From assembly GCF_017569225.1 (NCBI RefSeq), contig NZ_CP071868.1, positions 3,906,001 to 3,970,000 of the forward strand: a stretch of 64,000 bases of DNA, read 5' to 3'. This document shows positions 1 to 64,000 of this stretch, one piece after another; position 1 is the stretch's first letter, and every line of letters begins with the position of its first letter. The notes below the pieces were generated by a model. That model saw only the letters and a list, made by a program, of their open reading frames with translations, made no database searches and was not told the DNA's origin. The stretch is from Pengzhenrongella sicca. Lineage in GTDB: Bacteria > Actinomycetota > Actinomycetes > Actinomycetales > Cellulomonadaceae. Made by a program: the position numbers and the translations under genes.

Positions 1-438
1 CGCCTGGTTCTGCAGGGGGCACTCGCCTCCCTTGTCGCAGACGGGGCAGTCGAGCGGGTGGTTGATGAGCAGCAGCTCCATCACGCCGTGCTGCGCCTTG
101 TCGGCCATGGCCGAGCTGCGCTGGGTCTTGACGACCATGCCGGGCGTCGCCTCGAGCGTGCAGGACGCCTGCGGCTTGGGCATCGGGCGCAGGTTGCCCT
201 CGCGGTCGGGGGTGGCGACCTCGACGAGACACTGCCGACAGGCGCCGGCGGGCTCGAGCAGGGGGTGGTCGCAGAACCGCGGGATCTGGATGCCCACCTG
301 CTCGGCGGCCCGGATCACGAGCGTGCCCTTGGGCACCGCGACCTCGAGCTCGTCGATGTGGAAGGTCACCAGGTCCGCCGGCGGCGGGGTCGCCGGCATC
401 GTCGTGACAGCGCCGGTATTCGGCGTCGTGATGGTCAT
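1..438 (-). CDS. nuoG: NADH-quinone oxidoreductase subunit G, N-terminal part
   Basis: This is the first 146 codons of the large iron-sulfur subunit of complex I, which carries electrons from the NuoF flavin toward the quinone site; the rest lies beyond the left edge. The [2Fe-2S] domain has cysteines at about residues 56, 67, 70 and 93. It is followed by a [10 protein letters not shown] segment (Cys131, 134, 140) that ligates the N3 [4Fe-4S] cluster. The ATG overlaps the end of nuoF by four bases, so the two are translationally coupled. The roughly 20-residue Thr/Pro-rich lead before the fold is variable in this family. Identity is certain; only the C-terminal extent is unknown. Confidence 0.95.
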
Positions 439-1805
439 AGCACCGTTCCTGCCATGCGGCCGGCGAGCCGGACCGCGTCGTGCGAGGAGTCACGCGGGGG
501 GTAGGGGAAGAGCGCCGACGCCGCCGGGTCCAGCGGGCAGGCGCCCGAGGTGATGTGCGCCTCGAACTCCGCGCGGAAGTACTGCAGCCCCGAGGTCACC
601 GGCGAGGTCGCGCCGTCGCCGAGCGCGCAGAACGCGCGCCCGAGGATGTTCTCGCAGGTGTCCAGCAGCACGTCGAGGTCGTCCATCGTGCCCGTGCCCG
701 CCTCGATGCGGCGCAGCACCTGCTTGAGCCAGTAGGTGCCCTCGCGGCACGGGGTGCACTTGCCGCAGGACTCGTGCGCGTAGAACTCCATCCAGCGCGT
801 GATCGCGCGGACGACGCAGGTCGTCTCGTCGAAGATCTGCAGCGCGCGCGTGCCGAGCATCGACCCGGCCGTGGCGACGGACTCGTAGTCCAGCGGGATG
901 TCGAGGTGCTCGGCGGTGAACAGCGGGGTCGAGGAGCCGCCGGGGGTCCAGAACTTCAGCTCGTGGCCCTCGCGGACCCCGCCGGCCAGGTCGAGCAGCT
1001 CGCGCAGCGTGATGCCGAGCGGCGCCTCGTACTGCCCGGGCCGCGTCACGTGCCCCGAGAGCGAGAACAGCCCGTGGCCGCTCGAGCGCTCGGTGCCCAT
1101 CGACCGGAACCAGTCGACGCCGCCGCGCACGATGCCGGGCACCGACGCGATCGACTCGACGTTGTTGACGACGGTGGGGCGGGCGTACAGCCCCGCGACG
1201 GCGGGGAACGGGGGCTTGAGTCGCGGCTGGCCGCGCAGGCCCTCGAGCGAGTCGAGCAGCGCCGTCTCCTCCCCGCAGATGTAGGCGCCCGCGCCGGCGT
1301 GCACCGTGATCTCGAGGTCGTACCCGGTGCCCATGATGTCGGTGCCGAGGTAGCCGGCCGCGCGGGCCTCCTCGACGGCGCGCAGCAGGCGCCGGTACAC
1401 GTGCAGCACCTCGCCGCGCACGTAGATGAACGCGTGGTGGCACCCGATCGCGTAGGACGTGATGATCGCGCCCTCGATCAGGTACTGCGGGGTCGCGAGC
1501 ATGAGCGGGATGTCCTTGCACGTCCCGGGCTCGGACTCGTCCGCGTTGATGACGAGGTAGCGGGGGCCGCCGTCGGGCTTGGGCAGGAAGCTCCACTTGA
1601 GCCCGGTCGGGAAGCCTGCGCCGCCGCGGCCGCGCAGGCCGGAGTCCTTGACCGCGGCGAGCACCGTGGCGGGCTCCTGCGTGAGCGCGCGGCGCAGGCC
1701 GTCGTAGCCGCCGCCGGCCTCGTACGTCTCGAGGGTCCAGGACCGGTCGGCGTCCCACTGCGCACTGAGGACGGGCGCAAGGGTCGAAGCAGGCGGGGTG
1801 GCCAT
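435..1805 (-). CDS. nuoF: NADH-quinone oxidoreductase subunit F (NADH/FMN-binding)
   Basis: This 456-residue peripheral-arm subunit of complex I binds NADH and FMN and takes hydride from NADH. The Gly-rich motif [10 protein letters not shown] (about 59-68) shapes the FMN/NADH pocket. [13 protein letters not shown] (Cys347, 350, 353) with Cys393 ligates the N3-type [4Fe-4S] cluster. The length fits the family. The start is the ATG sharing one base with the nuoE stop (TGATG junction); a longer upstream reading frame only shadows nuoE. It overlaps nuoG by four bases. Products act on the cytoplasmic face of the membrane together with NuoE and NuoG. Confidence 0.97.
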
Positions 1806-2635
1806 CAGGACTCCTTCGAGGTGGAGGTCTGGGTCGTCGCGGACGCGTCGGCGGGCGTCGTGACGGGCCGCTCGGCGCTCGACTGCTCGCCTCCGGTGAC
1901 GGGCGTGGCGCCCGCCGCGGTCGCGGTGGCAGCGGGCGCGGTGGTAACAGGCGCGGCGTCGTCGGCGGGGAAGGCCGGCGCGGCCCACCCGCGCTCCTTG
2001 GCGAGCACCGTGCCGCGCTGCGTGGCGACGCCGGCCCCGATCCCCTCGTCGGCGCGACCGTCGGAGAACCCGGCGAGCACGCGCGACATCTGCTTGAACG
2101 TGCACACGCTGTCCGCACCGCGGGTCGGCGCGACCGGCTCGCCGGCGCGCAGCTGGTCGACCGTGGCCCGCGCGGAGTCGGGCGTCTGGTTGTCGAAGAA
2201 CTCCCAGTTCACCATCACCACGGGCGCGTAGTCGCACGCCGCGTTGCACTCGATGCGCTCGAGCGTGACCTTGCCGTCGTCGGTCGTCTCGTCGTGCCCG
2301 ACGCCGAGGTGCTCGGACAGGCCGTCCCAGATGGCGTCGCCGCCCATCACCGCGCACAGCGTGTTGGTGCAGACCCCGACGGTGTACTCACCGTTGGGGT
2401 GCCGCTTGTACTGCGTGTAGAACGTCGCGACGGCCGAGACCTCGGCCGTCGTCAGGCCCAGCTCGTCGGCGCAGAACGCGATGCCCGTCGGGCTCACGTA
2501 GCCGTCTTCCGCCTGCATCAGGTGCAGCAGCGGCAGCAGGGCCGAGCGCGGCTGTGGGTAGCGCGCCACGATCTCGCGGGCCTCGGCCCGCAGCCGGGTC
2601 ACCTGCTCCGCGTCGAATCCGTTGTCATGCGTCAT
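1805..2635 (-). CDS. nuoE: NADH-quinone oxidoreductase subunit E
   Basis: This is the 24-kDa thioredoxin-like ferredoxin subunit of complex I, 276 residues. The four ligands of the [2Fe-2S] cluster are in order: CTNTLC gives Cys89 and Cys94, CNAAC gives Cys130 and Cys134. The core ends near residue 165. Beyond it are about 110 extra residues, first a stretch with CTFKQMSRVLAGF and then an Ala/Thr/Pro-rich low-complexity tail. That makes it much longer than the enterobacterial protein; long tails occur in actinobacterial NuoE. TGATG junctions link it to nuoD upstream and nuoF downstream. Confidence 0.96.
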   Translation of the reverse strand: MTHDNGFDAEQVTRLRAEAREIVARYPQPRSALLPLLHLMQAEDGYVSPTGIAFCADELGLTTAEVSAVATFYTQYKRHPNGEYTVGVCTNTLCAVMGGDAIWDGLSEHLGVGHDETTDDGKVTLERIECNAACDYAPVVMVNWEFFDNQTPDSARATVDQLRAGEPVAPTRGADSVCTFKQMSRVLAGFSDGRADEGIGAGVATQRGTVLAKERGWAAPAFPADDAAPVTTAPAATATAAGATPVTGGEQSSAERPVTTPADASATTQTSTSKES

Positions 2636-4017
2636 CAGCGGTCCACCCCTCCGAGCACCGGGTCAAGCGAGGCCACCGAGACGACGACGTCGGCGATCTG
2701 GCCGCCCTCGCACATCATCGACACCGCCTGCAGGTTGTTGAACGACGGGTCCCGGAAGTGGGCCCGGTAGGGCCGGGTGCCGCCGTCGGAGACCAGGTGC
2801 ACGCCGAGCTCCCCGCGGGGGGCCTCGACGCTCTGGAACACCTGCCCGGCGGGCACGCGGAAGCCCTCGGTGACGAGCTTGAAGTGGTGGATCAGGGCCT
2901 CCATGGAGGTGCCCATGATCTCCTTGATGTGATCGAGCGAGTTGCCCATGCCGTCCGAGCCGATCGCGAGCTGCGCCGGCCAGGCGATCTTCTTGTCGGC
3001 GACCATGACGGGGCCGGGGCCGATCAGCTGGAGCCGGTCGAGCGCCTGCTCGACGATGTGCATCGACTGGTAGCACTCCTCCAGGCGCAGGCGGATGCGG
3101 CTGAACGCGTCGCCCTCCGTCGCCGTCGGGATGTCGAAGTCGTACGTCTCGTACCCGCAGTACGGCTCCGACTTGCGGACGTCGTAGGGCAGGCCCGCCG
3201 AGCGCAGCACGGGGCCGGTCACGCCGAGCGCCATGCACGCGGTCAGGCTGAGGTTGCCGACGCCGACGGCGCGCGCCTTGAGGATCGGGTTGGCGAGCAT
3301 CAGGTCCTGCAGCTGGCTCAGCGAGTGCTTGATGCCGACGATGGCCTCGCGGACGTTGTCGAGCGCGCCCGGCGGGATGTCCTGGGACACGCCGCCCGGG
3401 CGGATGTACGCGTGGTTCATGCGCAGCCCGGTGACGAGCTCGAAGATCCGCAGGACCTGCTCGCGGCCGGTGAACCCCGAGGTCATGATCGTCGTCGCGC
3501 CGAGCTCGTTGCCCGCGGTCGCCAGGCACACGAGGTGGGAGGAGATGCGGTTGAGCTCCATCATGAGCACGCGGATGACGGTCGCGCGCTCGGGCACGTC
3601 GTCCGTGATCCCGAGCAGCTTCTCGACCGCCAGGCAGTACGCGGTCTCCTGGAACAGCGGGGCCACGTAGTCCATGCGCGTGCAGTAGGTCACGCCCTGG
3701 GTCCAGGTACGGAACTCCATGTTCTTCTCGATGCCGGTGTGCAGGTAGCCGATGCCGGCCCGCGCCTCGGTGACGGTCTCGCCGTCGATCTCGAGCATGA
3801 GCCGCAGCACGCCGTGGGTGGACGGGTGCTGGGGTCCCATGTTGACGACGATCCGCTCCTCGCCGAGGCGAGCGGCCTCCTCGGCGATGTCGGACCAGTC
3901 GCCGCCGGACGCCTCGAACATGGGGGCGTCACCGACGGTGGAGTCGACGATGTGGGCGGTCGCGTGCGGGGTCGCGCCTGTCGGCGCGCCGCCGCGGGGT
4001 GCCTTCGATGCAGCCAT
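2635..4017 (-). CDS. nuoD: NADH-quinone oxidoreductase subunit D (49-kDa)
   Basis: This 460-residue subunit forms much of the quinone-reducing chamber of complex I with NuoB. The signature GPQHPSTHG is present near residue 60, and the C-terminus ends in the family-typical DPVLGGVDR. The first ~45 residues are a variable lead. The ATG at 4017 shares one base with the nuoC stop. In-frame sequence upstream of that ATG is nuoC read in another frame and was excluded. In this organism the electron acceptor is presumably menaquinone, because the men genes surround the operon. Confidence 0.96.
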
Positions 4018-4799
4018 CAGTTGTACGACCTCCGCTGGTCCGGCGGTGGGATGGTGGCGCCCTTGTACTCCACCGGGATCCCGCCGAGGGGATAGTCCTT
4101 GCGCTGGGGGTGACCGGGCCAGTCGTCCGGCATCTCGATCCGGGCCAACGCGGGGTGGCCGTCGAACACGATCCCGAAGAAGTCCCAGGTCTCGCGCTCG
4201 TGCCAGTCGTTCGCCGGGTAGACCGAGACGGTCGAGGGCAGGTGCGGGTCGGCGTCGGACACGGCGACCTCGAGGCGCAGCCGGCGGCTGTGCGTGACCG
4301 AGGTGAGGTGGTAGACGGCGTGCAGCTCGCGGCCGGTCTCGTGCGGGTAGTGCACGCCCGAGACGCCGAGGCTTAGCTCGAACCGCAGGTCCTGGTCGTC
4401 GCGGAGCGCCTGGCAGACCTCGACGAGGTGGGCGGCGGTGACGAAGATCGTGAGCTCGCCACGATCGACGACGATCTTCTCGACCGCCTCGGCGAACGGC
4501 GTGCCGTCGGCCTCGAGCACCTCGGCGAGGATGTCGACGCACCGGTCGAACCAGCCGCCATAGGGCCGCTCGCTCGGGCCGGGCAGGACGATCTCCCGCA
4601 CCAGGCCGCCGTACCCGGACGTGTCGCCGGGGCCGTCCGCGCCGAACATCCCGGTCCGGACGTCGACGACGTCGATCGGCTCGCGGCTCTCGCGCGCGGG
4701 GACGGCCGGGGCGTGCTGCTGCTGGGCGAGCTCGCTGCTCACGTGCGTGAGGGAGTCCTTCTCGACGGGTGAGGCGTCGAGGCGCTTGTCGTCGCTCAC
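4017..4799 (-). CDS. nuoC: NADH-quinone oxidoreductase subunit C (30-kDa)
   Basis: This 260-residue connecting subunit of the complex I peripheral arm contains the 30-kDa family signature [20 protein letters not shown] near residue 200, followed by a GGIPVEYKG tail. The first ~60 residues are a hydrophilic lead longer than in enterobacteria. I chose the GTG at 4799 because it overlaps the nuoB stop in a GTGA junction, matching the tight coupling along this operon. nuoC and nuoD are separate genes here, not fused as in E. coli. Confidence 0.95.
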
Positions 4800-5347
4800 C
4801 GCAGGAGCCCCGTCTGGTGCGAGGTCGGCGTCGCGGCGAGCGCCGCGGCCTCGGCCGCGCGGGTCGCCTCGGCGCGGTTGACGCCGAGGGGCTCGTGCTG
4901 GATCTGGTCGTGCAGCGCGAGGATCGCGTTGATGAGCATCTCGGGCCGCGGCGGGCAGCCCGGCAGGTAGATGTCGACGGGCACGACGTGGTCGACGCCC
5001 TGCACGATCGCGTAGTTGTTGAACATGCCGCCCGACGACGCGCACACGCCCATCGACAGGACCCACTTGGGCTCGGCCATCTGGTCGTAGACCTGGCGCA
5101 GCGCGGGGGCCATCTTCTGGCTCACGCGGCCGGCGACGATCATGAGGTCGGCCTGGCGCGGCGAGGCGCGGAAGACCTCCATACCGAAGCGAGAGATGTC
5201 GTAGCGGGAGGCGCCCGTGGCCATCATCTCGATGGCGCAACACGCGAGCCCGAACGTGACCGGCCAGAGCGAGCCCTTGCGGAAGTAGCCCGCGAGGTTC
5301 TCGACCGTGGTCAGCAAGAAACCTGACGGTGCCTCTTCGATGCCCAT
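4796..5347 (-). CDS. nuoB: NADH-quinone oxidoreductase subunit B (N2 cluster)
   Basis: This 183-residue subunit ligates the terminal [4Fe-4S] cluster N2 that reduces quinone. All four ligands are visible: the tandem pair Cys36-Cys37 in [10 protein letters not shown], Cys102 in GVCASSGG and Cys131 in LPGCPPRPE. The last ~30 residues are an Ala-rich tail outside the conserved core. The gene starts 47 bases after nuoA and overlaps nuoC by four bases. Confidence 0.97.
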
Positions 5348-5394
5348 CTACGCCTGCTCTCGAGCTGCTGTGGTCCGTGCGGTCGGTGCGATCG

Positions 5395-5757
5395 TCATTC
5401 CCATTCGAAGCCGCCCCGGCGCCACTCGTAGATGAACGGCACCGTGATCAGGGCGAGGAAGCCGAGCATCGCGATGAGCCCGAACATCGCGAGCTCCGTG
5501 AAGTTCACGGCCCACGGGTAGAGGAAGACGACCTCGATGTCGAAGATGATGAACGTCATGGCGACGAGGTAGTACTTGACCGGGAACCGGCCGCCACCGA
5601 TCGCCAGCGGCGTCGGGTCGATCCCGCACTCGTAGGCGTCGAGCTTGGCGCGGTTGTAGCGCTTCGGGCCGATGATGGCGCTTGCGCCGACACCGCCGAG
5701 GGCGAGTACCGCCGCGACCGCCATCATCACCAGGATGGGGACGTAGGGATTGGTCAT
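5395..5757 (-). CDS. nuoA: NADH-quinone oxidoreductase subunit A
   Basis: This 120-residue membrane subunit of complex I sits next to the quinone site. Three hydrophobic segments (about 8-28, 62-82 and 90-110) and the family motif around YECGIDP, with [22 protein letters not shown], are all present. It begins 52 bases after the end of the geranylgeranyl-reductase-family gene on the same strand. The nuo operon therefore appears to be transcribed together with that gene. Confidence 0.96.
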
Positions 5758-5809
5758 CGGGAGCCTCTCCTACAGGGACCGGCGGCGCAGCCGGCGGGGA
5801 TGGTCGTGC

Positions 5810-7105
5810 TCATGCGGCGGGTGCCAGTCTGCTCAGGCCGGCGATGACCCGGTCCACCATGTCGCCGCCGTGCGGCTCGTAGCAGTCCGAGAGCAGCTTC
5901 AGCGTGAATCGCATGATCAGCGGCCGGGGCAAACCGTACCGTGTGCAGATCCGCATCACGTGCGGGTGCTCGATGATCTTCACGAAGTAGCGGCCGAGCG
6001 TGTAGTACCCGCCCAGGTCCGCACGGATCAGCCGCGGGTAGGTCTCGAGCGCGCGCTCGCGCGCGGCGTCGCTGGTCCGCGCGCGCGCCTGCACGATCGC
6101 GTCGGCGGCCGTCCGGCCGGCCTGCATCGCGTAGGCGATGCCCTCGCCGTTGAACGGGCTGACCATGCCGCCGGAGTCGCCCACGAGCATCAGCCCGCGC
6201 GTGTACAGCGGCGTGCGGTTGAAGCCCATCGGCAGCGCGGCGCCGCGCAGCGGGCCGACCTGGTTCTCGGGCGTGAACTCCCACTCGGCCGGGGCGTTCG
6301 CCATCCACTTCGCGAACAGGTCCTTGTAGTCGACCTTCGTCGCCGCGGCGGTCGAGCTCACGCTGCCGAGTCCGACGTTCGCGGTGCCGTCGCCGAGCGC
6401 GAAGATCCAGCCGTACCCCGGCATGAGGTTCGACTTGTGCGGCTCGCCGTCCCACAGCTCGAGGTGGCTCTCCATCATCGTGTCGTCCTGGCGCGGCGTC
6501 GTGAAGTACGTCCGCACGGCTACGCCCATCGGCCGGTCCAGCCGCTTCTCGAGGCCGAGCGCGAGGCCGAGGCGGGCGGACACGCCGTCGGCCGCGATGA
6601 CGACCGGGGCGCGATAGGTGACCTCGTCGCCCGCGCGACGGCCGGCGTCGTCGACGGGACGAGCGGTGACGCCGACGACGCGGCCTGTGCGCTCGTCGAG
6701 CAGCGGGCCGGTGACGTTGGTCCGCTCGATCAGCTTCGCGCCGGCGGTGACGGCGTGCTGGGCGAGCGCGTGGTCGAGGCTCATGCGGGTGCGGGCGAGG
6801 CCGAAGGACGGGTAGCTCGACAGCTCGGGCCAGGGCAGCTCGATGCGGTGGCCGCCGCCGACGACGCGCAGGCCGGTGTTGCGGATCCAGCCGTCCTCGG
6901 GCTTGAGCGACATGCCCATCGCGACCAGCTCGCGCGTCGCGCGCGGGGTCAGGCCGTCGCCGCAGATCTTGTCCCGGGGGAAGGCCGCCTTCTCCAGCAG
7001 GAGGACGGTCAGGCCGGCGGCGGCGCAGTAGTAGGCGGCCGACGAGCCGGCCGGACCGGCCCCGACGATGATGACGTCCGCGTCATCGGTCTGCATCTGA
7101 CTCAC
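5810..7105 (-). CDS. Geranylgeranyl reductase family FAD-dependent oxidoreductase (MenJ-like)
   Basis: This 431-residue flavoprotein has an N-terminal dinucleotide-binding GAGPAG (15-20) and the KICGDGLTPRA motif (47 on) of the geranylgeranyl reductase family. The family saturates isoprenoid double bonds; mycobacterial MenJ partially reduces the menaquinone side chain. Position directly upstream of nuoA and beside menG makes menaquinone tail reduction the likely role, but this is inferred from context. The GTG start at 7105 is 37 bases downstream of a Rex-type operator. An internal ATG four codons later is an alternative start. Confidence 0.85.
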   Translation of the reverse strand: MSQMQTDDADVIIVGAGPAGSSAAYYCAAAGLTVLLLEKAAFPRDKICGDGLTPRATRELVAMGMSLKPEDGWIRNTGLRVVGGGHRIELPWPELSSYPSFGLARTRMSLDHALAQHAVTAGAKLIERTNVTGPLLDERTGRVVGVTARPVDDAGRRAGDEVTYRAPVVIAADGVSARLGLALGLEKRLDRPMGVAVRTYFTTPRQDDTMMESHLELWDGEPHKSNLMPGYGWIFALGDGTANVGLGSVSSTAAATKVDYKDLFAKWMANAPAEWEFTPENQVGPLRGAALPMGFNRTPLYTRGLMLVGDSGGMVSPFNGEGIAYAMQAGRTAADAIVQARARTSDAARERALETYPRLIRADLGGYYTLGRYFVKIIEHPHVMRICTRYGLPRPLIMRFTLKLLSDCYEPHGGDMVDRVIAGLSRLAPAA

Positions 7106-7141
7106 CTCGTCGCCTCGCTCTATCCCTCTGGGTGAAGCTCT

Positions 7142-7159
7142 TTGTGAAGATGTTCACGC
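7142..7159 (-). promoter_or_regulatory. Candidate Rex operator
   Basis: Read on the minus strand this is CGTGAACATCTTCACA plus flanks. It matches the actinobacterial Rex consensus TGTGAAC-N3-TTCACA at all but the first base. It lies just upstream of the reductase-nuo operon, and rex itself is at 27784-28467. Confidence 0.75.
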
Positions 7160-7190
7160 ACTCCAGCGCCCCACTGTAGTCGCGGGACGT

Positions 7191-7892
7191 TCACAAATCC
7201 TCCGGGCGAGTACCGCGGTGCAGGGCCACGATGCCGCCGGACAGGTTGCGGTACGCGACGTCGCGCCAGCCGGCCGTGCGCAGCAGGCGCCCGAGCGCCC
7301 GCTGGTCGGGCCAGGCCCGGATCGACTCCGCGAGGTAGGTGTACGCATCGGTCTCCTTCGAGACCGCGCGGGCGACCGTCGGCAGCGCCCGCATGAGGTA
7401 GTTGTCGTAGACCGTGCGCAGCGGCGCGAACGTCGCGTGCGAGAACTCGCAGACCACGAGCCGGCCGCCCGGGCGGGTCACGCGGAGCATCTCGCGCAGC
7501 GCGCGGTCGGTGTCCGCGACGTTGCGCAGCCCGAACGAGATCGTCACCGCGTCGAACGAGGCGTCGGCGAAGGGGAGCTTCGTGGCGTCGCCAGCGACGA
7601 AGCCGAGGTCCGGGCGGCGGCGCTTGCCGACCTCGAGCATGCCGAACGAGAAGTCGCAGGGCACGACCTCGACGCCGGCGTCGGCGAGCGGGCGGCTCGA
7701 CGTGCCGGTGCCGGCGGCCAGGTCCAGCACGCGCTGACCAGGGCTGACGCCGAGGGCCTTGATCGTGGCCGTCCGCCAGCGCCGGTCCTGGCCGAGCGAC
7801 ATCACGTCGTTGGTGAGGTCGTAGCGGCGGGCGATGCCGTCGAACATCTCCGCGACCTCGTGGGGCTGCTTGTCCAAGCTGGCGCGCGACAT
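7191..7892 (-). CDS. menG: Demethylmenaquinone methyltransferase
   Basis: This 233-residue class I methyltransferase performs the last step of menaquinone synthesis, SAM-dependent C-methylation of demethylmenaquinone. The SAM-binding motif [11 protein letters not shown] is at about 54-64. The UbiE/MenG signatures [20 protein letters not shown] (N-terminal) and [15 protein letters not shown] are both intact. The reading frame starts at an ATG only 73 bases from the divergent menF. A Rex-like half site overlaps its 3' end at 7189-7196. Ubiquinone is not expected here, so the menaquinone assignment is favoured. Confidence 0.93.
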
Positions 7893-7951
7893 GTGTCCAT
7901 GATCTCAGGTTCACGGGACTGCTCGCTGCGCGCGGGCGCCGCGGGCAGACC

Positions 7952-7957
7952 TACGCT
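7952..7957 (+). promoter_or_regulatory. -10-like hexamer of menF
   Basis: TACGCT ends five bases before a GTG (7963) and eight before the ATG (7966). The transcript is probably leaderless or nearly so, starting at one of these codons. Confidence 0.5.
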
Positions 7958-7965
7958 TGCACGTG

Positions 7966-9276
7966 ATGTCTACGCTCACGACCCCCGCTGCCGGCGCCGT
8001 CCCACGACCCCTCGTGGTGCGCACGGTCGCCATCGACGACCCCGGCGACCTGCTGGCCTTGCTGCCCGACGGCGCGCCGCTGGCCTGGGTCCGGCGCGGC
8101 GACGGCATCGTGGGCTGGGGCGAGGTGCTGCGCGTCCCGGTGCGCGGGCCGGACCGGTTCGCCGCCGCCGAGGACGCCTGGCACGAGGTCCTCGCGCACG
8201 CGATCGTGCGCGACGAGGTCGACCTGCCCGGGACCGGACCGGTGGCCTTCGGGTCGTTCGCGTTCGACGAGGACTCCCCCGCCGGCGGCGTCGTGGTGAT
8301 CCCGCGCGTCGTCGTCGGGCGCCGCGGCGGTCAGGCCTGGCTCACGACCATCGACACGGGCGCGACGATCGGCGCGACGCCGACGCTGGCGACCGCCGTC
8401 GGCGAGCGCGCGCCGGTCACGGCGCCGGGTCCGGTGAGCTACTCCGACGGGGCGGTCGACGATGCGGGCTGGCGCGACGTCGTCACGCGCTGCGTGGCCG
8501 CGATCCGCGCCGGCGAGGTCGAGAAGGTCGTGCTCGCGCGCGACGTCCGGGCGCACGCGGCGGAGCCCGTCGACGCGCGCTGGGTGCTCGGGCGGCTCGC
8601 GGGTGGGTACCCCTCGTGCTGGACGTTCAGCGTCGACGGCATGCTCGGTGCGACGCCCGAGCTGCTCGTGCGCAGCGACAAGGGCCTCGTGACCTCGCGC
8701 GTGCTCGCCGGCACGATCCGCCGCACCGGCGACGACGCGGCCGACCTCACCCGCGCGGCGATCCTCGCGCACTCCTCAAAAGACCTGGAGGAGCACGAGT
8801 ACGCGGTGACCTCGGTGGCCGACTCGCTCGCGCCCTTCTGCTCGTCCACGAACGTGCCCGACGTGCCGTTCGTGCTGCACCTGCCGAATGTGCTGCACCT
8901 GGCCAGCGACGTGACCGGGGTGCTGCGGGCGGCGGTTGCGGGCCACAGCCCGGCGCCGTCGAGCCTCGCGCTCGCGGCGGCGCTGCACCCCACCGCCGCC
9001 GTGTGCGGCACGCCGACCGCCGCCGCCCGCGCGCTGATCGCGCGCGTCGAGGGCCTGGAGCGCGCGCGCTACGCCGGCCCGGTCGGCTGGTTCGGCGCCG
9101 ACGGTGACGGTGAGTGGGGCATCGCGCTGCGCTGCGCCGAGATCGACGCGGCCGACCCCCGCGAGATCCGGCTGTTCGCCGGCTGCGGCATCGTCTCGGC
9201 GTCCGACCCGGAGTCCGAGCTCGCGGAGTCCGAGGCCAAGCTGGTCCCGATGCGCCAGGCGCTCGCGACCGACTGA
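7966..9276 (+). CDS. menF: Isochorismate synthase
   Basis: This 436-residue chorismate-binding enzyme converts chorismate to isochorismate, the entry step to menaquinone. The N-terminal ~150 residues are variable. The C-terminal chorismate-binding domain contains AGEVEKVVLARDV, GATPELLVR, SRVLAGTIRR, AALHPTAAVCGTP and YAGPVGWFG. Siderophore or salicylate pathways use homologous enzymes, but the men genes on both sides favour menaquinone. The ATG is preceded in frame by GTG and TTG codons, so the exact start is uncertain by up to three codons. Confidence 0.9.
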   Translation: MSTLTTPAAGAVPRPLVVRTVAIDDPGDLLALLPDGAPLAWVRRGDGIVGWGEVLRVPVRGPDRFAAAEDAWHEVLAHAIVRDEVDLPGTGPVAFGSFAFDEDSPAGGVVVIPRVVVGRRGGQAWLTTIDTGATIGATPTLATAVGERAPVTAPGPVSYSDGAVDDAGWRDVVTRCVAAIRAGEVEKVVLARDVRAHAAEPVDARWVLGRLAGGYPSCWTFSVDGMLGATPELLVRSDKGLVTSRVLAGTIRRTGDDAADLTRAAILAHSSKDLEEHEYAVTSVADSLAPFCSSTNVPDVPFVLHLPNVLHLASDVTGVLRAAVAGHSPAPSSLALAAALHPTAAVCGTPTAAARALIARVEGLERARYAGPVGWFGADGDGEWGIALRCAEIDAADPREIRLFAGCGIVSASDPESELAESEAKLVPMRQALATD

Positions 9277-9295
9277 GTTCCGGGGTGGGTGCGGC

Positions 9296-9489
9296 GCGTC
9301 CGCGCGGAGCATGTGACAGAACCGCTCAGCTGTGACCTCAGGCGAGCCCCACACTCACCACCAGTCCCATCCGCACCATGCTCCGCGCGGACGGTGAACC
9401 TCCCCGACGCGCGAGGTACAGGAGTGCACCACCGGGACCAGTGAGTCACCGCACAGGCCCCACCAGTCCGACCTGTCCCTCGCGCGTCG
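9296..9489. repeat. Direct repeat, copy 1
   Basis: This copy begins with gcgtccgcgcggagc and contains tgtgacagaacc, cagctgtgacc, caccagtcccatccgcacca, a second ctccgcgcgga, ccccgacgcgcgaggtac and cctcgcgcgtcg. The same order recurs in copy 2, about 296 bases downstream, with scattered substitutions. Confidence 0.8.
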
Positions 9490-9530
9490 CTACGGTCCAC
9501 CCGTCCGAGGTTCCGGGCGTCCTTCCGCGT

Positions 9531-9570
9531 GCGTCCGGGTGCGTCCGGGTGCGTCCGGGTGCGTCCGCGC
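9531..9570. repeat. Tandem decamers gcgtccgggt
   Basis: Three perfect head-to-tail copies of gcgtccgggt are followed by a diverged fourth (gcgtccgcgc), which leads into the next cgcgcgga block. They fill the space between the two long repeat copies. Confidence 0.85.
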
Positions 9571-9591
9571 GGAGTCCGCATGCTTCCGCGT

Positions 9592-9786
9592 GCGTCCGCG
9601 CGGAGCCTGTGACAGAACCACTCAGCTGTGACCCCAGACGAGCCCCACGGGCCCCACCAGTCCCATCCGCACCACGCTCCGCGCGGAGGGTGAACCTCCC
9701 CGACGCGCGAGGTACCCGAGTACACCACCGGGTCCCCTGAGTCACCCCACAGACCCCACCAGTCCCACCTGTACCTCGCGCGTCGC
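9592..9786. repeat. Direct repeat, copy 2
   Basis: This is the second copy of the ~194-base element. Its right half also forms a long-range inverted repeat: gtgaacct...cgacgcgcgaggta near 9690-9714 pairs with tacctcgcgcgtcg...aggttcac near 9773-9796, so the RNA or single-stranded DNA could fold. Confidence 0.75.
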
Positions 9787-9929
9787 CCAGGTTCACTCGG
9801 CGCACATCACGTGCCTGCTCAGGCCGTGATCCACAGGATCGCCCGTGCCCTTTTCGTGCCGTATGTCTGGTTGGTAGCGTCACTGGATGGCTTGACGAGG
9901 GGGCTGGTCAGGCACGACAGGGGGCGAAG

Positions 9930-10511
9930 ATGATCCGAAGTGTCATCGCGACGGCAGCACTCGCAACGCTGCTCCTCGCCGGCTGCACCGGCCAAGACCC
10001 ACCTGCTCCCCCGCCTGACTTCCAGTCAGCCGAGCCCACTCCAACGACCACGCCCACTCCCACTCCATCACCGACGCCGGAGTTCCCGGAACCACCTGCC
10101 GACCTGGTGCGCACCGACGAGGTCGGCGCCGCCGCAGCGGCAGGGTACTTCGTGGCGCTCTACCCACTCGTGTTGAGCACGGGAAATGTCGACGCTTGGG
10201 ACGCAATTAGTGGGGACCCGTGCGAATTCTGCGAGAGCATCAGGCGAGACGCGCTGTCTATGGCTCAAAAAGGGGAGTCATATTCAGGAGGCGTGATCGG
10301 ACTCTCTGATGTCGAGGTCCTCGGTCGTGATGACCTGATCGGCGGATATCCCGTGGACGCAAAATTCGTCCAGTCCCCGTCTCTTTACCAAGCGGCCGAC
10401 GGCTCCATCATCACGCAAACGGACGGCGATTCAGGAATCGTCCGAATCGATACGCTCAACACAAGCGCGGGATGGAAGATCCTCGCGGTAGTAGTGAGGG
10501 ATGCTCCGTGA
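9930..10511 (+). CDS. DUF6318-family lipoprotein
   Basis: This 193-residue protein has a lipoprotein signal peptide ending in LLLAGC (Cys19). A Pro/Thr-rich linker (about 22-52) follows, then a globular domain with DEVGAAAAAGYFVALYPLVLSTG and GDPCEFCESI, typical of DUF6318 lipoproteins of actinobacteria, whose function is unknown. The CxxC pair is exposed outside the membrane. Codons such as AAA, TCA and ATT are far commoner than in the neighbouring genes, and local GC content drops. The GTG of the next gene overlaps its stop codon, so the two proteins are probably co-produced. Confidence 0.75.
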   Translation: MIRSVIATAALATLLLAGCTGQDPPAPPPDFQSAEPTPTTTPTPTPSPTPEFPEPPADLVRTDEVGAAAAAGYFVALYPLVLSTGNVDAWDAISGDPCEFCESIRRDALSMAQKGESYSGGVIGLSDVEVLGRDDLIGGYPVDAKFVQSPSLYQAADGSIITQTDGDSGIVRIDTLNTSAGWKILAVVVRDAP

Positions 10512-11410
10512 GACTCGGCCATATCGCCCTCGCGTCCGCGTTTGCACTCTTGCCATTGCAGCAACCCCTGGAAGTCCCCCCAGCCGACGACCCTCCCCCC
10601 GCGAAAGAAAACGCCGCCACGGAGAAGCCTCAACTTGACCGCTGGCGCACGTACACAGCGGCAGACGGCATCCTCGTGGACGGAAGCCGCTTCTATGTAA
10701 GCGGCGGCCCGGGGTCTGGCGTGAACGCGAACGAGCAGTATCGGCGGGCGCCGGCCGGGTTGTGCTCGACCGAGTTCGCGTCGTTCGCGGGACTCGAGGT
10801 CGGGCTGGCGTGCGCCGGGGCGGGCGGCTCCGCGATCCGGCTTGAGTGCGCGCCCGGCGAACGGGCCCTCGACCCGCTGTTTCGACGCGTGCGGAGCACG
10901 GCGGCGGGCGGCTGGTCGGACTGGACCTCGGTCGACATCGGCAGGTGCGTCGTCGACGCCGACTTCCAGGCCGCGCTCGCCGCCGAGCTTCGCCGCCTGC
11001 CGCTGACCCCGTCGACCGTCTCCGTCCAGCCGCCCACCGGCTGGACGCTCGTCAACGCCGACACCATCGTCTACACCGACCACGCGCCCCAGGTCCTGAC
11101 CACGACGGTGCTCGGCGTCGGCGTCACGATCAACGCCACCCCGACCTCGTTCACCTGGGACTTCAACGACGGCGCCGAGCCGCTGACCACCACCGACCCC
11201 GGCCGACCCTGGCCCGACTACACCGTCTCCCACCAGTTCACGACCGAGGCGACCCGTCACATCTCCCTCACCACCACCTGGACCGCGACCTACCAGCTCG
11301 CCGGCACCCCCACCTGGGAGCCGGTCACCGGCACGGCCACGACGACGTCCACGGCCGCGCCCCTGCAGGTCTACGAGGCCCGCGCGCGCCTCGTCCAGGA
11401 CCCCACCTGA
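10508..11410 (+). CDS. Secreted protein with a PKD-like domain
   Basis: This 300-residue protein follows the DUF6318 lipoprotein with a GTGA overlap. The N-terminus (LGHIALASAFALLPL) is a short hydrophobic segment that may act as a signal or anchor. A middle domain with several cysteines leads to a C-terminal stretch with FTWDFNDGAEPL and a Tyr/His-rich strand, characteristic of PKD-type beta-sandwiches that usually mediate adhesion or polysaccharide contacts. Its 5' third shares the AT-leaning codon use of the upstream gene while the 3' part is GC-rich, suggesting a mosaic origin. Function is unknown. Confidence 0.65.
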   Translation: MRLGHIALASAFALLPLQQPLEVPPADDPPPAKENAATEKPQLDRWRTYTAADGILVDGSRFYVSGGPGSGVNANEQYRRAPAGLCSTEFASFAGLEVGLACAGAGGSAIRLECAPGERALDPLFRRVRSTAAGGWSDWTSVDIGRCVVDADFQAALAAELRRLPLTPSTVSVQPPTGWTLVNADTIVYTDHAPQVLTTTVLGVGVTINATPTSFTWDFNDGAEPLTTTDPGRPWPDYTVSHQFTTEATRHISLTTTWTATYQLAGTPTWEPVTGTATTTSTAAPLQVYEARARLVQDPT

Positions 11411-11467
11411 CCGGACCTCTGAGCAGGCGCCTGAGCAGGCGCCGGACTCCGCGCCCGACACAGCACG

Positions 11468-11503
11468 ACGTCCCGCCCGGTGCACCTCCACCGAGCGGGA
11501 CGT
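11468..11503. terminator. Bidirectional terminator hairpin
   Basis: Arms acgtcccgcccggtg and caccgagcgggacgt (one mismatch) enclose a six-base loop between two convergent genes. Confidence 0.75.
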
Positions 11504-11542
11504 CCGCGCCTGCAACCCCCACCGGCCACCCGCCGGCCGGCG

Positions 11543-13342
11543 TCAGCCCTGGTTGCCGAAGAACTCGTCGAACGGGTTCTGGCCCCCCTGGTCGAGGCCG
11601 TTGTCGCTCGAGCCCTGGTCGTCCGGCGTCGCCTCGGCGGCGGGAGTGGCGGCCTTGGCCGCGAGGGTCACGGTGACGTCCAGCGCCTTGCCGTCCCGGA
11701 CCAGGGTCAGCACCGCGGTCGAGCCGGCCGAGCGCTCCCGGACGTAGGCCGTCAACGACTCGGCGCCGGCGACGGGGTCGCCGTCGATCGCGACGATGAC
11801 GTCGCCCTTGGCGATCTCGCCCTCGGCCGCGGGCGAGCCGTCGGTGACCTCCTCGACGACGGCGCCCTTGCGGGTCGTGCCGTCGGCCGTGGCGTCGCCG
11901 TCGGTCAGCGAGACGCCGAGGAAGGCGTGTTCGGCGGTACCGGTCTCCACGAGCTGGCTCGCGATGTCCTGCGCGAGGTTGATCGGGATCGCGAAGCCGA
12001 GCCCGATCGAGCCGGACGACGAGCTGTCGCCCGAGAGCGTCGCGATCGACGAGGTGATCCCGATGACCCGACCCTCGGCGTCGAACAGGGGCCCACCGCT
12101 GTTGCCCGGGTTGATCGCCGCGTCGATCTGGATCGCGTTGGTGACGACGACGTCGCTGCTCGTCTCCGCGGAGGCCGAGACAGGGCGGTCGAGGGCCGAG
12201 ACGATGCCGGTGGTCACGGTGTTGGCGAGGCCGAGCGGGTTGCCGACGGCCATGACTGCCGCACCGACGGTGACGGCGTCCGAGTCGCCGAGCGCGGCGG
12301 GCTTGAGGTCGTCGGGGGCATCCGTGATCTGCACGACCGCGAGGTCGGTCGTGCTGTCGGTGCCGACGATCGTCGCGTCGTACATGCGGCCGTCGCTCAG
12401 GGTCACCTGGACCGAGTCGGCGCCGTCGACGACGTGGTTGTTCGTCAGGACGTGGCCCTCGGCGTCGATGATGACGCCCGAGCCCTCGGCCCCGCCGTTC
12501 GCCGTCGAGACCTGGATGGCGACGACGGAGCTCGACACCGCGGCCGCGACCTTCTCCCAGTCGGGGTTCTCGGAGGTCGAGCCGGACACCGGGGACGTGT
12601 CCGTCGAGGACTCGCCGATGGTGGACAGCGACGACGGCGTGGAGGTCGAGTCGTTCCCGTCGAAGCCGACGGTCAGCCCGACCGTTGCGAGGCTCGCGAT
12701 GAGCGCGGCGGCCGCCGCGGCGCCGACGACGGTGACCCACATCCGCTGCGGCCGGTTGGGCGCCGCCGGGGCGGGCGCGGCGGTCGCGGTCGGGCCCGAG
12801 CCGCCGGAGCCGCCAGGGCCGCCGGAGCCGACTGTGCCGCCGGAGCCGAAGATCTGGAACGGGTCGTTGCCGGGGCTGGCCGGCTGACCGGGCACGACGG
12901 GTGCGGCAGGCTGGCCCGCGGTCGGGTGCCCCCACCCGGGGGCACCGGGCGCGGCGGGCGCACCGGATCCGCTGGGGATGCCGGGCGAGGCCTGGTGGGG
13001 CACGGCGTACTGCGGCGCGAACGGCTGCGCGGCCTGCGTCGCCGGCGCAGCCGGGACGGGAACGGGCAGCGGCTGCGGGACGGGCGAGGGAGTCGGCGAC
13101 TGCGCCTGCTGCGGGGCCGGCGGCGGCGTGGGGAGCTGCAGCGGCAGCGTCGGCTGGTCCTGCGGCGCGGGGACCTGCAGCGGCAGCGTCGGCTGGTCCT
13201 GCTGCGCGGGGACCTGCAGCGGCACGGTCGGGTGATCGCGGGGCGTGGCGACCTCAGGCTGGGTCTCCGGGCTGCCGGGCGCCGCGCCGACCTGGTCGGC
13301 AGCGTCGTTCACCGGGGTCTGCTCGTTCTCGGGGCTGTTCAT
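11543..13342 (-). CDS. HtrA/DegP-like trypsin-type serine protease with PDZ domain
   Basis: This 599-residue membrane-anchored protease probably degrades misfolded envelope proteins. A ~200-residue cytoplasmic Pro/Gln-rich region includes three ~14-residue repeats around QDQPTLPLQVP (about 36-72). One membrane segment (about 201-223) follows, then a trypsin-like domain with His303 (NNHVV), Asp333 (TDLAVVQI) and Ser415 (NPGNSGGP), and a C-terminal PDZ domain (about 480-570). It resembles actinobacterial PepD/HtrA proteins. It is convergent with the PKD gene and sits upstream of, but separate from, menD. Confidence 0.9.
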   Translation of the reverse strand: MNSPENEQTPVNDAADQVGAAPGSPETQPEVATPRDHPTVPLQVPAQQDQPTLPLQVPAPQDQPTLPLQLPTPPPAPQQAQSPTPSPVPQPLPVPVPAAPATQAAQPFAPQYAVPHQASPGIPSGSGAPAAPGAPGWGHPTAGQPAAPVVPGQPASPGNDPFQIFGSGGTVGSGGPGGSGGSGPTATAAPAPAAPNRPQRMWVTVVGAAAAAALIASLATVGLTVGFDGNDSTSTPSSLSTIGESSTDTSPVSGSTSENPDWEKVAAAVSSSVVAIQVSTANGGAEGSGVIIDAEGHVLTNNHVVDGADSVQVTLSDGRMYDATIVGTDSTTDLAVVQITDAPDDLKPAALGDSDAVTVGAAVMAVGNPLGLANTVTTGIVSALDRPVSASAETSSDVVVTNAIQIDAAINPGNSGGPLFDAEGRVIGITSSIATLSGDSSSSGSIGLGFAIPINLAQDIASQLVETGTAEHAFLGVSLTDGDATADGTTRKGAVVEEVTDGSPAAEGEIAKGDVIVAIDGDPVAGAESLTAYVRERSAGSTAVLTLVRDGKALDVTVTLAAKAATPAAEATPDDQGSSDNGLDQGGQNPFDEFFGNQG

Positions 13343-13447
13343 GGGTGGCCTCCTTCTCGTGGACTATCTGACCGCCCGCCGCTGGGCACAGGCTCCAGGC
13401 TCCCTGAGAATTGCCTGGGGATATTGGGGAGCCGCGGACGCGCGGAC

Positions 13448-15214
13448 CTACCCGAGCGCCGCGTCCACGGCCGCCGCGATGCGCTCGTGCAGCGCCCGCC
13501 GCCGCGCCCGGTCGACGCGCACCTCGACGACGCTGAGCCCCGGGCCCGGGACCGCGAGCGCCACCTGGAGGTCCCCCGGATCCCGGACCACCTGGTGCCG
13601 CACGCCGTAGCCGGCGCACAGCGCGCCCAGGTCGGCGCCGTGCGGGGTGCCGAAGACCCGCTCGAACACCGCCGCGTGCTCGGGCTCGCCGTGCTCGAGG
13701 GTCGAGAAGATCGAGCCGCCGTCGTCGTTCGCGACGACGATCTGCAGGTCCGGCTCGGGTTCGAACGGTCCGCGCAGGAGCCCTCCGACGTCGTGCAGGA
13801 ACGTGAGGTCGCCCATCAGCGCCCGGACCTGCCGGCCGGGGCTCGCGAGCGCGACCCCGATCGCCGTCGAGACGGTCCCGTCGATGCCGGCGAGCCCGCG
13901 GTTCGAGTACACCGTCGGCGGCTCGGCCCAGCCCGCCACGAGGTCGAGGTCGCGCACGGGGTTGCTCGAGCCGACCACGAGCACGTCCTGCGGCCCGGAT
14001 GCCCGGGCGACCTCGCGCGCGAGGACCGGGCCGCGCACGCGGGTGCCGGCGCGCGACCGCCGCCCGCGCGGCGCCGAGTCGAGGACCCGGTCCAGCGCGG
14101 CGACCGCGAGCGACCCCGCCTCCTGCCAGCGCCCGAGCCACGCCTGCGCGGACGCCGCCGGGTTCGCGCCCGCGACCAGCGCGCTGCCCTCGACGACCAC
14201 CGACGCGGCACGCCGGCTCGCGTCCGGCCACGCCGCCCCGCGCGGCGCGACGACGCAGACCTCGACGTCGTCGCGCGCGAGCAGCGCCTGCACGGGCCGC
14301 GACAGCGTCACCCGGCCGACGACGACGACGCGCCGCACGGCTCCGCCGAGCTCCGGGCGCGCGAGCAGCAGCCGGTAGGCGCCGATCGCGTGGCTGCCGC
14401 CCCGCGCGCGGGACGACGGTTCGGCGAGCAGCGGCCAGCCGTTGGCCTCCGCGATCTCGCGCGCGAGCGGCCCGGCGCCGTCGCCGGCCACCACGACGGT
14501 CCCGCCGTCACCACCCGCGCTCCACCTGGGCCCGCCGCCGGGCGCGGCGCCCCGGCTCTGCACCGCGCTCAGGCCGGCCGACGACGGCGCGGGCCACGCG
14601 GCGTCGTCGACCCCGGGGCTGAGGGGCTCACGGAAGGAGAGGTTGAGGTGCACCGGGCCGGGGTCGCCGGTGCGCGCCCCGAGCGCGGCCGCCACGGCGC
14701 GGCTGGTCAGCTGGCGCAGGTCCGCGTGCTCGCCGGGCCGCCCGGTCGGCGCCGGGACGTCGGCGGCGAACCGGACCGCGCCGCCGTACAGGCCGACCTG
14801 ATCGGTCGTCTGGTTGGCGCCCGTGCTGCGCATCTCGTGCGGGCGGTCGGCGGTCAGCACGATCAGCGGGACGCCCGAGTGGTGCGCCTCGAGCACGGCC
14901 GGGTGCAGGTTCGCCGTCGCGGTGCCCGACGTCGTCACGATCGCGACGGGGCGGCCGGAGCCGCGCGCGAGCCCGAGCGCGAGGAAGCCAGCGGTCCGCT
15001 CGTCGATGCGCACGTGCAGTGTGATCGCGGGCGCTCCCGCGGGGCGCTGGCCGTCGGGCTCGGAGGCCTCCGCGAGCGCGTAGGCGAGGGGGGCCGAGCG
15101 CGAGCCGGGCGCGAGCACGACGTCGTGCACGCCGAGGCCGGCGAGCGCCTGCAGCAGGACGCGGGACGCCGCGATCGCCGGGCCGGGAACGGCACTGCGG
15201 CCGGCGTCGCTCAT
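13448..15214 (-). CDS. menD: 2-succinyl-5-enolpyruvyl-6-hydroxy-3-cyclohexene-1-carboxylate synthase
   Basis: This 588-residue ThDP enzyme joins isochorismate and 2-oxoglutarate. N-terminal features include VLAPGSRSAPLAYAL, the activating glutamate in RIDERTAGFLALGLA, and VTTSGTATANLHPAV. The C-terminal ThDP-binding half includes GLAGIDGTVSTAIG, LMGDLTFLHDVGG and VVANDDGGSIFS. The start is the ATG that overlaps the menC stop (ATGA). Frames extending further upstream are menC shadows. Confidence 0.94.
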   Translation of the reverse strand: MSDAGRSAVPGPAIAASRVLLQALAGLGVHDVVLAPGSRSAPLAYALAEASEPDGQRPAGAPAITLHVRIDERTAGFLALGLARGSGRPVAIVTTSGTATANLHPAVLEAHHSGVPLIVLTADRPHEMRSTGANQTTDQVGLYGGAVRFAADVPAPTGRPGEHADLRQLTSRAVAAALGARTGDPGPVHLNLSFREPLSPGVDDAAWPAPSSAGLSAVQSRGAAPGGGPRWSAGGDGGTVVVAGDGAGPLAREIAEANGWPLLAEPSSRARGGSHAIGAYRLLLARPELGGAVRRVVVVGRVTLSRPVQALLARDDVEVCVVAPRGAAWPDASRRAASVVVEGSALVAGANPAASAQAWLGRWQEAGSLAVAALDRVLDSAPRGRRSRAGTRVRGPVLAREVARASGPQDVLVVGSSNPVRDLDLVAGWAEPPTVYSNRGLAGIDGTVSTAIGVALASPGRQVRALMGDLTFLHDVGGLLRGPFEPEPDLQIVVANDDGGSIFSTLEHGEPEHAAVFERVFGTPHGADLGALCAGYGVRHQVVRDPGDLQVALAVPGPGLSVVEVRVDRARRRALHERIAAAVDAALG

Positions 15215-16179
15215 GCGTTCACCGTACTGACCGCGGCGAGGCGGTCCCGCCAGCGCGCCGCGACGTCGGGCGTGGCGGCCGCCGCGGCCAGGCCCGCGGC
15301 GTCGGGCACGGGCCGGCAGACCGCGATCGCGCCGCCGACAGGCAGCAGCGGGGCGGCGACGACGTCGGCCGTGAGCAGCTGCGCGGTCGCGAGCCCGCAC
15401 GCGTAGGGCAGGTCGGGCAGCGCGGCGGCGAGCGCGAGCCCGGCGGCGAGCCCGACGGATGTCTCTAGCGCCGACGACACGACGACCGGCAGCCCGACCC
15501 GCTCGGCCAGCTCGAGGCACGCCCACACGCCGCCGAGGGGCTGGACCTTGAGCACGACGACGTCGGCGGCCTCCGCGCGGACGACCGCGAGGGGGTCCTC
15601 GGCCCGGCGGATCGACTCGTCGGCCGCGATGAGCACGTGCGTGCGGCGGCGGACGGCCGCGAGGTCGGCGACGGTCGGGACCGGCTGCTCGGCGTACTCG
15701 AGCCCGCCCGCCGCGCGGTCGAGCACGCGCAGGCGGTCGATCGCGGTGTCGACGTCCCAGCCGCCGTTGGCGTCGATGCGGATCGCGCCGCCGGGCCCAA
15801 GCGCGTCGCGCACGGCCTCGAGCCGCGCGATCTCCTCGCCCACGCCCTGGCCCGGCTCGGCGACCTTCACCTTGGCGGTGCGGCAGCCGCCGGACGCGGT
15901 CACGATGCGGTGCGCGCGCTCGGCGTCGACGGCCGGCACGGTGACGTTCACCGGGATCTCGGTGCGGACGGCGGCGGGCCAGGGGGTGTCGGCGGCCTCC
16001 CGGGCGGCGCGCAGCCAGGCGGCCGACTCCGCGGCGTCGTAGTCCCAGAACGGGCTGAACTCACCCCAGCCCGCGGCCCCGCGCAGCAGCACGCCGTCGC
16101 GGACCGTGATCCCGCGGAACCGCGTGCGCAGGGTGATCGAGTAGACGTACGGGACGGGCGGCAGGTCGGTTGCGGGCAC
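15211..16179 (-). CDS. menC: o-Succinylbenzoate synthase
   Basis: This 322-residue enolase-superfamily enzyme dehydrates SHCHC to o-succinylbenzoate. The catalytic set is visible: Lys103 and Lys105 in TAKVKV, metal ligands Asp136 (RIDANGG), Glu164 (EQP) and Asp187 (ADES), and Lys211 (VLKVQP). The GTG start is five bases from a TACGCT hexamer. It is the first gene of the menC-menD pair and runs divergently from menB. Confidence 0.93.
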   Translation of the reverse strand: MPATDLPPVPYVYSITLRTRFRGITVRDGVLLRGAAGWGEFSPFWDYDAAESAAWLRAAREAADTPWPAAVRTEIPVNVTVPAVDAERAHRIVTASGGCRTAKVKVAEPGQGVGEEIARLEAVRDALGPGGAIRIDANGGWDVDTAIDRLRVLDRAAGGLEYAEQPVPTVADLAAVRRRTHVLIAADESIRRAEDPLAVVRAEAADVVVLKVQPLGGVWACLELAERVGLPVVVSSALETSVGLAAGLALAAALPDLPYACGLATAQLLTADVVAAPLLPVGGAIAVCRPVPDAAGLAAAAATPDVAARWRDRLAAVSTVNA

Positions 16180-16184
16180 CCGTC

Positions 16185-16190
16185 AGCGTA
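16185..16190 (-). promoter_or_regulatory. -10-like hexamer of menC
   Basis: TACGCT on the minus strand lies five bases before the GTG start, leaving no room for a ribosome-binding site. Confidence 0.5.
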
Positions 16191-16233
16191 TGTCCAGGCT
16201 CCGACGCGTGCCGACGGTCGCGGTGGCGGTGGT

Positions 16234-16239
16234 TAGGGT
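16234..16239 (+). promoter_or_regulatory. -10 hexamer of menB
   Basis: TAGGGT is followed by six bases and then the GTG start of menB. No Shine-Dalgarno sequence can fit, so a leaderless mRNA is likely. Confidence 0.6.
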
Positions 16240-16245
16240 TGCCGC

Positions 16246-17217
<972 letters not shown>

Positions 17218-17226
17218 GCGACGCGC

Positions 17227-17267
17227 CCGGACCCGTCAGGCCGGCGCTCCCCGGACCCGTCAGGCCG
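17227..17267. repeat. 17-base direct repeat after menB
   Basis: ccggacccgtcaggccg occurs at 17227-17243 and again at 17251-17267. The second copy covers the stop codon of the small gene on the minus strand. Confidence 0.8.
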
Positions 17268-17451
17268 ACATGAACAGCAGCCCGCGCTCGAGCAGGTTCT
17301 GCGCGAGGTAGGCGGCCGCGACGAGGCTGCCGAGCAGCACCACCGAGGCGACGACGACGGACGCGGCCGAGCGCACCCGGTCGGGCCGGTCGGCGGCGGC
17401 GCGGACGGAGGAGTGGATGGAGGCGGCCCGGAACGGCGTCGATGTGGTCAT
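17260..17451 (-). CDS. Small single-pass membrane protein, hypothetical
   Basis: This is a 63-residue frame with a positively charged N-terminal half and one strong hydrophobic helix (about 30-53, SAASVVVASVVLLGSLVAAA) near the C-terminus. I do not recognise a family. It lies convergently to menB and upstream of the DUF3048 gene on the same strand. Third-position GC looks coding-like, but no ribosome site is obvious. Confidence 0.4.
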   Translation of the reverse strand: MTTSTPFRAASIHSSVRAAADRPDRVRSAASVVVASVVLLGSLVAAAYLAQNLLERGLLFMSA

Positions 17452-17597
17452 GGCTCAAGCCTGGCCGCCCGCGCCGCGCAGCGGATCGGCCCGCAGGGCC
17501 ATCTCCGCCCGCGCACCATGCGCCGGACGGCCGAGCCCGGGTCATCCTTGGGGTGCAGGCGCACCGGCCCCGCTCGGGGTTCCCCCTGACGCCGCGC

Positions 17598-18689
17598 TCA
17601 GCTGGCGGTGATCGAGCCCGCCGGCGGCACGAGCTCGACCCAGGTGTTGCCCGGCGCGAGCCGGATGACGGAGCCGTCGGCCGCGTTCGTCAGCACGATC
17701 GGCTCCGCGATCGAGGCCTTGGACCACTTCGCGGCGATCTGCATGCCGCCCGTGACGACCGTCGCGTCGCCGCTGTCCACCATGACGGACTCGAGCACCG
17801 CGGTGCCGGCCGGGTCGACCGTCCCCGTGTCCTTCGTCCGGACCCGCAGCGCGACGACGTTCGTCGCCGTGAGCGGCGCGCCCGCGGGGTTGGTCGACGG
17901 CGTCGCGCCCTCGGACCGCGTGAACGCGCCGTCGGCGGCCGACCAGGTCCAGTTCGGGTGGAAGGCGGGGGAGAACACGAGGGCGAGGTTCGCGATCGGG
18001 GTCCCGGCCGTCGTCGCCGAGGCGGCCGCGGCCGTCCGCGCGATCGTGAACTGCGGGGCCGGGGCCGCCGAGTGCTCGGCGTCGGCCTGGCCCCAGAAGG
18101 TCGTCGGGGTGCCGAACACGTTGTGCGGGGCGGAGTGCCCCTTCTTCCGCGCGAAGCCGGCGGCCCCCTTGTCCATGCTGATGATCTGCACGCCGGCGTC
18201 CGCGACCTCGTTCACGAAGCCCGCCTGCCCGCCGGAGAACGCGATGAGCCCGTGCAGCGGCGCGGTGATCCCGCCATCCATCGGGCGGACCGACCGGATC
18301 GGGCCGACGCTCTCGGGCACGACCGAGTGGAACACCGCCACGAAGCGTGTGACGCCGCCCTCGACCAGCTCCTCCCAGACCATGTCCGCCTGGTCGAGCC
18401 CGGTCTGCGGGCGAACGCTCGGGTCGTTCTCGATCTTCACCGCGAGCGCGGGCCGGCTCGGGATGTCGGCGGCAGCGACGCCGGTCAGCGGCCAGGTCGG
18501 GGGGATGACCGGCGCGGGCACCGCGCCCTTGTCGGCCGCGATGTCGGCGGCCTCGGTGCTCGGCTCGGACGGCTCCGGCGAGCCGGCACCGCAGCCAGCG
18601 AGCGCGAGCAGCGACACACCGCTCAGCGCCGCGGCCGCGATCCGGGCGAGCCGACGGCGAGGGGTCGAGCGGGCAAGGGTGATCGGCAC
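17598..18689 (-). CDS. DUF3048 (YerB-like) lipoprotein
   Basis: This 363-residue exported lipoprotein has a twin-Arg-rich N-terminus, a hydrophobic core and the lipobox LALAGC (Cys33). The mature part contains the DUF3048 hallmarks ALAVKIENDPSVRPQTGLDQAD, VWEELVEGGVTRF, GPIRSVRPMD and HNVFG. The family is widespread in Gram-positives and its role is unknown. AAGGAG sits a few bases before the start. It lies between menB and the divergent menE but has no evident quinone role. Confidence 0.85.
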   Translation of the reverse strand: MPITLARSTPRRRLARIAAAALSGVSLLALAGCGAGSPEPSEPSTEAADIAADKGAVPAPVIPPTWPLTGVAAADIPSRPALAVKIENDPSVRPQTGLDQADMVWEELVEGGVTRFVAVFHSVVPESVGPIRSVRPMDGGITAPLHGLIAFSGGQAGFVNEVADAGVQIISMDKGAAGFARKKGHSAPHNVFGTPTTFWGQADAEHSAAPAPQFTIARTAAAASATTAGTPIANLALVFSPAFHPNWTWSAADGAFTRSEGATPSTNPAGAPLTATNVVALRVRTKDTGTVDPAGTAVLESVMVDSGDATVVTGGMQIAAKWSKASIAEPIVLTNAADGSVIRLAPGNTWVELVPPAGSITAS

Positions 18690-18753
18690 GTCGAGGCTCC
18701 TTATCGCGCCAGCGCTGCCGCCGGCGGTTCGGCGTCACTCTACGGCGTGCGCC

Positions 18754-18759
18754 TAGGCT
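18754..18759 (+). promoter_or_regulatory. -10 hexamer of menE
   Basis: TAGGCT stands six bases before the GTG of menE, the leaderless spacing. Confidence 0.6.
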
Positions 18760-18765
18760 GAGAGC

Positions 18766-19953
18766 GTGAGCCGACCGCTGCGTCCCGTCCCCGCCGGACC
18801 GCACCAGCTCGCGACGCTGGTCGACGCCCTCCGATCCGCGCTGGACGGGACCGGGCCGGCGGTCCGGCCCTCGTCCGCCGCGGGGCCCGCACAGCCCGCA
18901 CATCCCGCGGTTCCCGCCCACCGAGCGGGTCCCGCCCACGTCGTTCCCGACGACGTCGCGCTCGTGGTCGAGACCTCCGGCTCGACCGGCGCCCCCCGCG
19001 CCGTGATGCTGTCCGCGTCGGCGCTGCGGGCGTCGGCCGACGCGACCGACGCCCGCCTCGGCGGCCCGGCGCAGTGGCTGCTCACGCTCCCGCCCACCCA
19101 CGTCGCCGGCCTGCAGGTCCTCGTGCGCTCGATCCTCGCGGGCACCGAGGCGGTGGTCGCCGCGCCGGGCGGCTTCCGGCCCGACGCGTTCGCGGCCGAC
19201 GCCGCGCGGCTGACGGGCGCCCGCCGGTACGTCTCGCTCGTGCCGACCCAGCTGCGGCGGCTGGTCGACGACGCCGGGGCCGGCCTCGCCGCGCTCGCCA
19301 GGTTCGACGCGGTGCTGCTCGGTGGCGCCGCGGCGGGCCCGGACCTGCTGGCCCGGGCCGCGGCCGCCGGCGTCGCGGTGACCACGACCTACGGGATGTC
19401 CGAGACCTGCGGCGGCTGCGTCTACGACGGCGTGCCGCTCGACGGCGTGCGGGTCCGGCTCGACGCCGCCGGGCGCATCCTCCTCGCGGGCCCGATGCTC
19501 GCGAGCGGGTACCTCGGCCGCCCGGACCTGGACGCGCAGGCGTTCGCCCCGGCCGACGGCGCCCGGTGGCTGCGCACGAGCGACGCGGGCGAGCTGGGGC
19601 CCGACGGGAGGCTCGCCATCCTGGGCCGGCTCGACGACATGCTCGTCACGGGCGGGGCCAAGGTCTCCCCCGCCGCCGTCGAGCGCCTCATCGCCGAGCT
19701 GCCCGGCGTGCTCGACGTCTGCGTCGTCGGCCTGCCCGACGCCGAGTGGGGGCAGGTCGTCACGGCCGTCCTCGTGCCCGCCGCCGGTGCCTCGCTGCCC
19801 AGCCTGGAACGGGTCCGCGCGCATGTCGCGCGTAACCTGGGGCGGCCCGCCGCGCCCGCGCGCCTGGTCGTCGCCGACCGGCTGCCGGTGCGTGGGCCGG
19901 GCAAGACCGACCGCCGCGCGGTCGCCGAACTCGCCGCCGCGTTGTTGACCTGA
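18766..19953 (+). CDS. menE: o-Succinylbenzoate-CoA ligase
   Basis: This 395-residue ANL-superfamily enzyme activates o-succinylbenzoate with ATP and CoA. The phosphate-binding loop is VVETSGSTGAPRAVMLS. Other core motifs are TTYGMSETCGGCVYDG, RWLRTSDAGELGPDGRLAILGRLDD and, near the C-terminus, PVRGPGKTDRRAV with the adenylation lysine. The N-terminal lead is Pro/Ala-rich. It is shorter than fatty acyl-CoA ligases, as expected for MenE. menA follows after 11 bases, so the two form an operon. Confidence 0.92.
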   Translation: MSRPLRPVPAGPHQLATLVDALRSALDGTGPAVRPSSAAGPAQPAHPAVPAHRAGPAHVVPDDVALVVETSGSTGAPRAVMLSASALRASADATDARLGGPAQWLLTLPPTHVAGLQVLVRSILAGTEAVVAAPGGFRPDAFAADAARLTGARRYVSLVPTQLRRLVDDAGAGLAALARFDAVLLGGAAAGPDLLARAAAAGVAVTTTYGMSETCGGCVYDGVPLDGVRVRLDAAGRILLAGPMLASGYLGRPDLDAQAFAPADGARWLRTSDAGELGPDGRLAILGRLDDMLVTGGAKVSPAAVERLIAELPGVLDVCVVGLPDAEWGQVVTAVLVPAAGASLPSLERVRAHVARNLGRPAAPARLVVADRLPVRGPGKTDRRAVAELAAALLT

Positions 19954-19964
19954 ACAGGAGCACC

Positions 19965-20852
19965 ATGGCCACCCCCGCCGAGTGGATCGCGGGCGCCCGC
20001 CCGCGCACCCTGCCCGCCGCCGCGACCCCCGTCCTCGTGGGTACCGGCGCCGCCGCCCAGGCCACCGTCTGGGACGCGCCCGGGGAGCGAGCCGTGCTGG
20101 CCCTGCTCGCGCTCGGCGTCGCGCTCGCGCTCCAGGTGGGCGTGAACTACGCGAACGACTACTCCGACGGGGTCCGCGGCACCGACCTCGACCGGGTCGG
20201 GCCGCTGCGCCTGACGGCGTCCGGGACGGCGCCGCCCGCCCGGGTCAAGGCCGCCGCGTTCGCCGCGTTCGGCGTCGGCGGCCTGCTCGGGCTCACGCTC
20301 GTGCTGCTCACGGGCCACGTCTGGCTGCTCGGGGTCGGTGCGGTCGCGATCGCCGCGGCCTGGTTCTACACCGGCGGCCGGCACCCCTACGGCTACCGCG
20401 GGTTCGGCGAGGTCGGCGTCTTCGTGTTCTTCGGACTGGTCGCGGTGCTCGGTTCGACGTACGTGCAGCTCGACCGGATCACGTGGCCCGCGCTCGCGGG
20501 GGCCGTCGGCGTCGGACTGCTCGCGTGCGCGCTGCTCATGGTGAACAACCTGCGCGACATCCCGACCGACGCCGTCGTCGGCAAGCGCACCGTCGCAGTG
20601 CGGATCGGCGACCGGCGCGCGCGGCAGACGTACGTCGCGATGATCGGCGTGCCGCTCGTGCTCGGCGTTGCCTGCGCGTTCGCCGCGCCGTGGTCGCTGC
20701 TGGTGCTGATGCTCGCGTTCCCGGTCGCCCTGCTGTCCATCACGGTCCTGGCCGGTGCCCGCGGCATCGCGCTCGTCCCGGTGCTGGCCGGCACGGGGAT
20801 GCTCGAGCTGGGCTACGGCGTGCTGCTCGGGCTCGGGCTGGCCCTGGGCTGA
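19965..20852 (+). CDS. menA: 1,4-Dihydroxy-2-naphthoate polyprenyltransferase
   Basis: This 295-residue integral membrane prenyltransferase of the UbiA superfamily attaches the isoprenoid chain to DHNA. The Asp-rich Mg-diphosphate motifs are NYANDYSDGVRGTD and NNLRDIPTDAVVGKRT. About eight hydrophobic segments are visible. AGGAG lies a few bases before the ATG. Its product is the substrate of MenG, and the finished quinone serves the Nuo complex encoded upstream in the window. Confidence 0.94.
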   Translation: MATPAEWIAGARPRTLPAAATPVLVGTGAAAQATVWDAPGERAVLALLALGVALALQVGVNYANDYSDGVRGTDLDRVGPLRLTASGTAPPARVKAAAFAAFGVGGLLGLTLVLLTGHVWLLGVGAVAIAAAWFYTGGRHPYGYRGFGEVGVFVFFGLVAVLGSTYVQLDRITWPALAGAVGVGLLACALLMVNNLRDIPTDAVVGKRTVAVRIGDRRARQTYVAMIGVPLVLGVACAFAAPWSLLVLMLAFPVALLSITVLAGARGIALVPVLAGTGMLELGYGVLLGLGLALG

Positions 20853-20878
20853 CGGCTCCGGCTCGATCGGCGGCGGGC

Positions 20879-21172
20879 TCAGTCGGCGGCGGGGCCCGCG
20901 AGCCGGCGGGCGTCGTCGATCGCGTCCTCCACGGCCGCGTCCTGCTCGACCGAGCGCGAGAAGCGCCGCCCGGACCTGCGCCGCGCCGCCCGCTCGGCGA
21001 GGTAGAGCGCGGCACGGTCGCGCGGGCCCGCGAGCACCGCGTAGGAGATGCCCCAGGCGAGGAAGGCGGCGCCGACGACGAGCAGCCAGCCACCCACGCC
21101 CACCAGGTACAGCAGAGCGAGGCACCCGGCGAAGAGGCCGAGCCGGAGCACGGAGTAGGTCACGATCGGCAC
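20879..21172 (-). CDS. DUF4229 small membrane protein
   Basis: This 97-residue protein has two hydrophobic helices (about 5-26 and 28-48) followed by a basic cytoplasmic tail with ALYLAERAARRRSGRR. This layout matches DUF4229 proteins, conserved in actinobacteria next to menaquinone genes; their function is unknown. The GTG start is six bases from its -10 hexamer. It is divergent from the next small membrane protein. Confidence 0.75.
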   Translation of the reverse strand: MPIVTYSVLRLGLFAGCLALLYLVGVGGWLLVVGAAFLAWGISYAVLAGPRDRAALYLAERAARRRSGRRFSRSVEQDAAVEDAIDDARRLAGPAAD

Positions 21173-21178
21173 ACGGCC

Positions 21179-21217
21179 AGCCTAGGCCCGTGCATGACGC
21201 GCGCGAACGCTTACGCT
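21179..21217. promoter_or_regulatory. Divergent pair of leaderless-type -10 hexamers
   Basis: On the minus strand TAGGCT (21179-21184) is six bases from the GTG at 21172. On the plus strand TACGCT (21212-21217) is seven bases from the ATG at 21225. The two promoters share about 30 bases of DNA. Confidence 0.6.
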
Positions 21218-21224
21218 GGACGCC

Positions 21225-21491
21225 ATGCGGAACCTTCTCGCCCTGGTGGTCATCGGGCTGATCGTCTACACGATCATCAGCCTCGTGCTCCGATCCCGGT
21301 CGGGCCCCGCGGGCGCGCCCGGACGGAGCTGGCGGGCGCCCAAGCCCCCGGCCGGACCCGTCGCGCCCGACGACGACCCCGAGTTCCTGTGGCGCCTCGA
21401 GCAGCAGCAGCGCCGGGCCGAGCGCGAGGCCAAAGGCACCGACGACGGCTCGGACTCCGACCAGCCCGGCCCGCTCGGCACGACGCCCTAA
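21225..21491 (+). CDS. Small membrane protein, hypothetical
   Basis: This 88-residue protein has one N-terminal membrane helix (about 3-22, NLLALVVIGLIVYTIISLVL). A Pro/Gly-rich linker and a charged tail containing DDDPEFLWRLEQQQRRAERE follow. No named domain is recognised. The layout is of a bitopic protein with a short cytoplasmic coil. It lies between the men and ccs blocks. The leaderless-type promoter and clean start support expression. Confidence 0.65.
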   Translation: MRNLLALVVIGLIVYTIISLVLRSRSGPAGAPGRSWRAPKPPAGPVAPDDDPEFLWRLEQQQRRAEREAKGTDDGSDSDQPGPLGTTP

Positions 21492-21564
21492 CGCCCTCAC
21501 GCCCTCAGTCTCGGCGCGCCTGCCTGCCGCTGCGCGCTGCGCTCGACCGCGGACGACGGCCCGT

Positions 21565-22572
21565 CTACAGGCCCGAGTACGCGTGCTTGCCGGAGAAGAA
21601 GAGGTTGACGAGCGTGAAGTTCGCCAGCACGCAGCCGTAGCCGATCAGCACGAACCAGGCCGCCCGGCTCCCGGACCAGCCGCGCGTCGTGCGCGCGTGC
21701 AGGTACGCCGCGTACACGACCCAGACCACGAAGCTCCAGACCTCCTTCGGGTCCCAGCCCCAGTACCGGCCCCACGTGTGCTCGGCCCAGATCGCGCCCG
21801 CGATGACGGTGAACGTCCACAGCACGAAGCCGATCGCGTTGAGCCGGAAGGACAGCGCCTCGAGCTCGACGGTGCGCGGCACGGTCTCGAGCCAGCGCCA
21901 GACCGGCCGGGACAGACCGGCTGAGCCGCGGTCCCGCGCGCCCTTGAGCAGCTGGAGCACGCTCGCGGCGAACGCCACGGTGAAGACCCCGGTCGCGGTG
22001 ATCGCGACGCCGACGTGGATGACGATCCAGTAGGAGTCGAGCGCCGGCTGCACGCCGTCGGCCTGCACGAAGAAGACCAGCAGCGCGAGCGCGAGCGCCA
22101 GCACGGTCAGGCCCGTCACGAGCACGCCGAGGAAGGGCAGGTCGCGCCGGCGCAGCACGACGAGCAGGACCACGATCGCGACCATGGAGCCGACGAGCGC
22201 GAACTCGTACATGTTGGCCCACGGGGTGCGGCCGGCGGCGATCCCGCGCAGCACGACCGCGGCGGCCTGGAGCACCAGCCCGAGCATCGTCGTCGTGCGC
22301 GCGATGCCGCGGGCCTTGGAGCGCCGCCGCGCGCCGTCCCGGCCAGCCGGGCCCGCTAGCCCGGGCGAGGCCGGGGCCGCCGGCGCGCTCGCGCCGCCGG
22401 CCGCGACGGGCTGGTGCACCCCAACGGCCGCGCGCGCGGTGCGCGCCATCCGGCCCGCGTGCTCGGCCACGCGAGCGAGGTCGATCGAGTACGCGACGAG
22501 CGCGACGGTGTACACCGTCGCCGCGCTCCACACGAGCTTCGTGCTGAGGTCGGCCGCATCTGCCAGGGTCAT
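21565..22572 (-). CDS. ccsB: Cytochrome c biogenesis protein CcsB (CcsA-type haem handler)
   Basis: This 335-residue polytopic membrane protein presents haem for attachment to apocytochrome c in System II maturation. The tryptophan-rich motif is WGRYWGWDPKEVWSF with flanking conserved histidines, and about eight hydrophobic helices can be counted. A cytoplasmic Ala-rich loop follows the first helix (about 40-95). It is the last gene of a resA-ccdA-resB-ccsB unit and overlaps resB by four bases (ATGA). Confidence 0.93.
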   Translation of the reverse strand: MTLADAADLSTKLVWSAATVYTVALVAYSIDLARVAEHAGRMARTARAAVGVHQPVAAGGASAPAAPASPGLAGPAGRDGARRRSKARGIARTTTMLGLVLQAAAVVLRGIAAGRTPWANMYEFALVGSMVAIVVLLVVLRRRDLPFLGVLVTGLTVLALALALLVFFVQADGVQPALDSYWIVIHVGVAITATGVFTVAFAASVLQLLKGARDRGSAGLSRPVWRWLETVPRTVELEALSFRLNAIGFVLWTFTVIAGAIWAEHTWGRYWGWDPKEVWSFVVWVVYAAYLHARTTRGWSGSRAAWFVLIGYGCVLANFTLVNLFFSGKHAYSGL

Positions 22573-24314
22573 CGTCCCGCCTTCGGTTCAGTTGCCGATT
22601 CTTCCCTCGACCGGCTCGAGGCGCCACCATTCACGTCGCCATCCTGCGCGCCGCCATCCTGCGCGCCGGAGTCGTCCGCCGCACCCGGAACCGGGCCCGG
22701 GATCGCCGCGAGCACCGCATCCAGCTCGGCCTGCAGCCCGAGATCGTCGCCGCGAGCCAGCGCCGCCGCAGTGACCTGGGTGCGGCCGGGGCCGGCCGGC
22801 GTCGCGCGCAGCCACACGCGCCGGCGCGGCGTGAACAACGAGATCGCCAGGCCCGCGAGCGCGATCAGGGCGCTCGCGAGCACGTAGGCGAGCGTCGGGT
22901 CGTGCCGCAGGTCGAGCGCGACGTAGCGGGGCAGGTCGTCGAACGTGAGCGTCCCGAGCCCGCCCGGCAGCTCGACCGTCTCGCCCGCCGCCACGTACAG
23001 CGTCACGGGCGCGCCGGCGTCGTCGACCTCCTGCGTCATGGCGCTCTCGTCCAGCTGGTAGACGTTCTGCGGCACGCCGTCGTCGAGGCCCAGGTCGCCG
23101 GACCACACCGAGAGCACGAGCATCGGCGCGTTCGGCTGCGGGTTCACGGACCGCCACAGCCCGGAGCCGGACTCGACCGCCGTCGGCAGGAGGTACCCGA
23201 CGAGGCCGACCTGGGCACCGGTGGAGACGTCGGGCACCTTGATCACCCCGCGCGAGGTGTACACGTCGTCCTGCGGCAGGAAGGGAACCGCGCCCGCGAA
23301 CGCGACCTCGCCGGCCGCGTCCCGCATCGTCACCTCGGGCGCGTAGCCGTTGCCCTGCAGGTAGATCTTGGCGCCGCCCACGTCGAGCGGGTGGTTCACC
23401 CGGATCGAGTCCGCGCTCGTGCTGCCGTCCGGTTCCCGCACCGTGACGTCGGCCTCGAAGAACCGGGCCGCGAGCGTCTCGGGATCGAAGCTCGCGGTGA
23501 ACGCGTCGAGCGTGAGCGTGAAGGGCACGAGGCTCGCGGGGTCGAACCCGGCCCCGGAGTCGAACGTGTCGTAGTCCACCACCGCGTTCGCGAACCCGCG
23601 GCCCTCGAGCACGAGCGCCTGCCCGCGGTAGTGCAGGAACTGTCCGGTGCCGACGGCGACGAGCAGCCCGAGCAGCGCGAGGTGGAACGCGAGGTTGCCG
23701 GCCTCGCGCAGGTACCCGCGCTCGGCCGAGACGACCCACGTCGTGCCCGCGCCGGGGTCGGCGCCGACGAGCAGGCCCTCGGCGCGCACGTCGACCCGGA
23801 AGCGCGGCAGCCAGCGCAGCCGCCCGCGCAGCGCGACCGCCGCGGCGTCGGCGACCTCGCGCGCGCCCGCCGTCGTCGTGAGCGCGCCCTGCGCGGGGAA
23901 CCGGTCGAAGCGGCGCGGGGTGCGCGGCGGCCGGGCCCGGACGGCGGACAGGTACGCGCGCGTGCGCGGCAGGATGCAGCCGATCAGCGAGACGAACAGC
24001 AGGAGGTAGATCGACGAGAACCAGACGGAGGAGTACACGTCGAACATGCCGAGCCGGTCGAGCCAGGGGCCGGCGCCGGGGTGGTCCACGAGGTACTGCG
24101 CGACGACGGTCGGGTCGGCCGGGCGCTGCGGGTAGACCGATCCCGGCACCGCCGCGACGGCGAGCAGCATGAGGAGCATGAGGGCCACCCGCATGCTGGT
24201 CAGCTGGCGCCAGACCCAGCGCAGCCAGCCGACCGCGCCCAGCCGCGGCAGCACCACGGGCGCGCCGGCGAGGAACGCGTCGTCGACGCCGTCGGGCACG
24301 TGCGCGCTCGTCAC
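22569..24314 (-). CDS. resB: Cytochrome c biogenesis protein ResB
   Basis: This 581-residue partner of CcsB has N-terminal membrane helices (about 40-60 and 95-115), another near 190-210, a large extracytoplasmic domain, and a final helix near 500-520 followed by an acidic and Gly/Asp-rich tail. Conserved pieces include LMLLMLLAVAAVPGSVYPQR and FSSIYLLLFVSLIGCILPRT. The GTG at 24314 overlaps the ccdA stop (GTGA). The longer open frame upstream of it is a ccdA shadow. Confidence 0.92.
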   Translation of the reverse strand: MTSAHVPDGVDDAFLAGAPVVLPRLGAVGWLRWVWRQLTSMRVALMLLMLLAVAAVPGSVYPQRPADPTVVAQYLVDHPGAGPWLDRLGMFDVYSSVWFSSIYLLLFVSLIGCILPRTRAYLSAVRARPPRTPRRFDRFPAQGALTTTAGAREVADAAAVALRGRLRWLPRFRVDVRAEGLLVGADPGAGTTWVVSAERGYLREAGNLAFHLALLGLLVAVGTGQFLHYRGQALVLEGRGFANAVVDYDTFDSGAGFDPASLVPFTLTLDAFTASFDPETLAARFFEADVTVREPDGSTSADSIRVNHPLDVGGAKIYLQGNGYAPEVTMRDAAGEVAFAGAVPFLPQDDVYTSRGVIKVPDVSTGAQVGLVGYLLPTAVESGSGLWRSVNPQPNAPMLVLSVWSGDLGLDDGVPQNVYQLDESAMTQEVDDAGAPVTLYVAAGETVELPGGLGTLTFDDLPRYVALDLRHDPTLAYVLASALIALAGLAISLFTPRRRVWLRATPAGPGRTQVTAAALARGDDLGLQAELDAVLAAIPGPVPGAADDSGAQDGGAQDGDVNGGASSRSREESATEPKAGR

Positions 24315-25129
24315 AGGACCGGCTCGAAACCGTCGACGAGGCCCTGCAGGGACTGCGTCCACACGCCCCACAGGCCCGTCACGAGCGCGAGCCCGATCAC
24401 GATGAGCAGCGCTCCCCCGAGCCGCATCACGGCTAGCCGGTGCCGGCGCGCGAACGCGACGGCCCGCGTGCTGCGCTCGAAGCCCAGCGCGATGAGCAGG
24501 AACGGGAGGCCGAGCCCGACGCAGTAGGCGATCGACAGGAACGCCCCGCGGCGCGCCGAGCCGCCGTCGAGCGAGAGGGCGATGACCGCGGCGAGCGTCG
24601 GCCCGATGCACGGCGCCCAGCCGAGCCCGAACACGATCCCTAGCACGGGCGCGCCCCACAGGCCCGCCGTCGGGCTCACGTGCACGCGCCGGTCCTGCTG
24701 CAGGAACGGGATGCCACCCATGAACGCGACCCCGAGGAGGATCACGACGACGCCCAGCACGCGGCTGATCGGGTCCTCCCACCGGCTCAGCGCCGCGCCG
24801 AGCGAGCCGGCGAGCGTCCCGAGCGTGACGAAAACCGCGGTGAAGCCCGCGACGAACAGCGCGACGCCGAGCACGAGCCGGCTGCGCTGGGGGGCCACCC
24901 GCGTGCGGCCGCGGCCCGCCGAGCCGCCCGCCTGGCCGAGCGACGCGCCGCTCATGCCGCCGAGGTAGCCGAGGTACCCCGGCACGAGCGGCAGGACGCA
25001 CGGCGACGCGAACGACACCAGGCCCGCGAGCAGCGCGACGGGGACGGCCACGAGCATCGAGCCGGAGAACGCAGCGGTGCCGAAGCTCTCGCCCGCGTCC
25101 GCGAGCACGCCCGCGGCGAGGACGGTCAC
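24311..25129 (-). CDS. ccdA: Cytochrome c biogenesis protein CcdA
   Basis: This 272-residue DsbD-family membrane protein moves reducing equivalents from cytoplasmic thioredoxin to extracytoplasmic thioredoxin-like proteins. The two redox cysteines lie in SFASPCVLPLVPGYLGYL (helix 1) and LGWAPCIGPTLAA (helix 4). Six membrane helices are predicted by eye. The GTG start at 25129 overlaps the stop of the thioredoxin gene upstream. It reduces the ResA-like protein so apocytochrome thiols can receive haem. Confidence 0.93.
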   Translation of the reverse strand: MTVLAAGVLADAGESFGTAAFSGSMLVAVPVALLAGLVSFASPCVLPLVPGYLGYLGGMSGASLGQAGGSAGRGRTRVAPQRSRLVLGVALFVAGFTAVFVTLGTLAGSLGAALSRWEDPISRVLGVVVILLGVAFMGGIPFLQQDRRVHVSPTAGLWGAPVLGIVFGLGWAPCIGPTLAAVIALSLDGGSARRGAFLSIAYCVGLGLPFLLIALGFERSTRAVAFARRHRLAVMRLGGALLIVIGLALVTGLWGVWTQSLQGLVDGFEPVL

Positions 25130-25773
25130 GAATCCGAGCCCGTCGCCGCCGGCTCGGCCAGCGCGTCGCCGACGAGCGCCTCGAGCGTCGCCGGGTCGGC
25201 CGCGCCGAGGATGCGCGCGGCGACCCGGCCCTGCCGGTCGAGCACGACGGTGGTGGGCACCGCCTGCACCGGGACGGCGCCCTGCAGGGCCGCGATCGCC
25301 GAGCCGTCGGTGTCGGCGATCGAGGGGTACGTCACGGCGAAGGTGCGTTCGAAGGCCTGCGCGGCACCGGCGTCGTCGGTCCCGTTGATCCCCACGAGGT
25401 GCAGGCCGTCGGCGGCGAAGTCGGCGGCGAGCTGGACGAGGTCCGGCGCCTCCGCGCGGCACGGCGGGCAGGCCGCGTACCAGGTGTTGAGCACGACGAC
25501 GTCGCCGCGCCAGGCCGCGACGTCGACCGCCGCTCCCGCGAAGTCCGTCCCCGCGAGCTCGACCGGCTCGCCGCGGTCGGCCACCGGCCAGGTGCGGGTC
25601 GTGCCGTCGCCGGACTGGTACCCCTGGTCGGCGACGTCGCCCGACCCGCCCTGGTCCGCGCTCGCGCCGCAGCCGGCGAGCGCGGCCGCGAGCAGGAGCC
25701 CGCCCGCGAGCGCGGCCGCGAGACGCACGGGGGCCGCGCGCACGGGGGCCAGGCGCGGGGCAGGCATGGTCAC
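25126..25773 (-). CDS. ResA/TlpA-like thioredoxin lipoprotein
   Basis: This ~215-residue membrane-tethered thioredoxin keeps apocytochrome c thiols reduced. It has a signal peptide with lipobox AALAGC (Cys35 from the GTG), then a TlpA-type fold with the active site TWYAACPPCRAE and the cis-proline segment AVPTTVVLDRQG. The GTG at 25773 overlaps the stop of the phosphatase gene; an ATG two codons later (25767) is equally possible. It is encoded directly upstream of ccdA, resB and ccsB, which fixes the role. Confidence 0.9.
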   Translation of the reverse strand: MTMPAPRLAPVRAAPVRLAAALAGGLLLAAALAGCGASADQGGSGDVADQGYQSGDGTTRTWPVADRGEPVELAGTDFAGAAVDVAAWRGDVVVLNTWYAACPPCRAEAPDLVQLAADFAADGLHLVGINGTDDAGAAQAFERTFAVTYPSIADTDGSAIAALQGAVPVQAVPTTVVLDRQGRVAARILGAADPATLEALVGDALAEPAATGSDS

Positions 25774-26408
25774 GCCCCAGCCACCGCGGAGGTTCCCGGG
25801 AGCAGGTCGGCGGCGGGTTCGCTGTAGTGGATCCCGGTCAGGCGATCGCCGTCGAACCGCAGGCTCGTCAGCGAGGCGAGCGAGCACTCGCGGTTGCGCG
25901 GGTCGTGCCACAGCCGGCGCTCGGACAGCGCGAGCCGCGTGACCCAGATCGGCAGCTGGTGGCTCACGAGCAGCGCCTCGTGCCCGCGCGCGAGCTCGCG
26001 TGCCGCGTCGACCGCCGCGAGGACGCGGTCGGCCTGCTCGCGGTACGGCTCGCCCCACGACGGCCGGAACGGGTTGCGCAGCAGGTACCAGTAGCGGGGG
26101 TTGCGCAGCGCGCCGTCGCCGACGCCGACACGCAGGCCCTCGAACCTGTTCTCGGCCTCGAGGAGCCGGTCGTCGGTCGTGATGGCGACGCCGAGGGCGG
26201 CCGAGATGGGTCCCGCGGTCTCCTGGGCGCGCTGCAGCGAGGAGGCGACGACGGCGGTGATGTCGCGACCCGAGACGTGGGCCGCGACGCGCTCGGCCAT
26301 GAGGCGGCCACGCTCGGACAGCCCGTATCCGGGCATCCTCCCGTAGAGCACGCCGGTGGGATTGTGGACCTCGCCGTGCCGGAGCAGGTGGACGGTGGTT
26401 TCGGACAT
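25770..26408 (-). CDS. Histidine phosphatase family protein
   Basis: This 212-residue phosphoglycerate-mutase-like phosphatase carries the catalytic LLRHGEVHN (His14 region), SSLQRAQETA (phosphate-binding Arg) and a second catalytic histidine in LVSHQLPIW. The C-terminal half, with NPFRPSWGEPYREQADRV, matches the actinobacterial subgroup found upstream of ccs genes. The substrate is unknown. It is the first gene of the cytochrome c maturation operon and overlaps the ResA-like gene by four bases. Confidence 0.88.
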   Translation of the reverse strand: MSETTVHLLRHGEVHNPTGVLYGRMPGYGLSERGRLMAERVAAHVSGRDITAVVASSLQRAQETAGPISAALGVAITTDDRLLEAENRFEGLRVGVGDGALRNPRYWYLLRNPFRPSWGEPYREQADRVLAAVDAARELARGHEALLVSHQLPIWVTRLALSERRLWHDPRNRECSLASLTSLRFDGDRLTGIHYSEPAADLLPGTSAVAGA

Positions 26409-26488
26409 GGGCACAGTGTCGCAAACCCCGCTGGGCGTGCCCACCAGACGCGGCGCGCCGCGCAGGTGAGATCCGCCGGGCGCGCCGG

Positions 26489-26998
26489 TCAGCTCGCCGG
26501 GTCCGGGCAGCGGAGCGCGTCGCGCACGACCGCCATCGCGGCGCCGAGCGCCGCCAGCTGCTCCGGCGTCAGCAGGTCGACGACGTGCTCGCGCACGCAC
26601 TCGACGTGCAGCCGGGCGGCGGCCTCGAGGGTCGCGAACCCGAAGTCGGTCAGCGCGGCGTTCACGCCGCGGCCGTCGGCGGCGCAGGCCTTGCGCTCGA
26701 CGAACCCGCGCCCCTCCATCCGGCGGATCGTGTGCGTGATCCGGCTGCGTGAGTGCGCCAGCTCGTCCGCGAGCGTCGACATACGCAGCGTTCGGTCCGG
26801 GGCCTCCGACAGGCGTACGAGGATCTCGTACTCGCTCAGGGACAGGTCGGCGCCGCCCTCGAGATCGCGGGACAGGGCCTCGGTCAGGAGCGCGGACCCG
26901 TCGATGTAGGCGCGCCAGTTCCGCTGCTGTTCCGGCGACAACCAGCGGGTGGGGGGCGCCGCCGCGCTCGCTGCGGCCGCTACCGACGTGGTCGACAT
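26489..26998 (-). CDS. MarR-family transcriptional regulator
   Basis: This 169-residue winged-helix repressor contains LSLSEYEILVRLSEAPDRTLRM and the recognition region ADELAHSRSRITHTIRRMEGRGFVER, followed by a basic wing and a long C-terminal dimerisation helix. It is divergent from the YceI gene. The inverted repeat between the two is its likely operator, so it probably controls both. The ligand is unknown. Confidence 0.88.
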   Translation of the reverse strand: MSTTSVAAAASAAAPPTRWLSPEQQRNWRAYIDGSALLTEALSRDLEGGADLSLSEYEILVRLSEAPDRTLRMSTLADELAHSRSRITHTIRRMEGRGFVERKACAADGRGVNAALTDFGFATLEAAARLHVECVREHVVDLLTPEQLAALGAAMAVVRDALRCPDPAS

Positions 26999-27068
26999 CC
27001 CTGTGCCTGCTCTCTGCTCGTGCTCTCTGCTGCTCGTGCGGCTCTCCTGCTCGTCCCGGCCGACCGGG

Positions 27069-27086
27069 CCGGAACTTGCGTTCCGG
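27069..27086. promoter_or_regulatory. Perfect inverted repeat between marR and yceI
   Basis: Arms ccggaac and gttccgg flank ttgc. It may be a second operator or a hairpin at the start of the marR transcript. Confidence 0.4.
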
Positions 27087-27095
27087 ACAAGACTA

Positions 27096-27113
27096 TAGTA
27101 GAAATATCAACTA
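27096..27113. promoter_or_regulatory. Candidate MarR operator
   Basis: tagtagaaatatcaacta is an AT-rich imperfect palindrome, standing out in GC-rich DNA, midway between the two divergent starts. MarR proteins typically bind such 16-20-base sites. Confidence 0.55.
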
Positions 27114-27191
27114 CCGGGTACTTGCGAGTTCAACAACAGCCCGGCCAGTCCGGGACCGCTACCCGCCCCACACACGTACGAGGAGAATCTC

Positions 27192-27746
27192 ATGACCGTC
27201 ACCACACTTCCCACCGAGCTCACCGCCGGCACCTGGGTCGCCGACCCGTCGCACAGCGACGCGGGCTTCACCGTCCGCCACGCGGGTATCTCGAAGGTGC
27301 GCGGCACGGTTGCGCTGACCGAGGCCACCGTGACGATCGGCGCCGACCTCACGACGTCCGCCGTCACCGCGACGCTCGACCCCGCCACGATCGACACGCG
27401 GGACGCGGGCCGCGACGGTCACCTCAAGGGCGCCGACTTCTTCGACGTCGAGTCCTTCCCGGCCTGGACGTTCACGTCCACCTCGGTCGAGGGCTCCGGC
27501 GCCGAGGCCGTCGTCACCGGCGACCTGACGATCCACGGCGTGACCCGCTCGGTCGAGCTGGCCACCGAGTTCAACGGCACCGCGGTCGACCCCTACGGCA
27601 ACCTGCGCGCCGGCTTCTCCGCGACCACCGAGATCTCCCGCAAGGACTTCGGCCTCACGTGGAACGCGACGCTCGAGGCCGGCGGCCTCCTCGTCGGCGA
27701 CAAGGTCAAGATCGCCATCGAGATCTCGGCCATCAAGCAGGCCTGA
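27192..27746 (+). CDS. YceI family protein
   Basis: This 184-residue lipocalin-like beta-barrel protein belongs to a family that binds isoprenoid lipids, including quinone-like molecules, in a hydrophobic cavity. The hallmarks are TWVADPSHSDAGFTVRHAGISKVRG, KGADFFDVESFPAWTFTS, GDLTIHGVTRSVEL and ISRKDFGLTWNATLEAGG. No signal peptide is seen, so it is probably cytoplasmic. GAGGAGAA precedes the ATG. Pairing with a divergent MarR regulator is common for this family and suggests induction by stress or a lipid-like ligand. Confidence 0.92.
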   Translation: MTVTTLPTELTAGTWVADPSHSDAGFTVRHAGISKVRGTVALTEATVTIGADLTTSAVTATLDPATIDTRDAGRDGHLKGADFFDVESFPAWTFTSTSVEGSGAEAVVTGDLTIHGVTRSVELATEFNGTAVDPYGNLRAGFSATTEISRKDFGLTWNATLEAGGLLVGDKVKIAIEISAIKQA

Positions 27747-27766
27747 CCCGCCCCCGCAGCACCCGG

Positions 27767-27804
27767 AAGGCCGAGGTCGGCGCTCACGCGCCGGCGTCGG
27801 CCTT
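27767..27804. terminator. Terminator between yceI and rex
   Basis: aaggccgaggtcggcg pairs with cgccggcgtcggcctt (two mismatches). The right arm and loop include the rex stop codon and last codons, so the hairpin serves the convergent genes from within rex. Confidence 0.65.
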
Positions 27805-28467
27805 TCGGCTGTCGTGGAACGCCAGGATCTGCAGCTCCGAGCCGAGGTCGACGACCCGCAGGTCGACCTCCGGCGGCACCCGGAGCGAGCACGGCGCGAA
27901 GTTGAGCACGCCGGTCACCCCGGCCGCGACGGCCGCGTCGCACACGTCCTGCGCGACCTCGGCGGGCGTCGCGATCACCGCGATCGTCGCGCCGCTTGCG
28001 GCGACGACCCGCCCGAGCCGGTCGGCCGGCTGGACCTCGAGCCCCGCGACGGTCGTGCCCACGACCCGCGGGTCGGCGTCGACGAGCCCGACCACGGAGA
28101 AGTTCCGGCCGGCCAGCCCCGAGTAGTTCGCGAGCGCGTGGCCGAGGTGGCCGACGCCGACGATCACCACGTGCCGCTGGCTCGTCAGCCCGAGGGCGAC
28201 CGTCAGGTGCCGGCTGAGGTTGGCGACGTCGTACCCCACCCCGCGCGTGCCGTGGCTGCCGAGGAACGACAGGTCCTTGCGCAGCTGGGCCGACCCGACG
28301 CCGGCCGCGGCCGCGAGCGTGCTCGACGACGTCGTGCTGACCCCGTCGGCGGCGAACGCCGCGAGGGCGCGCAGGTACAGCGGGAGCCGGCTCACCGTCG
28401 CCGGCGGCACGCGCCGGGCCGACCGGCGCACGTCCACCGGCTCGCCCACGGCCCGCACGGCGGTCAT
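27784..28467 (-). CDS. rex: Redox-sensing transcriptional repressor Rex
   Basis: This 227-residue dimeric repressor senses the NADH/NAD+ ratio. The N-terminal winged helix has PPATVSRLPLYLRAL, STTSSSTLAAAAGVGSAQLRKDLS and GTRGVGYDV. The C-terminal Rossmann fold starts with VIVGVGHLGHALANY and contains FSVVGLVDADPRVVG and IAVIATPAEVAQDV. In actinobacteria Rex represses nuo, cytochrome bd and ATP synthase genes when NADH is low. A matching operator is present upstream of the reductase-nuo operon in this window. The ATG overlaps the glutaredoxin stop (ATGA). Confidence 0.95.
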   Translation of the reverse strand: MTAVRAVGEPVDVRRSARRVPPATVSRLPLYLRALAAFAADGVSTTSSSTLAAAAGVGSAQLRKDLSFLGSHGTRGVGYDVANLSRHLTVALGLTSQRHVVIVGVGHLGHALANYSGLAGRNFSVVGLVDADPRVVGTTVAGLEVQPADRLGRVVAASGATIAVIATPAEVAQDVCDAAVAAGVTGVLNFAPCSLRVPPEVDLRVVDLGSELQILAFHDSRKADAGA

Positions 28468-28733
28468 GGTCTCGGCGCGAGCGCGGCCGCGAGCCGGCCG
28501 GCGTCGATGCGCCAGTAGTCCCGCTGCACGCCGTCGACGAGCACGACGGGCACCTGCTCGCCGTACTCGCGCTGCAGCGCGCCGCCGTCGCGCACGGCCT
28601 CGGCGTCGATGTCGACCTCGGCCCAACCCGTGCCGGCCGCGGCGGCCACCGCCGCGACGATCACCCGGGCGTCGTCGCACAGATGGCAGCCGGCACGCCC
28701 GTACAGCACCACCCGCACCCCGTCGTCGGTCAT
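28464..28733 (-). CDS. Glutaredoxin family protein
   Basis: This 89-residue thioredoxin-fold protein (DUF836 type) has a CHLC redox motif at residues 16-19 (YGRAGCHLCDDA) and the cis-proline region QVPVVLVDG. Such small proteins commonly sit directly upstream of rex in actinobacteria; their partner is not established. It is the first gene of a two-gene unit with rex. Confidence 0.88.
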   Translation of the reverse strand: MTDDGVRVVLYGRAGCHLCDDARVIVAAVAAAAGTGWAEVDIDAEAVRDGGALQREYGEQVPVVLVDGVQRDYWRIDAGRLAAALAPRP

Positions 28734-28739
28734 GCCTCA

Positions 28740-28779
28740 ACCCTAGGCGCCGTCGACCCCGGCGCGCCGTCGTTACAGT
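28740..28779. promoter_or_regulatory. Divergent leaderless-type -10 hexamers (glutaredoxin-rex and HAD gene)
   Basis: Minus-strand TAGGGT (28740-28745) is six bases from the glutaredoxin ATG. Plus-strand TACAGT (28774-28779) is six bases from the GTG at 28786. Confidence 0.6.
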
Positions 28780-28785
28780 GGACAG

Positions 28786-29604
28786 GTGCCCGAGCCCTCG
28801 AACGCCGATCTCGACGTCGAGGTACCCGTGCCCGCCCGGGTCTCGGCGGCCTTCTTCGACGTCGACAACACGATCATCCGCGGCGCGAGCGCCTTCCACC
28901 TCGCGCGCGGCCTGCGTCGGCGCGGGTTCTTCCGCTACCGCGACATCATCGCCGCGACGGTCCAGAACGCGCGCTACCAGCTCTTCGGGGAGAACCGCGA
29001 GCAGATCGACGCGGTGCGCTCGCGCGCGCTGAACATCATGACCGGGCACTCGGTCGCGGAGGTCGTCGCGGTCGGCGAGGAGGTCTATGACCAGGTCCTC
29101 GAGCTGCGCATCTTCCCCGGCACGCTGCAGCTGCTCGACGACCACCTCGCGGCCGGCCACCAGGTCTGGCTCGTGACCGCGACCCCGGTCGAGATCGGCG
29201 CGCTCATCGCGCGACGCCTCGGCGCGACCGGCTGCCTGGGCACCGTCGCCGAGCACAAGGACGGCTACTACACCGGGCGGCTCGTCGGCGACATGCTGCA
29301 CGGCAAGGCCAAGTCGAGCTCGGTCCGCGCGCTCGCCGAGCGCGAGAACATCGACCTCTCGGCGTCGTACGCCTACGGCGACTCGACCAACGACGTGCCG
29401 CTGCTGTCCACGGTCGGGCACCCGTGCGCGATCAACCCGGACCCGCGCCTACGCCGGCACGCCCAGGCTGCCGGCTGGCCCATCCGGGAGTTCCGCGGCC
29501 GACGGCGGGCCGCCCGCCGGGGCATCAAGACCGCGAGCTGGGCGGGTCTCGCCTGGGCGGCGGGCCTCGTGCTCCGCTCGATCGGCCGCTCAGTCCGCGG
29601 CTGA
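28786..29604 (+). CDS. HAD-IB family hydrolase (SerB-like phosphatase)
   Basis: This 272-residue phosphatase has the nucleophile motif FFDVDNTIIRG (motif I, DxDxT), motif II VTATP, the lysine in HGKAKSSSVRAL and motif IV YGDSTNDVPLLS. The final ~60 residues are Arg-rich and then hydrophobic (SWAGLAWAAGLVLRS), hinting at membrane association. HAD-IB members act on phosphoserine or lipid phosphates; the substrate here is unknown. It is transcribed alone, divergently from the glutaredoxin-rex unit. Confidence 0.85.
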   Translation: MPEPSNADLDVEVPVPARVSAAFFDVDNTIIRGASAFHLARGLRRRGFFRYRDIIAATVQNARYQLFGENREQIDAVRSRALNIMTGHSVAEVVAVGEEVYDQVLELRIFPGTLQLLDDHLAAGHQVWLVTATPVEIGALIARRLGATGCLGTVAEHKDGYYTGRLVGDMLHGKAKSSSVRALAERENIDLSASYAYGDSTNDVPLLSTVGHPCAINPDPRLRRHAQAAGWPIREFRGRRRAARRGIKTASWAGLAWAAGLVLRSIGRSVRG

Positions 29605-29651
29605 CCCGCCCCGGCGCCCGGCGCGCGGGCTGCGAGTTCGCCAGCTCCTGC

Positions 29652-29700
29652 CGAGTTCGTCCATCGAAACGCACGGACTCAGCACAAACGGACGAACTCG
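29652..29700. repeat. Intergenic inverted repeat
   Basis: cgagttcgtcc (29652-29662) and ggacgaactcg (29690-29700) are perfect inverted arms around 27 bases. A further gcgagttcg lies at about 29632. It sits between two convergent genes and may double as a terminator. Confidence 0.6.
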
Positions 29701-29760
29701 CCACTTGGCCCGGCCAGCGCACCGCGCAACCGGCGGCCCGGCCTCACGCGCGGCCCGGCC

Positions 29761-31266
29761 TCACGACGCGAGCCGGACCATCGTCCACGAGACGGGCGGC
29801 AGCTCGACGCGCAGCAGGTCGCCCTCGCGCGTGACGGCGGTGTTCTCGCGCGGCGCGACCGAGCGGTCGTCGTCGGCCGTCGCGCGCGCGTACGGGTCCG
29901 GGTTGGCGAGCGTGACGCACTCGACGAGCTCGACCGCACCGAGGGCGCGCAGGTCGATGTCGAGCACGAGCGGCTCGCTGACCGAGCGGTTCACGGCGAA
30001 CACCGCGACGGCGCCGGTGCCGGCGTCGCGCGTCGCGATCGCGTCCACGAGCGGCGTGTCGCCGAACTTCGCCGTCGGCGCCGCGGGCGAGCTGAGCTCG
30101 ACGCGCAGGACGTCTCCCACCGCGTACCGCGAGGTCAGGGCGAAGGGGTGGAACGTCGTCTGCCGCCAGATGCGCCCCCCGGGCTCCGTCATGATCGGCG
30201 CGATGACGTTCACGAGCTGCGCGAGGCTCGCCGAGCGGACCCGATCGGAGTGCCGCAGCAACGAGATGAGCAGGTTCCCCACGACGACGGCGTCGGCCAC
30301 GCTGTAGTGGTCCTCGAGGAGCACGGGCGCGACGGGCCAGTCGTCGGTCGGCGGCTTCGACGGGGCCGCGTTCAGGTACCAGACGTTCCACTCGTCGAAC
30401 GAGATGTGCAGGCGCTTGGTCAGCTTCTGGGCGGCGCGCACGGCGTCGGCCGTCGCGACGACGTCCTCGATGAAGCGGTCCATGTTGATCGCCGAGCCGA
30501 GGAAGCTCGCGAGGTCGCCGTCTTCTTCGAAGTAGTACGCGTGCGCCGAGATGAAGTCGACCTGCTCGTACGCCTCGGTCAGCACGGTCGCCTCCCAGGC
30601 CCCGAAGGTCGGCATCGCCGAGCTGGAGCTGCCGCACGCGACGAGCTCGAGGTCAGGGTCGATCATCCGCATCGCCCGCGCGGTCTCGGCCGCGAGCCGC
30701 CCGTACTCCTGAGCCGTCTTGTGGCCGATCTGCCACGGGCCGTCCATCTCGTTGCCCAGGCACCACATGCGGATGTTGTGCGGCTGCTCGGTGCCGTTCG
30801 CGCGCCGCAGGTCGGAGAAGTGGCTCCCGGCCGCGACGTTGCAGTACTCCAGCAGGTCGAGCGCCTCCTGCACCCCGCGCGTACCGAGGTTGACGGCCAT
30901 CATCGGCTCGACGCCCGCCGCGGCGCACCAGCGCATGAACTCGTCGAGCCCGACGGTGTTCGGCTCGGTGCTGTGCCACGCGAGGTCGAGGCGCGCGGGC
31001 CGGGCGCCGACCGGCCCCACCCCGTCCTCCCAGCGGTACCCGGACACGAAGTTCCCGCCCGGGTACCGCACGGTCGAGACGCCCAGCTCGCGCGTGAGGC
31101 CGACGACGTCGCCCCGGAAGCCGTCCGCGTCCGCGGTCGGGTGGGCCGGGTCGTGCAGCCCCGTGTAGACGCAGCGCCCGAGGTGCTCGACGAACGACCC
31201 GAAGGTGCGCCGTCGAACCGGCGAGATGGTGAACGCCGGGTCGAGGGTGAGAGAAGCCGTGAGCAT
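29761..31266 (-). CDS. abfA: Alpha-L-arabinofuranosidase, glycoside hydrolase family 51
   Basis: This 501-residue retaining enzyme removes terminal alpha-L-arabinofuranosyl units from arabinan or arabinoxylan oligosaccharides. The acid/base glutamate is Glu173 in CLGNEMDGPWQIGHKT. The nucleophile is Glu292 in ISFDEWNVWY. TVRYPGGNFVSGYRWEDGVG is a further family signature. There is no signal peptide, so it acts in the cytoplasm on imported oligosaccharides, fitting the ABC importer encoded immediately upstream. GGAGGA precedes the ATG. Released L-arabinose would feed AraA-AraB-AraD at 50-54 kb. Confidence 0.95.
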   Translation of the reverse strand: MLTASLTLDPAFTISPVRRRTFGSFVEHLGRCVYTGLHDPAHPTADADGFRGDVVGLTRELGVSTVRYPGGNFVSGYRWEDGVGPVGARPARLDLAWHSTEPNTVGLDEFMRWCAAAGVEPMMAVNLGTRGVQEALDLLEYCNVAAGSHFSDLRRANGTEQPHNIRMWCLGNEMDGPWQIGHKTAQEYGRLAAETARAMRMIDPDLELVACGSSSSAMPTFGAWEATVLTEAYEQVDFISAHAYYFEEDGDLASFLGSAINMDRFIEDVVATADAVRAAQKLTKRLHISFDEWNVWYLNAAPSKPPTDDWPVAPVLLEDHYSVADAVVVGNLLISLLRHSDRVRSASLAQLVNVIAPIMTEPGGRIWRQTTFHPFALTSRYAVGDVLRVELSSPAAPTAKFGDTPLVDAIATRDAGTGAVAVFAVNRSVSEPLVLDIDLRALGAVELVECVTLANPDPYARATADDDRSVAPRENTAVTREGDLLRVELPPVSWTMVRLAS

Positions 31267-31332
31267 GCGGGTGTCCTCCTAGGACAGGTGCGGGTGGAGG
31301 CGGAGGCGGGTCGAGACGGGTGGAGGCGGGGC

Positions 31333-32220
31333 CTACTTGAGACTTCCGAGCGTGAGCCCGCCCTGCCAGTACTTCTGCAGCGAGAGGAACGAGATGACGA
31401 GCGGCAGGATCGAGATGAGCGCACCGGTCACCACGAGGTTCCAGAGCTGCGAGCCGGCGGCCCCCGAGGTGGACTGCGCCTGCCACTGCCCTAGGCCCAC
31501 GGTGACGGGCAACAGCTTGGTGTCCGAGAGCACGGCGAGCGGCAGGAAGTAGTTGTTCCACGTCGCGACGGTCGACAGCAGCAGCACCGTGACGATCGCG
31601 GGGCGCAGCAGCGGCAGCGCGATGCTGACGAACGACCTGAGGTCCCCCGCGCCGTCGACCCGCGCGGCGTCGAGCAACTCGTCCGGAACGGCATCCTGCG
31701 CGTAGACGCGCATGAGGTAGACCCCGAACGGGCTCAGCAGCGACGGCAGGATCACGGCCCAGATCGTGTTGGTCAGCCCAAGCTGGCTCAGGAGCACGAA
31801 CGTCGGGATGACCAGCGCCGTCACCGGCACCATGACCGAGCCCAAGAGCACCGAGAAGTAGAGGTTCCGGCCGCGGAACCGGTACTTGGCGAAGCCGTAC
31901 CCGGCCAGTACCGACAGGATCGTGGCCCCGATGCCACCGACGAACGCGTACAGGAAGGAGTTGCCGAGCCAGCGCCAGTAGATCCCGCCGTTCTGGGTGA
32001 ACAGCTGCTTGATGTTGTCCACGAGGCTGAACTGGTCGTCGAACCATAGGGGACCGCCGGAGCCGGTGAACAGCCCGTTGATGTCCTTGGTGCTCGCCAC
32101 CACGAGCCACCACAGCGGCAGCGCGAAGTACAGGATCAGCAGCACCAGGAACGTGTGCGAGCCGAGGTGGCGGCGCGCGGACGGGCCGCGCGCCGGGCGG
32201 GTGGGCGACGTCGTCGTCAT
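31333..32220 (-). CDS. Carbohydrate ABC transporter permease (MalG-type)
   Basis: This 295-residue inner-membrane permease has six hydrophobic segments. The coupling loop DELLDAARVDGAGDLRSFVS is the EAA motif that contacts the ATPase. It forms the importer with the next upstream permease and the binding protein. No ATPase is encoded in this operon, so a shared MsiK-type ATPase elsewhere probably powers it. The ATG shares one base with the preceding stop (TGATG). Probable substrate: arabino-oligosaccharides, from the adjoining GH51 gene. Confidence 0.9.
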   Translation of the reverse strand: MTTTSPTRPARGPSARRHLGSHTFLVLLILYFALPLWWLVVASTKDINGLFTGSGGPLWFDDQFSLVDNIKQLFTQNGGIYWRWLGNSFLYAFVGGIGATILSVLAGYGFAKYRFRGRNLYFSVLLGSVMVPVTALVIPTFVLLSQLGLTNTIWAVILPSLLSPFGVYLMRVYAQDAVPDELLDAARVDGAGDLRSFVSIALPLLRPAIVTVLLLSTVATWNNYFLPLAVLSDTKLLPVTVGLGQWQAQSTSGAAGSQLWNLVVTGALISILPLVISFLSLQKYWQGGLTLGSLK

Positions 32221-33173
32221 CAGCTGAGTCCGTTCCGCTTGCGCGAGAGGAAGAGGAACACGTACGACCCGATGAACACGACGACGCCCAGCGCGAACGA
32301 GATCGCGGAGGCGTAGTTGAACTGGGAGTACGAGAACGCGAGGGTGTACGCGTAGAGGTTGGGGGTGAACGACGCGTCGATGGACCCGGACGCCACCGAG
32401 CGCAGCACCTGCGGCTCGGTGAAGAACTGCAGCGTCCCGATCAGCGCGAACACCAGGATGAGCACGAGGGCCGACGAGATCATCGGGACCTTGATGCGCA
32501 GCGCGATCTGCCACCCGTTCGCGCCGTCCATGCGGGCCGCCTCGTAGATCGAGGAGTCGATGCCGCGCAGCGCCGCGTAGATGATGATCATGTAGTAGCC
32601 GGCCCACTGCCACACGACCACGTTGAGCAGGCCGTAGAAGACGTTGTCCGGGCTGAGCAGGAAGGGCGCGTCCGCGCCGAACAGCCCGAACAGCTGGCCG
32701 AGCGGCCCGAACCGCGGGCTGTACAGGAACCCCCACATCATCGCGCCGATGACGACCGGGATCGCGTACGGCACGAAGATCATCAGCCGGGAGAACTTCG
32801 AGAACCGGGTCGACAGGTTGTCGAGCACGAGCGCCGCGGCGAGCGACACGAGCATCTGCAGCGGGATGAGCACGAGCGAGAACCGGAGCACGAAGCCGAC
32901 GCCGTGCAGGAAGTCCGGGTCGGTGAACGCCCGCGAGTAGTTCGCGAACCCGCTGAAGCTCTCCCCCTGGGCAAGCGTCTTGGTGTGCAGGCTCATCCAG
33001 AACGCGTACGCGAGCGGGACGATCAGGAACGTGACGAACACGAGCGTGAACGGCGTGACGAACATCCAGCCGTAGCGCTGACGCGCCCGGTCGACGCCAC
33101 CGGTGAGGGCGGCCGGCCGGCGGCCGGCTCGAGAGACGGCGCCCGCGGGTGCCGTCGGGGCTACCTGGGTCAT
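32220..33173 (-). CDS. Carbohydrate ABC transporter permease (MalF-type)
   Basis: This 317-residue partner permease has six hydrophobic helices after a ~35-residue Ala/Arg-rich cytoplasmic lead. Its EAA loop is SIYEAARMDGANGWQIALRIK. It precedes the MalG-type permease with a one-base overlap and follows the binding-protein gene after a 126-base gap holding a strong hairpin. Confidence 0.9.
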   Translation of the reverse strand: MTQVAPTAPAGAVSRAGRRPAALTGGVDRARQRYGWMFVTPFTLVFVTFLIVPLAYAFWMSLHTKTLAQGESFSGFANYSRAFTDPDFLHGVGFVLRFSLVLIPLQMLVSLAAALVLDNLSTRFSKFSRLMIFVPYAIPVVIGAMMWGFLYSPRFGPLGQLFGLFGADAPFLLSPDNVFYGLLNVVVWQWAGYYMIIIYAALRGIDSSIYEAARMDGANGWQIALRIKVPMISSALVLILVFALIGTLQFFTEPQVLRSVASGSIDASFTPNLYAYTLAFSYSQFNYASAISFALGVVVFIGSYVFLFLSRKRNGLS

Positions 33174-33251
33174 GTGTACTCCTGGGGCGGGCAGACAGGG
33201 TGGACGAGGGCAGGGGTGACCGCGAGGTCACGGCGGGCGGCCCCGGCCGGA

Positions 33252-33286
33252 CGCGCGGGGCGGACGGTGGTCGACCGCCCCGCGCG
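33252..33286 (-). terminator. Intercistronic hairpin after the binding-protein gene
   Basis: cgcgcggggcgg (33252-33263) pairs perfectly with ccgccccgcgcg (33275-33286) around an 11-base loop. It lies between the binding protein and permease genes of one operon, so it likely attenuates or protects mRNA rather than ending it fully. Confidence 0.65.
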
Positions 33287-33299
33287 GACCGGTCGCGAG

Positions 33300-34685
33300 C
33301 TAGTCGACCGTGAAGCCCTCGCTCGTGGCGTACTCCACCACCTGGTCCTGCAGGTCATCGGCCGCCTGGTCGGGCGACTTCTCCCCCTGGACCGCGGCGA
33401 ACTGCTCCTCGGTGAGCTGGTCGTAGGCGAAGTTCTGGAACGGCGAGAACGTGAAGCCCTCGTAGCCCGCGGCCGCGGCCAGGAAGACGTCCTCGTTGAT
33501 CTTCTGACCGCCGAAGAACGGGTACTCGAGCCCCTTGAAGTAGTCGGACTCAGCGATCGGGAGCCAGAGCGGGTAGAGCGCGCCCTGCTCGATCCCGATC
33601 TTCCAGGCCTCCTCGGTGCCGAAGATCTCCTTGGCCACCACGGCCGCAGCCTCGGGGTTCTTGGCCTGGCTGGTCACGGCGAAGGCCGAGCCACCCCAGT
33701 TGACCTGAACCGGGTCGGCCGCGTCCCACTGGGGCAGCGGCGCGGCGCGCCAGACGGCGGACTCGTCGGCGCCGGCCAGGCCAGACAGGTACCCCGGGCC
33801 CCACGCCGCGGCGAGGTACACCGCGTAGCTGCCGTCGACGAGCTTGGTGTTGTAGTCGGTCGTGAAGGCGTCGTCCGTGCCCACCAGGCCCTTGTCGATC
33901 AGGTCGAACCAGTAGTTGAGGACCTTCTTCGTCCCGTCGTCGTTGAGCTCGATCGTCACGTCGGTCGGGCTGTCGCCGAAGACGTAGGGCACAGAGCCCG
34001 CCTGGGCGAACAGCGCCTGGTTGAAGGCCCGCCCGTTGGTCGGGAAGTCGGTCATGAGCGCGGTGCTGCCGGAGTCGCGCAGCTTCTGGGCGTCGATCGC
34101 GAACTGCTCCCACGTCGCCGGCGGCTCCATGATGCCCGCGGCCTCGAACATGTCCTGGCGGTACAGCATCCCCATCGGGCCGCCGTCGACCGGGATCGCG
34201 TACACGCTGTCCCCGCTCGAGTGGTCCGCCCAGACGCCCGGGGCATAGTTCGCCTCGACGTCGGCCGCGCCGTACGGCGACAGGTCGGCGAGCGCGTCGC
34301 GGATGATGAAGCTCGGCAGCACCTCGGTCTCGAGCATGATGACGTCGGGCGCGCCGCTCTTCGCCTCGATCGTCGTGCTGAACTTCGTGTACTCGTCGTT
34401 GCCCTGGCCCGCGTTGGACCAGCAGATCTGGATGTCGTCGTGCGAGTTGTTGAACAGGTCGACGACGGGCTCGAACGCCGGGTACCACGCCCAGACCGTC
34501 ACCTGCTCGGCGTCGGGCTTGACGACGGTGTTGGTGCAACCGGCGGCGGCCTCGCCACCGGACTCCGTGGAGTCCGCCGCAGGGTCGCCGCCACCGGAGC
34601 ACGCCGCGAGAGTGAGGGCGCCGAGCCCGATCCAGGCCGCCACGGCGGGCCGCACGGCCCGCGAACCACGAGTTCTGAGGTGCAT
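33300..34685 (-). CDS. Sugar ABC transporter substrate-binding lipoprotein
   Basis: This 461-residue extracellular solute-binding protein (family 1) has a signal peptide ending in the lipobox LTLAAC. Typical segments are VTVWAWYPAFEPVVDLFN, SGAPDVIMLE, YAIPVDGGPMGMLYRQDMF and PPATWEQFAIDAQKL. I chose the ATG at 34685 because AAGGAGG stands a proper distance upstream; a longer frame runs back into the operator. It delivers the sugar to the two permeases downstream. Two tandem LacI-type operators lie 45-70 bases upstream of the start. Confidence 0.92.
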   Translation of the reverse strand: MHLRTRGSRAVRPAVAAWIGLGALTLAACSGGGDPAADSTESGGEAAAGCTNTVVKPDAEQVTVWAWYPAFEPVVDLFNNSHDDIQICWSNAGQGNDEYTKFSTTIEAKSGAPDVIMLETEVLPSFIIRDALADLSPYGAADVEANYAPGVWADHSSGDSVYAIPVDGGPMGMLYRQDMFEAAGIMEPPATWEQFAIDAQKLRDSGSTALMTDFPTNGRAFNQALFAQAGSVPYVFGDSPTDVTIELNDDGTKKVLNYWFDLIDKGLVGTDDAFTTDYNTKLVDGSYAVYLAAAWGPGYLSGLAGADESAVWRAAPLPQWDAADPVQVNWGGSAFAVTSQAKNPEAAAVVAKEIFGTEEAWKIGIEQGALYPLWLPIAESDYFKGLEYPFFGGQKINEDVFLAAAAGYEGFTFSPFQNFAYDQLTEEQFAAVQGEKSPDQAADDLQDQVVEYATSEGFTVD

Positions 34686-34729
34686 GTCTCGAATCCTCCT
34701 TGATCCGTCGCGACGAGCGTAGCCGCGTG

Positions 34730-34754
34730 TACATCGTTGTAGTACAACGATGTA
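34730..34754. promoter_or_regulatory. Two adjacent LacI-type operators
   Basis: tacatcgttgta (34730-34741) and its exact reverse complement tacaacgatgta (34743-34754) are separated by one base. Each has the central CG and TACA/TGTA ends of a LacI-family site. They lie upstream of the importer-abfA operon. Confidence 0.8.
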
Positions 34755-34828
34755 GGAAGCGACGCGAACGGTCAAGACCGCAAGGTCACGGATTGGTCAC
34801 GATGAGGCGTAGGTCACGCTGACGCGGG

Positions 34829-35842
34829 TCACGCCTGCCGGGTGGACTCGCGTTCGACCAGGGTGAAGGCGGAGACGACCTCGACGAACGGCCGCACCGG
34901 TGACGGGTCCGCGATGCGCGCGACCAGCAGCTCCACCGCGGTCCGCGCGATCTCGCGCCGCCCGGGCGCGACGCTCGACAGGGACGGCGTCGAGTACCGC
35001 GCGTCGTCGACGTCGTCGAAGCCGATCACCGCGACGTCCTGCGGAACCCGGACACCCCGCGCGGACAGCGCGCGCAGCGCGCCGAGGGCCAGGGCGTCGT
35101 TGAGGGCAAACACCGCGTCGATCGCGGTCCCGGACGCGAGCAGGTCCTCCACGACGCGGGCGCCCGTCGCCCGGTGCCAGGGGTCGCCGGGAACCACCAA
35201 CGCCGGGTCGAGCGGCAGCCCCGCCTCGGCGAGCGCCCGCTCGTAGCCCGCCGTGCGCAGCGCGGCCGAGCCGACGGTCTCGCCGGGATGGGCTCCGACC
35301 ACCGCGATTCGCCGCCGGCCGAGCCCGATGAGATAGGTCGTCGCGGCGTAGGCCGCCTCGGCGTTCGCCATGGTCACGTGATCCGTCGGGCCGCGGAAGA
35401 TCCGCTCGCCCAGCAGGACGAGCGGGTAGCCGACGGTGAACTCGGCGCGGTCCTCCTCGCCGAGGGCGAGCGGGCTGAAGATCAGCCCGTCGGTCATCCG
35501 CCGGCGGTTGCCGTGCAGCACCTCGAGCTCGCGGTCCCGCTGCGCGCCGGTCTGCTCGATCAGCACCGTGACCCCGCACTCCTCGCCGGCCTGGATCACG
35601 AGGTCGGCGAGCTCGGCGAAGTAGGGCTGGCTGAGCTCGGGTACCGCGAGCCCGATCATGCCGGTGCGGCCCTGGCGAAGGTTGCGCGCGGACACGTTGA
35701 CCTGGTAGCCGAGCTCGGCGATCGCGGCCTCGACCCGGGACTTCGTCGCGGGGCGGAGGTAGGCGTAGCCGTTGACGACGTTCGACACCGTCTTGACCGA
35801 CACGCCCGCAAGCCGAGCGACGTCGTGCATCGTCGCGGACAC
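34829..35842 (-). CDS. LacI-family regulator of the arabinoside importer/abfA operon
   Basis: This 337-residue protein has an N-terminal LacI HTH (MHDVARLAGVSVKTVSNVVNGYAYLRPATKSRV), a hinge (SARNLRQGRTGMIGLAVP) and a periplasmic-binding-protein-like sugar domain ending in IGFDDVDDARYSTPSLSSV. The GTG at 35842 is preceded by GGAAGG; an ATG four codons later is possible. It lies immediately upstream of the importer operon on the same strand. The identical 12-base site occurs before its own gene and before that operon, so autoregulation plus operon control is likely. Confidence 0.9.
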   Translation of the reverse strand: MSATMHDVARLAGVSVKTVSNVVNGYAYLRPATKSRVEAAIAELGYQVNVSARNLRQGRTGMIGLAVPELSQPYFAELADLVIQAGEECGVTVLIEQTGAQRDRELEVLHGNRRRMTDGLIFSPLALGEEDRAEFTVGYPLVLLGERIFRGPTDHVTMANAEAAYAATTYLIGLGRRRIAVVGAHPGETVGSAALRTAGYERALAEAGLPLDPALVVPGDPWHRATGARVVEDLLASGTAIDAVFALNDALALGALRALSARGVRVPQDVAVIGFDDVDDARYSTPSLSSVAPGRREIARTAVELLVARIADPSPVRPFVEVVSAFTLVERESTRQA

Positions 35843-35904
35843 CTGCGACCGTCCTTCCGGGCTCCGCGTCGGGCCGGGTGCCCGCAACGTCTCCTCGCCA
35901 AACT

Positions 35905-35916
35905 TACATCGTTGTA
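35905..35916. promoter_or_regulatory. LacI-type operator upstream of the regulator gene
   Basis: tacatcgttgta is identical to the left unit of the tandem pair at 34730. It lies 63 bases before the regulator start, supporting autoregulation. Confidence 0.75.
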
Positions 35917-35967
35917 CGGGCGCGATGACAGACCCCGGGCGCCCGACGCTCGCACCCCGGACGCACA

Positions 35968-35993
35968 CGGGCCCGGCATCTCTGCCGGGCCCG
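35968..35993 (-). terminator. Terminator of the bS22 gene
   Basis: cgggcccggca and tgccgggcccg form a perfect 11-bp stem with loop tctc, six bases past the bS22 stop. There is no T-run, as is common in high-GC genomes. Confidence 0.8.
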
Positions 35994-35998
35994 GAAGG

Positions 35999-36097
35999 TT
36001 ACTTCTTGTTGCGACGCTGGTGGCGTGTCTTGCGAAGCAGCTTGCGATGCTTCTTCTTCGCCATGCGCTTACGGCGCTTCTTGATGACGGAGCCCAT
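35999..36097 (-). CDS. Small ribosomal subunit protein bS22
   Basis: This tiny 32-residue, extremely basic protein begins [19 protein letters not shown] and ends in RRNKK. It matches the actinobacterial 30S protein bS22, seen bound near the decoding region of mycobacterial ribosomes, and the related AURKAIP1/COX24 C-terminal family. It is missed by length filters. The ATG-to-TAA frame is clean and a strong terminator follows. The BldC-like gene lies upstream on the same strand, 141 bases away, a common actinobacterial arrangement. Confidence 0.92.
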
Positions 36098-36238
36098 ATG
36101 TCCTCACAATGATCGACTGGTGCTGGTCGGAACGACACGCGGCGCGGTCGCCTTGTCCAGGCACGGGAAAATCCTCTTCCACTGTACCGGGTGCGGCAGT
36201 CCGCCCGCGACGGCGCCGACCGGGGCCGGTCGCGGCGC

Positions 36239-36445
36239 TCACGACGTGAGTCGGTCGCCCTCGATGTAGGCGGTGGACAGGTAGTGCTCGAGGGCGTCCT
36301 GCGGCACGCGGAACGACCGGCCCACGCGGACGGCGGGCATCTCGCCGGAGTGCACGAGGCGGTAGACAGTCATCCGTGAGACCCGCATGACCTCGGCGAC
36401 CTCAGCGACGGTCAGGAACCGGGCTCGCGGCTCTTCGCTCGACAT
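36239..36445 (-). CDS. BldC-like / excisionase-type helix-turn-helix protein
   Basis: This 68-residue MerR-like DNA-binding domain reads FLTVAEVAEVMRVSRMTVYRLVHSGEMPAVRVGRSFRVPQD across two strings of the fold: the HTH (about 10-30) and a wing (about 35-48). It has no other domain, like BldC and phage excisionases. The ATG at 36445 gives the usual length; an upstream in-frame ATG would add 14 unrelated residues. Its stable position next to bS22 argues for a conserved chromosomal regulator and not for a mobile element. Confidence 0.85.
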   Translation of the reverse strand: MSSEEPRARFLTVAEVAEVMRVSRMTVYRLVHSGEMPAVRVGRSFRVPQDALEHYLSTAYIEGDRLTS

Positions 36446-36556
36446 CCCACCGCTTCCTCGACCTTGCCGGGCACCAACAACGTGCACCCCGCGGACAGCG
36501 GGCGTGTTGGCCTCACCTTAGGGCCTCGCGGGTCCCACGTGGTAGGCGTCCGCGTG

Positions 36557-37738
36557 TCAGTCGTGCTGCGGGTCGAGCCCGAGGTGCGGGAACACGGCCT
36601 CGCGCGCGCCCCGGATCGCCCGGTCGACGTCGTCGGCGGGGTCGTAGCCGTCGCGCCAGTGGCCGAAGGCGAGGCTCGCGCCGTCGGTCATCAGCTCGGG
36701 CGGGGTGCGCCCCCAGCGCTCGGCGACGTCGGCGCTCCAGCTCGCAGGCAGCGGCGTCTCCGGGTCGAGCGGGATGTGGCCGGCGATGGCGATCAGGTGG
36801 CTCCAGGCGCGGGGCACCACCTCGACGACGGCGTACCCGCCGCCGCCGAGCGCGAGCCACCGCCCGCCCGCGACCTCGTGCGCGAGGCCGTGCAGCAGCT
36901 CGGCGACGCGCCGCTGGGCATCCACGCTGACCTTGAGGTTCGCGAGCGGGTCGAGGGCGTGGGCGTCGCAGCCGTGCTGGCTGACGATCATGTCGGGGGC
37001 GAAGCCCCGCACCACCGCGGGCACGACGGCGTCGATCGCCCGCAGCCAGCCCGCGTCGCCCGTCCCGGCGGGCAGCGCGACGTTGACCGCGGTTCCCTCC
37101 GCGCCGAGGCCCCCAATGTCCAGCCCGTGGCCCGTGCCGGGGAACAGCGTGCGCCCGCTCTCGTGCACCGACACGGTCAGCACCCGCGGGTCGTCCCAGA
37201 AGATGTGCTCGACGCCGTCGCCGTGGTGGGCGTCGACGTCGACGTACGCGACCCGCTCGGCGCCGTCCGCGAGCAGCCGCCGGATCGCGACCGCGGCGTC
37301 GTTGTAGACGCAGAAGCCCGACGCCGCGCCGGGCATCGCGTGGTGCATCCCGCCGGTGATGTTCACCGCGTGCACCGCCTCGCCCGACCAGACCGCGACG
37401 GCGCCGGCGAGGCTGCCCGCCACGATGCGGGCGGCCGCCTCGTGCATGCCCGGGAACACGGGGTCGTCCTCCGTCCCGAGGCCGAACGCCGGCTCGACGT
37501 CTTCCCCGGCGGAGGCCGCCATCACCGCGGCGACGTACGCGGCGTCGTGCACGGTCCGCAGCTCGGCGACGCTCGCGGGCTCGACGCCCACGACGCGCAC
37601 GCCCGGGGCGGTCAGGAGCCCGAGGGACCGCGCGAGATCCATCGTGAGCTCGAGGCGCAGCGGCGACATCGGGTGGCCGGCCCCGAAGTCGTAGTCCAGC
37701 AGCGCGGGTGTCCAGATGATGCGCACCGATTCCGCCAT
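36557..37738 (-). CDS. Acetoin utilization protein AcuC-like deacetylase
   Basis: This 393-residue class I histone-deacetylase-fold enzyme is predicted to remove acyl groups from lysines, for example on acetyl-CoA synthetase. The zinc/catalytic segments are GGMHHAMPGAASGFCVYNDAAV, VDVDAHHGDGVEHIFW, SVHESGRTLFPGTG and SQHGCDAHALDPLANL. The start is the ATG seven bases from a TACGGT hexamer. It is divergent from trkH. Genes for acetoin breakdown are not visible, so the target is open. Confidence 0.88.
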   Translation of the reverse strand: MAESVRIIWTPALLDYDFGAGHPMSPLRLELTMDLARSLGLLTAPGVRVVGVEPASVAELRTVHDAAYVAAVMAASAGEDVEPAFGLGTEDDPVFPGMHEAAARIVAGSLAGAVAVWSGEAVHAVNITGGMHHAMPGAASGFCVYNDAAVAIRRLLADGAERVAYVDVDAHHGDGVEHIFWDDPRVLTVSVHESGRTLFPGTGHGLDIGGLGAEGTAVNVALPAGTGDAGWLRAIDAVVPAVVRGFAPDMIVSQHGCDAHALDPLANLKVSVDAQRRVAELLHGLAHEVAGGRWLALGGGGYAVVEVVPRAWSHLIAIAGHIPLDPETPLPASWSADVAERWGRTPPELMTDGASLAFGHWRDGYDPADDVDRAIRGAREAVFPHLGLDPQHD

Positions 37739-37745
37739 GGCGCAC

Positions 37746-37751
37746 ACCGTA
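37746..37751 (-). promoter_or_regulatory. -10 hexamer of the acuC-like gene
   Basis: Minus-strand TACGGT is seven bases from the ATG, indicating a leaderless mRNA. Confidence 0.55.
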
Positions 37752-37760
37752 GCCCGCACC

Positions 37761-37782
37761 CGATCGGGCCCGGGCCCGATCG
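37761..37782. repeat. Perfect 22-base palindrome
   Basis: cgatcgggccc is followed directly by gggcccgatcg. It adjoins the tandem repeats between two divergent genes, 10 bases beyond the acuC-like -10 hexamer. Confidence 0.85.
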
Positions 37783-37783
37783 C

Positions 37784-37877
37784 TCGGGTCCGTGCGGGTC
37801 GTCGGGGTCCGTGCGGGTCGTCGGGGTCCGTGCGGGTCGTCGGGGTCCGTGCGAGCTCGTGGGGGTCCATGCGGGCT
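37784..37877. repeat. 19-base tandem repeats upstream of trkH
   Basis: The unit gtcggggtccgtgcgggtc occurs about four times. The two central copies (37801-37838) are perfect and the outer ones are partial or diverged. Confidence 0.85.
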
Positions 37878-37960
37878 CGGCGCGCGTGGCGCTGCGCGGC
37901 CCAGGCGACCGGGACGTGTCACAGTGGGTCGCGCACGTCGTCGGCCGGCCGGGAGGTTCC

Positions 37961-39337
37961 ATGGAGCAGCGGATCGCCCTGACCCGCTGGTCACCCCGCG
38001 AGCTCGTCGACCGCCTGGCCCGGCAGTCCCCGGCCCGCCTCGCCCTCGGCGTCTTCGCGGGCGTGATCGCGATCTTCACGGCGCTGCTGTCGCTGCCGAT
38101 CGCGACCGCGACGGGAACGCGCGCGCCGTTCGTCGACGCCCTGTTCACCGCGACGTCGGCCGTGTGCGTGACCGGCCTCGTGACGCAGCCGACCGGGACC
38201 TACTGGTCCACGTGGGGCCAGGTCGCGATCCTGGTGGCGATCAAGATCGGCGGCCTCGGCGTGATGACGCTCGCGTCGCTGCTCGGGCTCGCCGTCTCGC
38301 GGCGGATCGGGCTGACGCAGCGCCTGCTGGTCTCCTCCGAGACCAAGATGACCCGGCTGGGCGAGGTCGGCTCGCTGATCCGGATCGTCATCCTCACCTC
38401 GACGCTGTTCGAGGTCGCGATCGCCGTGATCCTCATCCCGCGCTTCCACCTGCTCGGCGAGAGCTGGTCGACGTCGGCCTGGCACGGGATCTTCTATGCG
38501 ATCTCAGCGTTCAACAACGCGGGCTTCGTCCCCACCGCGGAGGGCCTGGCCCCCTACGTCTCGGACTGGTGGATCCTGCTGCCGATCGTCATCGGCGTCT
38601 TCGTCGGCTCGCTCGGCTTCCCGGTGGTCCTCGACGTGCTCCGGCACGCGCGCCGGCCCCGGCGGTGGAACCTGCACTCGAAGCTCACCCTGACCATGAG
38701 CGCGGCCCTCGTGGTGGCGGGGACGGCGCTGGTCGCGGCGTTCGAGTGGAGCAACCCCCGCACGTTTGCGCCGCTCGACTGGCCCGCCACGATCCTCGCG
38801 TCGCTGTTCGCGGGCGTCATGCCGCGCTCGGGCGGCTTCTCGACCGTCGACGTCGCCGGGATGCACGAGGGCACCTGGCTGCTCAACGACGCCCTCATGT
38901 TCGTCGGCGGCGGCAGCGCCTCGACCGCGGGCGGCATCAAGGTCACGACGCTGGCGATCATGCTGCTCGCGATCCTCGCGGAGGCCCGGGGGGACCCGGA
39001 CGTCGAGGCGTTCGGCCGGCGCATCCCGCGCGAGGCGCTCCAGGTCGCGATCGCCGTCTCGCTCGTGAGCGCGACGATCGTCCTGGTCGCGAGCCTCGCG
39101 CTGCTCGCGATCACCGGCCTCGCGCTCGACGAGATCCTGTTCGAGGTAATCTCCGCCTTCGCGACGTGCGGGCTGTCGACGGGGATCACCGCAGAACTCC
39201 CCGACGAGGGAAAGTACGTGCTCGTGTTCCTCATGTTCATCGGCCGAACCGGCACGATGACCTTCGCGGCGGCGCTCGCCCTGCGCAACCGCCGCCGGGT
39301 GATCCGGCTACCAGAAGAGAGGCCGATCATTGGCTGA
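37961..39337 (+). CDS. trkH: Potassium uptake protein TrkH
   Basis: This 458-residue membrane channel subunit imports K+. Four pore repeats contain selectivity-filter glycines: TSAVCVTGLVT, SAFNNAGFV, MPRSGGFSTVD and FATCGLSTGIT. About ten further hydrophobic helices are visible. The ATG follows GGGAGGTTCC, a good ribosome site; the much longer open frame upstream is antisense to acuC. trkA overlaps its 3' end by eight bases. Confidence 0.94.
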   Translation: MEQRIALTRWSPRELVDRLARQSPARLALGVFAGVIAIFTALLSLPIATATGTRAPFVDALFTATSAVCVTGLVTQPTGTYWSTWGQVAILVAIKIGGLGVMTLASLLGLAVSRRIGLTQRLLVSSETKMTRLGEVGSLIRIVILTSTLFEVAIAVILIPRFHLLGESWSTSAWHGIFYAISAFNNAGFVPTAEGLAPYVSDWWILLPIVIGVFVGSLGFPVVLDVLRHARRPRRWNLHSKLTLTMSAALVVAGTALVAAFEWSNPRTFAPLDWPATILASLFAGVMPRSGGFSTVDVAGMHEGTWLLNDALMFVGGGSASTAGGIKVTTLAIMLLAILAEARGDPDVEAFGRRIPREALQVAIAVSLVSATIVLVASLALLAITGLALDEILFEVISAFATCGLSTGITAELPDEGKYVLVFLMFIGRTGTMTFAAALALRNRRRVIRLPEERPIIG

Positions 39338-40019
39338 GAACCTGCGGGCCGCCAAGCCCGCCAAGGCCTCGAAGAACGCCGGCGTGCTCGTCGTCGGCCT
39401 GGGGCGTTTCGGCTCGGCCCTGGCGAGCACCCTGGAGGCACTCGGCCAGGACGTGCTCGCGGTCGAGAAGTCCCCCCAGCTCATCGCCCAGTGGGCCGGC
39501 CGGCTCCCGCTCGTGGAGGCGGACGCGACGAACCCCGAGGCGCTCGAACAGCTCGGGGCGCGCGACTTCGCCGTCGCCGTGGTCGGCGTCGGGTCCTACC
39601 TCGAGGCGAGCGTGCTGATCACGGCGAACCTCGTCGACCTGGGCGCGCCGCAGATCTGGGCCAAGGCGATCTCGGCCGAGCACGCCCGCATCCTGCAGCG
39701 CATCGGCGCGCACCACGTCGTGCTGCCGGAGTCCGACGCCGGCACGCGCGTCGCGCACCTCGTCTCGGGCAAGATGCTCGACTACATCGAGGTGGAGGAC
39801 GGCTTCACGATCGTCAAGATGCGGCCTCCGCGCGAGATGCAGGGCTTCACGATCGGGCAGACCAAGGTGACCGAGCGCTACGGCGTCACGATCATCGGGG
39901 TGAAGAGCCCCGGCCTTGACTTCGTGTACGCCGCGCCCGACACCCGGATCTCCGCGAACGACCTGATCATCGTCTCGGGGCACGCCGAGCTGCTCGAGCG
40001 GTTCGCCGCCCGGCCCTGA
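39330..40019 (+). CDS. trkA: Trk system regulatory subunit TrkA
   Basis: This 229-residue cytoplasmic gating subunit of the K+ channel has an N-terminal RCK domain with NAD/ATP-binding GVLVVGLGRFGSALAS (about 18-33), then EKSP and the ADATNPEALEQLG loop. A C-terminal RCK_C domain starts near residue 150 (EMQGFTIGQTKV...GVKSPG). It starts at TTG inside the trkH end. Unlike enterobacterial TrkA it has one RCK_N/RCK_C pair, as in KtrA-type proteins. Confidence 0.93.
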   Translation: MAENLRAAKPAKASKNAGVLVVGLGRFGSALASTLEALGQDVLAVEKSPQLIAQWAGRLPLVEADATNPEALEQLGARDFAVAVVGVGSYLEASVLITANLVDLGAPQIWAKAISAEHARILQRIGAHHVVLPESDAGTRVAHLVSGKMLDYIEVEDGFTIVKMRPPREMQGFTIGQTKVTERYGVTIIGVKSPGLDFVYAAPDTRISANDLIIVSGHAELLERFAARP

Positions 40020-40070
40020 CGGCAGGACGGAAGACGCCGGCGCGCGCGCACGATCAGCGCTGGCGCATGA

Positions 40071-41135
40071 TCAGCGCCGCCGGACGATCAGGACTCGTTG
40101 CAGCACCACGAACGCGAGTAGCAGGCCGCCGATCACGATCCGGGTCCACCACGAGCTCAGGGTGCCCTCGAACGTGATGATCGTCTGGATCAGGCCGAGC
40201 ACGAGGACCCCGAGCACCGAGCCGAGCACGAAGCCGCTGCCGCCGGTCAGGAGCGTGCCGCCGATCACGACGGCCGCAATCGCGTCGAGCTCCATGCCGA
40301 CGCCCGTGAGGGAGTACCCGGACCGCGAGTACACCGCGAACAGGAACCCGCCGATGCCGGCGCACGTCCCGCTGATGATGTAGACACCCACCTTGGTGCG
40401 CGCGACCGGCAGGCCCATCAGGACGGCGGAGCTCTCGCCGCCGCCGATCGCGTAGACGGTGCGCCCGAACTGGGTGTGGTGCAGCACGTAGAACGCGATC
40501 GCGACGACGACCAGGGCGATGATGACGCTCGGCGTGATGACCCAGGACTCGCCGATGGGGTAGCGCGTGCTCGAGAGCCACACGATGGTCGGGTCCGAGA
40601 TCGGGATGGACGACAGGCTGATGACGTAGGAGAGCCCGCGCGCCAGGAACATCGCCGCGAGCGTCGCGATGAACGGTTGGATCTCGAACACGTGCACCAT
40701 CACGCCGACGACGAGCCCGAGCAGCGACCCGACCGCGATCACGAGCGGGATCACCACGTACGCGGGCCAGCCGCTCTGAAACAGCGACGCCGCCATGATC
40801 CCCGAGAGCGCGACGACGGCGCCGACCGACAGGTCGATGCCGCCCGTGAGGATCACGAACGTCATCCCGACGGCGAGCACGATGAGGAACGAGTTGCCGA
40901 TGAAGACGTTGGACACGACCCGGCCCGAGAGGAAGTTCTCGTACCGGCTGCCCCCGATCGCGAGGATCAGGGCGATCACGACCAGCGTCCCGAACACCGG
41001 CGTGTAGCGCGGGTCGAGCCGCGACCGCCGCGGCCTGCTGGCCCCGGGCCCGTCGCCGCCGCGTCCGCCGGAGAGCCGGCCGACGAGCGAGTGCACGGTG
41101 CGCCGCGGCTTCGCGGTGACCTCGTCCGTGACCAT
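40071..41135 (-). CDS. Furanose ABC transporter permease (YjfF-like)
   Basis: This 354-residue BPD_transp_2-family permease has a ~45-residue basic lead and eight to ten hydrophobic helices. It includes VGMTFVILTGGIDLSVGAVVAL and AVVIGGTLLTGGSGFVLGSVLG, shared with RbsC and YjfF. The start is the ATG sharing one base with the upstream permease stop. It is the last gene of a binding protein-ATPase-permease-permease operon laid out like E. coli ytfQRT-yjfF, which imports galactofuranose. Confidence 0.9.
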   Translation of the reverse strand: MVTDEVTAKPRRTVHSLVGRLSGGRGGDGPGASRPRRSRLDPRYTPVFGTLVVIALILAIGGSRYENFLSGRVVSNVFIGNSFLIVLAVGMTFVILTGGIDLSVGAVVALSGIMAASLFQSGWPAYVVIPLVIAVGSLLGLVVGVMVHVFEIQPFIATLAAMFLARGLSYVISLSSIPISDPTIVWLSSTRYPIGESWVITPSVIIALVVVAIAFYVLHHTQFGRTVYAIGGGESSAVLMGLPVARTKVGVYIISGTCAGIGGFLFAVYSRSGYSLTGVGMELDAIAAVVIGGTLLTGGSGFVLGSVLGVLVLGLIQTIITFEGTLSSWWTRIVIGGLLLAFVVLQRVLIVRRR

Positions 41136-42160
41136 CAGGCCGCCACCTCCGCCGTCGCGCGCGCGGCCGGTGGGCGGCGCACTGTGAGCTTGGCGCGCAC
41201 GATTGGCGCCTGGAGCAGGCACACCGCGATGACCACGAGCGCCTTGAACAGGGGGGTGATCGAGGGCGAGATGCCGAGGATCGTCACCGTGAGGCTCAGG
41301 GTCTGGATGATGAAGACCCCGATGAGCGTCCCGCCGAGCGAGAACTTCCCGCCGGCGAGGGACGTGCCCCCGATGACCACCGCGAGGATCGCGTCCAGCT
41401 CGATGAACAGGCCCACGTTGTTCGCGTCGGCGGCCATCACGTTCGAGCTCATCATCAGCCCGGCGATGCCCGCGAACAGCCCGGTCAGGGCATAGACCGT
41501 CCAGACGATGCTCCGCGAACGCACCCCGGCGAGCCGGCTGGCGCCCGGGTTGATCCCGACCGACTCGATGAGCATGCCGAGCGCGGTGCGCCGGGTCAGC
41601 ACGGCGACGAGCGCGAACAGTGTGCCCGCGATCAGGATCGAGACGGGCAGCCCCAACCAGAACCCGGAGCCGATGGTCTTGTACGGCGGGCTGTTGATCG
41701 TGGTGATCTCGCCGCCCGTGATGAGCATCGCGATCCCGCGGCCCGCGGTCATGAGCACGAGGGTCGCGATGATCGGCTGGATGCCCACGACCGAGACGAG
41801 GAACCCGTTCCAGGTGCCGAGCACGAGCGACAGGGCCAGCGCGATGGCGATGGCGATGAGGACGGTCGAGACCGCGCCCGGCTGGGATGACGACGCGATG
41901 AAGCTCAGGGCGACCGCCCCGGAGATCGCGACGACGGCGCCCACCGAGAGGTCGATCCCCCGCGTCGCGATGACGAGCGTCATGCCCAGCGCGACGAGGA
42001 TCAGGGGCGAGCTGTTGCGCAGGATGTCGATGAGCGCGCCGAACAGGTGCCCGTCCTGGACCCGGATGGTGAGGAAGGTCGGCGTGCTCAGGGTGTTCGC
42101 GACGATGAGGGCGAGCAGGGCGACCACGGGCCAGAACAACCGGTGCCTCACGATGGCCAT
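41135..42160 (-). CDS. Furanose ABC transporter permease (YtfT-like)
   Basis: This 341-residue companion permease has the family signatures LVALGMTLVIATRGIDLSVGAVVA and LAVVIGGTSLAGGKFSLGGTLIG. TGATG junctions link it to both the ATPase gene upstream and the second permease downstream. Two permeases plus one double ATPase is the YtfRT-YjfF layout. Confidence 0.9.
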   Translation of the reverse strand: MAIVRHRLFWPVVALLALIVANTLSTPTFLTIRVQDGHLFGALIDILRNSSPLILVALGMTLVIATRGIDLSVGAVVAISGAVALSFIASSSQPGAVSTVLIAIAIALALSLVLGTWNGFLVSVVGIQPIIATLVLMTAGRGIAMLITGGEITTINSPPYKTIGSGFWLGLPVSILIAGTLFALVAVLTRRTALGMLIESVGINPGASRLAGVRSRSIVWTVYALTGLFAGIAGLMMSSNVMAADANNVGLFIELDAILAVVIGGTSLAGGKFSLGGTLIGVFIIQTLSLTVTILGISPSITPLFKALVVIAVCLLQAPIVRAKLTVRRPPAARATAEVAA

Positions 42161-43686
42161 CAGGACTGCCCTCCGCTGGCGATGAGCTCGACGACGTCAC
42201 GGACGGTGACGTCGTCGCCGTTGGTGACCTCGGCGACCTTCGTCCGGTCCCGGAGCACCGCGATTCGGTGGCTCAGGCGGAGCACCTCCTCGAGCTCGGC
42301 CGAGATGAACACGACCGCCATCCCGTCGGCCGCGAGCTGCGCGACCAGCCGCTGGATCTCCGCCTTGGCGCCGACGTCGATGCCGCGGGTCGGCTCGTCG
42401 AGGATGAGCAGCCGCGGCGCCGTCGCGAGCCACCGCGCGAGGAGGACCTTCTGCTGGTTCCCCCCCGAGAGGTTGCGCAGGAGCGCCTCGGGGTTGGCCG
42501 GCCGGATACCGAGCGCCGCGATGTACTTCGTCACGAGCTCGTCCTGCTGGCGCTTCGGGAGCCGGCGGGCCCAGCCGCGGGCGGCCTGGACGCCGAGCAC
42601 GATGTTCTCGCGGACGGTCAGGTCGGCGACGATGCCCTCGGCCTTGCGGTCCTCGGACGAGAACGCGATCTTCTGCCCGACCGCGGCCCGCGGTGTCCGC
42701 AGCCGGGTGGGCGAGCCGTCGATCGTGAGCAGGCCGGCGTCGGCGTGATCGGCACCGAAGAGCAGGCGGGCGAGCTCGGTGCGGCCGGAGCCAAGCAGCC
42801 CCGCGAGACCCACGACCTCGCCCGCGTAGACGTCGAGGTCGAAGGGCTCGATCGAACCGCGCCGCCCGAGACCGATGGCCTGCAGGTACGGCCGGGTGTC
42901 CGCGTGCTCGGAGATCTGGCGCTTGGGGGCTTCCTCGAGCTTCTCGAGGTCCTCGAGCGAGGCGCCGATCATCGCGGAGACGAGCTCGAGGCGCCGGATC
43001 TCGCTGGTCCGGTGCTCGCCGACGAGCTTTCCGTTCCGCAGGATCGTCATCCGGTCGGAGATCTCGAACACCTGCTCGAGGAAGTGGGAGACGAACAGGA
43101 TCGCGACGCCGTCGTCGCGCAGGGACCGGATGACCCCGAAGAGCTGCTGGACCTCGCCGGCGTCCAGGCTCGACGTCGGCTCGTCGAGGACGAGCACCTT
43201 CGCGTCGACGACCATCGCCCGGCAGATCGCCACGAGCTGCTGGATCGCGATCGAGTGCGACGACAGCAGCGACCTGGGGTCGATGTCGAGCCCGAGGCGG
43301 GCGAGGTACCCCGCCGCCTCGCGCCGCAGCGACCGCCACGCGATGCCGCCCGCCCAGCGCGGCTCCCGCCCGAGCATGATGTTCTCGGCGACGGACAGGT
43401 TGTCGCAGAGGTTGACCTCTTGGTAGACCGTGCTGATCCCCGCGGCCTGGGCCTGGGCCGGCCCGCTGAACTCCCGCGGCTCGCCCCCGACCCGGATCGT
43501 GCCGGAGTCGATGCGGTAGACGCCCGTCAGGGCCTTGATCAGGGTGGACTTCCCGGCGCCGTTCTCGCCCATCAGGGCGTGCACCTCACCCGGATACAGG
43601 CTGAAGTCGACCTCGGAGAGCGCCTTGACGCCCGGGAACTCGATCGAGATGCCCGACATCTCGACCACGGGGCTTGAGCCTGTCAT
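42160..43686 (-). CDS. Sugar ABC transporter ATP-binding protein (YtfR/RbsA-like)
   Basis: This 508-residue tandem ATPase has a first half with Walker [11 protein letters not shown], an unusual signature region SSHSIAIQQLVAI, and Walker B VLVLDEPTS. The second half has a degenerate Walker A (LLGSGRTEL), the standard LSGGNQQKV signature and [14 protein letters not shown]. This asymmetry is normal in the RbsA group. ATG 43686 gives the expected length. A hairpin separates it from the binding-protein gene. Confidence 0.93.
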   Translation of the reverse strand: MTGSSPVVEMSGISIEFPGVKALSEVDFSLYPGEVHALMGENGAGKSTLIKALTGVYRIDSGTIRVGGEPREFSGPAQAQAAGISTVYQEVNLCDNLSVAENIMLGREPRWAGGIAWRSLRREAAGYLARLGLDIDPRSLLSSHSIAIQQLVAICRAMVVDAKVLVLDEPTSSLDAGEVQQLFGVIRSLRDDGVAILFVSHFLEQVFEISDRMTILRNGKLVGEHRTSEIRRLELVSAMIGASLEDLEKLEEAPKRQISEHADTRPYLQAIGLGRRGSIEPFDLDVYAGEVVGLAGLLGSGRTELARLLFGADHADAGLLTIDGSPTRLRTPRAAVGQKIAFSSEDRKAEGIVADLTVRENIVLGVQAARGWARRLPKRQQDELVTKYIAALGIRPANPEALLRNLSGGNQQKVLLARWLATAPRLLILDEPTRGIDVGAKAEIQRLVAQLAADGMAVVFISAELEEVLRLSHRIAVLRDRTKVAEVTNGDDVTVRDVVELIASGGQS

Positions 43687-43724
43687 CGGTGACCTTCCTC
43701 GCGGGACGTGCGGGGCGTGCCGCT

Positions 43725-43767
43725 GCTCGCCGTGCACCCCGCGGCGGAGCGGGTGTGCACGGCGAGC
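43725..43767 (-). terminator. Intercistronic hairpin after the furanose-binding-protein gene
   Basis: gctcgccgtgcac (43725-43737) pairs perfectly with gtgcacggcgagc (43755-43767). It lies inside the operon, between the binding-protein and ATPase genes. Confidence 0.65.
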
Positions 43768-43827
43768 ATCAGGCGGTACGCGTCAAGCGTCGAGCAGCGT
43801 GCGGCGAGCAGCTCAGGATCGAGCGGC

Positions 43828-44820
43828 TCAGTACTCGCGGTCGGGGAGCGCGACGGTCGCCGCTGCCTGGTCGAACGCCTCGTCCTTGACGACGATCCGC
43901 TTCTCGACCGGCTCGCCGGCGACGACGGCCTTGATGATGTCGGCGAGGTCCGGACCGAGCAGCGGGTTGCACTCGACGATGTAGTTGATCTTGCCGTCGA
44001 CGAGCGCCTGCATCCCGTCCTTGACGGCGTCGATCGTCACGATCTTGATGTCGACCCCGGGGACCATCCCGGCGGCCTCGATGGCTTCGATGGCGCCGAG
44101 CCCCATGTCGTCGTTGTGGGCGTACACGACATCGATGTCGCTGTGCGCCTGGAGGAAGCCCTCCATGACCTGCTTGCCCTCGGTCCGCGTGAAGTTGCCG
44201 GTCTGGGAGGCGATGATCTCGACGTTGGGGTTGTCCGCCGTCGCGGTCTCGAACCCGGTCTTGCGGTCGATCGCCGGCGCCGAGCCGGTCGTGCCCTGCA
44301 GCTCGACGACCTTGATCGGCTCGGTCGCCAGGTTCTCAGACACCCACTCGCCCATCATCTCGCCCTCGAGCACGAAGTCCGAGCCGATGAAGGACTCGTA
44401 CAGCGTCTCGTCGGTCGAGTCCACCGCCCGGTCGGTCAGCACCACGGGGATGCCCGCATCCCTGGCTTCCTCCAGGACGCCGTCCCAGCCGGACTGGACC
44501 ACGGGCGAGAACGCGATCACGTCGACGCCCTGGGCGATGTAGGAGCGGATCGCCTGGATCTGGTTCTCCTGCTTCTGCTGCGCGTCGGAGAACTTGAGCT
44601 CGAAGCCGTTCTCCGCCGTCAGCGTGTCCTGGATCGACTTGGTGTTCGCGGCGCGCCACCCGCTCTCGGAGCCAACCTGCGAGAAGCCGACCACGATCGT
44701 GTCGGTCTCCGCTCCCCCGCCTGGCGCCGCGGTTCCGTCGTCGTCGTCGGTCGACCCGCCGCTGCATGCGGCGAGCGTGAGCACCGCTACCGTCGCGGCC
44801 GCGGCCGCTAGTCGTCTCAT
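43828..44820 (-). CDS. Furanose ABC transporter substrate-binding lipoprotein (YtfQ-like)
   Basis: This 330-residue periplasmic-binding-protein type 1 lipoprotein has the lipobox LTLAAC and a Gly/Asp-rich linker. The mature domain begins TIVVGFSQVGSESGWRAANT and contains IRSYIAQGVDVIAFSPVV, VVLTDRAVDS and YAHNDDMGLGAIEAIEAAG. These match YtfQ, which binds galactofuranose. In this pentose context arabinofuranose is a plausible ligand, by inference only. GAGGAGGA precedes tandem GTG-ATG starts; the ATG is chosen for spacing. An operator-like site lies about 105 bases upstream. Confidence 0.9.
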   Translation of the reverse strand: MRRLAAAAATVAVLTLAACSGGSTDDDDGTAAPGGGAETDTIVVGFSQVGSESGWRAANTKSIQDTLTAENGFELKFSDAQQKQENQIQAIRSYIAQGVDVIAFSPVVQSGWDGVLEEARDAGIPVVLTDRAVDSTDETLYESFIGSDFVLEGEMMGEWVSENLATEPIKVVELQGTTGSAPAIDRKTGFETATADNPNVEIIASQTGNFTRTEGKQVMEGFLQAHSDIDVVYAHNDDMGLGAIEAIEAAGMVPGVDIKIVTIDAVKDGMQALVDGKINYIVECNPLLGPDLADIIKAVVAGEPVEKRIVVKDEAFDQAAATVALPDREY

Positions 44821-44922
44821 CACTGAGTCCTCCTCGTCGCATGTCCTCGCGGCAGAGCCGACTCGCAGCTAACGCGAAGTCGCATCCGTCGCGGGGTGGG
44901 TCTCCATTGGCCCACTCGCACA

Positions 44923-44937
44923 AGTTAGCGTTCACAT
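44923..44937. promoter_or_regulatory. LacI-type operator upstream of the furanose importer
   Basis: agttagcgttcacat has the core GTTAGCG-TTCACA, which recurs with one change at 52664-52678 between araD and araB. Confidence 0.65.
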
Positions 44938-44993
44938 CCCAGGTGCGGCTTTTGTTCCGGGTCACATCTTCATAACGCCTGGCGCCCAACGAC

Positions 44994-45036
44994 GGCCGGG
45001 GGCTGACATCCGGACTGCGGATGTCAGCCCCCGGCC
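44994..45036 (-). terminator. Terminator of the MmsAB-type operon
   Basis: ggccgggggctgacatccg pairs with cggatgtcagcccccggcc, a perfect 19-bp stem with a five-base loop, about 50 bases past the permease stop. Confidence 0.85.
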
Positions 45037-45084
45037 TGCCCTGATTCGCTCAGGGCCGGTGGTGCCGTGCGGTGCGAGTCGTGC

Positions 45085-46263
45085 TCAGCGGGCGCCCGCG
45101 CGCTTCTTGTTGTAGACGTCGAAGGCGACGGCGAGCAGCAGGACGAGGCCCTTGACGACCTGCTGGACGGACTGGTCGATACCGAGGATCTGCATGCCGT
45201 TGCTCATGGTCGCCATGATCAGGCCACCGACCATCGCGCCGACTACGGTGCCGACGCCGCCGGTGACGGCCGCGCCACCGATGAAGCAGGCCGCGATCGC
45301 GTCGAGCTCGAACATGTTCCCGGCCGCCGGCTGCGCGCCGTTGGAGCGCGAGGAGTACACGATGCCCGCGATCGAGGACAAGAAGCCGATGTTCACAAAG
45401 ATGAAGAAGTTGACCCACTTGACCTTGACGCCCGACAGCTGCGCGGCGCTGAGATTCCCGCCGATCGCGTACACGTGGCGACCGAAGACGGACCGCTTCG
45501 TGACGACGCCGTACACGCTGATGAGCACGGCGAGGATGATCAGCACGATCGGCAGCCCACGGCTGCTGGCGAGTTGGTAGGCGAAAGCCATCACGACGGC
45601 GGCGATAGCGACGATCTTGGTGATGAACAGCGGGAGCGCCTCGACGTCCTGCTGGTACGCGATGCGCGCCTGCCTGCTGCGGAAAGCGCTGACGGCGTAC
45701 CCGGCGACGGCGACCCCGAACACGACGAGCGTGAAGTTGTCCACCCCGAATCCGCCGAACCATCCGTTGACGAAGCCGCTCGCGACCTTCTGGTACTCGG
45801 CCGGGAACGGCGACAGCGAGATGTTGCCGAGCACGAGGAGCGTTAGCCCGCGGAACAGGAGCATGCCCGCCAGGGTGACGATGAACGCGGGGATCCCGAC
45901 GAACGCGACCCAGAAGCCCTGCCAGCAGCCGACGAAGAGCCCGACGACGACGGCGGCGATCATGCCCGTCCACCACGGGTTGCCCTGGGTGATAACGACC
46001 GTGGCGGACACCGCGCCCGTCAGGGCCACCACCGAACCGACCGAGAGGTCGATGTGACCGGCGATGATCACGATCACCATCCCGATCGCCAGGATGAGGA
46101 TGTAGGAATACTGCAGGACGATGTTCGAGATGTTGCCGGGGCTCAGCAGCACCCCGTCGGTGAGGATCGCGAAGAGGGCAATGATCGCCACGAATGCGAT
46201 GTAGATCCCGCTCTGCCTCAGGTTGCGGGTGAAAAGATCCCGCAGGCTCGCTATTCCAGTCAT
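45085..46263 (-). CDS. mmsB: Multiple-monosaccharide ABC transporter permease (MmsB/GguB-like)
   Basis: This 392-residue permease has about ten hydrophobic helices. Its BPD_transp_2 signatures are LAIGMVIVIIAGHIDLSVGSV and AACFIGGAAVTGGVGTVVGAM. It follows the ATPase gene by five bases. The set binding protein-ATPase-single permease matches ChvE-GguA-GguB/MmsAB, which imports L-arabinose, xylose, galactose and related sugars. Confidence 0.9.
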   Translation of the reverse strand: MTGIASLRDLFTRNLRQSGIYIAFVAIIALFAILTDGVLLSPGNISNIVLQYSYILILAIGMVIVIIAGHIDLSVGSVVALTGAVSATVVITQGNPWWTGMIAAVVVGLFVGCWQGFWVAFVGIPAFIVTLAGMLLFRGLTLLVLGNISLSPFPAEYQKVASGFVNGWFGGFGVDNFTLVVFGVAVAGYAVSAFRSRQARIAYQQDVEALPLFITKIVAIAAVVMAFAYQLASSRGLPIVLIILAVLISVYGVVTKRSVFGRHVYAIGGNLSAAQLSGVKVKWVNFFIFVNIGFLSSIAGIVYSSRSNGAQPAAGNMFELDAIAACFIGGAAVTGGVGTVVGAMVGGLIMATMSNGMQILGIDQSVQQVVKGLVLLLAVAFDVYNKKRAGAR

Positions 46264-46268
46264 TGCGC

Positions 46269-47801
46269 CTAGTCCTTTACCTTGGTCATGAGTTCCATCA
46301 ACCGCTCCTGCGTCGCATCCGCGACGTCGACCACCCCGGTGATGCGACCGAACGCGAGGGTGTAGATCCGGTCGCAGATGCCCAACAGCTCGGGCAGCTC
46401 CGACGAGATCACGATGACGGACTTACCGGCCGCCACGAGGCGGTTGATGATCGTGTAGATCTCGTACTTCGCACCGACGTCGATGCCACGCGTCGGCTCG
46501 TCCAGGATCAGCACGTCGGCGTCGGTGTAGATCCACTTGGACAGCACGACCTTCTGCTGGTTGCCACCCGAGAGCTTCCCCACCACCGAGGACACCGTCG
46601 GCGCCTTGATGTTGAGGCTGAGCCGGTACTCCTCGGCGACCTTGAGCTCCTCGTTGCCGTTGACCCAGCCGCGCCGCGACAGCTTCCCGAGCGATGCCGC
46701 GGAGACGTTCCGCTTGATGTCCTCGATGAGGTTCAGCCCGTACCGCTTGCGGTCCTCCGTGGCGTAGGCGAGGCCATGATCGATCGCCTCGCTCACCGTC
46801 CGGACCTTGATCTCCTTGCCGCGCTTGTAGATTCGGCCGCTGATGTCCCGCCCGTAGCTGCGCCCGAACACGCTCATCGCGAGCTCGGTCCGTCCTGCCC
46901 CCATGAGCCCGGCGATCCCGATGACCTCGCCCGCATTGACGGCAAAGCTCGCGCCCTTGACGACCATCCGGTCGGCCTGCGTCGGGTGGTGCACGCTCCA
47001 GTCCTCGACGCGGAACACCTCCTCGCCGATCTCCGGCGTGCGGTCGGGGAACCGGTTCTCCAGGTCCCGCCCGACCATGCCCTTGATGATCCGGTTCTGC
47101 GTGACCGCATCGGCTTTCATGTTGAGCGTCTCGATGGTCTTGCCGTCACGGATGATCGTGGTCGAGTCCGCGATCGCCTCGATCTCGTTCAGCTTGTGCG
47201 AGATCATGATCGAGGTGATGCCCTGACCCTGCAGGTGCCGCAGCAGGTCGAGCAGGTGCGCCGAGTCGGTGTCGTTGAGCGCCGCGGTCGGCTCGTCGAG
47301 GATGAGCAGCTTGACACGCTTCGACAGCGCCTTCGCGATCTCGATGAGCTGCTGCTTGCCCACCCCGAGCTGGCTCACGATCGTGGTGGGGTTCTCGGCC
47401 AGACCGACCCGCGCGAGCAGCTTGGCTGCCTCCGCGTTCGTCGCGTTCCAGTCGATCAGCCCGCTCTTGGACCGCTGCTCGTTGCCGAGGAAGATGTTCT
47501 CGGCAACGGACAGGAACGGTACGAGCGCGAGCTCCTGGTGGATGATGACGATGCCGAGGTGTTCGCTGTCGTTGATCGAGTGGAACTTGGCGACCTCGCC
47601 CTCGAACACGATCTCGCCGTCGTAGGTGCCGTGCGGGTACACCCCGGAGAGCACCTTCATCAGCGTCGACTTGCCCGCTCCGTTCTCCCCGCAGATGGCG
47701 TGAATCTCTCCCCGGGCGACGTCTAGCGAGACGTCCTGCAGCGCCTTGACGCCGGGAAACGTCTTTGTGATGGAGCGCATCTCCAAGATGTTGTTGCTCA
47801 T
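46269..47801 (-). CDS. mmsA: Multiple-monosaccharide ABC transporter ATPase (MmsA/GguA-like)
   Basis: This 510-residue tandem ATPase energises the MmsB permease. The first domain has Walker [26 protein letters not shown] and Walker [12 protein letters not shown]. The second has the reduced loop [18 protein letters not shown] and [14 protein letters not shown]. The segment [14 protein letters not shown] is typical of the MmsA/GguA branch, separating it from RbsA. Codon use is slightly less GC-biased than in flanking genes. Confidence 0.92.
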
Positions 47802-47851
47802 GCGGCCAACCCTCCTCGTCGTACTGGGCCACGAATGCTCTGGCGCCGGGA

Positions 47852-47883
47852 CGACCCGGCGGGAGTGACCTCCCGCCGGGTCG
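47852..47883 (-). terminator. Intercistronic hairpin after the ChvE-like gene
   Basis: cgacccggcgggag and ctcccgccgggtcg form a perfect 14-bp stem with loop tgac between the binding-protein and ATPase genes. Confidence 0.7.
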
Positions 47884-47938
47884 AACGGCTACGTGCCTGT
47901 TACTGCGTCGTGCGTACTGCCATGTGGTTGCTACCTGG

Positions 47939-49093
47939 TCAGGAAGCCTGGCCGCTCGCAACCTCTTCGGCGGTCCAGTACCCGGAGTCGACCAGCAACG
48001 ACGTGATGTTGTCGGCGTAGACGATGTCCGAGTCGAGCAGGAACGACGGGACGACCTTGACCCCGTTGTCGTAGCTCTCGGTGTCGTTCGCCTCGGCCTC
48101 TTCGCCCGCGAGGAACGACTCTGCCGCGACGATGGCCTGCTCGGCGAGCTTGCGCGTGTCCTTGAAGATCGTCGAGAACTGCACGCCATCGGCGATCAGC
48201 TTGACCGACGCGATCTCGGCGTCCTGGCCAGTGACGATCGGCATCGCGTCGGGCGCGTACCCACCGGTGCCCTGGAGCGACGTGATGATCCCGCGCGAGA
48301 TGCCGTCATACGGCGAGAGCACACCAGCGAGCACCGAGCCGTCGTTGTACGAGGACGTCAGCAGGGTGTCCATGCGGGTCTGCGCGGTCTCCTGCAGCCA
48401 GCGCAGCGTCGCGACCTGCTCGATCTCGACCTGACCGGACTTGACGACGATCGTGCCCTCGTCGAGGTAGGGCTGGAGCGTGTCCATCGCGCCCTGGAAG
48501 AAGAAGTGCGCGTTGTTGTCGTCGAGCGAACCGGCGAACAGCTCGACGTTGACCGGGGCGGTCGGTGCCGCGGCGCCCGGCGTCGTGCCGTCCGCCTCGA
48601 GGAAGCCGAGCCCGACGAGCAGCGACGTCGCCTGCTGGACACCGACGTTGTAGTTGTCGAACGTCACGTAGAAGTCGACGTTCTCGCTGTCGCGGATGAG
48701 CCGGTCGTACGCGATGACGGGGATGTTCGCGTCAGCGGCGGCCTGGAGCTGGCTGCTCAGGGCCGTGCCGTCGATCGACGCGATGATCAGGAGATCGACA
48801 CCCTTGGTGATCATGGAGTCGATCTGCTGGGACTGCGTCGGGACGTCGTCGCCCGCGAACTGCACGTCGACCTCGTAGCCGGCGTCCGTGAGGCCCTTCT
48901 CGACGGCTGCGCCATCGGCGATCCACCGCTCGGACGTCTGGGTCGGCATGGCAACACCGATGAGGCCACCCTCGGCCGCAGCGCCGTCCGAAGCGTCGTC
49001 GCTCGTGTCACCCGCGCCGCCGCCGCCGCAGGCAGCCAGGGCGAAGGTGAGGGTCATGCCAGCTGCGAGTGCAGCAAACTTCTTCGTGCGCAT
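47939..49093 (-). CDS. chvE: Multiple-monosaccharide-binding lipoprotein (ChvE-like)
   Basis: This 384-residue lipoprotein has the lipobox LALAAC followed by a Gly/Asp-rich linker. The mature domain starts IGVAMPTQTSERWIADG and includes QQIDSMITKGVDLLIIASIDG, IPVIAYDRLI and VTGQDAEIASVKLI. These are hallmarks of the ChvE/XylF-like aldose-binding group. AAGGAGGAA precedes the ATG. It is the first gene of the chvE-mmsA-mmsB operon, and a DeoR-type regulator gene lies just upstream. Confidence 0.9.
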   Translation of the reverse strand: MRTKKFAALAAGMTLTFALAACGGGGAGDTSDDASDGAAAEGGLIGVAMPTQTSERWIADGAAVEKGLTDAGYEVDVQFAGDDVPTQSQQIDSMITKGVDLLIIASIDGTALSSQLQAAADANIPVIAYDRLIRDSENVDFYVTFDNYNVGVQQATSLLVGLGFLEADGTTPGAAAPTAPVNVELFAGSLDDNNAHFFFQGAMDTLQPYLDEGTIVVKSGQVEIEQVATLRWLQETAQTRMDTLLTSSYNDGSVLAGVLSPYDGISRGIITSLQGTGGYAPDAMPIVTGQDAEIASVKLIADGVQFSTIFKDTRKLAEQAIVAAESFLAGEEAEANDTESYDNGVKVVPSFLLDSDIVYADNITSLLVDSGYWTAEEVASGQAS

Positions 49094-49157
49094 TCTTCCT
49101 CCTTGAGATGCGTCTTCCTGTCCGATCCGGTCGGTAGACCAGCCCGGGATACCCTGC

Positions 49158-49175
49158 CCGGCCGCGCTCGGCCGG
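49158..49175 (-). terminator. Hairpin between deoR-type gene and chvE
   Basis: ccggccg and cggccgg enclose cgct. It is nested in a wider inverted repeat (cttcctgtccg at 49114-49124, cggacaggaag at 49173-49183). It probably ends the regulator transcript. Confidence 0.5.
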
Positions 49176-49200
49176 ACAGGAAGTGTGTGGTTGTGCCGTG

Positions 49201-50004
49201 CTACTCCACCTGGATGACGTCCGCGCCGGCGCGCCGCAGCTCGGCCACCGCACCCGCCATCGCGGAGCTCCCGGTGATCACGGTCTGCACGTCGGCGAGG
49301 TCCGCCACGCGGATCAGGTGGGCCTGGCCGATCTTCGTGCCGGCGGCGACCACGACGGTGCGGACCGCCGACGCGATCATCCGGCGCTTGACCTCGGCCT
49401 CCGGCAGGTTGATGTTCGTCACCCCGTGCGCGACGTCGATGCCGTTGCAGCCGATGAACGCCAGGTCGACGTGCATCCGCTCGAGCAGCTGCGAGGCCAT
49501 CGGATCGACGAGCGAGTGCTGCAGGCGGCGCAGCGTCCCACCGGTGACGAGGACGGTCACCCCCGGCATAGCCGGCTCGAGCTCGAGGGCGATGTTGAGC
49601 CCGTTCGTGATGACCGACACCTGCTGCAGGTCCGTGCGGGCGGCGAGCGCCCGCGCGATCGCCGTCGTCGTGGTGCCGACGTCGATGATCACGCTCATCC
49701 CCGGCGAGACCAGGGCCGCGGCCCGCTCGCCGATCCGCTGCTTCTCGACCGCCGAGGCCGTCATCGACTCCTCGAACGACGGCTCGGCGCGGACGACCTG
49801 CGTGCGGGCCATCGCGCCGCCCCGAACCCGGCGCACGGACTGCGAGTGATCGAGGGCGTCGAGGTCGCCGCGAACCGTGACGTCCGAGATGCCGAACTCC
49901 TCGGACAGGTCCGCGACCCGCATGAACTCGCGCTCCGTAATCATCTGCAGCATCCGCTCGCGGCGGACCGTTGCGGGGAGCGACACCGCCTCTTCGTTGA
50001 GCAC
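49201..50004 (-). CDS. DeoR/GlpR-family transcriptional regulator
   Basis: This ~267-residue sugar regulator has an N-terminal DeoR HTH (RRERMLQMITEREFMRVADL, then EEFGISDVTVRGDLDALD) and a DeoRC sensor domain with VIIDVGTTTTAIARAL, VITNGLNIALEL and FIGCNGIDVAHGVTN. DeoR proteins respond to phosphorylated sugars. The start is unclear: GTG 50004 or GTG 49986 are likely; an open frame runs to 50184. It probably controls the chvE-mmsAB operon directly downstream. Confidence 0.85.
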   Translation of the reverse strand: MLNEEAVSLPATVRRERMLQMITEREFMRVADLSEEFGISDVTVRGDLDALDHSQSVRRVRGGAMARTQVVRAEPSFEESMTASAVEKQRIGERAAALVSPGMSVIIDVGTTTTAIARALAARTDLQQVSVITNGLNIALELEPAMPGVTVLVTGGTLRRLQHSLVDPMASQLLERMHVDLAFIGCNGIDVAHGVTNINLPEAEVKRRMIASAVRTVVVAAGTKIGQAHLIRVADLADVQTVITGSSAMAGAVAELRRAGADVIQVE

Positions 50005-50145
50005 CCCCCTACTTTCGACACCTTTCGTTTGCACGTCAAGCCACGATCCGTCACTTTTGATTGCGAAAGCATAACGACTACCTGCGAACCCGTAGGACCC
50101 AGGCCAAAAGGTACTCTGACCTGCGGCGACGCCACGTCGACGAAC

Positions 50146-50172
50146 TACCCGGCGGACAAATCCCGCCGGGTA
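50146..50172 (-). terminator. Terminator of the araD-araA transcript
   Basis: tacccggcgg and ccgccgggta form a 10-bp stem with a seven-base loop, about 55 bases beyond the araA stop. Confidence 0.65.
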
Positions 50173-50227
50173 CTTCGTAAGCATTCGGGTGACTGCGTGA
50201 CCTGTGGCGGCGCCAACCGGGCCCGGG

Positions 50228-51736
50228 TCAGAAGCCCTGCGCGAGCCGGTAGTACGCCTGGTTCCACCGGATCTCCCGGGCGAACTCGCGCGACGTCGTC
50301 GCCGCGTCGATCACCAGGAGCTCGTTGCGCGAGATGTCGGCGAAGTCAGCGAAGACGTCGACCCCGACCTGGGTGCTGAGCACCGTGTGGTGCGCGGCAC
50401 CAGCAGTCAACCAGGCCTCGGCTGACGTGGCCAGGTCCGGTGCGGGCTTCCACACGGCGCGCGCGACCGGCAGCTTCGGCAGGGCCTCCAGCGGCGGCAC
50501 GACCTCCACGACGTTCGCAACGAGCCGGAACCGTTCGCGCATGTCCGACATCGCGACGACGACGCCCGGGCCGGCGTCCGTGTCGAAGACCAGGCGGACC
50601 GGGTCCTCCCGGCCGCCGATGCCGAGCGGGTGGACCTCGAGGCTCGGGCGCGACGTCGTGAGCGACGGGCAGACCTCGAGCATGTGGGCGCCCAGGATCA
50701 GCTCCTCGCCGGGGACGAGGTTGTAGGTGTAGTCCTCCATCAGCGACGCACCGCCGGGCAGGCCGGCGCCCATGACCTTGGCCGCGCGCACGAGGATCGC
50801 GGTCTTCCAGTCCCCCTCCGCGCCGAAGCCGAAGCCGTCGGCCATCAGTCGCTGCACGGCAAGGCCCGGCAGCTGGCGCAGCCCGCCGAGGTCCTCGAAG
50901 TTCGTGGTGAACGCGGTCGCGCCGAGCCCGGTGAGGAACGTGCGCAGGCCGAGCTCGATCCGCGCGCCGTAGCGCAGCGAGTCGTGCCGGTCGCCGCCAG
51001 CGCGCAGCTCGGGCGCGACGTCGTAGAGATCCTCGTACTCGTCTGTGAGCGCGCTGACGTCGGCGTCGCTCGCGGCATCGACGGCCTCGACGAGGTCGTT
51101 CACGCCCCAGGTGTTGACGGAGACGCCGAACCGCAGCTCGGCCTCGGTCTTGTCGCCCTCGGTGACCGCGACGTTGCGCATGTTGTCGCCGAACCGGGCG
51201 AGCGTGAGCTCGTGCGTCGCGGACCAGCCGGCGGCGGCGCGAACCCACGTGCCGATCTTCGCGGCGACGGCCGGGTTGGACACGTGCCCGACGACCGTCT
51301 TGCGCGCGACGCCGAGGCGGGTCTGGATGTACCCGAACTCGCGGTCGCCGTGCGCCGCCTGGTTGAGGTTCATGAAGTCCATGTCGATGCTGGACCACGG
51401 CAGCTCGACGTTCGCCTGGGTGTGCAGGTGCAGCAGCGGCGTGCGCAGCGTGTCGAGCCCGGCGATCCACATCTTGGCGGGCGAGAACGTGTGCATCCAC
51501 GCGATCACGCCGATGCAGGCGTCGTCGGCGTTGGCCGCCAGGGCCATCCGGCGGATCGCGTCCGAGCTCTTCAGCACGGGCTTCCAGACGATCTTGACCG
51601 GGACCTGGCCGGCGTCGTCGAGTGCGCGCGCGATCGCCTGGGACTGCTCCGCGACCTGGCGCAGCGTGTCCTCGCCGTAGAGGTCCTGGCTGCCGGTGAG
51701 GAACCAGACCTCGCGGCCCGAGTATGCCTTGCTCAT
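50228..51736 (-). CDS. araA: L-arabinose isomerase
   Basis: This 502-residue Mn-dependent enzyme converts L-arabinose to L-ribulose. Family landmarks are [16 protein letters not shown] at the N-terminus, [64 protein letters not shown] and [12 protein letters not shown]. The length agrees with E. coli AraA. The ATG overlaps the araD stop (ATGA). Its product passes to AraB, encoded divergently, and then to AraD. Confidence 0.97.
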
Positions 51737-52485
51737 GAGACTCCTTCGCGGCCGGTGACCTGGCCGTAGACGTTCTGGTAGCGGTGGTAGAGCGAGTCGA
51801 TGTCGGCCTGCGGGATCGGGACGGGCTCGCCGAGCTGGCGTGAGATGTGCACCGTCCGGGCGACCTCCTCGACCATCACGGCCGCCTTCACGGCGGCGCG
51901 GGCGTCGGCCCCGACGGTGAACGGCCCGTGGTTGCGCATCAGGACGGCGGGCGAGCGGCTGGTGCCGAGCGTCTCGACGATGCCGCGGCCGATCGAGTCG
52001 TCCCCGATCAGCGCGAACGGGCCGATCGGGATCGGGCCGCCGAACTCGTCGGCCATCATCGTCAGCACGCACGGCACCTCCTCGCCGCGCGCGGCCCAGG
52101 CCGTCGCGTAGGTCGAGTGCGTGTGGACGACGCCGCCGACGTGCGGCAGGTGCCGGTACACGTAGGCGTGCGCCGCCGTGTCCGACGACGGGCCGCGCGA
52201 GCCGTCGACGAGCGTGCCGTCGAGGTCGCAGACCACCATCGACTCGGGGGTCAGGTCGTCGTAGGACACCCCCGACGGCTTGATCACGAACAGGTCCGCG
52301 CCGGGCACCCGCTGCGAGACGTTGCCCGCGGTCCACACGACGAGCTCGTACCGCGGGAGCTCGGCGTGCAGTACCGCGACGGTCGCGCGCGTCGCCGCGA
52401 CGTCCGCCTGGACCTGCGCGGAGAAGCCGGCCAGCCCGATCGGCGCCGACAGGGAGCCGATGCCGGCCGGCTGAGCCGCCGTCAC
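51733..52485 (-). CDS. araD: L-ribulose-5-phosphate 4-epimerase
   Basis: This 250-residue class II aldolase-fold epimerase delivers D-xylulose 5-phosphate to the pentose phosphate pathway. Key segments are [36 protein letters not shown], the zinc ligands in [16 protein letters not shown], and [12 protein letters not shown]. The GTG at 52485 is chosen because GGAGG lies seven bases upstream and it gives a near-standard length. A longer frame would add 59 residues of non-conserved sequence running into the operator region. Confidence 0.94.
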
Positions 52486-52831
52486 GAGCTCGCCTCCGAG
52501 CCGTGCCGCGTCGACCGCGGTGCGGCGGTGCGACGCACGGCCCGCGGCGGGACGAGAACAGTTCCAGGGTTCGAGGCCGACGACTGCGCCATCATGATTG
52601 CTCCCGGTGAGGTGCCGCGACAGCGGCCGTGGCACGCCGGCGGGCGCCGTCGGCCACCCCAAGTGTTAGCGCTCACAACGGGTATGTCAAACTTCTCGTG
52701 CACGGTCGCGAATGACCCTGCAGCGCCACGATGAACACCGAGCACAGCACCGAGAAGAGCGACGTCGCCGTCGGCTGCGGCGAGGTCTGCACGCACGCCC
52801 CGCTAGGGGGCCGAATCCGCAGGAGAGCACA
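52486..52831. promoter_or_regulatory. Divergent araD/araB regulatory region
   Basis: There is no gene in these 346 bases. The region holds a LacI-type operator near its middle. In-frame extensions of araD and araB into it lack conservation and ribosome sites. Confidence 0.6.
52664..52678. promoter_or_regulatory. LacI-type operator between araD and araB
   Basis: tgttagcgctcacaa is a near-palindrome (GTTAGC/GCTCAC around a central CG). It shares its core with the site before the YtfQ-type importer. The probable ligand is the LacI protein encoded at 54476-55504. Confidence 0.7.
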
Positions 52832-54466
52832 ATGTCAGTAGTCCCGACTGCCGCCGATCCCCAGCGGGTCACCCTCGCGCGTGCCGCCATCGCCGAGGGT
52901 CGAACGGCCCTGGGCATCGAGCTCGGGTCCACCCGGATCAAGGCAAGCCTTGTCGACCTCGACGGTGCGCCGTTGGCCAGCGGCAGCCACGACTGGGAGA
53001 ACAAGTTCGTCGATCGGATGTGGACCTACTCGCTCGACGATGTCTGGACCGGTCTGCAGGAGTGCTTCGCCTCGCTGCGCGCCGACACCGAGCGCCGGTA
53101 CGGGGTGAGCCCGACCACGTTCGGCGCTCTGGGCGTGTCGGCGATGATGCACGGCTACCTGGCCCTCGACGGCGACGGCGAGCTGCTCGTCCCGTTCCGG
53201 ACGTGGCGGAACACCACGACGGAGCGGGCCGCGGCCGAGCTGTCGGAGCTGTTCGGGCACAACATCCCGCTGCGCTGGTCGATCGCCCACCTCTACCAGG
53301 CGGTCCTCGACGACGAGCCGCACCTCGACGCGCTGCGGTCCTTGACCACGCTCGCCGGATACGTCCACGGGCGGCTGACCGGGCGCCACGTGCTCGGGGT
53401 CGGCGACGCGTCCGGCATGTTCCCGATCGACTCGGCGACCCGCGGCTACGACCGGTCCATGCTGACCCAGTTCAACGAGCTGGTGGCTGAGCGTCGCCCG
53501 GACCTGCACCTGGCGGACCTGCTTCCTGAGGTGCTGGTCGCTGGGCAGCAGGCCGGACAGCTGACACCGGAGGGCGCCGCGCTGCTCGACCCGTCCGGGA
53601 CGCTGCGGGCAGGAGTTCCGCTCTGCCCACCCGAGGGCGATGCGGGCACCGGCATGGTCGCGACGAACGCCGTCACGCCACGGACCGGCAACGTCAGCGT
53701 CGGCACGTCCATCTTCGCGATGGTCGTGCTCGAGCGACCGCTCGCCCGGGTGCACCACGAGCTCGATCTGGTCACGACGCCGGCCGGCGACCTCGTCGCG
53801 ATGGTGCACTGCAACAACGGCGCGAGCGAGCTGGGCGCGTGGGCCGAGATCTTCGGGCAGTTCGCCGTCGCGCTCGGGCACGGGGGGGAGCCGGACGCCG
53901 TCTTCGGCGCCCTCCTGCGCGAGGCCTTGGCCGGAGAGGCCGACGGGGGCGGCCTGCTCGCCTACAACTACCTGTCGGGCGAGCCGATCACGGGTCTCCC
54001 GGAGGGTCGCCCGCTCGTCGTGCGCACCCCGGACAGCCGGTTCACGCTCGCCAACTTCATGCGCACGCAGGTCTACGGCGCGTTCGCGACCCTGAGCCTG
54101 GGCATGCGCGTCCTCGAGGCCGAGGGCGTCGAGCTGGACACGCTGTTCGCCCACGGCGGCATGTTCCGCACCGCTGGTGTGGCCCAGCCGCTCTTGGCTG
54201 CCGCCGTGCGGGCACCAGTCGCCGTCGCGACCTCCGCGAGCGAGGGCGGCCCCTGGGGCATGGCACTGCTCGCGGCCTACCTCGGCGCCGCCGCTGACCT
54301 CGACCTCGGCACCTACCTGCGCACCCGCGTGTTCGCGGGCTCGGACGTCACTGTCGTCGAGCCGGACGCCGCAGACCTCGCGGGCTTCGCGACCTACCTC
54401 GACCGTTACGTCGCTGGCCTCGAGATCGAACGGGCAGCCGTCGCGGCGACCGCCCACGGGGCCTGA
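52832..54466 (+). CDS. araB: Ribulokinase (FGGY family)
   Basis: This 544-residue kinase phosphorylates L-ribulose. The FGGY N-terminal domain opens with ALGIELGSTRIKASLVDLDG, followed by LGVSAMMHGYLALD and DASGMFPID. The C-terminal domain has NVSVGTSIFAMVVLE and FAHGGMFRTAGVAQPLLAAA (ATP-binding). It differs from enterobacterial AraB in sequence and resembles the FGGY kinases that replace it in actinobacteria. AGGAGAG precedes the ATG. It is transcribed divergently from araD-araA. Confidence 0.93.
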   Translation: MSVVPTAADPQRVTLARAAIAEGRTALGIELGSTRIKASLVDLDGAPLASGSHDWENKFVDRMWTYSLDDVWTGLQECFASLRADTERRYGVSPTTFGALGVSAMMHGYLALDGDGELLVPFRTWRNTTTERAAAELSELFGHNIPLRWSIAHLYQAVLDDEPHLDALRSLTTLAGYVHGRLTGRHVLGVGDASGMFPIDSATRGYDRSMLTQFNELVAERRPDLHLADLLPEVLVAGQQAGQLTPEGAALLDPSGTLRAGVPLCPPEGDAGTGMVATNAVTPRTGNVSVGTSIFAMVVLERPLARVHHELDLVTTPAGDLVAMVHCNNGASELGAWAEIFGQFAVALGHGGEPDAVFGALLREALAGEADGGGLLAYNYLSGEPITGLPEGRPLVVRTPDSRFTLANFMRTQVYGAFATLSLGMRVLEAEGVELDTLFAHGGMFRTAGVAQPLLAAAVRAPVAVATSASEGGPWGMALLAAYLGAAADLDLGTYLRTRVFAGSDVTVVEPDAADLAGFATYLDRYVAGLEIERAAVAATAHGA

Positions 54467-54475
54467 GCCCGAGGG

Positions 54476-55504
54476 TCAGCGAGCGGGGCCGGTACTGGCG
54501 CGGACGATCAGCCGCGGCGGGATCGGGGTCGGGTCCAGCTCGGCGCCGCCGATCGCCGCGATCAGCATCGTGATGCACCGCCCGCCCAGCTCCTCGAACC
54601 CCTGCCGGATCGTGGTCAGCGGCGGCAGGAAGTGCGCCGACTCGAGCATGTCGTCGAACCCGACGACCGAGACGTCCCGCGGCACCGCGACGCCGCCCTC
54701 GGCGAACGCCCGGAGCAGGCCGAGCGCGACCTGGTCGTTCGTGGCGAAGACGGCGTCGGGCACGCCCTCGCGCGCCAGCTGGCGGCCGACCTCGTAGCCC
54801 CGATCCGGGCTCCAGTCCCCGGCGATCGGGTCGCCCGAGTCGATGCCCGCCGCAGCGAGCTCGGCGTGCCAGCCCGCGACGCGGGCCCGGGCGTCGACCC
54901 AGCCCAGCGGGCCGGCGAGGTGCACGATGTCGCGATGGCCGAGGTCGAGCAGGTGCCGCGTCGCCAGGCGCGCCCCGAGCTCCTGGTCGACGCTCATGGT
55001 CTGGTACGCGAAGCCCGGGCTCGGCTCGGCCGCGATCATCACGAGCGGGACCTGCGCCGCGAACGGCACGAGCGCGTCGCGCACGTCGTCCTGCGGCGCG
55101 ATGACGATGATGCCCTCGACCGCCTGAGAGAGGAAGTGCTCGACCGCGCGGCTGACGTGCGCGGCGTCGATCTCCGCCAGCGTCGCGACGCTCACGAAGT
55201 ACCCCGCGTGGCGCGCCGCCTCCTCGACCGCGATCAGGGTCGACGTCGGCCCGAAGTACGGCAGCCCGATGCAGATGATCCCGATCGTGCCCGTCCGCCG
55301 GGTCACCAGGGCGCGCGCCGCGCTGTTGCGGCGGTAGCCCAGCTCGGCGATCGCCTCGAGCACCCGCTCGCGCGTCTGGGGACGCACGCTCGGGTGGTCG
55401 TTCAGCACGCGCGAGACCGTCTGGTGCGAGACCCCGGCGATCCGAGCGACGTCGCTCATCGCCGGCAGTCGGGGCCGCCCGCCGGGCTCGGTCATCGTGC
55501 TCAC
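54476..55504 (-). CDS. LacI-family regulator, probable arabinose regulator
   Basis: This 342-residue protein has a LacI HTH MSDVARIAGVSHQTVSRVLN preceded by a ~15-residue tail. Then come the hinge (NSAARALVTRRTGTIGIIC) and a sugar-binding core with FATNDQVALGLLRAFAEGG and SVVGFDDMLESAHFLPPLTT. The gene is convergent with araB. Position and the presence of a LacI-type site between araD and araB make it the likely L-arabinose-responsive repressor; the effector is inferred. The upstream ATG four residues in is an alternative start. Confidence 0.88.
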   Translation of the reverse strand: MSTMTEPGGRPRLPAMSDVARIAGVSHQTVSRVLNDHPSVRPQTRERVLEAIAELGYRRNSAARALVTRRTGTIGIICIGLPYFGPTSTLIAVEEAARHAGYFVSVATLAEIDAAHVSRAVEHFLSQAVEGIIVIAPQDDVRDALVPFAAQVPLVMIAAEPSPGFAYQTMSVDQELGARLATRHLLDLGHRDIVHLAGPLGWVDARARVAGWHAELAAAGIDSGDPIAGDWSPDRGYEVGRQLAREGVPDAVFATNDQVALGLLRAFAEGGVAVPRDVSVVGFDDMLESAHFLPPLTTIRQGFEELGGRCITMLIAAIGGAELDPTPIPPRLIVRASTGPAR

Positions 55505-55514
55505 CGGCTGCCGA

Positions 55515-56366
55515 CTAGCCGTGCTGCGGTGCGGCCGCTTCGGCGGCGAGCTGACGCGAGCGGTCCCGCGCGGCTTCGGCGGCGGCCAGGAACGCGGCGC
55601 GCACGCCGTGGGCGTCCAGCTCGCGCACGGCCGCGACCGTCGTCCCCCCGGGCGACGACACGCGCTCGCGCAGGATCACCGGGTGCTCGCCGGTCTCGGC
55701 GAGCAGCGCCGCGGAGCCGAGCACGGTCTGCACCGCGAGCTCGCGGGCGCGCGCCCGGGTGAGTCCGAGCAGCACCCCCGCCTCGGCCATCGCGTCGACG
55801 ACGTAGAAGACGTAGGCGGGTCCGGAGCCCGAGATCGCGGTCACGGCGTCGAGGTCCTTCTCGTCCGCGCGGACGACGAGGCCGGACGTCGCCAGGATCC
55901 GTTCCGTGAGCGCGAGGTGCCCCTCGTCCGCATGCGTCCCGGGGCTGATCGCGCTCGCGCCCTGGCCGATCACCGCGGGGGTGTTCGGCATCACGCGCAC
56001 GACCGGGGTGCCCGCCGGCAGCCGCTGCTCGTAGAACGCGCACGGCAGCCCGGCGGCGATGCTGACCACGAGGGTGCCCGGGCGCAGGGCGCCGGAGATC
56101 TCCGCCAGCACCGCGCCGACGTCCTTGGGCTTGACCGCGATGACGACGACGTCGGCGCGCCGGGAAGCCTTCGCGTTGCCGTCGGCGGCGCGCACGCCGT
56201 AGCGCGACGAGAGCTCGTTCGCGCGGACGGCGAACGGCTCGGTGACCGCGACGTCGTCGACGGCCCAGCCCGAGGCGAGCACGCCGGCCAGCAGCGCCTC
56301 GCCCATCACCCCGCCGCCGAGGATCGTCAGCGCAGGGTGCGTCGTGCGCGGGGCGTCCTCGCTCAT
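55515..56366 (-). CDS. proC: Pyrroline-5-carboxylate reductase
   Basis: This 283-residue enzyme makes L-proline from pyrroline-5-carboxylate using NAD(P)H. The Rossmann start is [21 protein letters not shown]. Further motifs are [32 protein letters not shown], and the signature with [16 protein letters not shown] and [14 protein letters not shown]. The ATG 56366 has GAGAGGCAGG upstream. Only 10 bases separate it from the LacI gene on the same strand, so read-through is possible, but a functional link is unlikely. Confidence 0.95.
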
Positions 56367-56424
56367 GACCTGCCTCTCGCCGGGTACGTGCTCACCGTAT
56401 CGGCTGGGCCACCGGCGAGCCGAA

Positions 56425-57255
56425 TCACCAGGGAAAGGCGAGATAGAAGTCCGCGACGACATCGTCGGGCCCTGCGACCTGGAACAGCGCCGTGCCGTTC
56501 GTCCAGATGACGGAGCCCGTCCCGTCGCCGGCCGCGGTCTGCGTCCACGCGCCGACCGGCGCGCCGACGGCGTCGACCGATCCGGAGCCGGTGGGCGTGG
56601 CCGCTCCCGGCGTCGCCGCGAGCAGCGCTGCGGCGGCCGCGGCGGCGGCCTCCGGCGTCTCGAACTGGCCGGCGTCCACCGTGACGGCGACCCCGCCGCC
56701 ATCGGAGTAGGCCAGCTGGTCGCCCTCGAGCGCGCCCGCCGCGACGAAGGGCGCGTGCTCGGCGACGCCGGTCAGGGCGAACTGCAGCACGGTCGCGGGC
56801 AGGGCGTCGACGAACGTCGACACCGGCTGCCGCACGACGGGCTCGAGGGTCGGGGTCGGGGACGCCAGCGTGACGGTCGGGGCCGGCTCCGCGTCCGCAG
56901 GTGCGCCGGCGAACGCGCCGCTGAGCGCGGCCGCGACGCCGGCGATCACGACGATCGCGGCCACGATCGAGGCGATGACCAGGGTCCGGCGCCGGGAGGC
57001 CGGCTCGGCCGGCTCGGTCGGTGTCGCGGGATCCGCAGGATCCGCCGACTCGGCGGGAGCTTCCGGCTCGGCGGGAGCTTCCGGCTCGGCAGGAGCTTCC
57101 GGCTCGCCGGGATCGACCGGCGGCGCCGCGGCGTCGGCGGGCGGCATACTCGCGGCGGGCCTGGCCGCGGGGACCGCGGTCGGGTCGGTCACGCGGTCGA
57201 ACGGCCACCCGTGACGCGGCCCGCCCGCGCCAGTACCTGGCGTGTTGTCGGTCAT
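56425..57255 (-). CDS. Pro/Ala-rich single-pass membrane protein, hypothetical
   Basis: This 276-residue protein has a Pro/Ala/Glu-rich cytoplasmic region (about 25-85) with three EAPAEP repeats. One membrane helix follows (about 90-112, [21 protein letters not shown]), then an extracytoplasmic domain of ~160 residues with no recognised family, ending [11 protein letters not shown]. The repeats come from an 18-base unit near 57051-57107. It may form a unit with proC (58 bases apart). Function is unknown. Confidence 0.7.
57051..57107. repeat. 18-base in-frame tandem repeats
   Basis: The unit gcgggagcttccggctcg occurs about three times within the membrane-protein gene and encodes EAPAEP. It is a likely site of length variation. 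Confidence 0.75.
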
Positions 57256-57387
57256 GTGTGCCTCCCCGCTTGCCGCCGGCGGCCGCGGCGAATGAGGCGA
57301 AGCCTACGCAGTCGGCGGGCCGCCACCGACGCCCACCCGGGCGCCACGCCCGCGCCCGCGCGCCGGACGGCGGCCCCGGCCGCGCCG

Positions 57388-57393
57388 TACGAT
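57388..57393 (+). promoter_or_regulatory. -10 hexamer of the cysteine-rich gene
   Basis: TACGAT is six bases before the ATG at 57400, indicating a leaderless mRNA and fixing the start. Confidence 0.6.
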
Positions 57394-57399
57394 GCGGGG

Positions 57400-58272
57400 A
57401 TGTCCGATTGGCCCGCTGAGACCTCGCTCGACGCGCCGCGCACGTGGGCCGAGTTCCCCGATCCCGACTGGGACCCCGCGCAGGAGCCCGCCGGCCCCGA
57501 CCGGGTCTTCCGGGTCGACCTCACGTGGCTCACCTCGTCGTGGACCTGCATCTTCGGGCGCGGGTGCGCCGGCATCTACGCGGACCGCCCCGACGACGGC
57601 TGCTGCACGCTGGGTGCGCACTTCACGGACACCGACGACGAGGCGCGCGTCGGCGAGTACGTCGCCGACCTGACGGAGCGCTCGTGGCAGCGCCATCCCG
57701 GCGCCGACTCCCCCGCGCCGGGCGCGGGCGCCGAGCACGCCGCCTGGGCCCGCACGGACGCCGACGGCGAGCGCACGACGCGCGTCGTCGACGGCGCCTG
57801 CGTCTTCCTCAACGACCCGGACTTCCCGGGCGGGTCGGGCTGCGCGCTGCACCACCTCGCCGCCGCCGCCGGGGTCGAGCCGCTGCGCACCAAGCCCGAC
57901 GTGTGCTGGCAGCTCCCGCTGCGGCGCACCTACGCCACCCTCGAGCGCCCGGACGGCTCGAGCTACCAGCAGGTGCAGGTCGCGGAGTACGACCGGCGCG
58001 GCTGGGGGCCGGGCGGCCACGACCTGGACTGGTACTGCACGGCCAGCCCGGCCGCCCACGTCGGACCGCAGCCCGTCTACCTGTCCCTCGCCGCCGAGCT
58101 GCGCGAGCTGGTCGGCGCGGCCGCGTACGCCGAGCTCGCGCGACGATCGGCCGAGCTGCTCGGCGCCCGCCACCTCCTGCCGCTCACGGTGCACCCGGCC
58201 ACCCGGCTGGCCGGCTGCGCCCAGCCCGGCAGCGCCGAGGCCGCAACCGGCCCCGTGGGTGGCGCCAGCTAG
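57400..58272 (+). CDS. Cysteine-rich DUF3109/YkgJ-like putative metal-binding protein
   Basis: This 290-residue cytoplasmic protein has eight cysteines in a DUF3109/YkgJ-like order: Cys50 and Cys56 (CIFGRGC), the pair Cys68-Cys69 ([11 protein letters not shown]), Cys134 (ACVFLND), Cys148 (GCALHHLA), Cys169 ([12 protein letters not shown]) and Cys213 (DWYCTAS). This resembles families thought to hold zinc or an Fe-S cluster; no activity is established. I assign it by pattern, not by alignment. It is monocistronic, just upstream of radA, which begins 10 bases after its stop but has its own -10 hexamer. Confidence 0.7.
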
Positions 58273-58275
58273 CGT
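58270..58275 (+). promoter_or_regulatory. -10 hexamer of radA
   Basis: TAGCGT overlaps the stop codon of the upstream gene and is seven bases from the radA ATG. Confidence 0.5.
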
Positions 58276-58282
58276 TCGCGGC

Positions 58283-59707
58283 ATGGCATCCCCCGCTTCC
58301 CGGCCCGCGAGCTCGCGGCGCTCCGACCGACCCGCCCGTCCCGCCTATCGCTGCGCCGAATGCGGGTGGACGGCCGCGAAGTGGGTCGGCCGGTGCGGCG
58401 AGTGCCAGGCGTGGGGAACGGTCGCCGAGGACGCGGGGCCCGGCGGCGCCGCGCCCCGCACCGTCGCCCAGGCCCCGAGCCGCACGCCGGCGCGCCCGAT
58501 CGGGGAGATCGACGTGGAGGCCGCGCGCGCACGGCCCACGGGTGTCGACGAGCTCGACCGGGTGCTCGGCGGCGGACTGGTCCCCGGCGCGGTCGTGCTG
58601 CTCGCGGGAGAGCCGGGCGTGGGCAAGTCGACGCTGCTGCTCGACGTCGCCGCGCGCGCCGCGCGCGGTGGTCGGCGCGTGCTCTACATCACCGGCGAGG
58701 AGTCGGCCGGCCAGGTCCGCCTGCGCGCCGAGCGGATCCGGGCGCTCGACCCGAACCTCCTGCTCGCGGCCGAGACCGACCTCGCGACCGTGCTCGGGCA
58801 CGTCGACCAGGTGCAGCCAGACCTCCTCGTCGTCGACTCCGTGCAGACGGTCGCGTCGGCGCAGGTGGACGGCGCCCCCGGCGGCGTCAGCCAGGTGCGC
58901 GAGGTGGCGGCCGCGCTGATCGCAGTCGCGAAGGGTCGGGACATCCCCACGGTGCTCGTCGGGCACGTGACCAAGGACGGGTCGATCGCCGGGCCGCGCA
59001 CGCTCGAGCACCTCGTCGACGTCGTGTGCCAGTTCGAGGGCGACCGGCACTCGCGGCTGCGGCTGCTGCGGGCAACCAAGAACCGGTACGGACCGACCGA
59101 CGAGGTCGGCTGCTTCGACCTGTCCGAGACCGGCATCATCGGGCTGGCCGATCCGAGCGGGCTGTTCGTCTCGCACGCCCTCAACCACGTGCCGGGCACG
59201 TGCGTGACGGTCACCCTCGAGGGTCGGCGGCCGCTCGCCACCGAGGTGCAGGCGCTCGTCGCCCCGAGCGTGCTCAGCAACCCCCGCCGCACCACGAGCG
59301 GGGTGGACTCGAGCCGGCTCGCGATGGTGCTCGCGGTCCTGCAGCGGCGCGTCGGCGTCGGCCTGGTTGATCAAGACGTCTACGTCGCGACGGTCGGCGG
59401 CGCCCGCGCCGTCGAGCCGGCGACGGATCTCGCGCTCGCGCTCGCCACCGTCAGCGCACGCCAGGACGTGCCGCTGCTGGTGGGGCTCGTCGCGCTCGGC
59501 GAGGTCGGCCTCGCGGGCGAGATCCGCCCCGTCGTCGGCCTAGCGCAGCGGCTGTCCGAGGCCGCCCGCCTCGGCTTCACCCACGCCGTCGTCCCGCGCG
59601 GGTCCGTCGAGCCTGGCCAGGGCCCGGCCGGCATGACGCTGCACGGGGTCGCGGATCTCGCCGAGGCCACACTCGTCAGCCTCACCGCCCGTGTCCGCTC
59701 GGTCTGA
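58283..59707 (+). CDS. radA: DNA repair protein RadA
   Basis: This 474-residue RecA-like branch-migration ATPase acts in recombination. It has an N-terminal C4 zinc finger (Cys24, 27, 38, 41: CAECGWTAAKWVGRCGEC), Walker A GEPGVGKST (about 108-116), Walker B LLVVDSVQ and the RadA-specific KNRYGPTDEVG motif. A C-terminal Lon-protease-like domain follows (VATVGGARAVEPATDLALAL), without the catalytic pair, as usual. It lies directly upstream of disA, the standard pairing; RadA is known to restrain DisA activity in Bacillus. Confidence 0.95.
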   Translation: MASPASRPASSRRSDRPARPAYRCAECGWTAAKWVGRCGECQAWGTVAEDAGPGGAAPRTVAQAPSRTPARPIGEIDVEAARARPTGVDELDRVLGGGLVPGAVVLLAGEPGVGKSTLLLDVAARAARGGRRVLYITGEESAGQVRLRAERIRALDPNLLLAAETDLATVLGHVDQVQPDLLVVDSVQTVASAQVDGAPGGVSQVREVAAALIAVAKGRDIPTVLVGHVTKDGSIAGPRTLEHLVDVVCQFEGDRHSRLRLLRATKNRYGPTDEVGCFDLSETGIIGLADPSGLFVSHALNHVPGTCVTVTLEGRRPLATEVQALVAPSVLSNPRRTTSGVDSSRLAMVLAVLQRRVGVGLVDQDVYVATVGGARAVEPATDLALALATVSARQDVPLLVGLVALGEVGLAGEIRPVVGLAQRLSEAARLGFTHAVVPRGSVEPGQGPAGMTLHGVADLAEATLVSLTARVRSV

Positions 59708-59722
59708 ACCTTCCAACGCCGA

Positions 59723-59728
59723 TAGGAT
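59723..59728 (+). promoter_or_regulatory. -10 hexamer of disA
   Basis: TAGGAT stands six bases before the GTG of disA, so disA has its own leaderless promoter even though radA ends 27 bases upstream. Confidence 0.6.
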
Positions 59729-59734
59729 CTGCGC

Positions 59735-60820
59735 GTGGCAACCTCCCACCTTCTGCCCGACGACCTGCTGCGGGCCACGCTGGCCGCGGTCGCGCCCGGC
59801 GGTCAGCTCCGCGAGGGTCTCGACCGGATCCTGCGCGGCCGGACGGGTGCCCTCATCGTGCTCGGCTTCGACCGCACGGTCGAGTCCATCTGCTCGGGCG
59901 GCTTCGTGCTCGATGTCGAGTTCTCGGCCACCCGCCTGCGCGAGCTCGCGAAGATGGACGGCGCGATCGTCCTCGACAAGGACGCGACGCGCGTCCTGCG
60001 GGCCGCCGTCCAGCTGCTGCCCGACCCGACCATCGAGACGACCGAGTCCGGCACCCGGCACCGCACGGCGGAGCGCGTCGCGAAGCAGACGGGCTACCCG
60101 GTCATCTCCGTCAGCCAGTCGATGCGCATCGTCGCGCTCTACGTCGGCGGGTTCCGGTACGTGCTCGAGGACGCCGACACGATCCTCTCGCGGGCCAACC
60201 AGGCGCTTGCCACCCTCGAGCGCTACAAGTCACGGCTCGACGAGGTCAGCGGGACCCTGTCCGCGCTCGAGATCGAGGACCTGGTCACGGTGCGGGACGT
60301 CTCCGCCGTCGTGCAGCGGCTCGAGATGGTCCGCCGCATCTCCGAGGAGATCGCCGGCTACGTGATCGAGCTCGGCACGGACGGCCGCCTGCTCGCGCTC
60401 CAGCTCGACGAGCTGATCGGCGGGATCGGCCAGGACCGCGAGCTCGTGATCCGCGACTACGTCGAGACGACGCGCAAGGACCAGGGCGCGCTCGAGGTCC
60501 AGGCGGCCCTCGCCGACCTCGACTCGACCGAGCTGCTCGATCACGGCCACATCGCGCGCGTGCTCGGCCTGCCCGGCGGCGGCGACGCGCTCGACGCGGC
60601 CGTCGGCCCGCGCGGCTACCGGCTGCTCTCGATGGTGCCGCGGCTGCCCCCGGCGATCGTGGACCGGGTGATCTCGCACTTCGGCAGCCTGCAGAAGCTG
60701 CTCGCTGCGGGCATCGAGGACCTCATGATGGTCGACGGTGTCGGCGAGCAGCGTGCCCGCGCCGTCCGCGAGGGGCTGTCGCGGCTCGCCGAGTCGAGCA
60801 TCCTCGAGCGGTACGTCTAG
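59735..60820 (+). CDS. disA: DNA integrity scanning protein DisA (diadenylate cyclase)
   Basis: This 361-residue octameric enzyme makes c-di-AMP and pauses at branched DNA. The DAC catalytic motifs are DGA (75-77 in KMDGAIVLD) and [11 protein letters not shown] with RHR at 108-110. A linker of helices follows, then a C-terminal helix-hairpin-helix domain ([32 protein letters not shown]). In actinobacteria it is usually the only c-di-AMP synthase, and c-di-AMP commonly tunes K+ uptake; trkH/trkA lie in the same window, though far away. Confidence 0.96.
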
Positions 60821-60855
60821 CCCGAACGAGCGCGGCTCCACCGAGCCGCGCTGCG

Positions 60856-61467
60856 CTACTCGAGCGCGAAGACCGCGGGCGCCGCGCTCGCCCCGAGCAG
60901 GGTCGCCGCGACTTGGTAGGTGCCGGCGCGCGGGGCGGGCAGGTCGGCCGGGCAGCCCTCGGCTGAACGGGACCTCGTCCAGGCGATGTCGACGGGGTCG
61001 CTCGCGCCGGCGGCGAGCAGGAGCTGGCGGGAGGCCGTCTCGGCGCTCGCGCAGTCCTTGCTCGACCAGATGCGATCGGTGCCTGAGCTGATGATCACCT
61101 CGCGCGAGGCGTCGCCCGCGTCCACGGTGCACGGCTCGGCCCCGACGTTGGTGACGGTCACCGTGAGCGTCGGCGCAGCGTCCGCGGCGTACTGGACCGC
61201 GTTGGGCACCACGGTGAGCTGGAGGTTCGCCGGCGCGCAGTCGACCGGCGCCCCGCCGGCCGGGTCCTCGTCCGCGGCGGCGCTCGCGGCGGCGTCGGCG
61301 GCCGCGTCGGGCGAGCTCGCGTCGTCTCCGCCGTCGCGCAGCGCGAGCGCCCAGACGCCGATGCCGAGCGCGGCCACGACGAGCGCTGCCGCGATCACGA
61401 CGACGAGCCGCCGGACCCAGTAGACCCGGGGCGGGTTGGGCCCGACCGGGTGCAGAACTGTGCTCAT
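60856..61467 (-). CDS. Membrane-anchored extracytoplasmic protein, hypothetical
   Basis: This 203-residue protein has one N-terminal helix (about 19-43, RLVVVIAAALVVAALGIGVWAL), then an Asp/Ala-rich linker and an extracytoplasmic beta-rich domain with four cysteines (PVDCAPANLQL, EPCTVDAGDA, SKDCAS, AEGCPADL). The layout recalls small immunoglobulin-like DUF4232-type domains, but no family is firmly recognised. It is convergent with disA and divergent from mutY. AAGGG precedes the start. Confidence 0.7.
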   Translation of the reverse strand: MSTVLHPVGPNPPRVYWVRRLVVVIAAALVVAALGIGVWALALRDGGDDASSPDAAADAAASAAADEDPAGGAPVDCAPANLQLTVVPNAVQYAADAAPTLTVTVTNVGAEPCTVDAGDASREVIISSGTDRIWSSKDCASAETASRQLLLAAGASDPVDIAWTRSRSAEGCPADLPAPRAGTYQVAATLLGASAAPAVFALE

Positions 61468-61625
61468 GCCGAGCCCTTCGTCGCGACGGGACGCCGAACC
61501 TGGGACGTCGGCACCACGCTACGGCGGCCGAAGCCGCGCGGGGGCGCAGGCACGCCGGGTACCCGCGCTGGGGGATTGCCGGGGCATGTCGCCGCGGCCG
61601 GCCCCCGTGCGGAACAATCGCGCCC

Positions 61626-62564
61626 ATGCCCCCTGCCAGCACGCCGCCGCCGGGCGCGCCGGCCGAGATCGCCCCGCTGCGCGCGGAGGTCCTGACCTGG
61701 TTCGCCGCGAACGCGCGCGACCTGCCGTGGCGGGCGCCCGACCGGACCGCCTGGGGGGTCCTGGTCAGCGAGGTGATGCTGCAGCAGACCCCCGTGGTGC
61801 GGGTCCTGCCCGTGTGGACCGCCTGGATGGCGCGCTGGCCCGCGCCCTCCGACCTCGCCGCCGCGAGCACCGCCGACGTGCTGCGCGCGTGGGATCGGCT
61901 CGGCTACCCCCGCCGGGCGCTGCGCCTGCAGGAGTGCGCGCGGGCGGTCGTCGACCGCCACGGCGGCGCCGTCCCGCGTGCGGAGTCCGCGCTGCTCGAG
62001 CTGCCCGGCGTCGGCGCCTACACCGCCGCGGCCGTCGTGGCCTTCGCGCACGGCGGGCGATCCGTCGTGCTCGACACGAACGTGCGCCGGGTGCTGGCCC
62101 GGGCACTCGGGGGCGTCGCCCTGCCCGCGCCGAGCCAGACGGCGGCCGAGGTCCGGCGCGCCGCCGCCGCCGTCCCCGCCGGCGAGCGCGAGGCCGCGGC
62201 CTGGGCCGCCGCCTCGATGGAGCTCGGCGCGCTGGTCTGCACCGCGCGGTCGCCCCGCTGCGACGCCTGCCCGATCGCGGCCCGGTGCGCGTGGCGCGCG
62301 GCCGGGTACCCGCCCGACGCGCACGCGGCCCGGCGGCGGACCCAGGCATGGACGGGCACGGACCGGCAGGCGCGCGGGCGCATCATGGCGCTGCTGCGCG
62401 ACGCGGCCCGGCCGGTCCCGCCCACCGGGATCGACGCGGTCTGGCCGGAGCGCGACCAGCTCCGCCGCAGCCTCGCCGGGCTGGTCGCGGACGGGCTGGT
62501 CGAGGAGCTCCGCGGCGCTGCGGGGCCGAGCGGGTACCGCCTGCCGGTCAGCCCAGCTCGATGA
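61626..62564 (+). CDS. mutY: A/G-specific adenine DNA glycosylase
   Basis: This 312-residue repair enzyme removes adenine mispaired with 8-oxoguanine. The catalytic glutamate is Glu49 in SEVMLQQTPV. The helix-hairpin-helix is LLELPGVGAYTAAAVVAFA, the catalytic aspartate is Asp150 in VVLDTNVRRVLARA, and the [4Fe-4S] ligands are Cys205, 212, 215 and 221 (C-x6-C-x2-C-x5-C). Beyond residue ~240 there is only a ~65-residue segment that looks like a winged helix, with no room for the NUDIX-like 8-oxoG-recognition domain. Its end overlaps the convergent acetyltransferase gene by 17 bases. Confidence 0.93.
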   Translation: MPPASTPPPGAPAEIAPLRAEVLTWFAANARDLPWRAPDRTAWGVLVSEVMLQQTPVVRVLPVWTAWMARWPAPSDLAAASTADVLRAWDRLGYPRRALRLQECARAVVDRHGGAVPRAESALLELPGVGAYTAAAVVAFAHGGRSVVLDTNVRRVLARALGGVALPAPSQTAAEVRRAAAAVPAGEREAAAWAAASMELGALVCTARSPRCDACPIAARCAWRAAGYPPDAHAARRRTQAWTGTDRQARGRIMALLRDAARPVPPTGIDAVWPERDQLRRSLAGLVADGLVEELRGAAGPSGYRLPVSPAR

Positions 62565-63063
62565 GCATCCGGGTGTTGCCGAGCGTGTTCGGCTTCACGC
62601 GGGCGAGATCGAGGAACTCCGCGACCCCGTCGTCGTGCGAGCGCAGCAGCTCGGCGTAGACCTCGGGCGAGACGGGCGTGCCCTCGATCGCACGGAAGCC
62701 GTGAGCGGTGAAGAACTCGACCTCGAAGGTGAGGCAGAACAGCCGCGTGAGCCCGAGCCCGCGAGCGCGCGCCATGAGGTCCTCGAGCAGCCGATGGCCG
62801 ACCTGCCGCGAGCGCCAGCCGGGCGCGACGGCGAGCGTGCGGATCTCCGCGAGGTCCTGCCAGAGCACGTGCAGCGCGCCGCACCCGACGACGCCGCCGG
62901 CCGGGCCGGCGTCCGCGACCAAGAACTCCTGCACCGCCTCGTAGTAGCCGACCATCTCCTTCGCGAGCAGGATCCGCTCGGTCGCGTAGGGCGCGACCAG
63001 GTCGCGAATCGCATGGACGTCGGCAGGAAGGGCGGATCGAACGGTCAGCTCGGAACGTGGCAC
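62548..63063 (-). CDS. GNAT amino-acid N-acetyltransferase (ArgA-like)
   Basis: This 171-residue GNAT-fold acetyltransferase has the acetyl-CoA loop LAVAPGWRSRQVGHRLLEDL (about 77-96). The N-terminal part (SALPADVHAIRDLVAPYATE) and the C-terminal LARVKPNTLGNTRMLIELG fit the short stand-alone N-acetylglutamate synthases of actinobacteria (Rv2747 type), which start arginine synthesis. No other arg gene is nearby, so the assignment rests on sequence only. It starts at a GTG six bases from TAGGTT. Confidence 0.82.
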   Translation of the reverse strand: MPRSELTVRSALPADVHAIRDLVAPYATERILLAKEMVGYYEAVQEFLVADAGPAGGVVGCGALHVLWQDLAEIRTLAVAPGWRSRQVGHRLLEDLMARARGLGLTRLFCLTFEVEFFTAHGFRAIEGTPVSPEVYAELLRSHDDGVAEFLDLARVKPNTLGNTRMLIELG

Positions 63064-63069
63064 CGCGAC

Positions 63070-63075
63070 AACCTA
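63070..63075 (-). promoter_or_regulatory. -10 hexamer of the acetyltransferase gene
   Basis: Minus-strand TAGGTT is six bases from the GTG start. Confidence 0.55.
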
Positions 63076-63106
63076 GTCCGCCCCGGCGGCGGCCGCGCGG
63101 GCGCCC

Positions 63107-63212
63107 CGACGCGTAACACCGTCGTCACACGACGGTGACCGGGGCGGAACGTCCGCGGGCAACACTGGGCTGACCGGTGGCGAGTCTCCCGGTTCAGCAA
63201 AGGGGCGAGCAG
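63107..63212 (+). promoter_or_regulatory. Structured leader of the DUF1989 gene
   Basis: Several short hairpins can be drawn: cgtcgt-cac-acgacg, gcgga-acg-tccgc, and ctgaccgg...ccggttcag. It ends with AAAGGGGCGAG before the ATG. Related operons are often under guanidine riboswitches, but the known consensus sequences are not evident here. Confidence 0.35.
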
Positions 63213-64000
63213 ATGACCACACCCGCCATCGCGCCGGCCGTCTCGGCGGCACCGACGATCGCGTGGCCCGAGCCCCCGCAGGGCCTGGACGCCGACCGGC
63301 TCGTGTGGGCCGAGACCGTCCGCGGGAACGGGTACACGCACTTCGAGGTCGCCCGGGGCACGACGCTGCGGATCACCGACCTCGAGGGAGACGCGTGCGC
63401 CCACCTGCTCGCGTATCACGCCGACGTGCCGGCGGAACGGCTCAACGTCGCCGAGACCGTCCGCGTCCAGGACCAGGAGACGCTCACCGCAGGCTGCCTC
63501 CTGATCTCTGACCGCGGTCGCGCGCTCGCGACGATCGTCCGGGACACCTCGGGCCGGCACGACCCGCTCTTCGGATCGAGCTCGCGCCGCCCGCGCGCCG
63601 GCGCGGAACCCGCCGGGCCGGAGCTGCTCGGCTTCGCGGCGGCCAAGCACGACCTCGGCCCGCGTGACCTCGCGCCCGGGGTGGCGTTCTTCCAGGGCGT
63701 CGAGGTCGACGACGCCGGCCGGCCCCGGTTCCTCGGCTCGGCGGGTCCGGGGGCGAGCGTCGTGCTCCGGGTCGAGCTGCCGCTCGTGGTGCTGCTCGCC
63801 AACACTGCACATCCGCTCGACCCGCGGCCCGAGCAGCCGTGCAGCCGCATCGAGGTCCTGGCGTGGCGCGACCGGCCCACGCGGCCCGACGACCCGGAGT
63901 GGGCGGCGTCGCCGTCCGCGCGGCGCGCCTACCTTCAGACAGCGGCCTACCTCGCCGCGCAGCGCCCCCCGCCGGCAGGCCGGTCCGGCGACCAGGCCGC
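63213..64000 (+). CDS. Urea carboxylase-associated protein 1 (DUF1989), 5' part
   Basis: This is an open frame of 262 codons with no stop before the window ends. Recognisable DUF1989/UAAP1 segments are TVRGNGYTHFEVARGTTLRI, DLEGDACAHLLAYHAD, AERLNVAETVRVQDQ, GCLLISDRGRALATIVRDTSG and LANTAHPLDPRP. UAAP proteins are encoded with urea (guanidine) carboxylase, allophanate hydrolase and a matching transporter, so that pathway probably continues to the right. The ATG follows AAAGGGGCGAGC. The gene is not complete here. Confidence 0.88.
   Translation, partial: MTTPAIAPAVSAAPTIAWPEPPQGLDADRLVWAETVRGNGYTHFEVARGTTLRITDLEGDACAHLLAYHADVPAERLNVAETVRVQDQETLTAGCLLISDRGRALATIVRDTSGRHDPLFGSSSRRPRAGAEPAGPELLGFAAAKHDLGPRDLAPGVAFFQGVEVDDAGRPRFLGSAGPGASVVLRVELPLVVLLANTAHPLDPRPEQPCSRIEVLAWRDRPTRPDDPEWAASPSARRAYLQTAAYLAAQRPPPAGRSGDQA

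Follow-up and report, generated by a model that had tools for sequence, protein, structure and literature searches.

The analysed DNA, here called the window, is a stretch of 64,000 nucleotides (positions 3906001-3970000) from the 4.395 Mb single-contig genome of Pengzhenrongella sicca. On its minus strand, menG is followed by a reductase gene and then by genes for complex I (Table 1). The earlier note on this sequence had put the reductase at the head of the nuo genes, and the order of reductase and nuoA proved correct in a domain scan. Beyond the window, two Proton_antipo_M subunits are encoded on the same strand, and the last of them overlaps a gene for polyprenyl-diphosphate synthase by 4 nt; the genes between nuoF and these were outside the domain scan. 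A terminator consensus scan of 5200-7960 revealed no terminator-like site. A chorismate-binding enzyme (PF00425) and menD-like and menC-like ORFs (translations judged by eye) are located near the operon at 7957-9276, 13448-15526 and 15211-16179, so that genes for the menaquinone head lie close to those for its tail.

The reductase is 90% identical to its counterpart from Cellulomonas fimi strain SB. It had been described as a MenJ-like enzyme, and this holds at the level of the geranylgeranyl-reductase family (TIGR02032), but not at the level of the NCBIfam MenJ equivalog NF045655, against which it scores 232.8 bits with a cut-off of 700. The MenJ of Mycobacterium tuberculosis (Rv0561c) belongs to the geranylgeranyl-reductase family and has quinone genes as neighbours; the window protein shares the family with it, while staying under the equivalog cut-off. 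Menaquinone saturation is therefore a putative function of the window protein, assigned from its family and neighbours.

Table 1. Features of the menG-reductase-nuo region and the rex gene (window positions, except for the last gene of the unit)
Feature	Position	Strand	Basis
menG (ubiE), demethylmenaquinone methyltransferase, upstream neighbour of the reductase	7191..7892	-	PF01209; NF001241 above cut-off
TTGTGAA half-site over the menG stop codon	7190..7196	-	sequence only
-10-like hexamer TACAGT, 19 nt ahead of the site start; candidate promoter element	7173..7178	-	sequence and conserved spacing
Candidate Rex operator (ROP), GCGTGAACATCTTCACAA on the minus strand, 13/14 to TYGTGAANNNNTTCACRA	7142..7159	-	sequence and conservation
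FAD-dependent geranylgeranyl-reductase-family protein (MenJ-like), 428 aa, first gene of the unit	5810..7096	-	TIGR02032 above cut-off
nuoA	5395..5757	-	PF00507
nuoB	4796..5347	-	PF01058
nuoC inside ORF (ORF start overlaps nuoB; true start further downstream)	4017..5243	-	PF00329, residues 268-388
nuoD inside ORF (true start further downstream)	2635..4542	-	PF00346, residues 347-635
nuoE	1805..2635	-	PF01257
nuoF inside ORF (true start further downstream)	435..2357	-	PF01512, PF10589, PF10531
Polyprenyl-diphosphate synthase, last gene of the unit, beyond the window	G000:C1:3894383-3895390	same strand as nuo	
rex, start codon uncertain (in-frame ATG at 28467)	27784..28518	-	NF003992 equivalog 314.5 bits, cut-off 226

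The palindrome in the menG-reductase gap and the rex gene

The gap between menG and the reductase gene is 94 nt long and holds the palindrome TTGTGAAGATGTTCACGC at 7142-7159. Operators of Rex, a repressor responsive to the NADH/NAD+ balance, resemble TTGTGAA-N4-TTCACAA (in Streptomyces, TGTGAAC-N3-TTCACA), departing from it at few positions. As the earlier note had stated, the minus strand at 7158-7143 reads CGTGAACATCTTCACA, one mismatch from the actinobacterial Rex consensus TGTGAACNNNTTCACA; against TTGTGAANNNNTTCACAA the palindrome has two mismatches. The distance of 37 bases to the reductase given there applies to a GTG at 7105, but the likelier start is the ATG at 7096, which is preceded by GAGGTGA and lies 45 bases from the palindrome.

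The consensus obtained here, TYGTGAA-N4-TTCACRA, equals the published Rex consensus with Y/R at two positions, in keeping with a Rex operator, and served for scoring. The palindrome scores 13 and is the sole position in the window to reach at least 12/14, while 0.15 matches per window are expected at 12/14 in Markov simulations (n=60) and none was seen at 13/14. When up to three mismatches are allowed, the window contains 3 matches against 3.01 expected. Such loose matches are at chance level and thus uninformative; only the one-mismatch quality is unusual. The whole genome (4.4 Mb) contains no perfect site to TYGTGAANNNNTTCACRA and four with one mismatch, of which the other three are all within ORFs (L007, L009, and L318 in an ORF of 218 aa). 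At one to two mismatches, 42 genomic matches were found against 2 in the reversed control, in the form of CGTGAAC...GTTCACG-like palindromes. Among 15 of the 42 that were inspected, 12 are in ORFs, the window site is intergenic, and two with two mismatches (L322 and L327) are perhaps intergenic; L013 (two mismatches) lies between two divergent ORFs. The surplus over the reversed control is probably codon-driven, and therefore a genome-wide Rex regulon was not drawn. Palindromes borne by ORFs are a trap for motif scans of such GC-rich genomes.

The -10-like hexamer ahead of the palindrome has a conserved spacing. Of 138 loci, 134 have TANNNT at -23 to -12 relative to the start of the site, and five other intervals (106-138 loci) give 0 to 3. 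This geometry implies a transcription start around 7164-7167, and the operator would then span about +6 to +25. A sigma-70 consensus scan of 5200-7960 detected no promoter, and the window has no good -35 element because the gap is short and the region is the end of menG. In several Cellulomonadaceae, CAGACA or AAGACA was seen by eye 17 nt further upstream of the -10-like element. The half-site over the menG stop codon is possibly a second contact, or possibly chance.

The rex gene had been placed in the same window, and it is indeed there. Residues 36-234 of its product match the solved Rex structures 3ikt, 1xcb, and 2dt5 (E 3e-42 to 4e-42). Upstream of this rex the best match is 9/14, that is, no Rex site. 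Among 50 rex loci of relatives, an upstream site of at least 12/14 is present in eight. Seven are TTGTGC-type sites scoring 12-13/14, from Kineococcus (L108, L113, L133, L134, and L141) and Saccharopolyspora (L099 and L132); L115 is the only one of the other 43 to reach 12. Rex autoregulation thus seems to be lineage-specific. The available part of a paper on rex of Saccharopolyspora spinosa contains no mention of nuo (PMC4172946).

Co-occurrence of the site with rex

In total, 226 reductase loci were compared (80 named and 146 further, after dropping the three exact duplicates L261, L310, and L314). The named relatives are the best 80 of 166. At the class level, the best 30 loci of 133 genomes with a match were taken, the window's own included, along with 60 further loci hand-picked to span families; at the order level, 59 of 241 genomes with a match were hand-picked by rex status and family. 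The sample is therefore non-random. The 300 nt upstream of each located reductase start were scanned, and a site was called at 12/14 or more. The reductase was regarded as directly followed by nuoA when the nuoA match lay -60 to 600 nt from the end of the reductase match; four loci with matches flush with the reductase end (L027, L030, L050, and L069) were assigned as linked by hand. Absence of rex was taken from the search tables, and for G236, G307, and most genomes of groups f40, f43, f44, and f48 it means that they are not among the matches listed.

Absence of the site among relatives had been named beforehand as an outcome that would refute the predicted operator, and the prediction came through this test. 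In rex-bearing genomes, a site scoring 12/14 or better is present at 139 of 146 reductase-nuoA loci (143 of 146 at 11/14 or more), versus 2 of 52 in rex-less genomes (4 of 52 at 11/14 or more). The site is thus mostly present with rex and mostly missing without it, as expected for a Rex operator. Of the two good sites in rex-less genomes, one is from a MAG (L040) and the other from an assembly of 1310 contigs (L229), where rex may be absent from the assembly data rather than from the genome. As controls, a scan of equal length within the reductase gene gave no match of 12/14 or more in 170 loci, and 4 of 3400 shuffled upstream sequences reached this score. The rex-bearing exceptions are L091, L093, and L216 with 9/14 or less, and L020, L054, L066, and L302 with 11/14; in the genome of L216, the surroundings of nuoA (L248) are also without a site.

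Near kin inflate these raw counts, and therefore a tree-aware pair test was performed. The reductase tree of 198 rows includes 11 changes of rex status. Supported branches yield nine independent pairs; on average, the site follows rex in 5.0-5.4 of them, goes against rex in 0.0, and shows no difference in 3.6-4.0, with a borderline median p of 0.0625 in the tree-aware sign test. Leaving out the two fragmentary genomes removes two non-differing pairs. The direction of co-loss is consistent on the tree, although the power of the test is limited. Joint loss is clearest in L259 (group g91, in the family of the window's own genome), which is without rex and site, both being present in the five rows nearest to it. 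Among the actinobacteria sampled, site and rex are mostly kept or lost together, which offers a clear example of a predicted operator decaying when its regulator is missing.

Ten loci from Demequina and Demequinaceae (L077, L078, L080, L081, L082, L084, L085, L087, L090, and L092) have no menG match beside the reductase, unlike most loci. Demequina is said to use demethylmenaquinone, which would fit the missing neighbour.

Reductases parted from nuoA and alternative readings of the site

In some genomes the reductase gene is apart from nuoA. In group f22, which we infer to be Streptomyces, this holds for the nine genomes examined, all with a site before nuoA (9/9) and none with a site before the reductase (0/9). 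In five of the nine (L241-L245), the 18-mer before nuoA, TTGTGACCTGCTTCACAT, is identical to the site of the Rex footprint of Streptomyces avermitilis, either strand considered. One f39 genome (L219 and L249) likewise has the site with nuoA and none at the reductase. Altogether, 18 reductases from rex-bearing genomes are unlinked to nuoA and without a site: the nine Streptomyces-like ones, L219, L221, L224, L225, L232, and four from group f42. Among the genomes with site-free unlinked reductases, G082 and G268 have no NuoA match and G179 has a divergent one only. Genome G104 carries two reductase copies, the nuoA-linked L149 with a good site and the unlinked L232 without one.

The reverse situation is seen in Kineococcus, which is placed in group f45 because the rex places of f45 match those of the named Kineococcus loci. 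Five named loci (L072, L073, L075, L076, and L079) have no orthologous NuoA (three gave no match, and two a protein of about 30% identity), and polyprenyl-diphosphate synthase directly follows the reductase (by Pfam in two, by eye in three). The site precedes the reductase-polyprenyl synthase pair in 5/5 of these and in 3/3 further f45 loci, NuoA having been searched in the named five. Four f42 loci (L282-L285) are the opposite of Kineococcus, with the reductase followed by polyprenyl-diphosphate synthase and rex present, and no site. L034 is a site-bearing unlinked locus in which the sequence stops after the reductase.

These loci bear on the possibility that Rex binds the site but matters for nuo only, with the reductase carried along because the gene order is conserved; we regard this as possible, with the odds rather against it. 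The site stays with nuoA when the two genes are parted in the Streptomyces-like and f39 genomes, and the unlinked reductases L221, L224, L225, and L232 and the f42 reductase-polyprenyl synthase loci are site-free. Furthermore, six f20 loci (L157, L165, L168, L187, L189, and L235), which have a 14/14 site before the reductase, contain a second site of 11-12/14 between reductase and nuoA, so nuo may also have its own promoter there. The parted loci and the second f20 sites speak for nuo as the chief target. Kineococcus, by contrast, keeps the site without an orthologous NuoA, and its quinone genes seem to be targeted independently of nuo; in addition, the site precedes the reductase in the 139 linked loci, where both genes would be under it if they are cotranscribed.

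A rival binder of the palindrome would be a cAMP receptor protein of the CRP/GlxR type (TGTGA-N6-TCACA), in which case the unit would respond to carbon status rather than to NADH/NAD+; this is quite improbable. The similarity of the motifs is real: YGTGA-N6-TCACR fits 123 of the 139 sites and the exact TGTGA-N6-TCACA fits 50, the plus strand of the window, TGTGAAGATGTTCACG, is one mismatch from the latter, and the genome encodes a cNMP-binding protein. However, 32 genomes were searched, of which 28 lack rex, and every one of the 32 has a cNMP-binding domain above the cut-off (the match in G070 is weak and interrupted), yet a site scoring 12/14 or better occurs in just 2 of the 28. The site does not persist with CRP-type genes; rex-less genomes keep cNMP proteins yet are mostly without it, which is evidence against CRP within the scope of this control, which concerns the cNMP domain rather than GlxR orthology and excludes 28 order-level rex-less loci. 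Moreover, the inner A7 (81%) and T12 (92%), which CRP is not known to need, are conserved across the sites, 49% of which have C at position 2. The counterpart before nuoA of S. avermitilis was footprinted with Rex, according to the accessible text of that study (PMC5355995).

Chance, with which the matches at up to three mismatches in the window would agree, is almost certainly not the origin of the palindrome, whose place and spacing are kept across the class-wide sample and which is mostly lost with rex; the conservation already refutes it.

Known systems and the proposed mechanism

Rex control of nuo had been described in the earlier note as known in Streptomyces, and it is documented for S. 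avermitilis in the part of the report available (PMC5355995). The Rex operator of nuoA1-N1 is found immediately upstream of nuoA at 147 nt from the ATG, with a footprint from -42 to -16 (PMC5355995). It has the regulator family, the motif, and a complex I operon as target in common with the system predicted for the window; in contrast, the site of the window precedes the reductase as first gene of the unit and follows a conserved -10-like element. In the Streptomyces-like loci L240, L242, L244, and L245, TAGGAT occurs 17-21 nt ahead of the nuoA site, and thus the published nuoA1 start of S. avermitilis and the geometry of -10 element and site disagree. The cydA1 operator of S. avermitilis, protected from -3 to +25 and with an extra TTGTGAA half-site upstream, has a layout similar to the one predicted for the window, but a different target, cytochrome bd (PMC5355995). 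The main text of that paper, as far as available, does not mention menaquinone or geranylgeranyl (PMC5355995).

The ubiE-ggr-nuo locus of Actinomyces oris has the same neighbours as the window, and Rex was not found in the available part of the paper describing it (PMC5478893). The family of this species is probably group f40, which we infer to be Actinomycetaceae. No f40 genome is among the rex matches listed, and the site is missing in 13 of 13 f40 loci (one of which duplicates a named Georgenia locus). Thus, Rex control of nuo and the ubiE-ggr-nuo order were already known from the accessible parts of these two sources (PMC5355995, PMC5478893). The Rex site before the reductase-nuo unit and the pattern of its loss are apparently new; no report of either, or of Rex control of this reductase, was found in the literature searched, and an earlier description is possible.

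The palindrome is best read as a predicted Rex operator just downstream of a putative transcription start in the menG-reductase gap, at which Rex would hinder the polymerase until NADH/NAD+ rises and the unit is made; the probability of this reading is put at about 0.87. At low NADH, Rex, either with NAD+ or free of NADH, would occupy 7142-7159, as S. avermitilis Rex does its operators. From the geometry, bound Rex would hinder RNA polymerase and block either start or escape. A rise in NADH/NAD+, as in oxygen limitation, would release Rex; both the sign and the ligand response are predicted by analogy with S. avermitilis. Judging from the gene order, complex I would then rise jointly with the reductase, which would saturate the quinone tail, and with polyprenyl-diphosphate synthase, which would set the length of that tail. 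The predicted cotranscription from reductase to synthase is consistent with the gene order and with the scan of 5200-7960, and the position of the site at the head of this gene order suggests that Rex may control complex I together with quinone chemistry.

More tentatively, at slightly less than even odds, the arrangement of Rex, reductase, nuo, and polyprenyl synthase could be an old actinomycete layout, in which one NADH/NAD+ sensor serves complex I, quinone saturation, and quinone length. Streptomyces, the genus of the characterised Rex, would then deviate in that its quinone gene slipped out, and Kineococcus would be the reverse, with complex I gone and Rex guarding the quinone genes. The great age of the layout is deduced from its breadth rather than from a rooted reconstruction. 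The distribution also suggests that a Rex regulon derived from Streptomyces may miss the reductase as a target. To our knowledge, the reason for the partial saturation of menaquinone tails in actinobacteria is poorly understood. If the reductase and the tail-length enzyme share the NADH/NAD+ sensor of complex I, tail chemistry would be a regulated respiratory variable.
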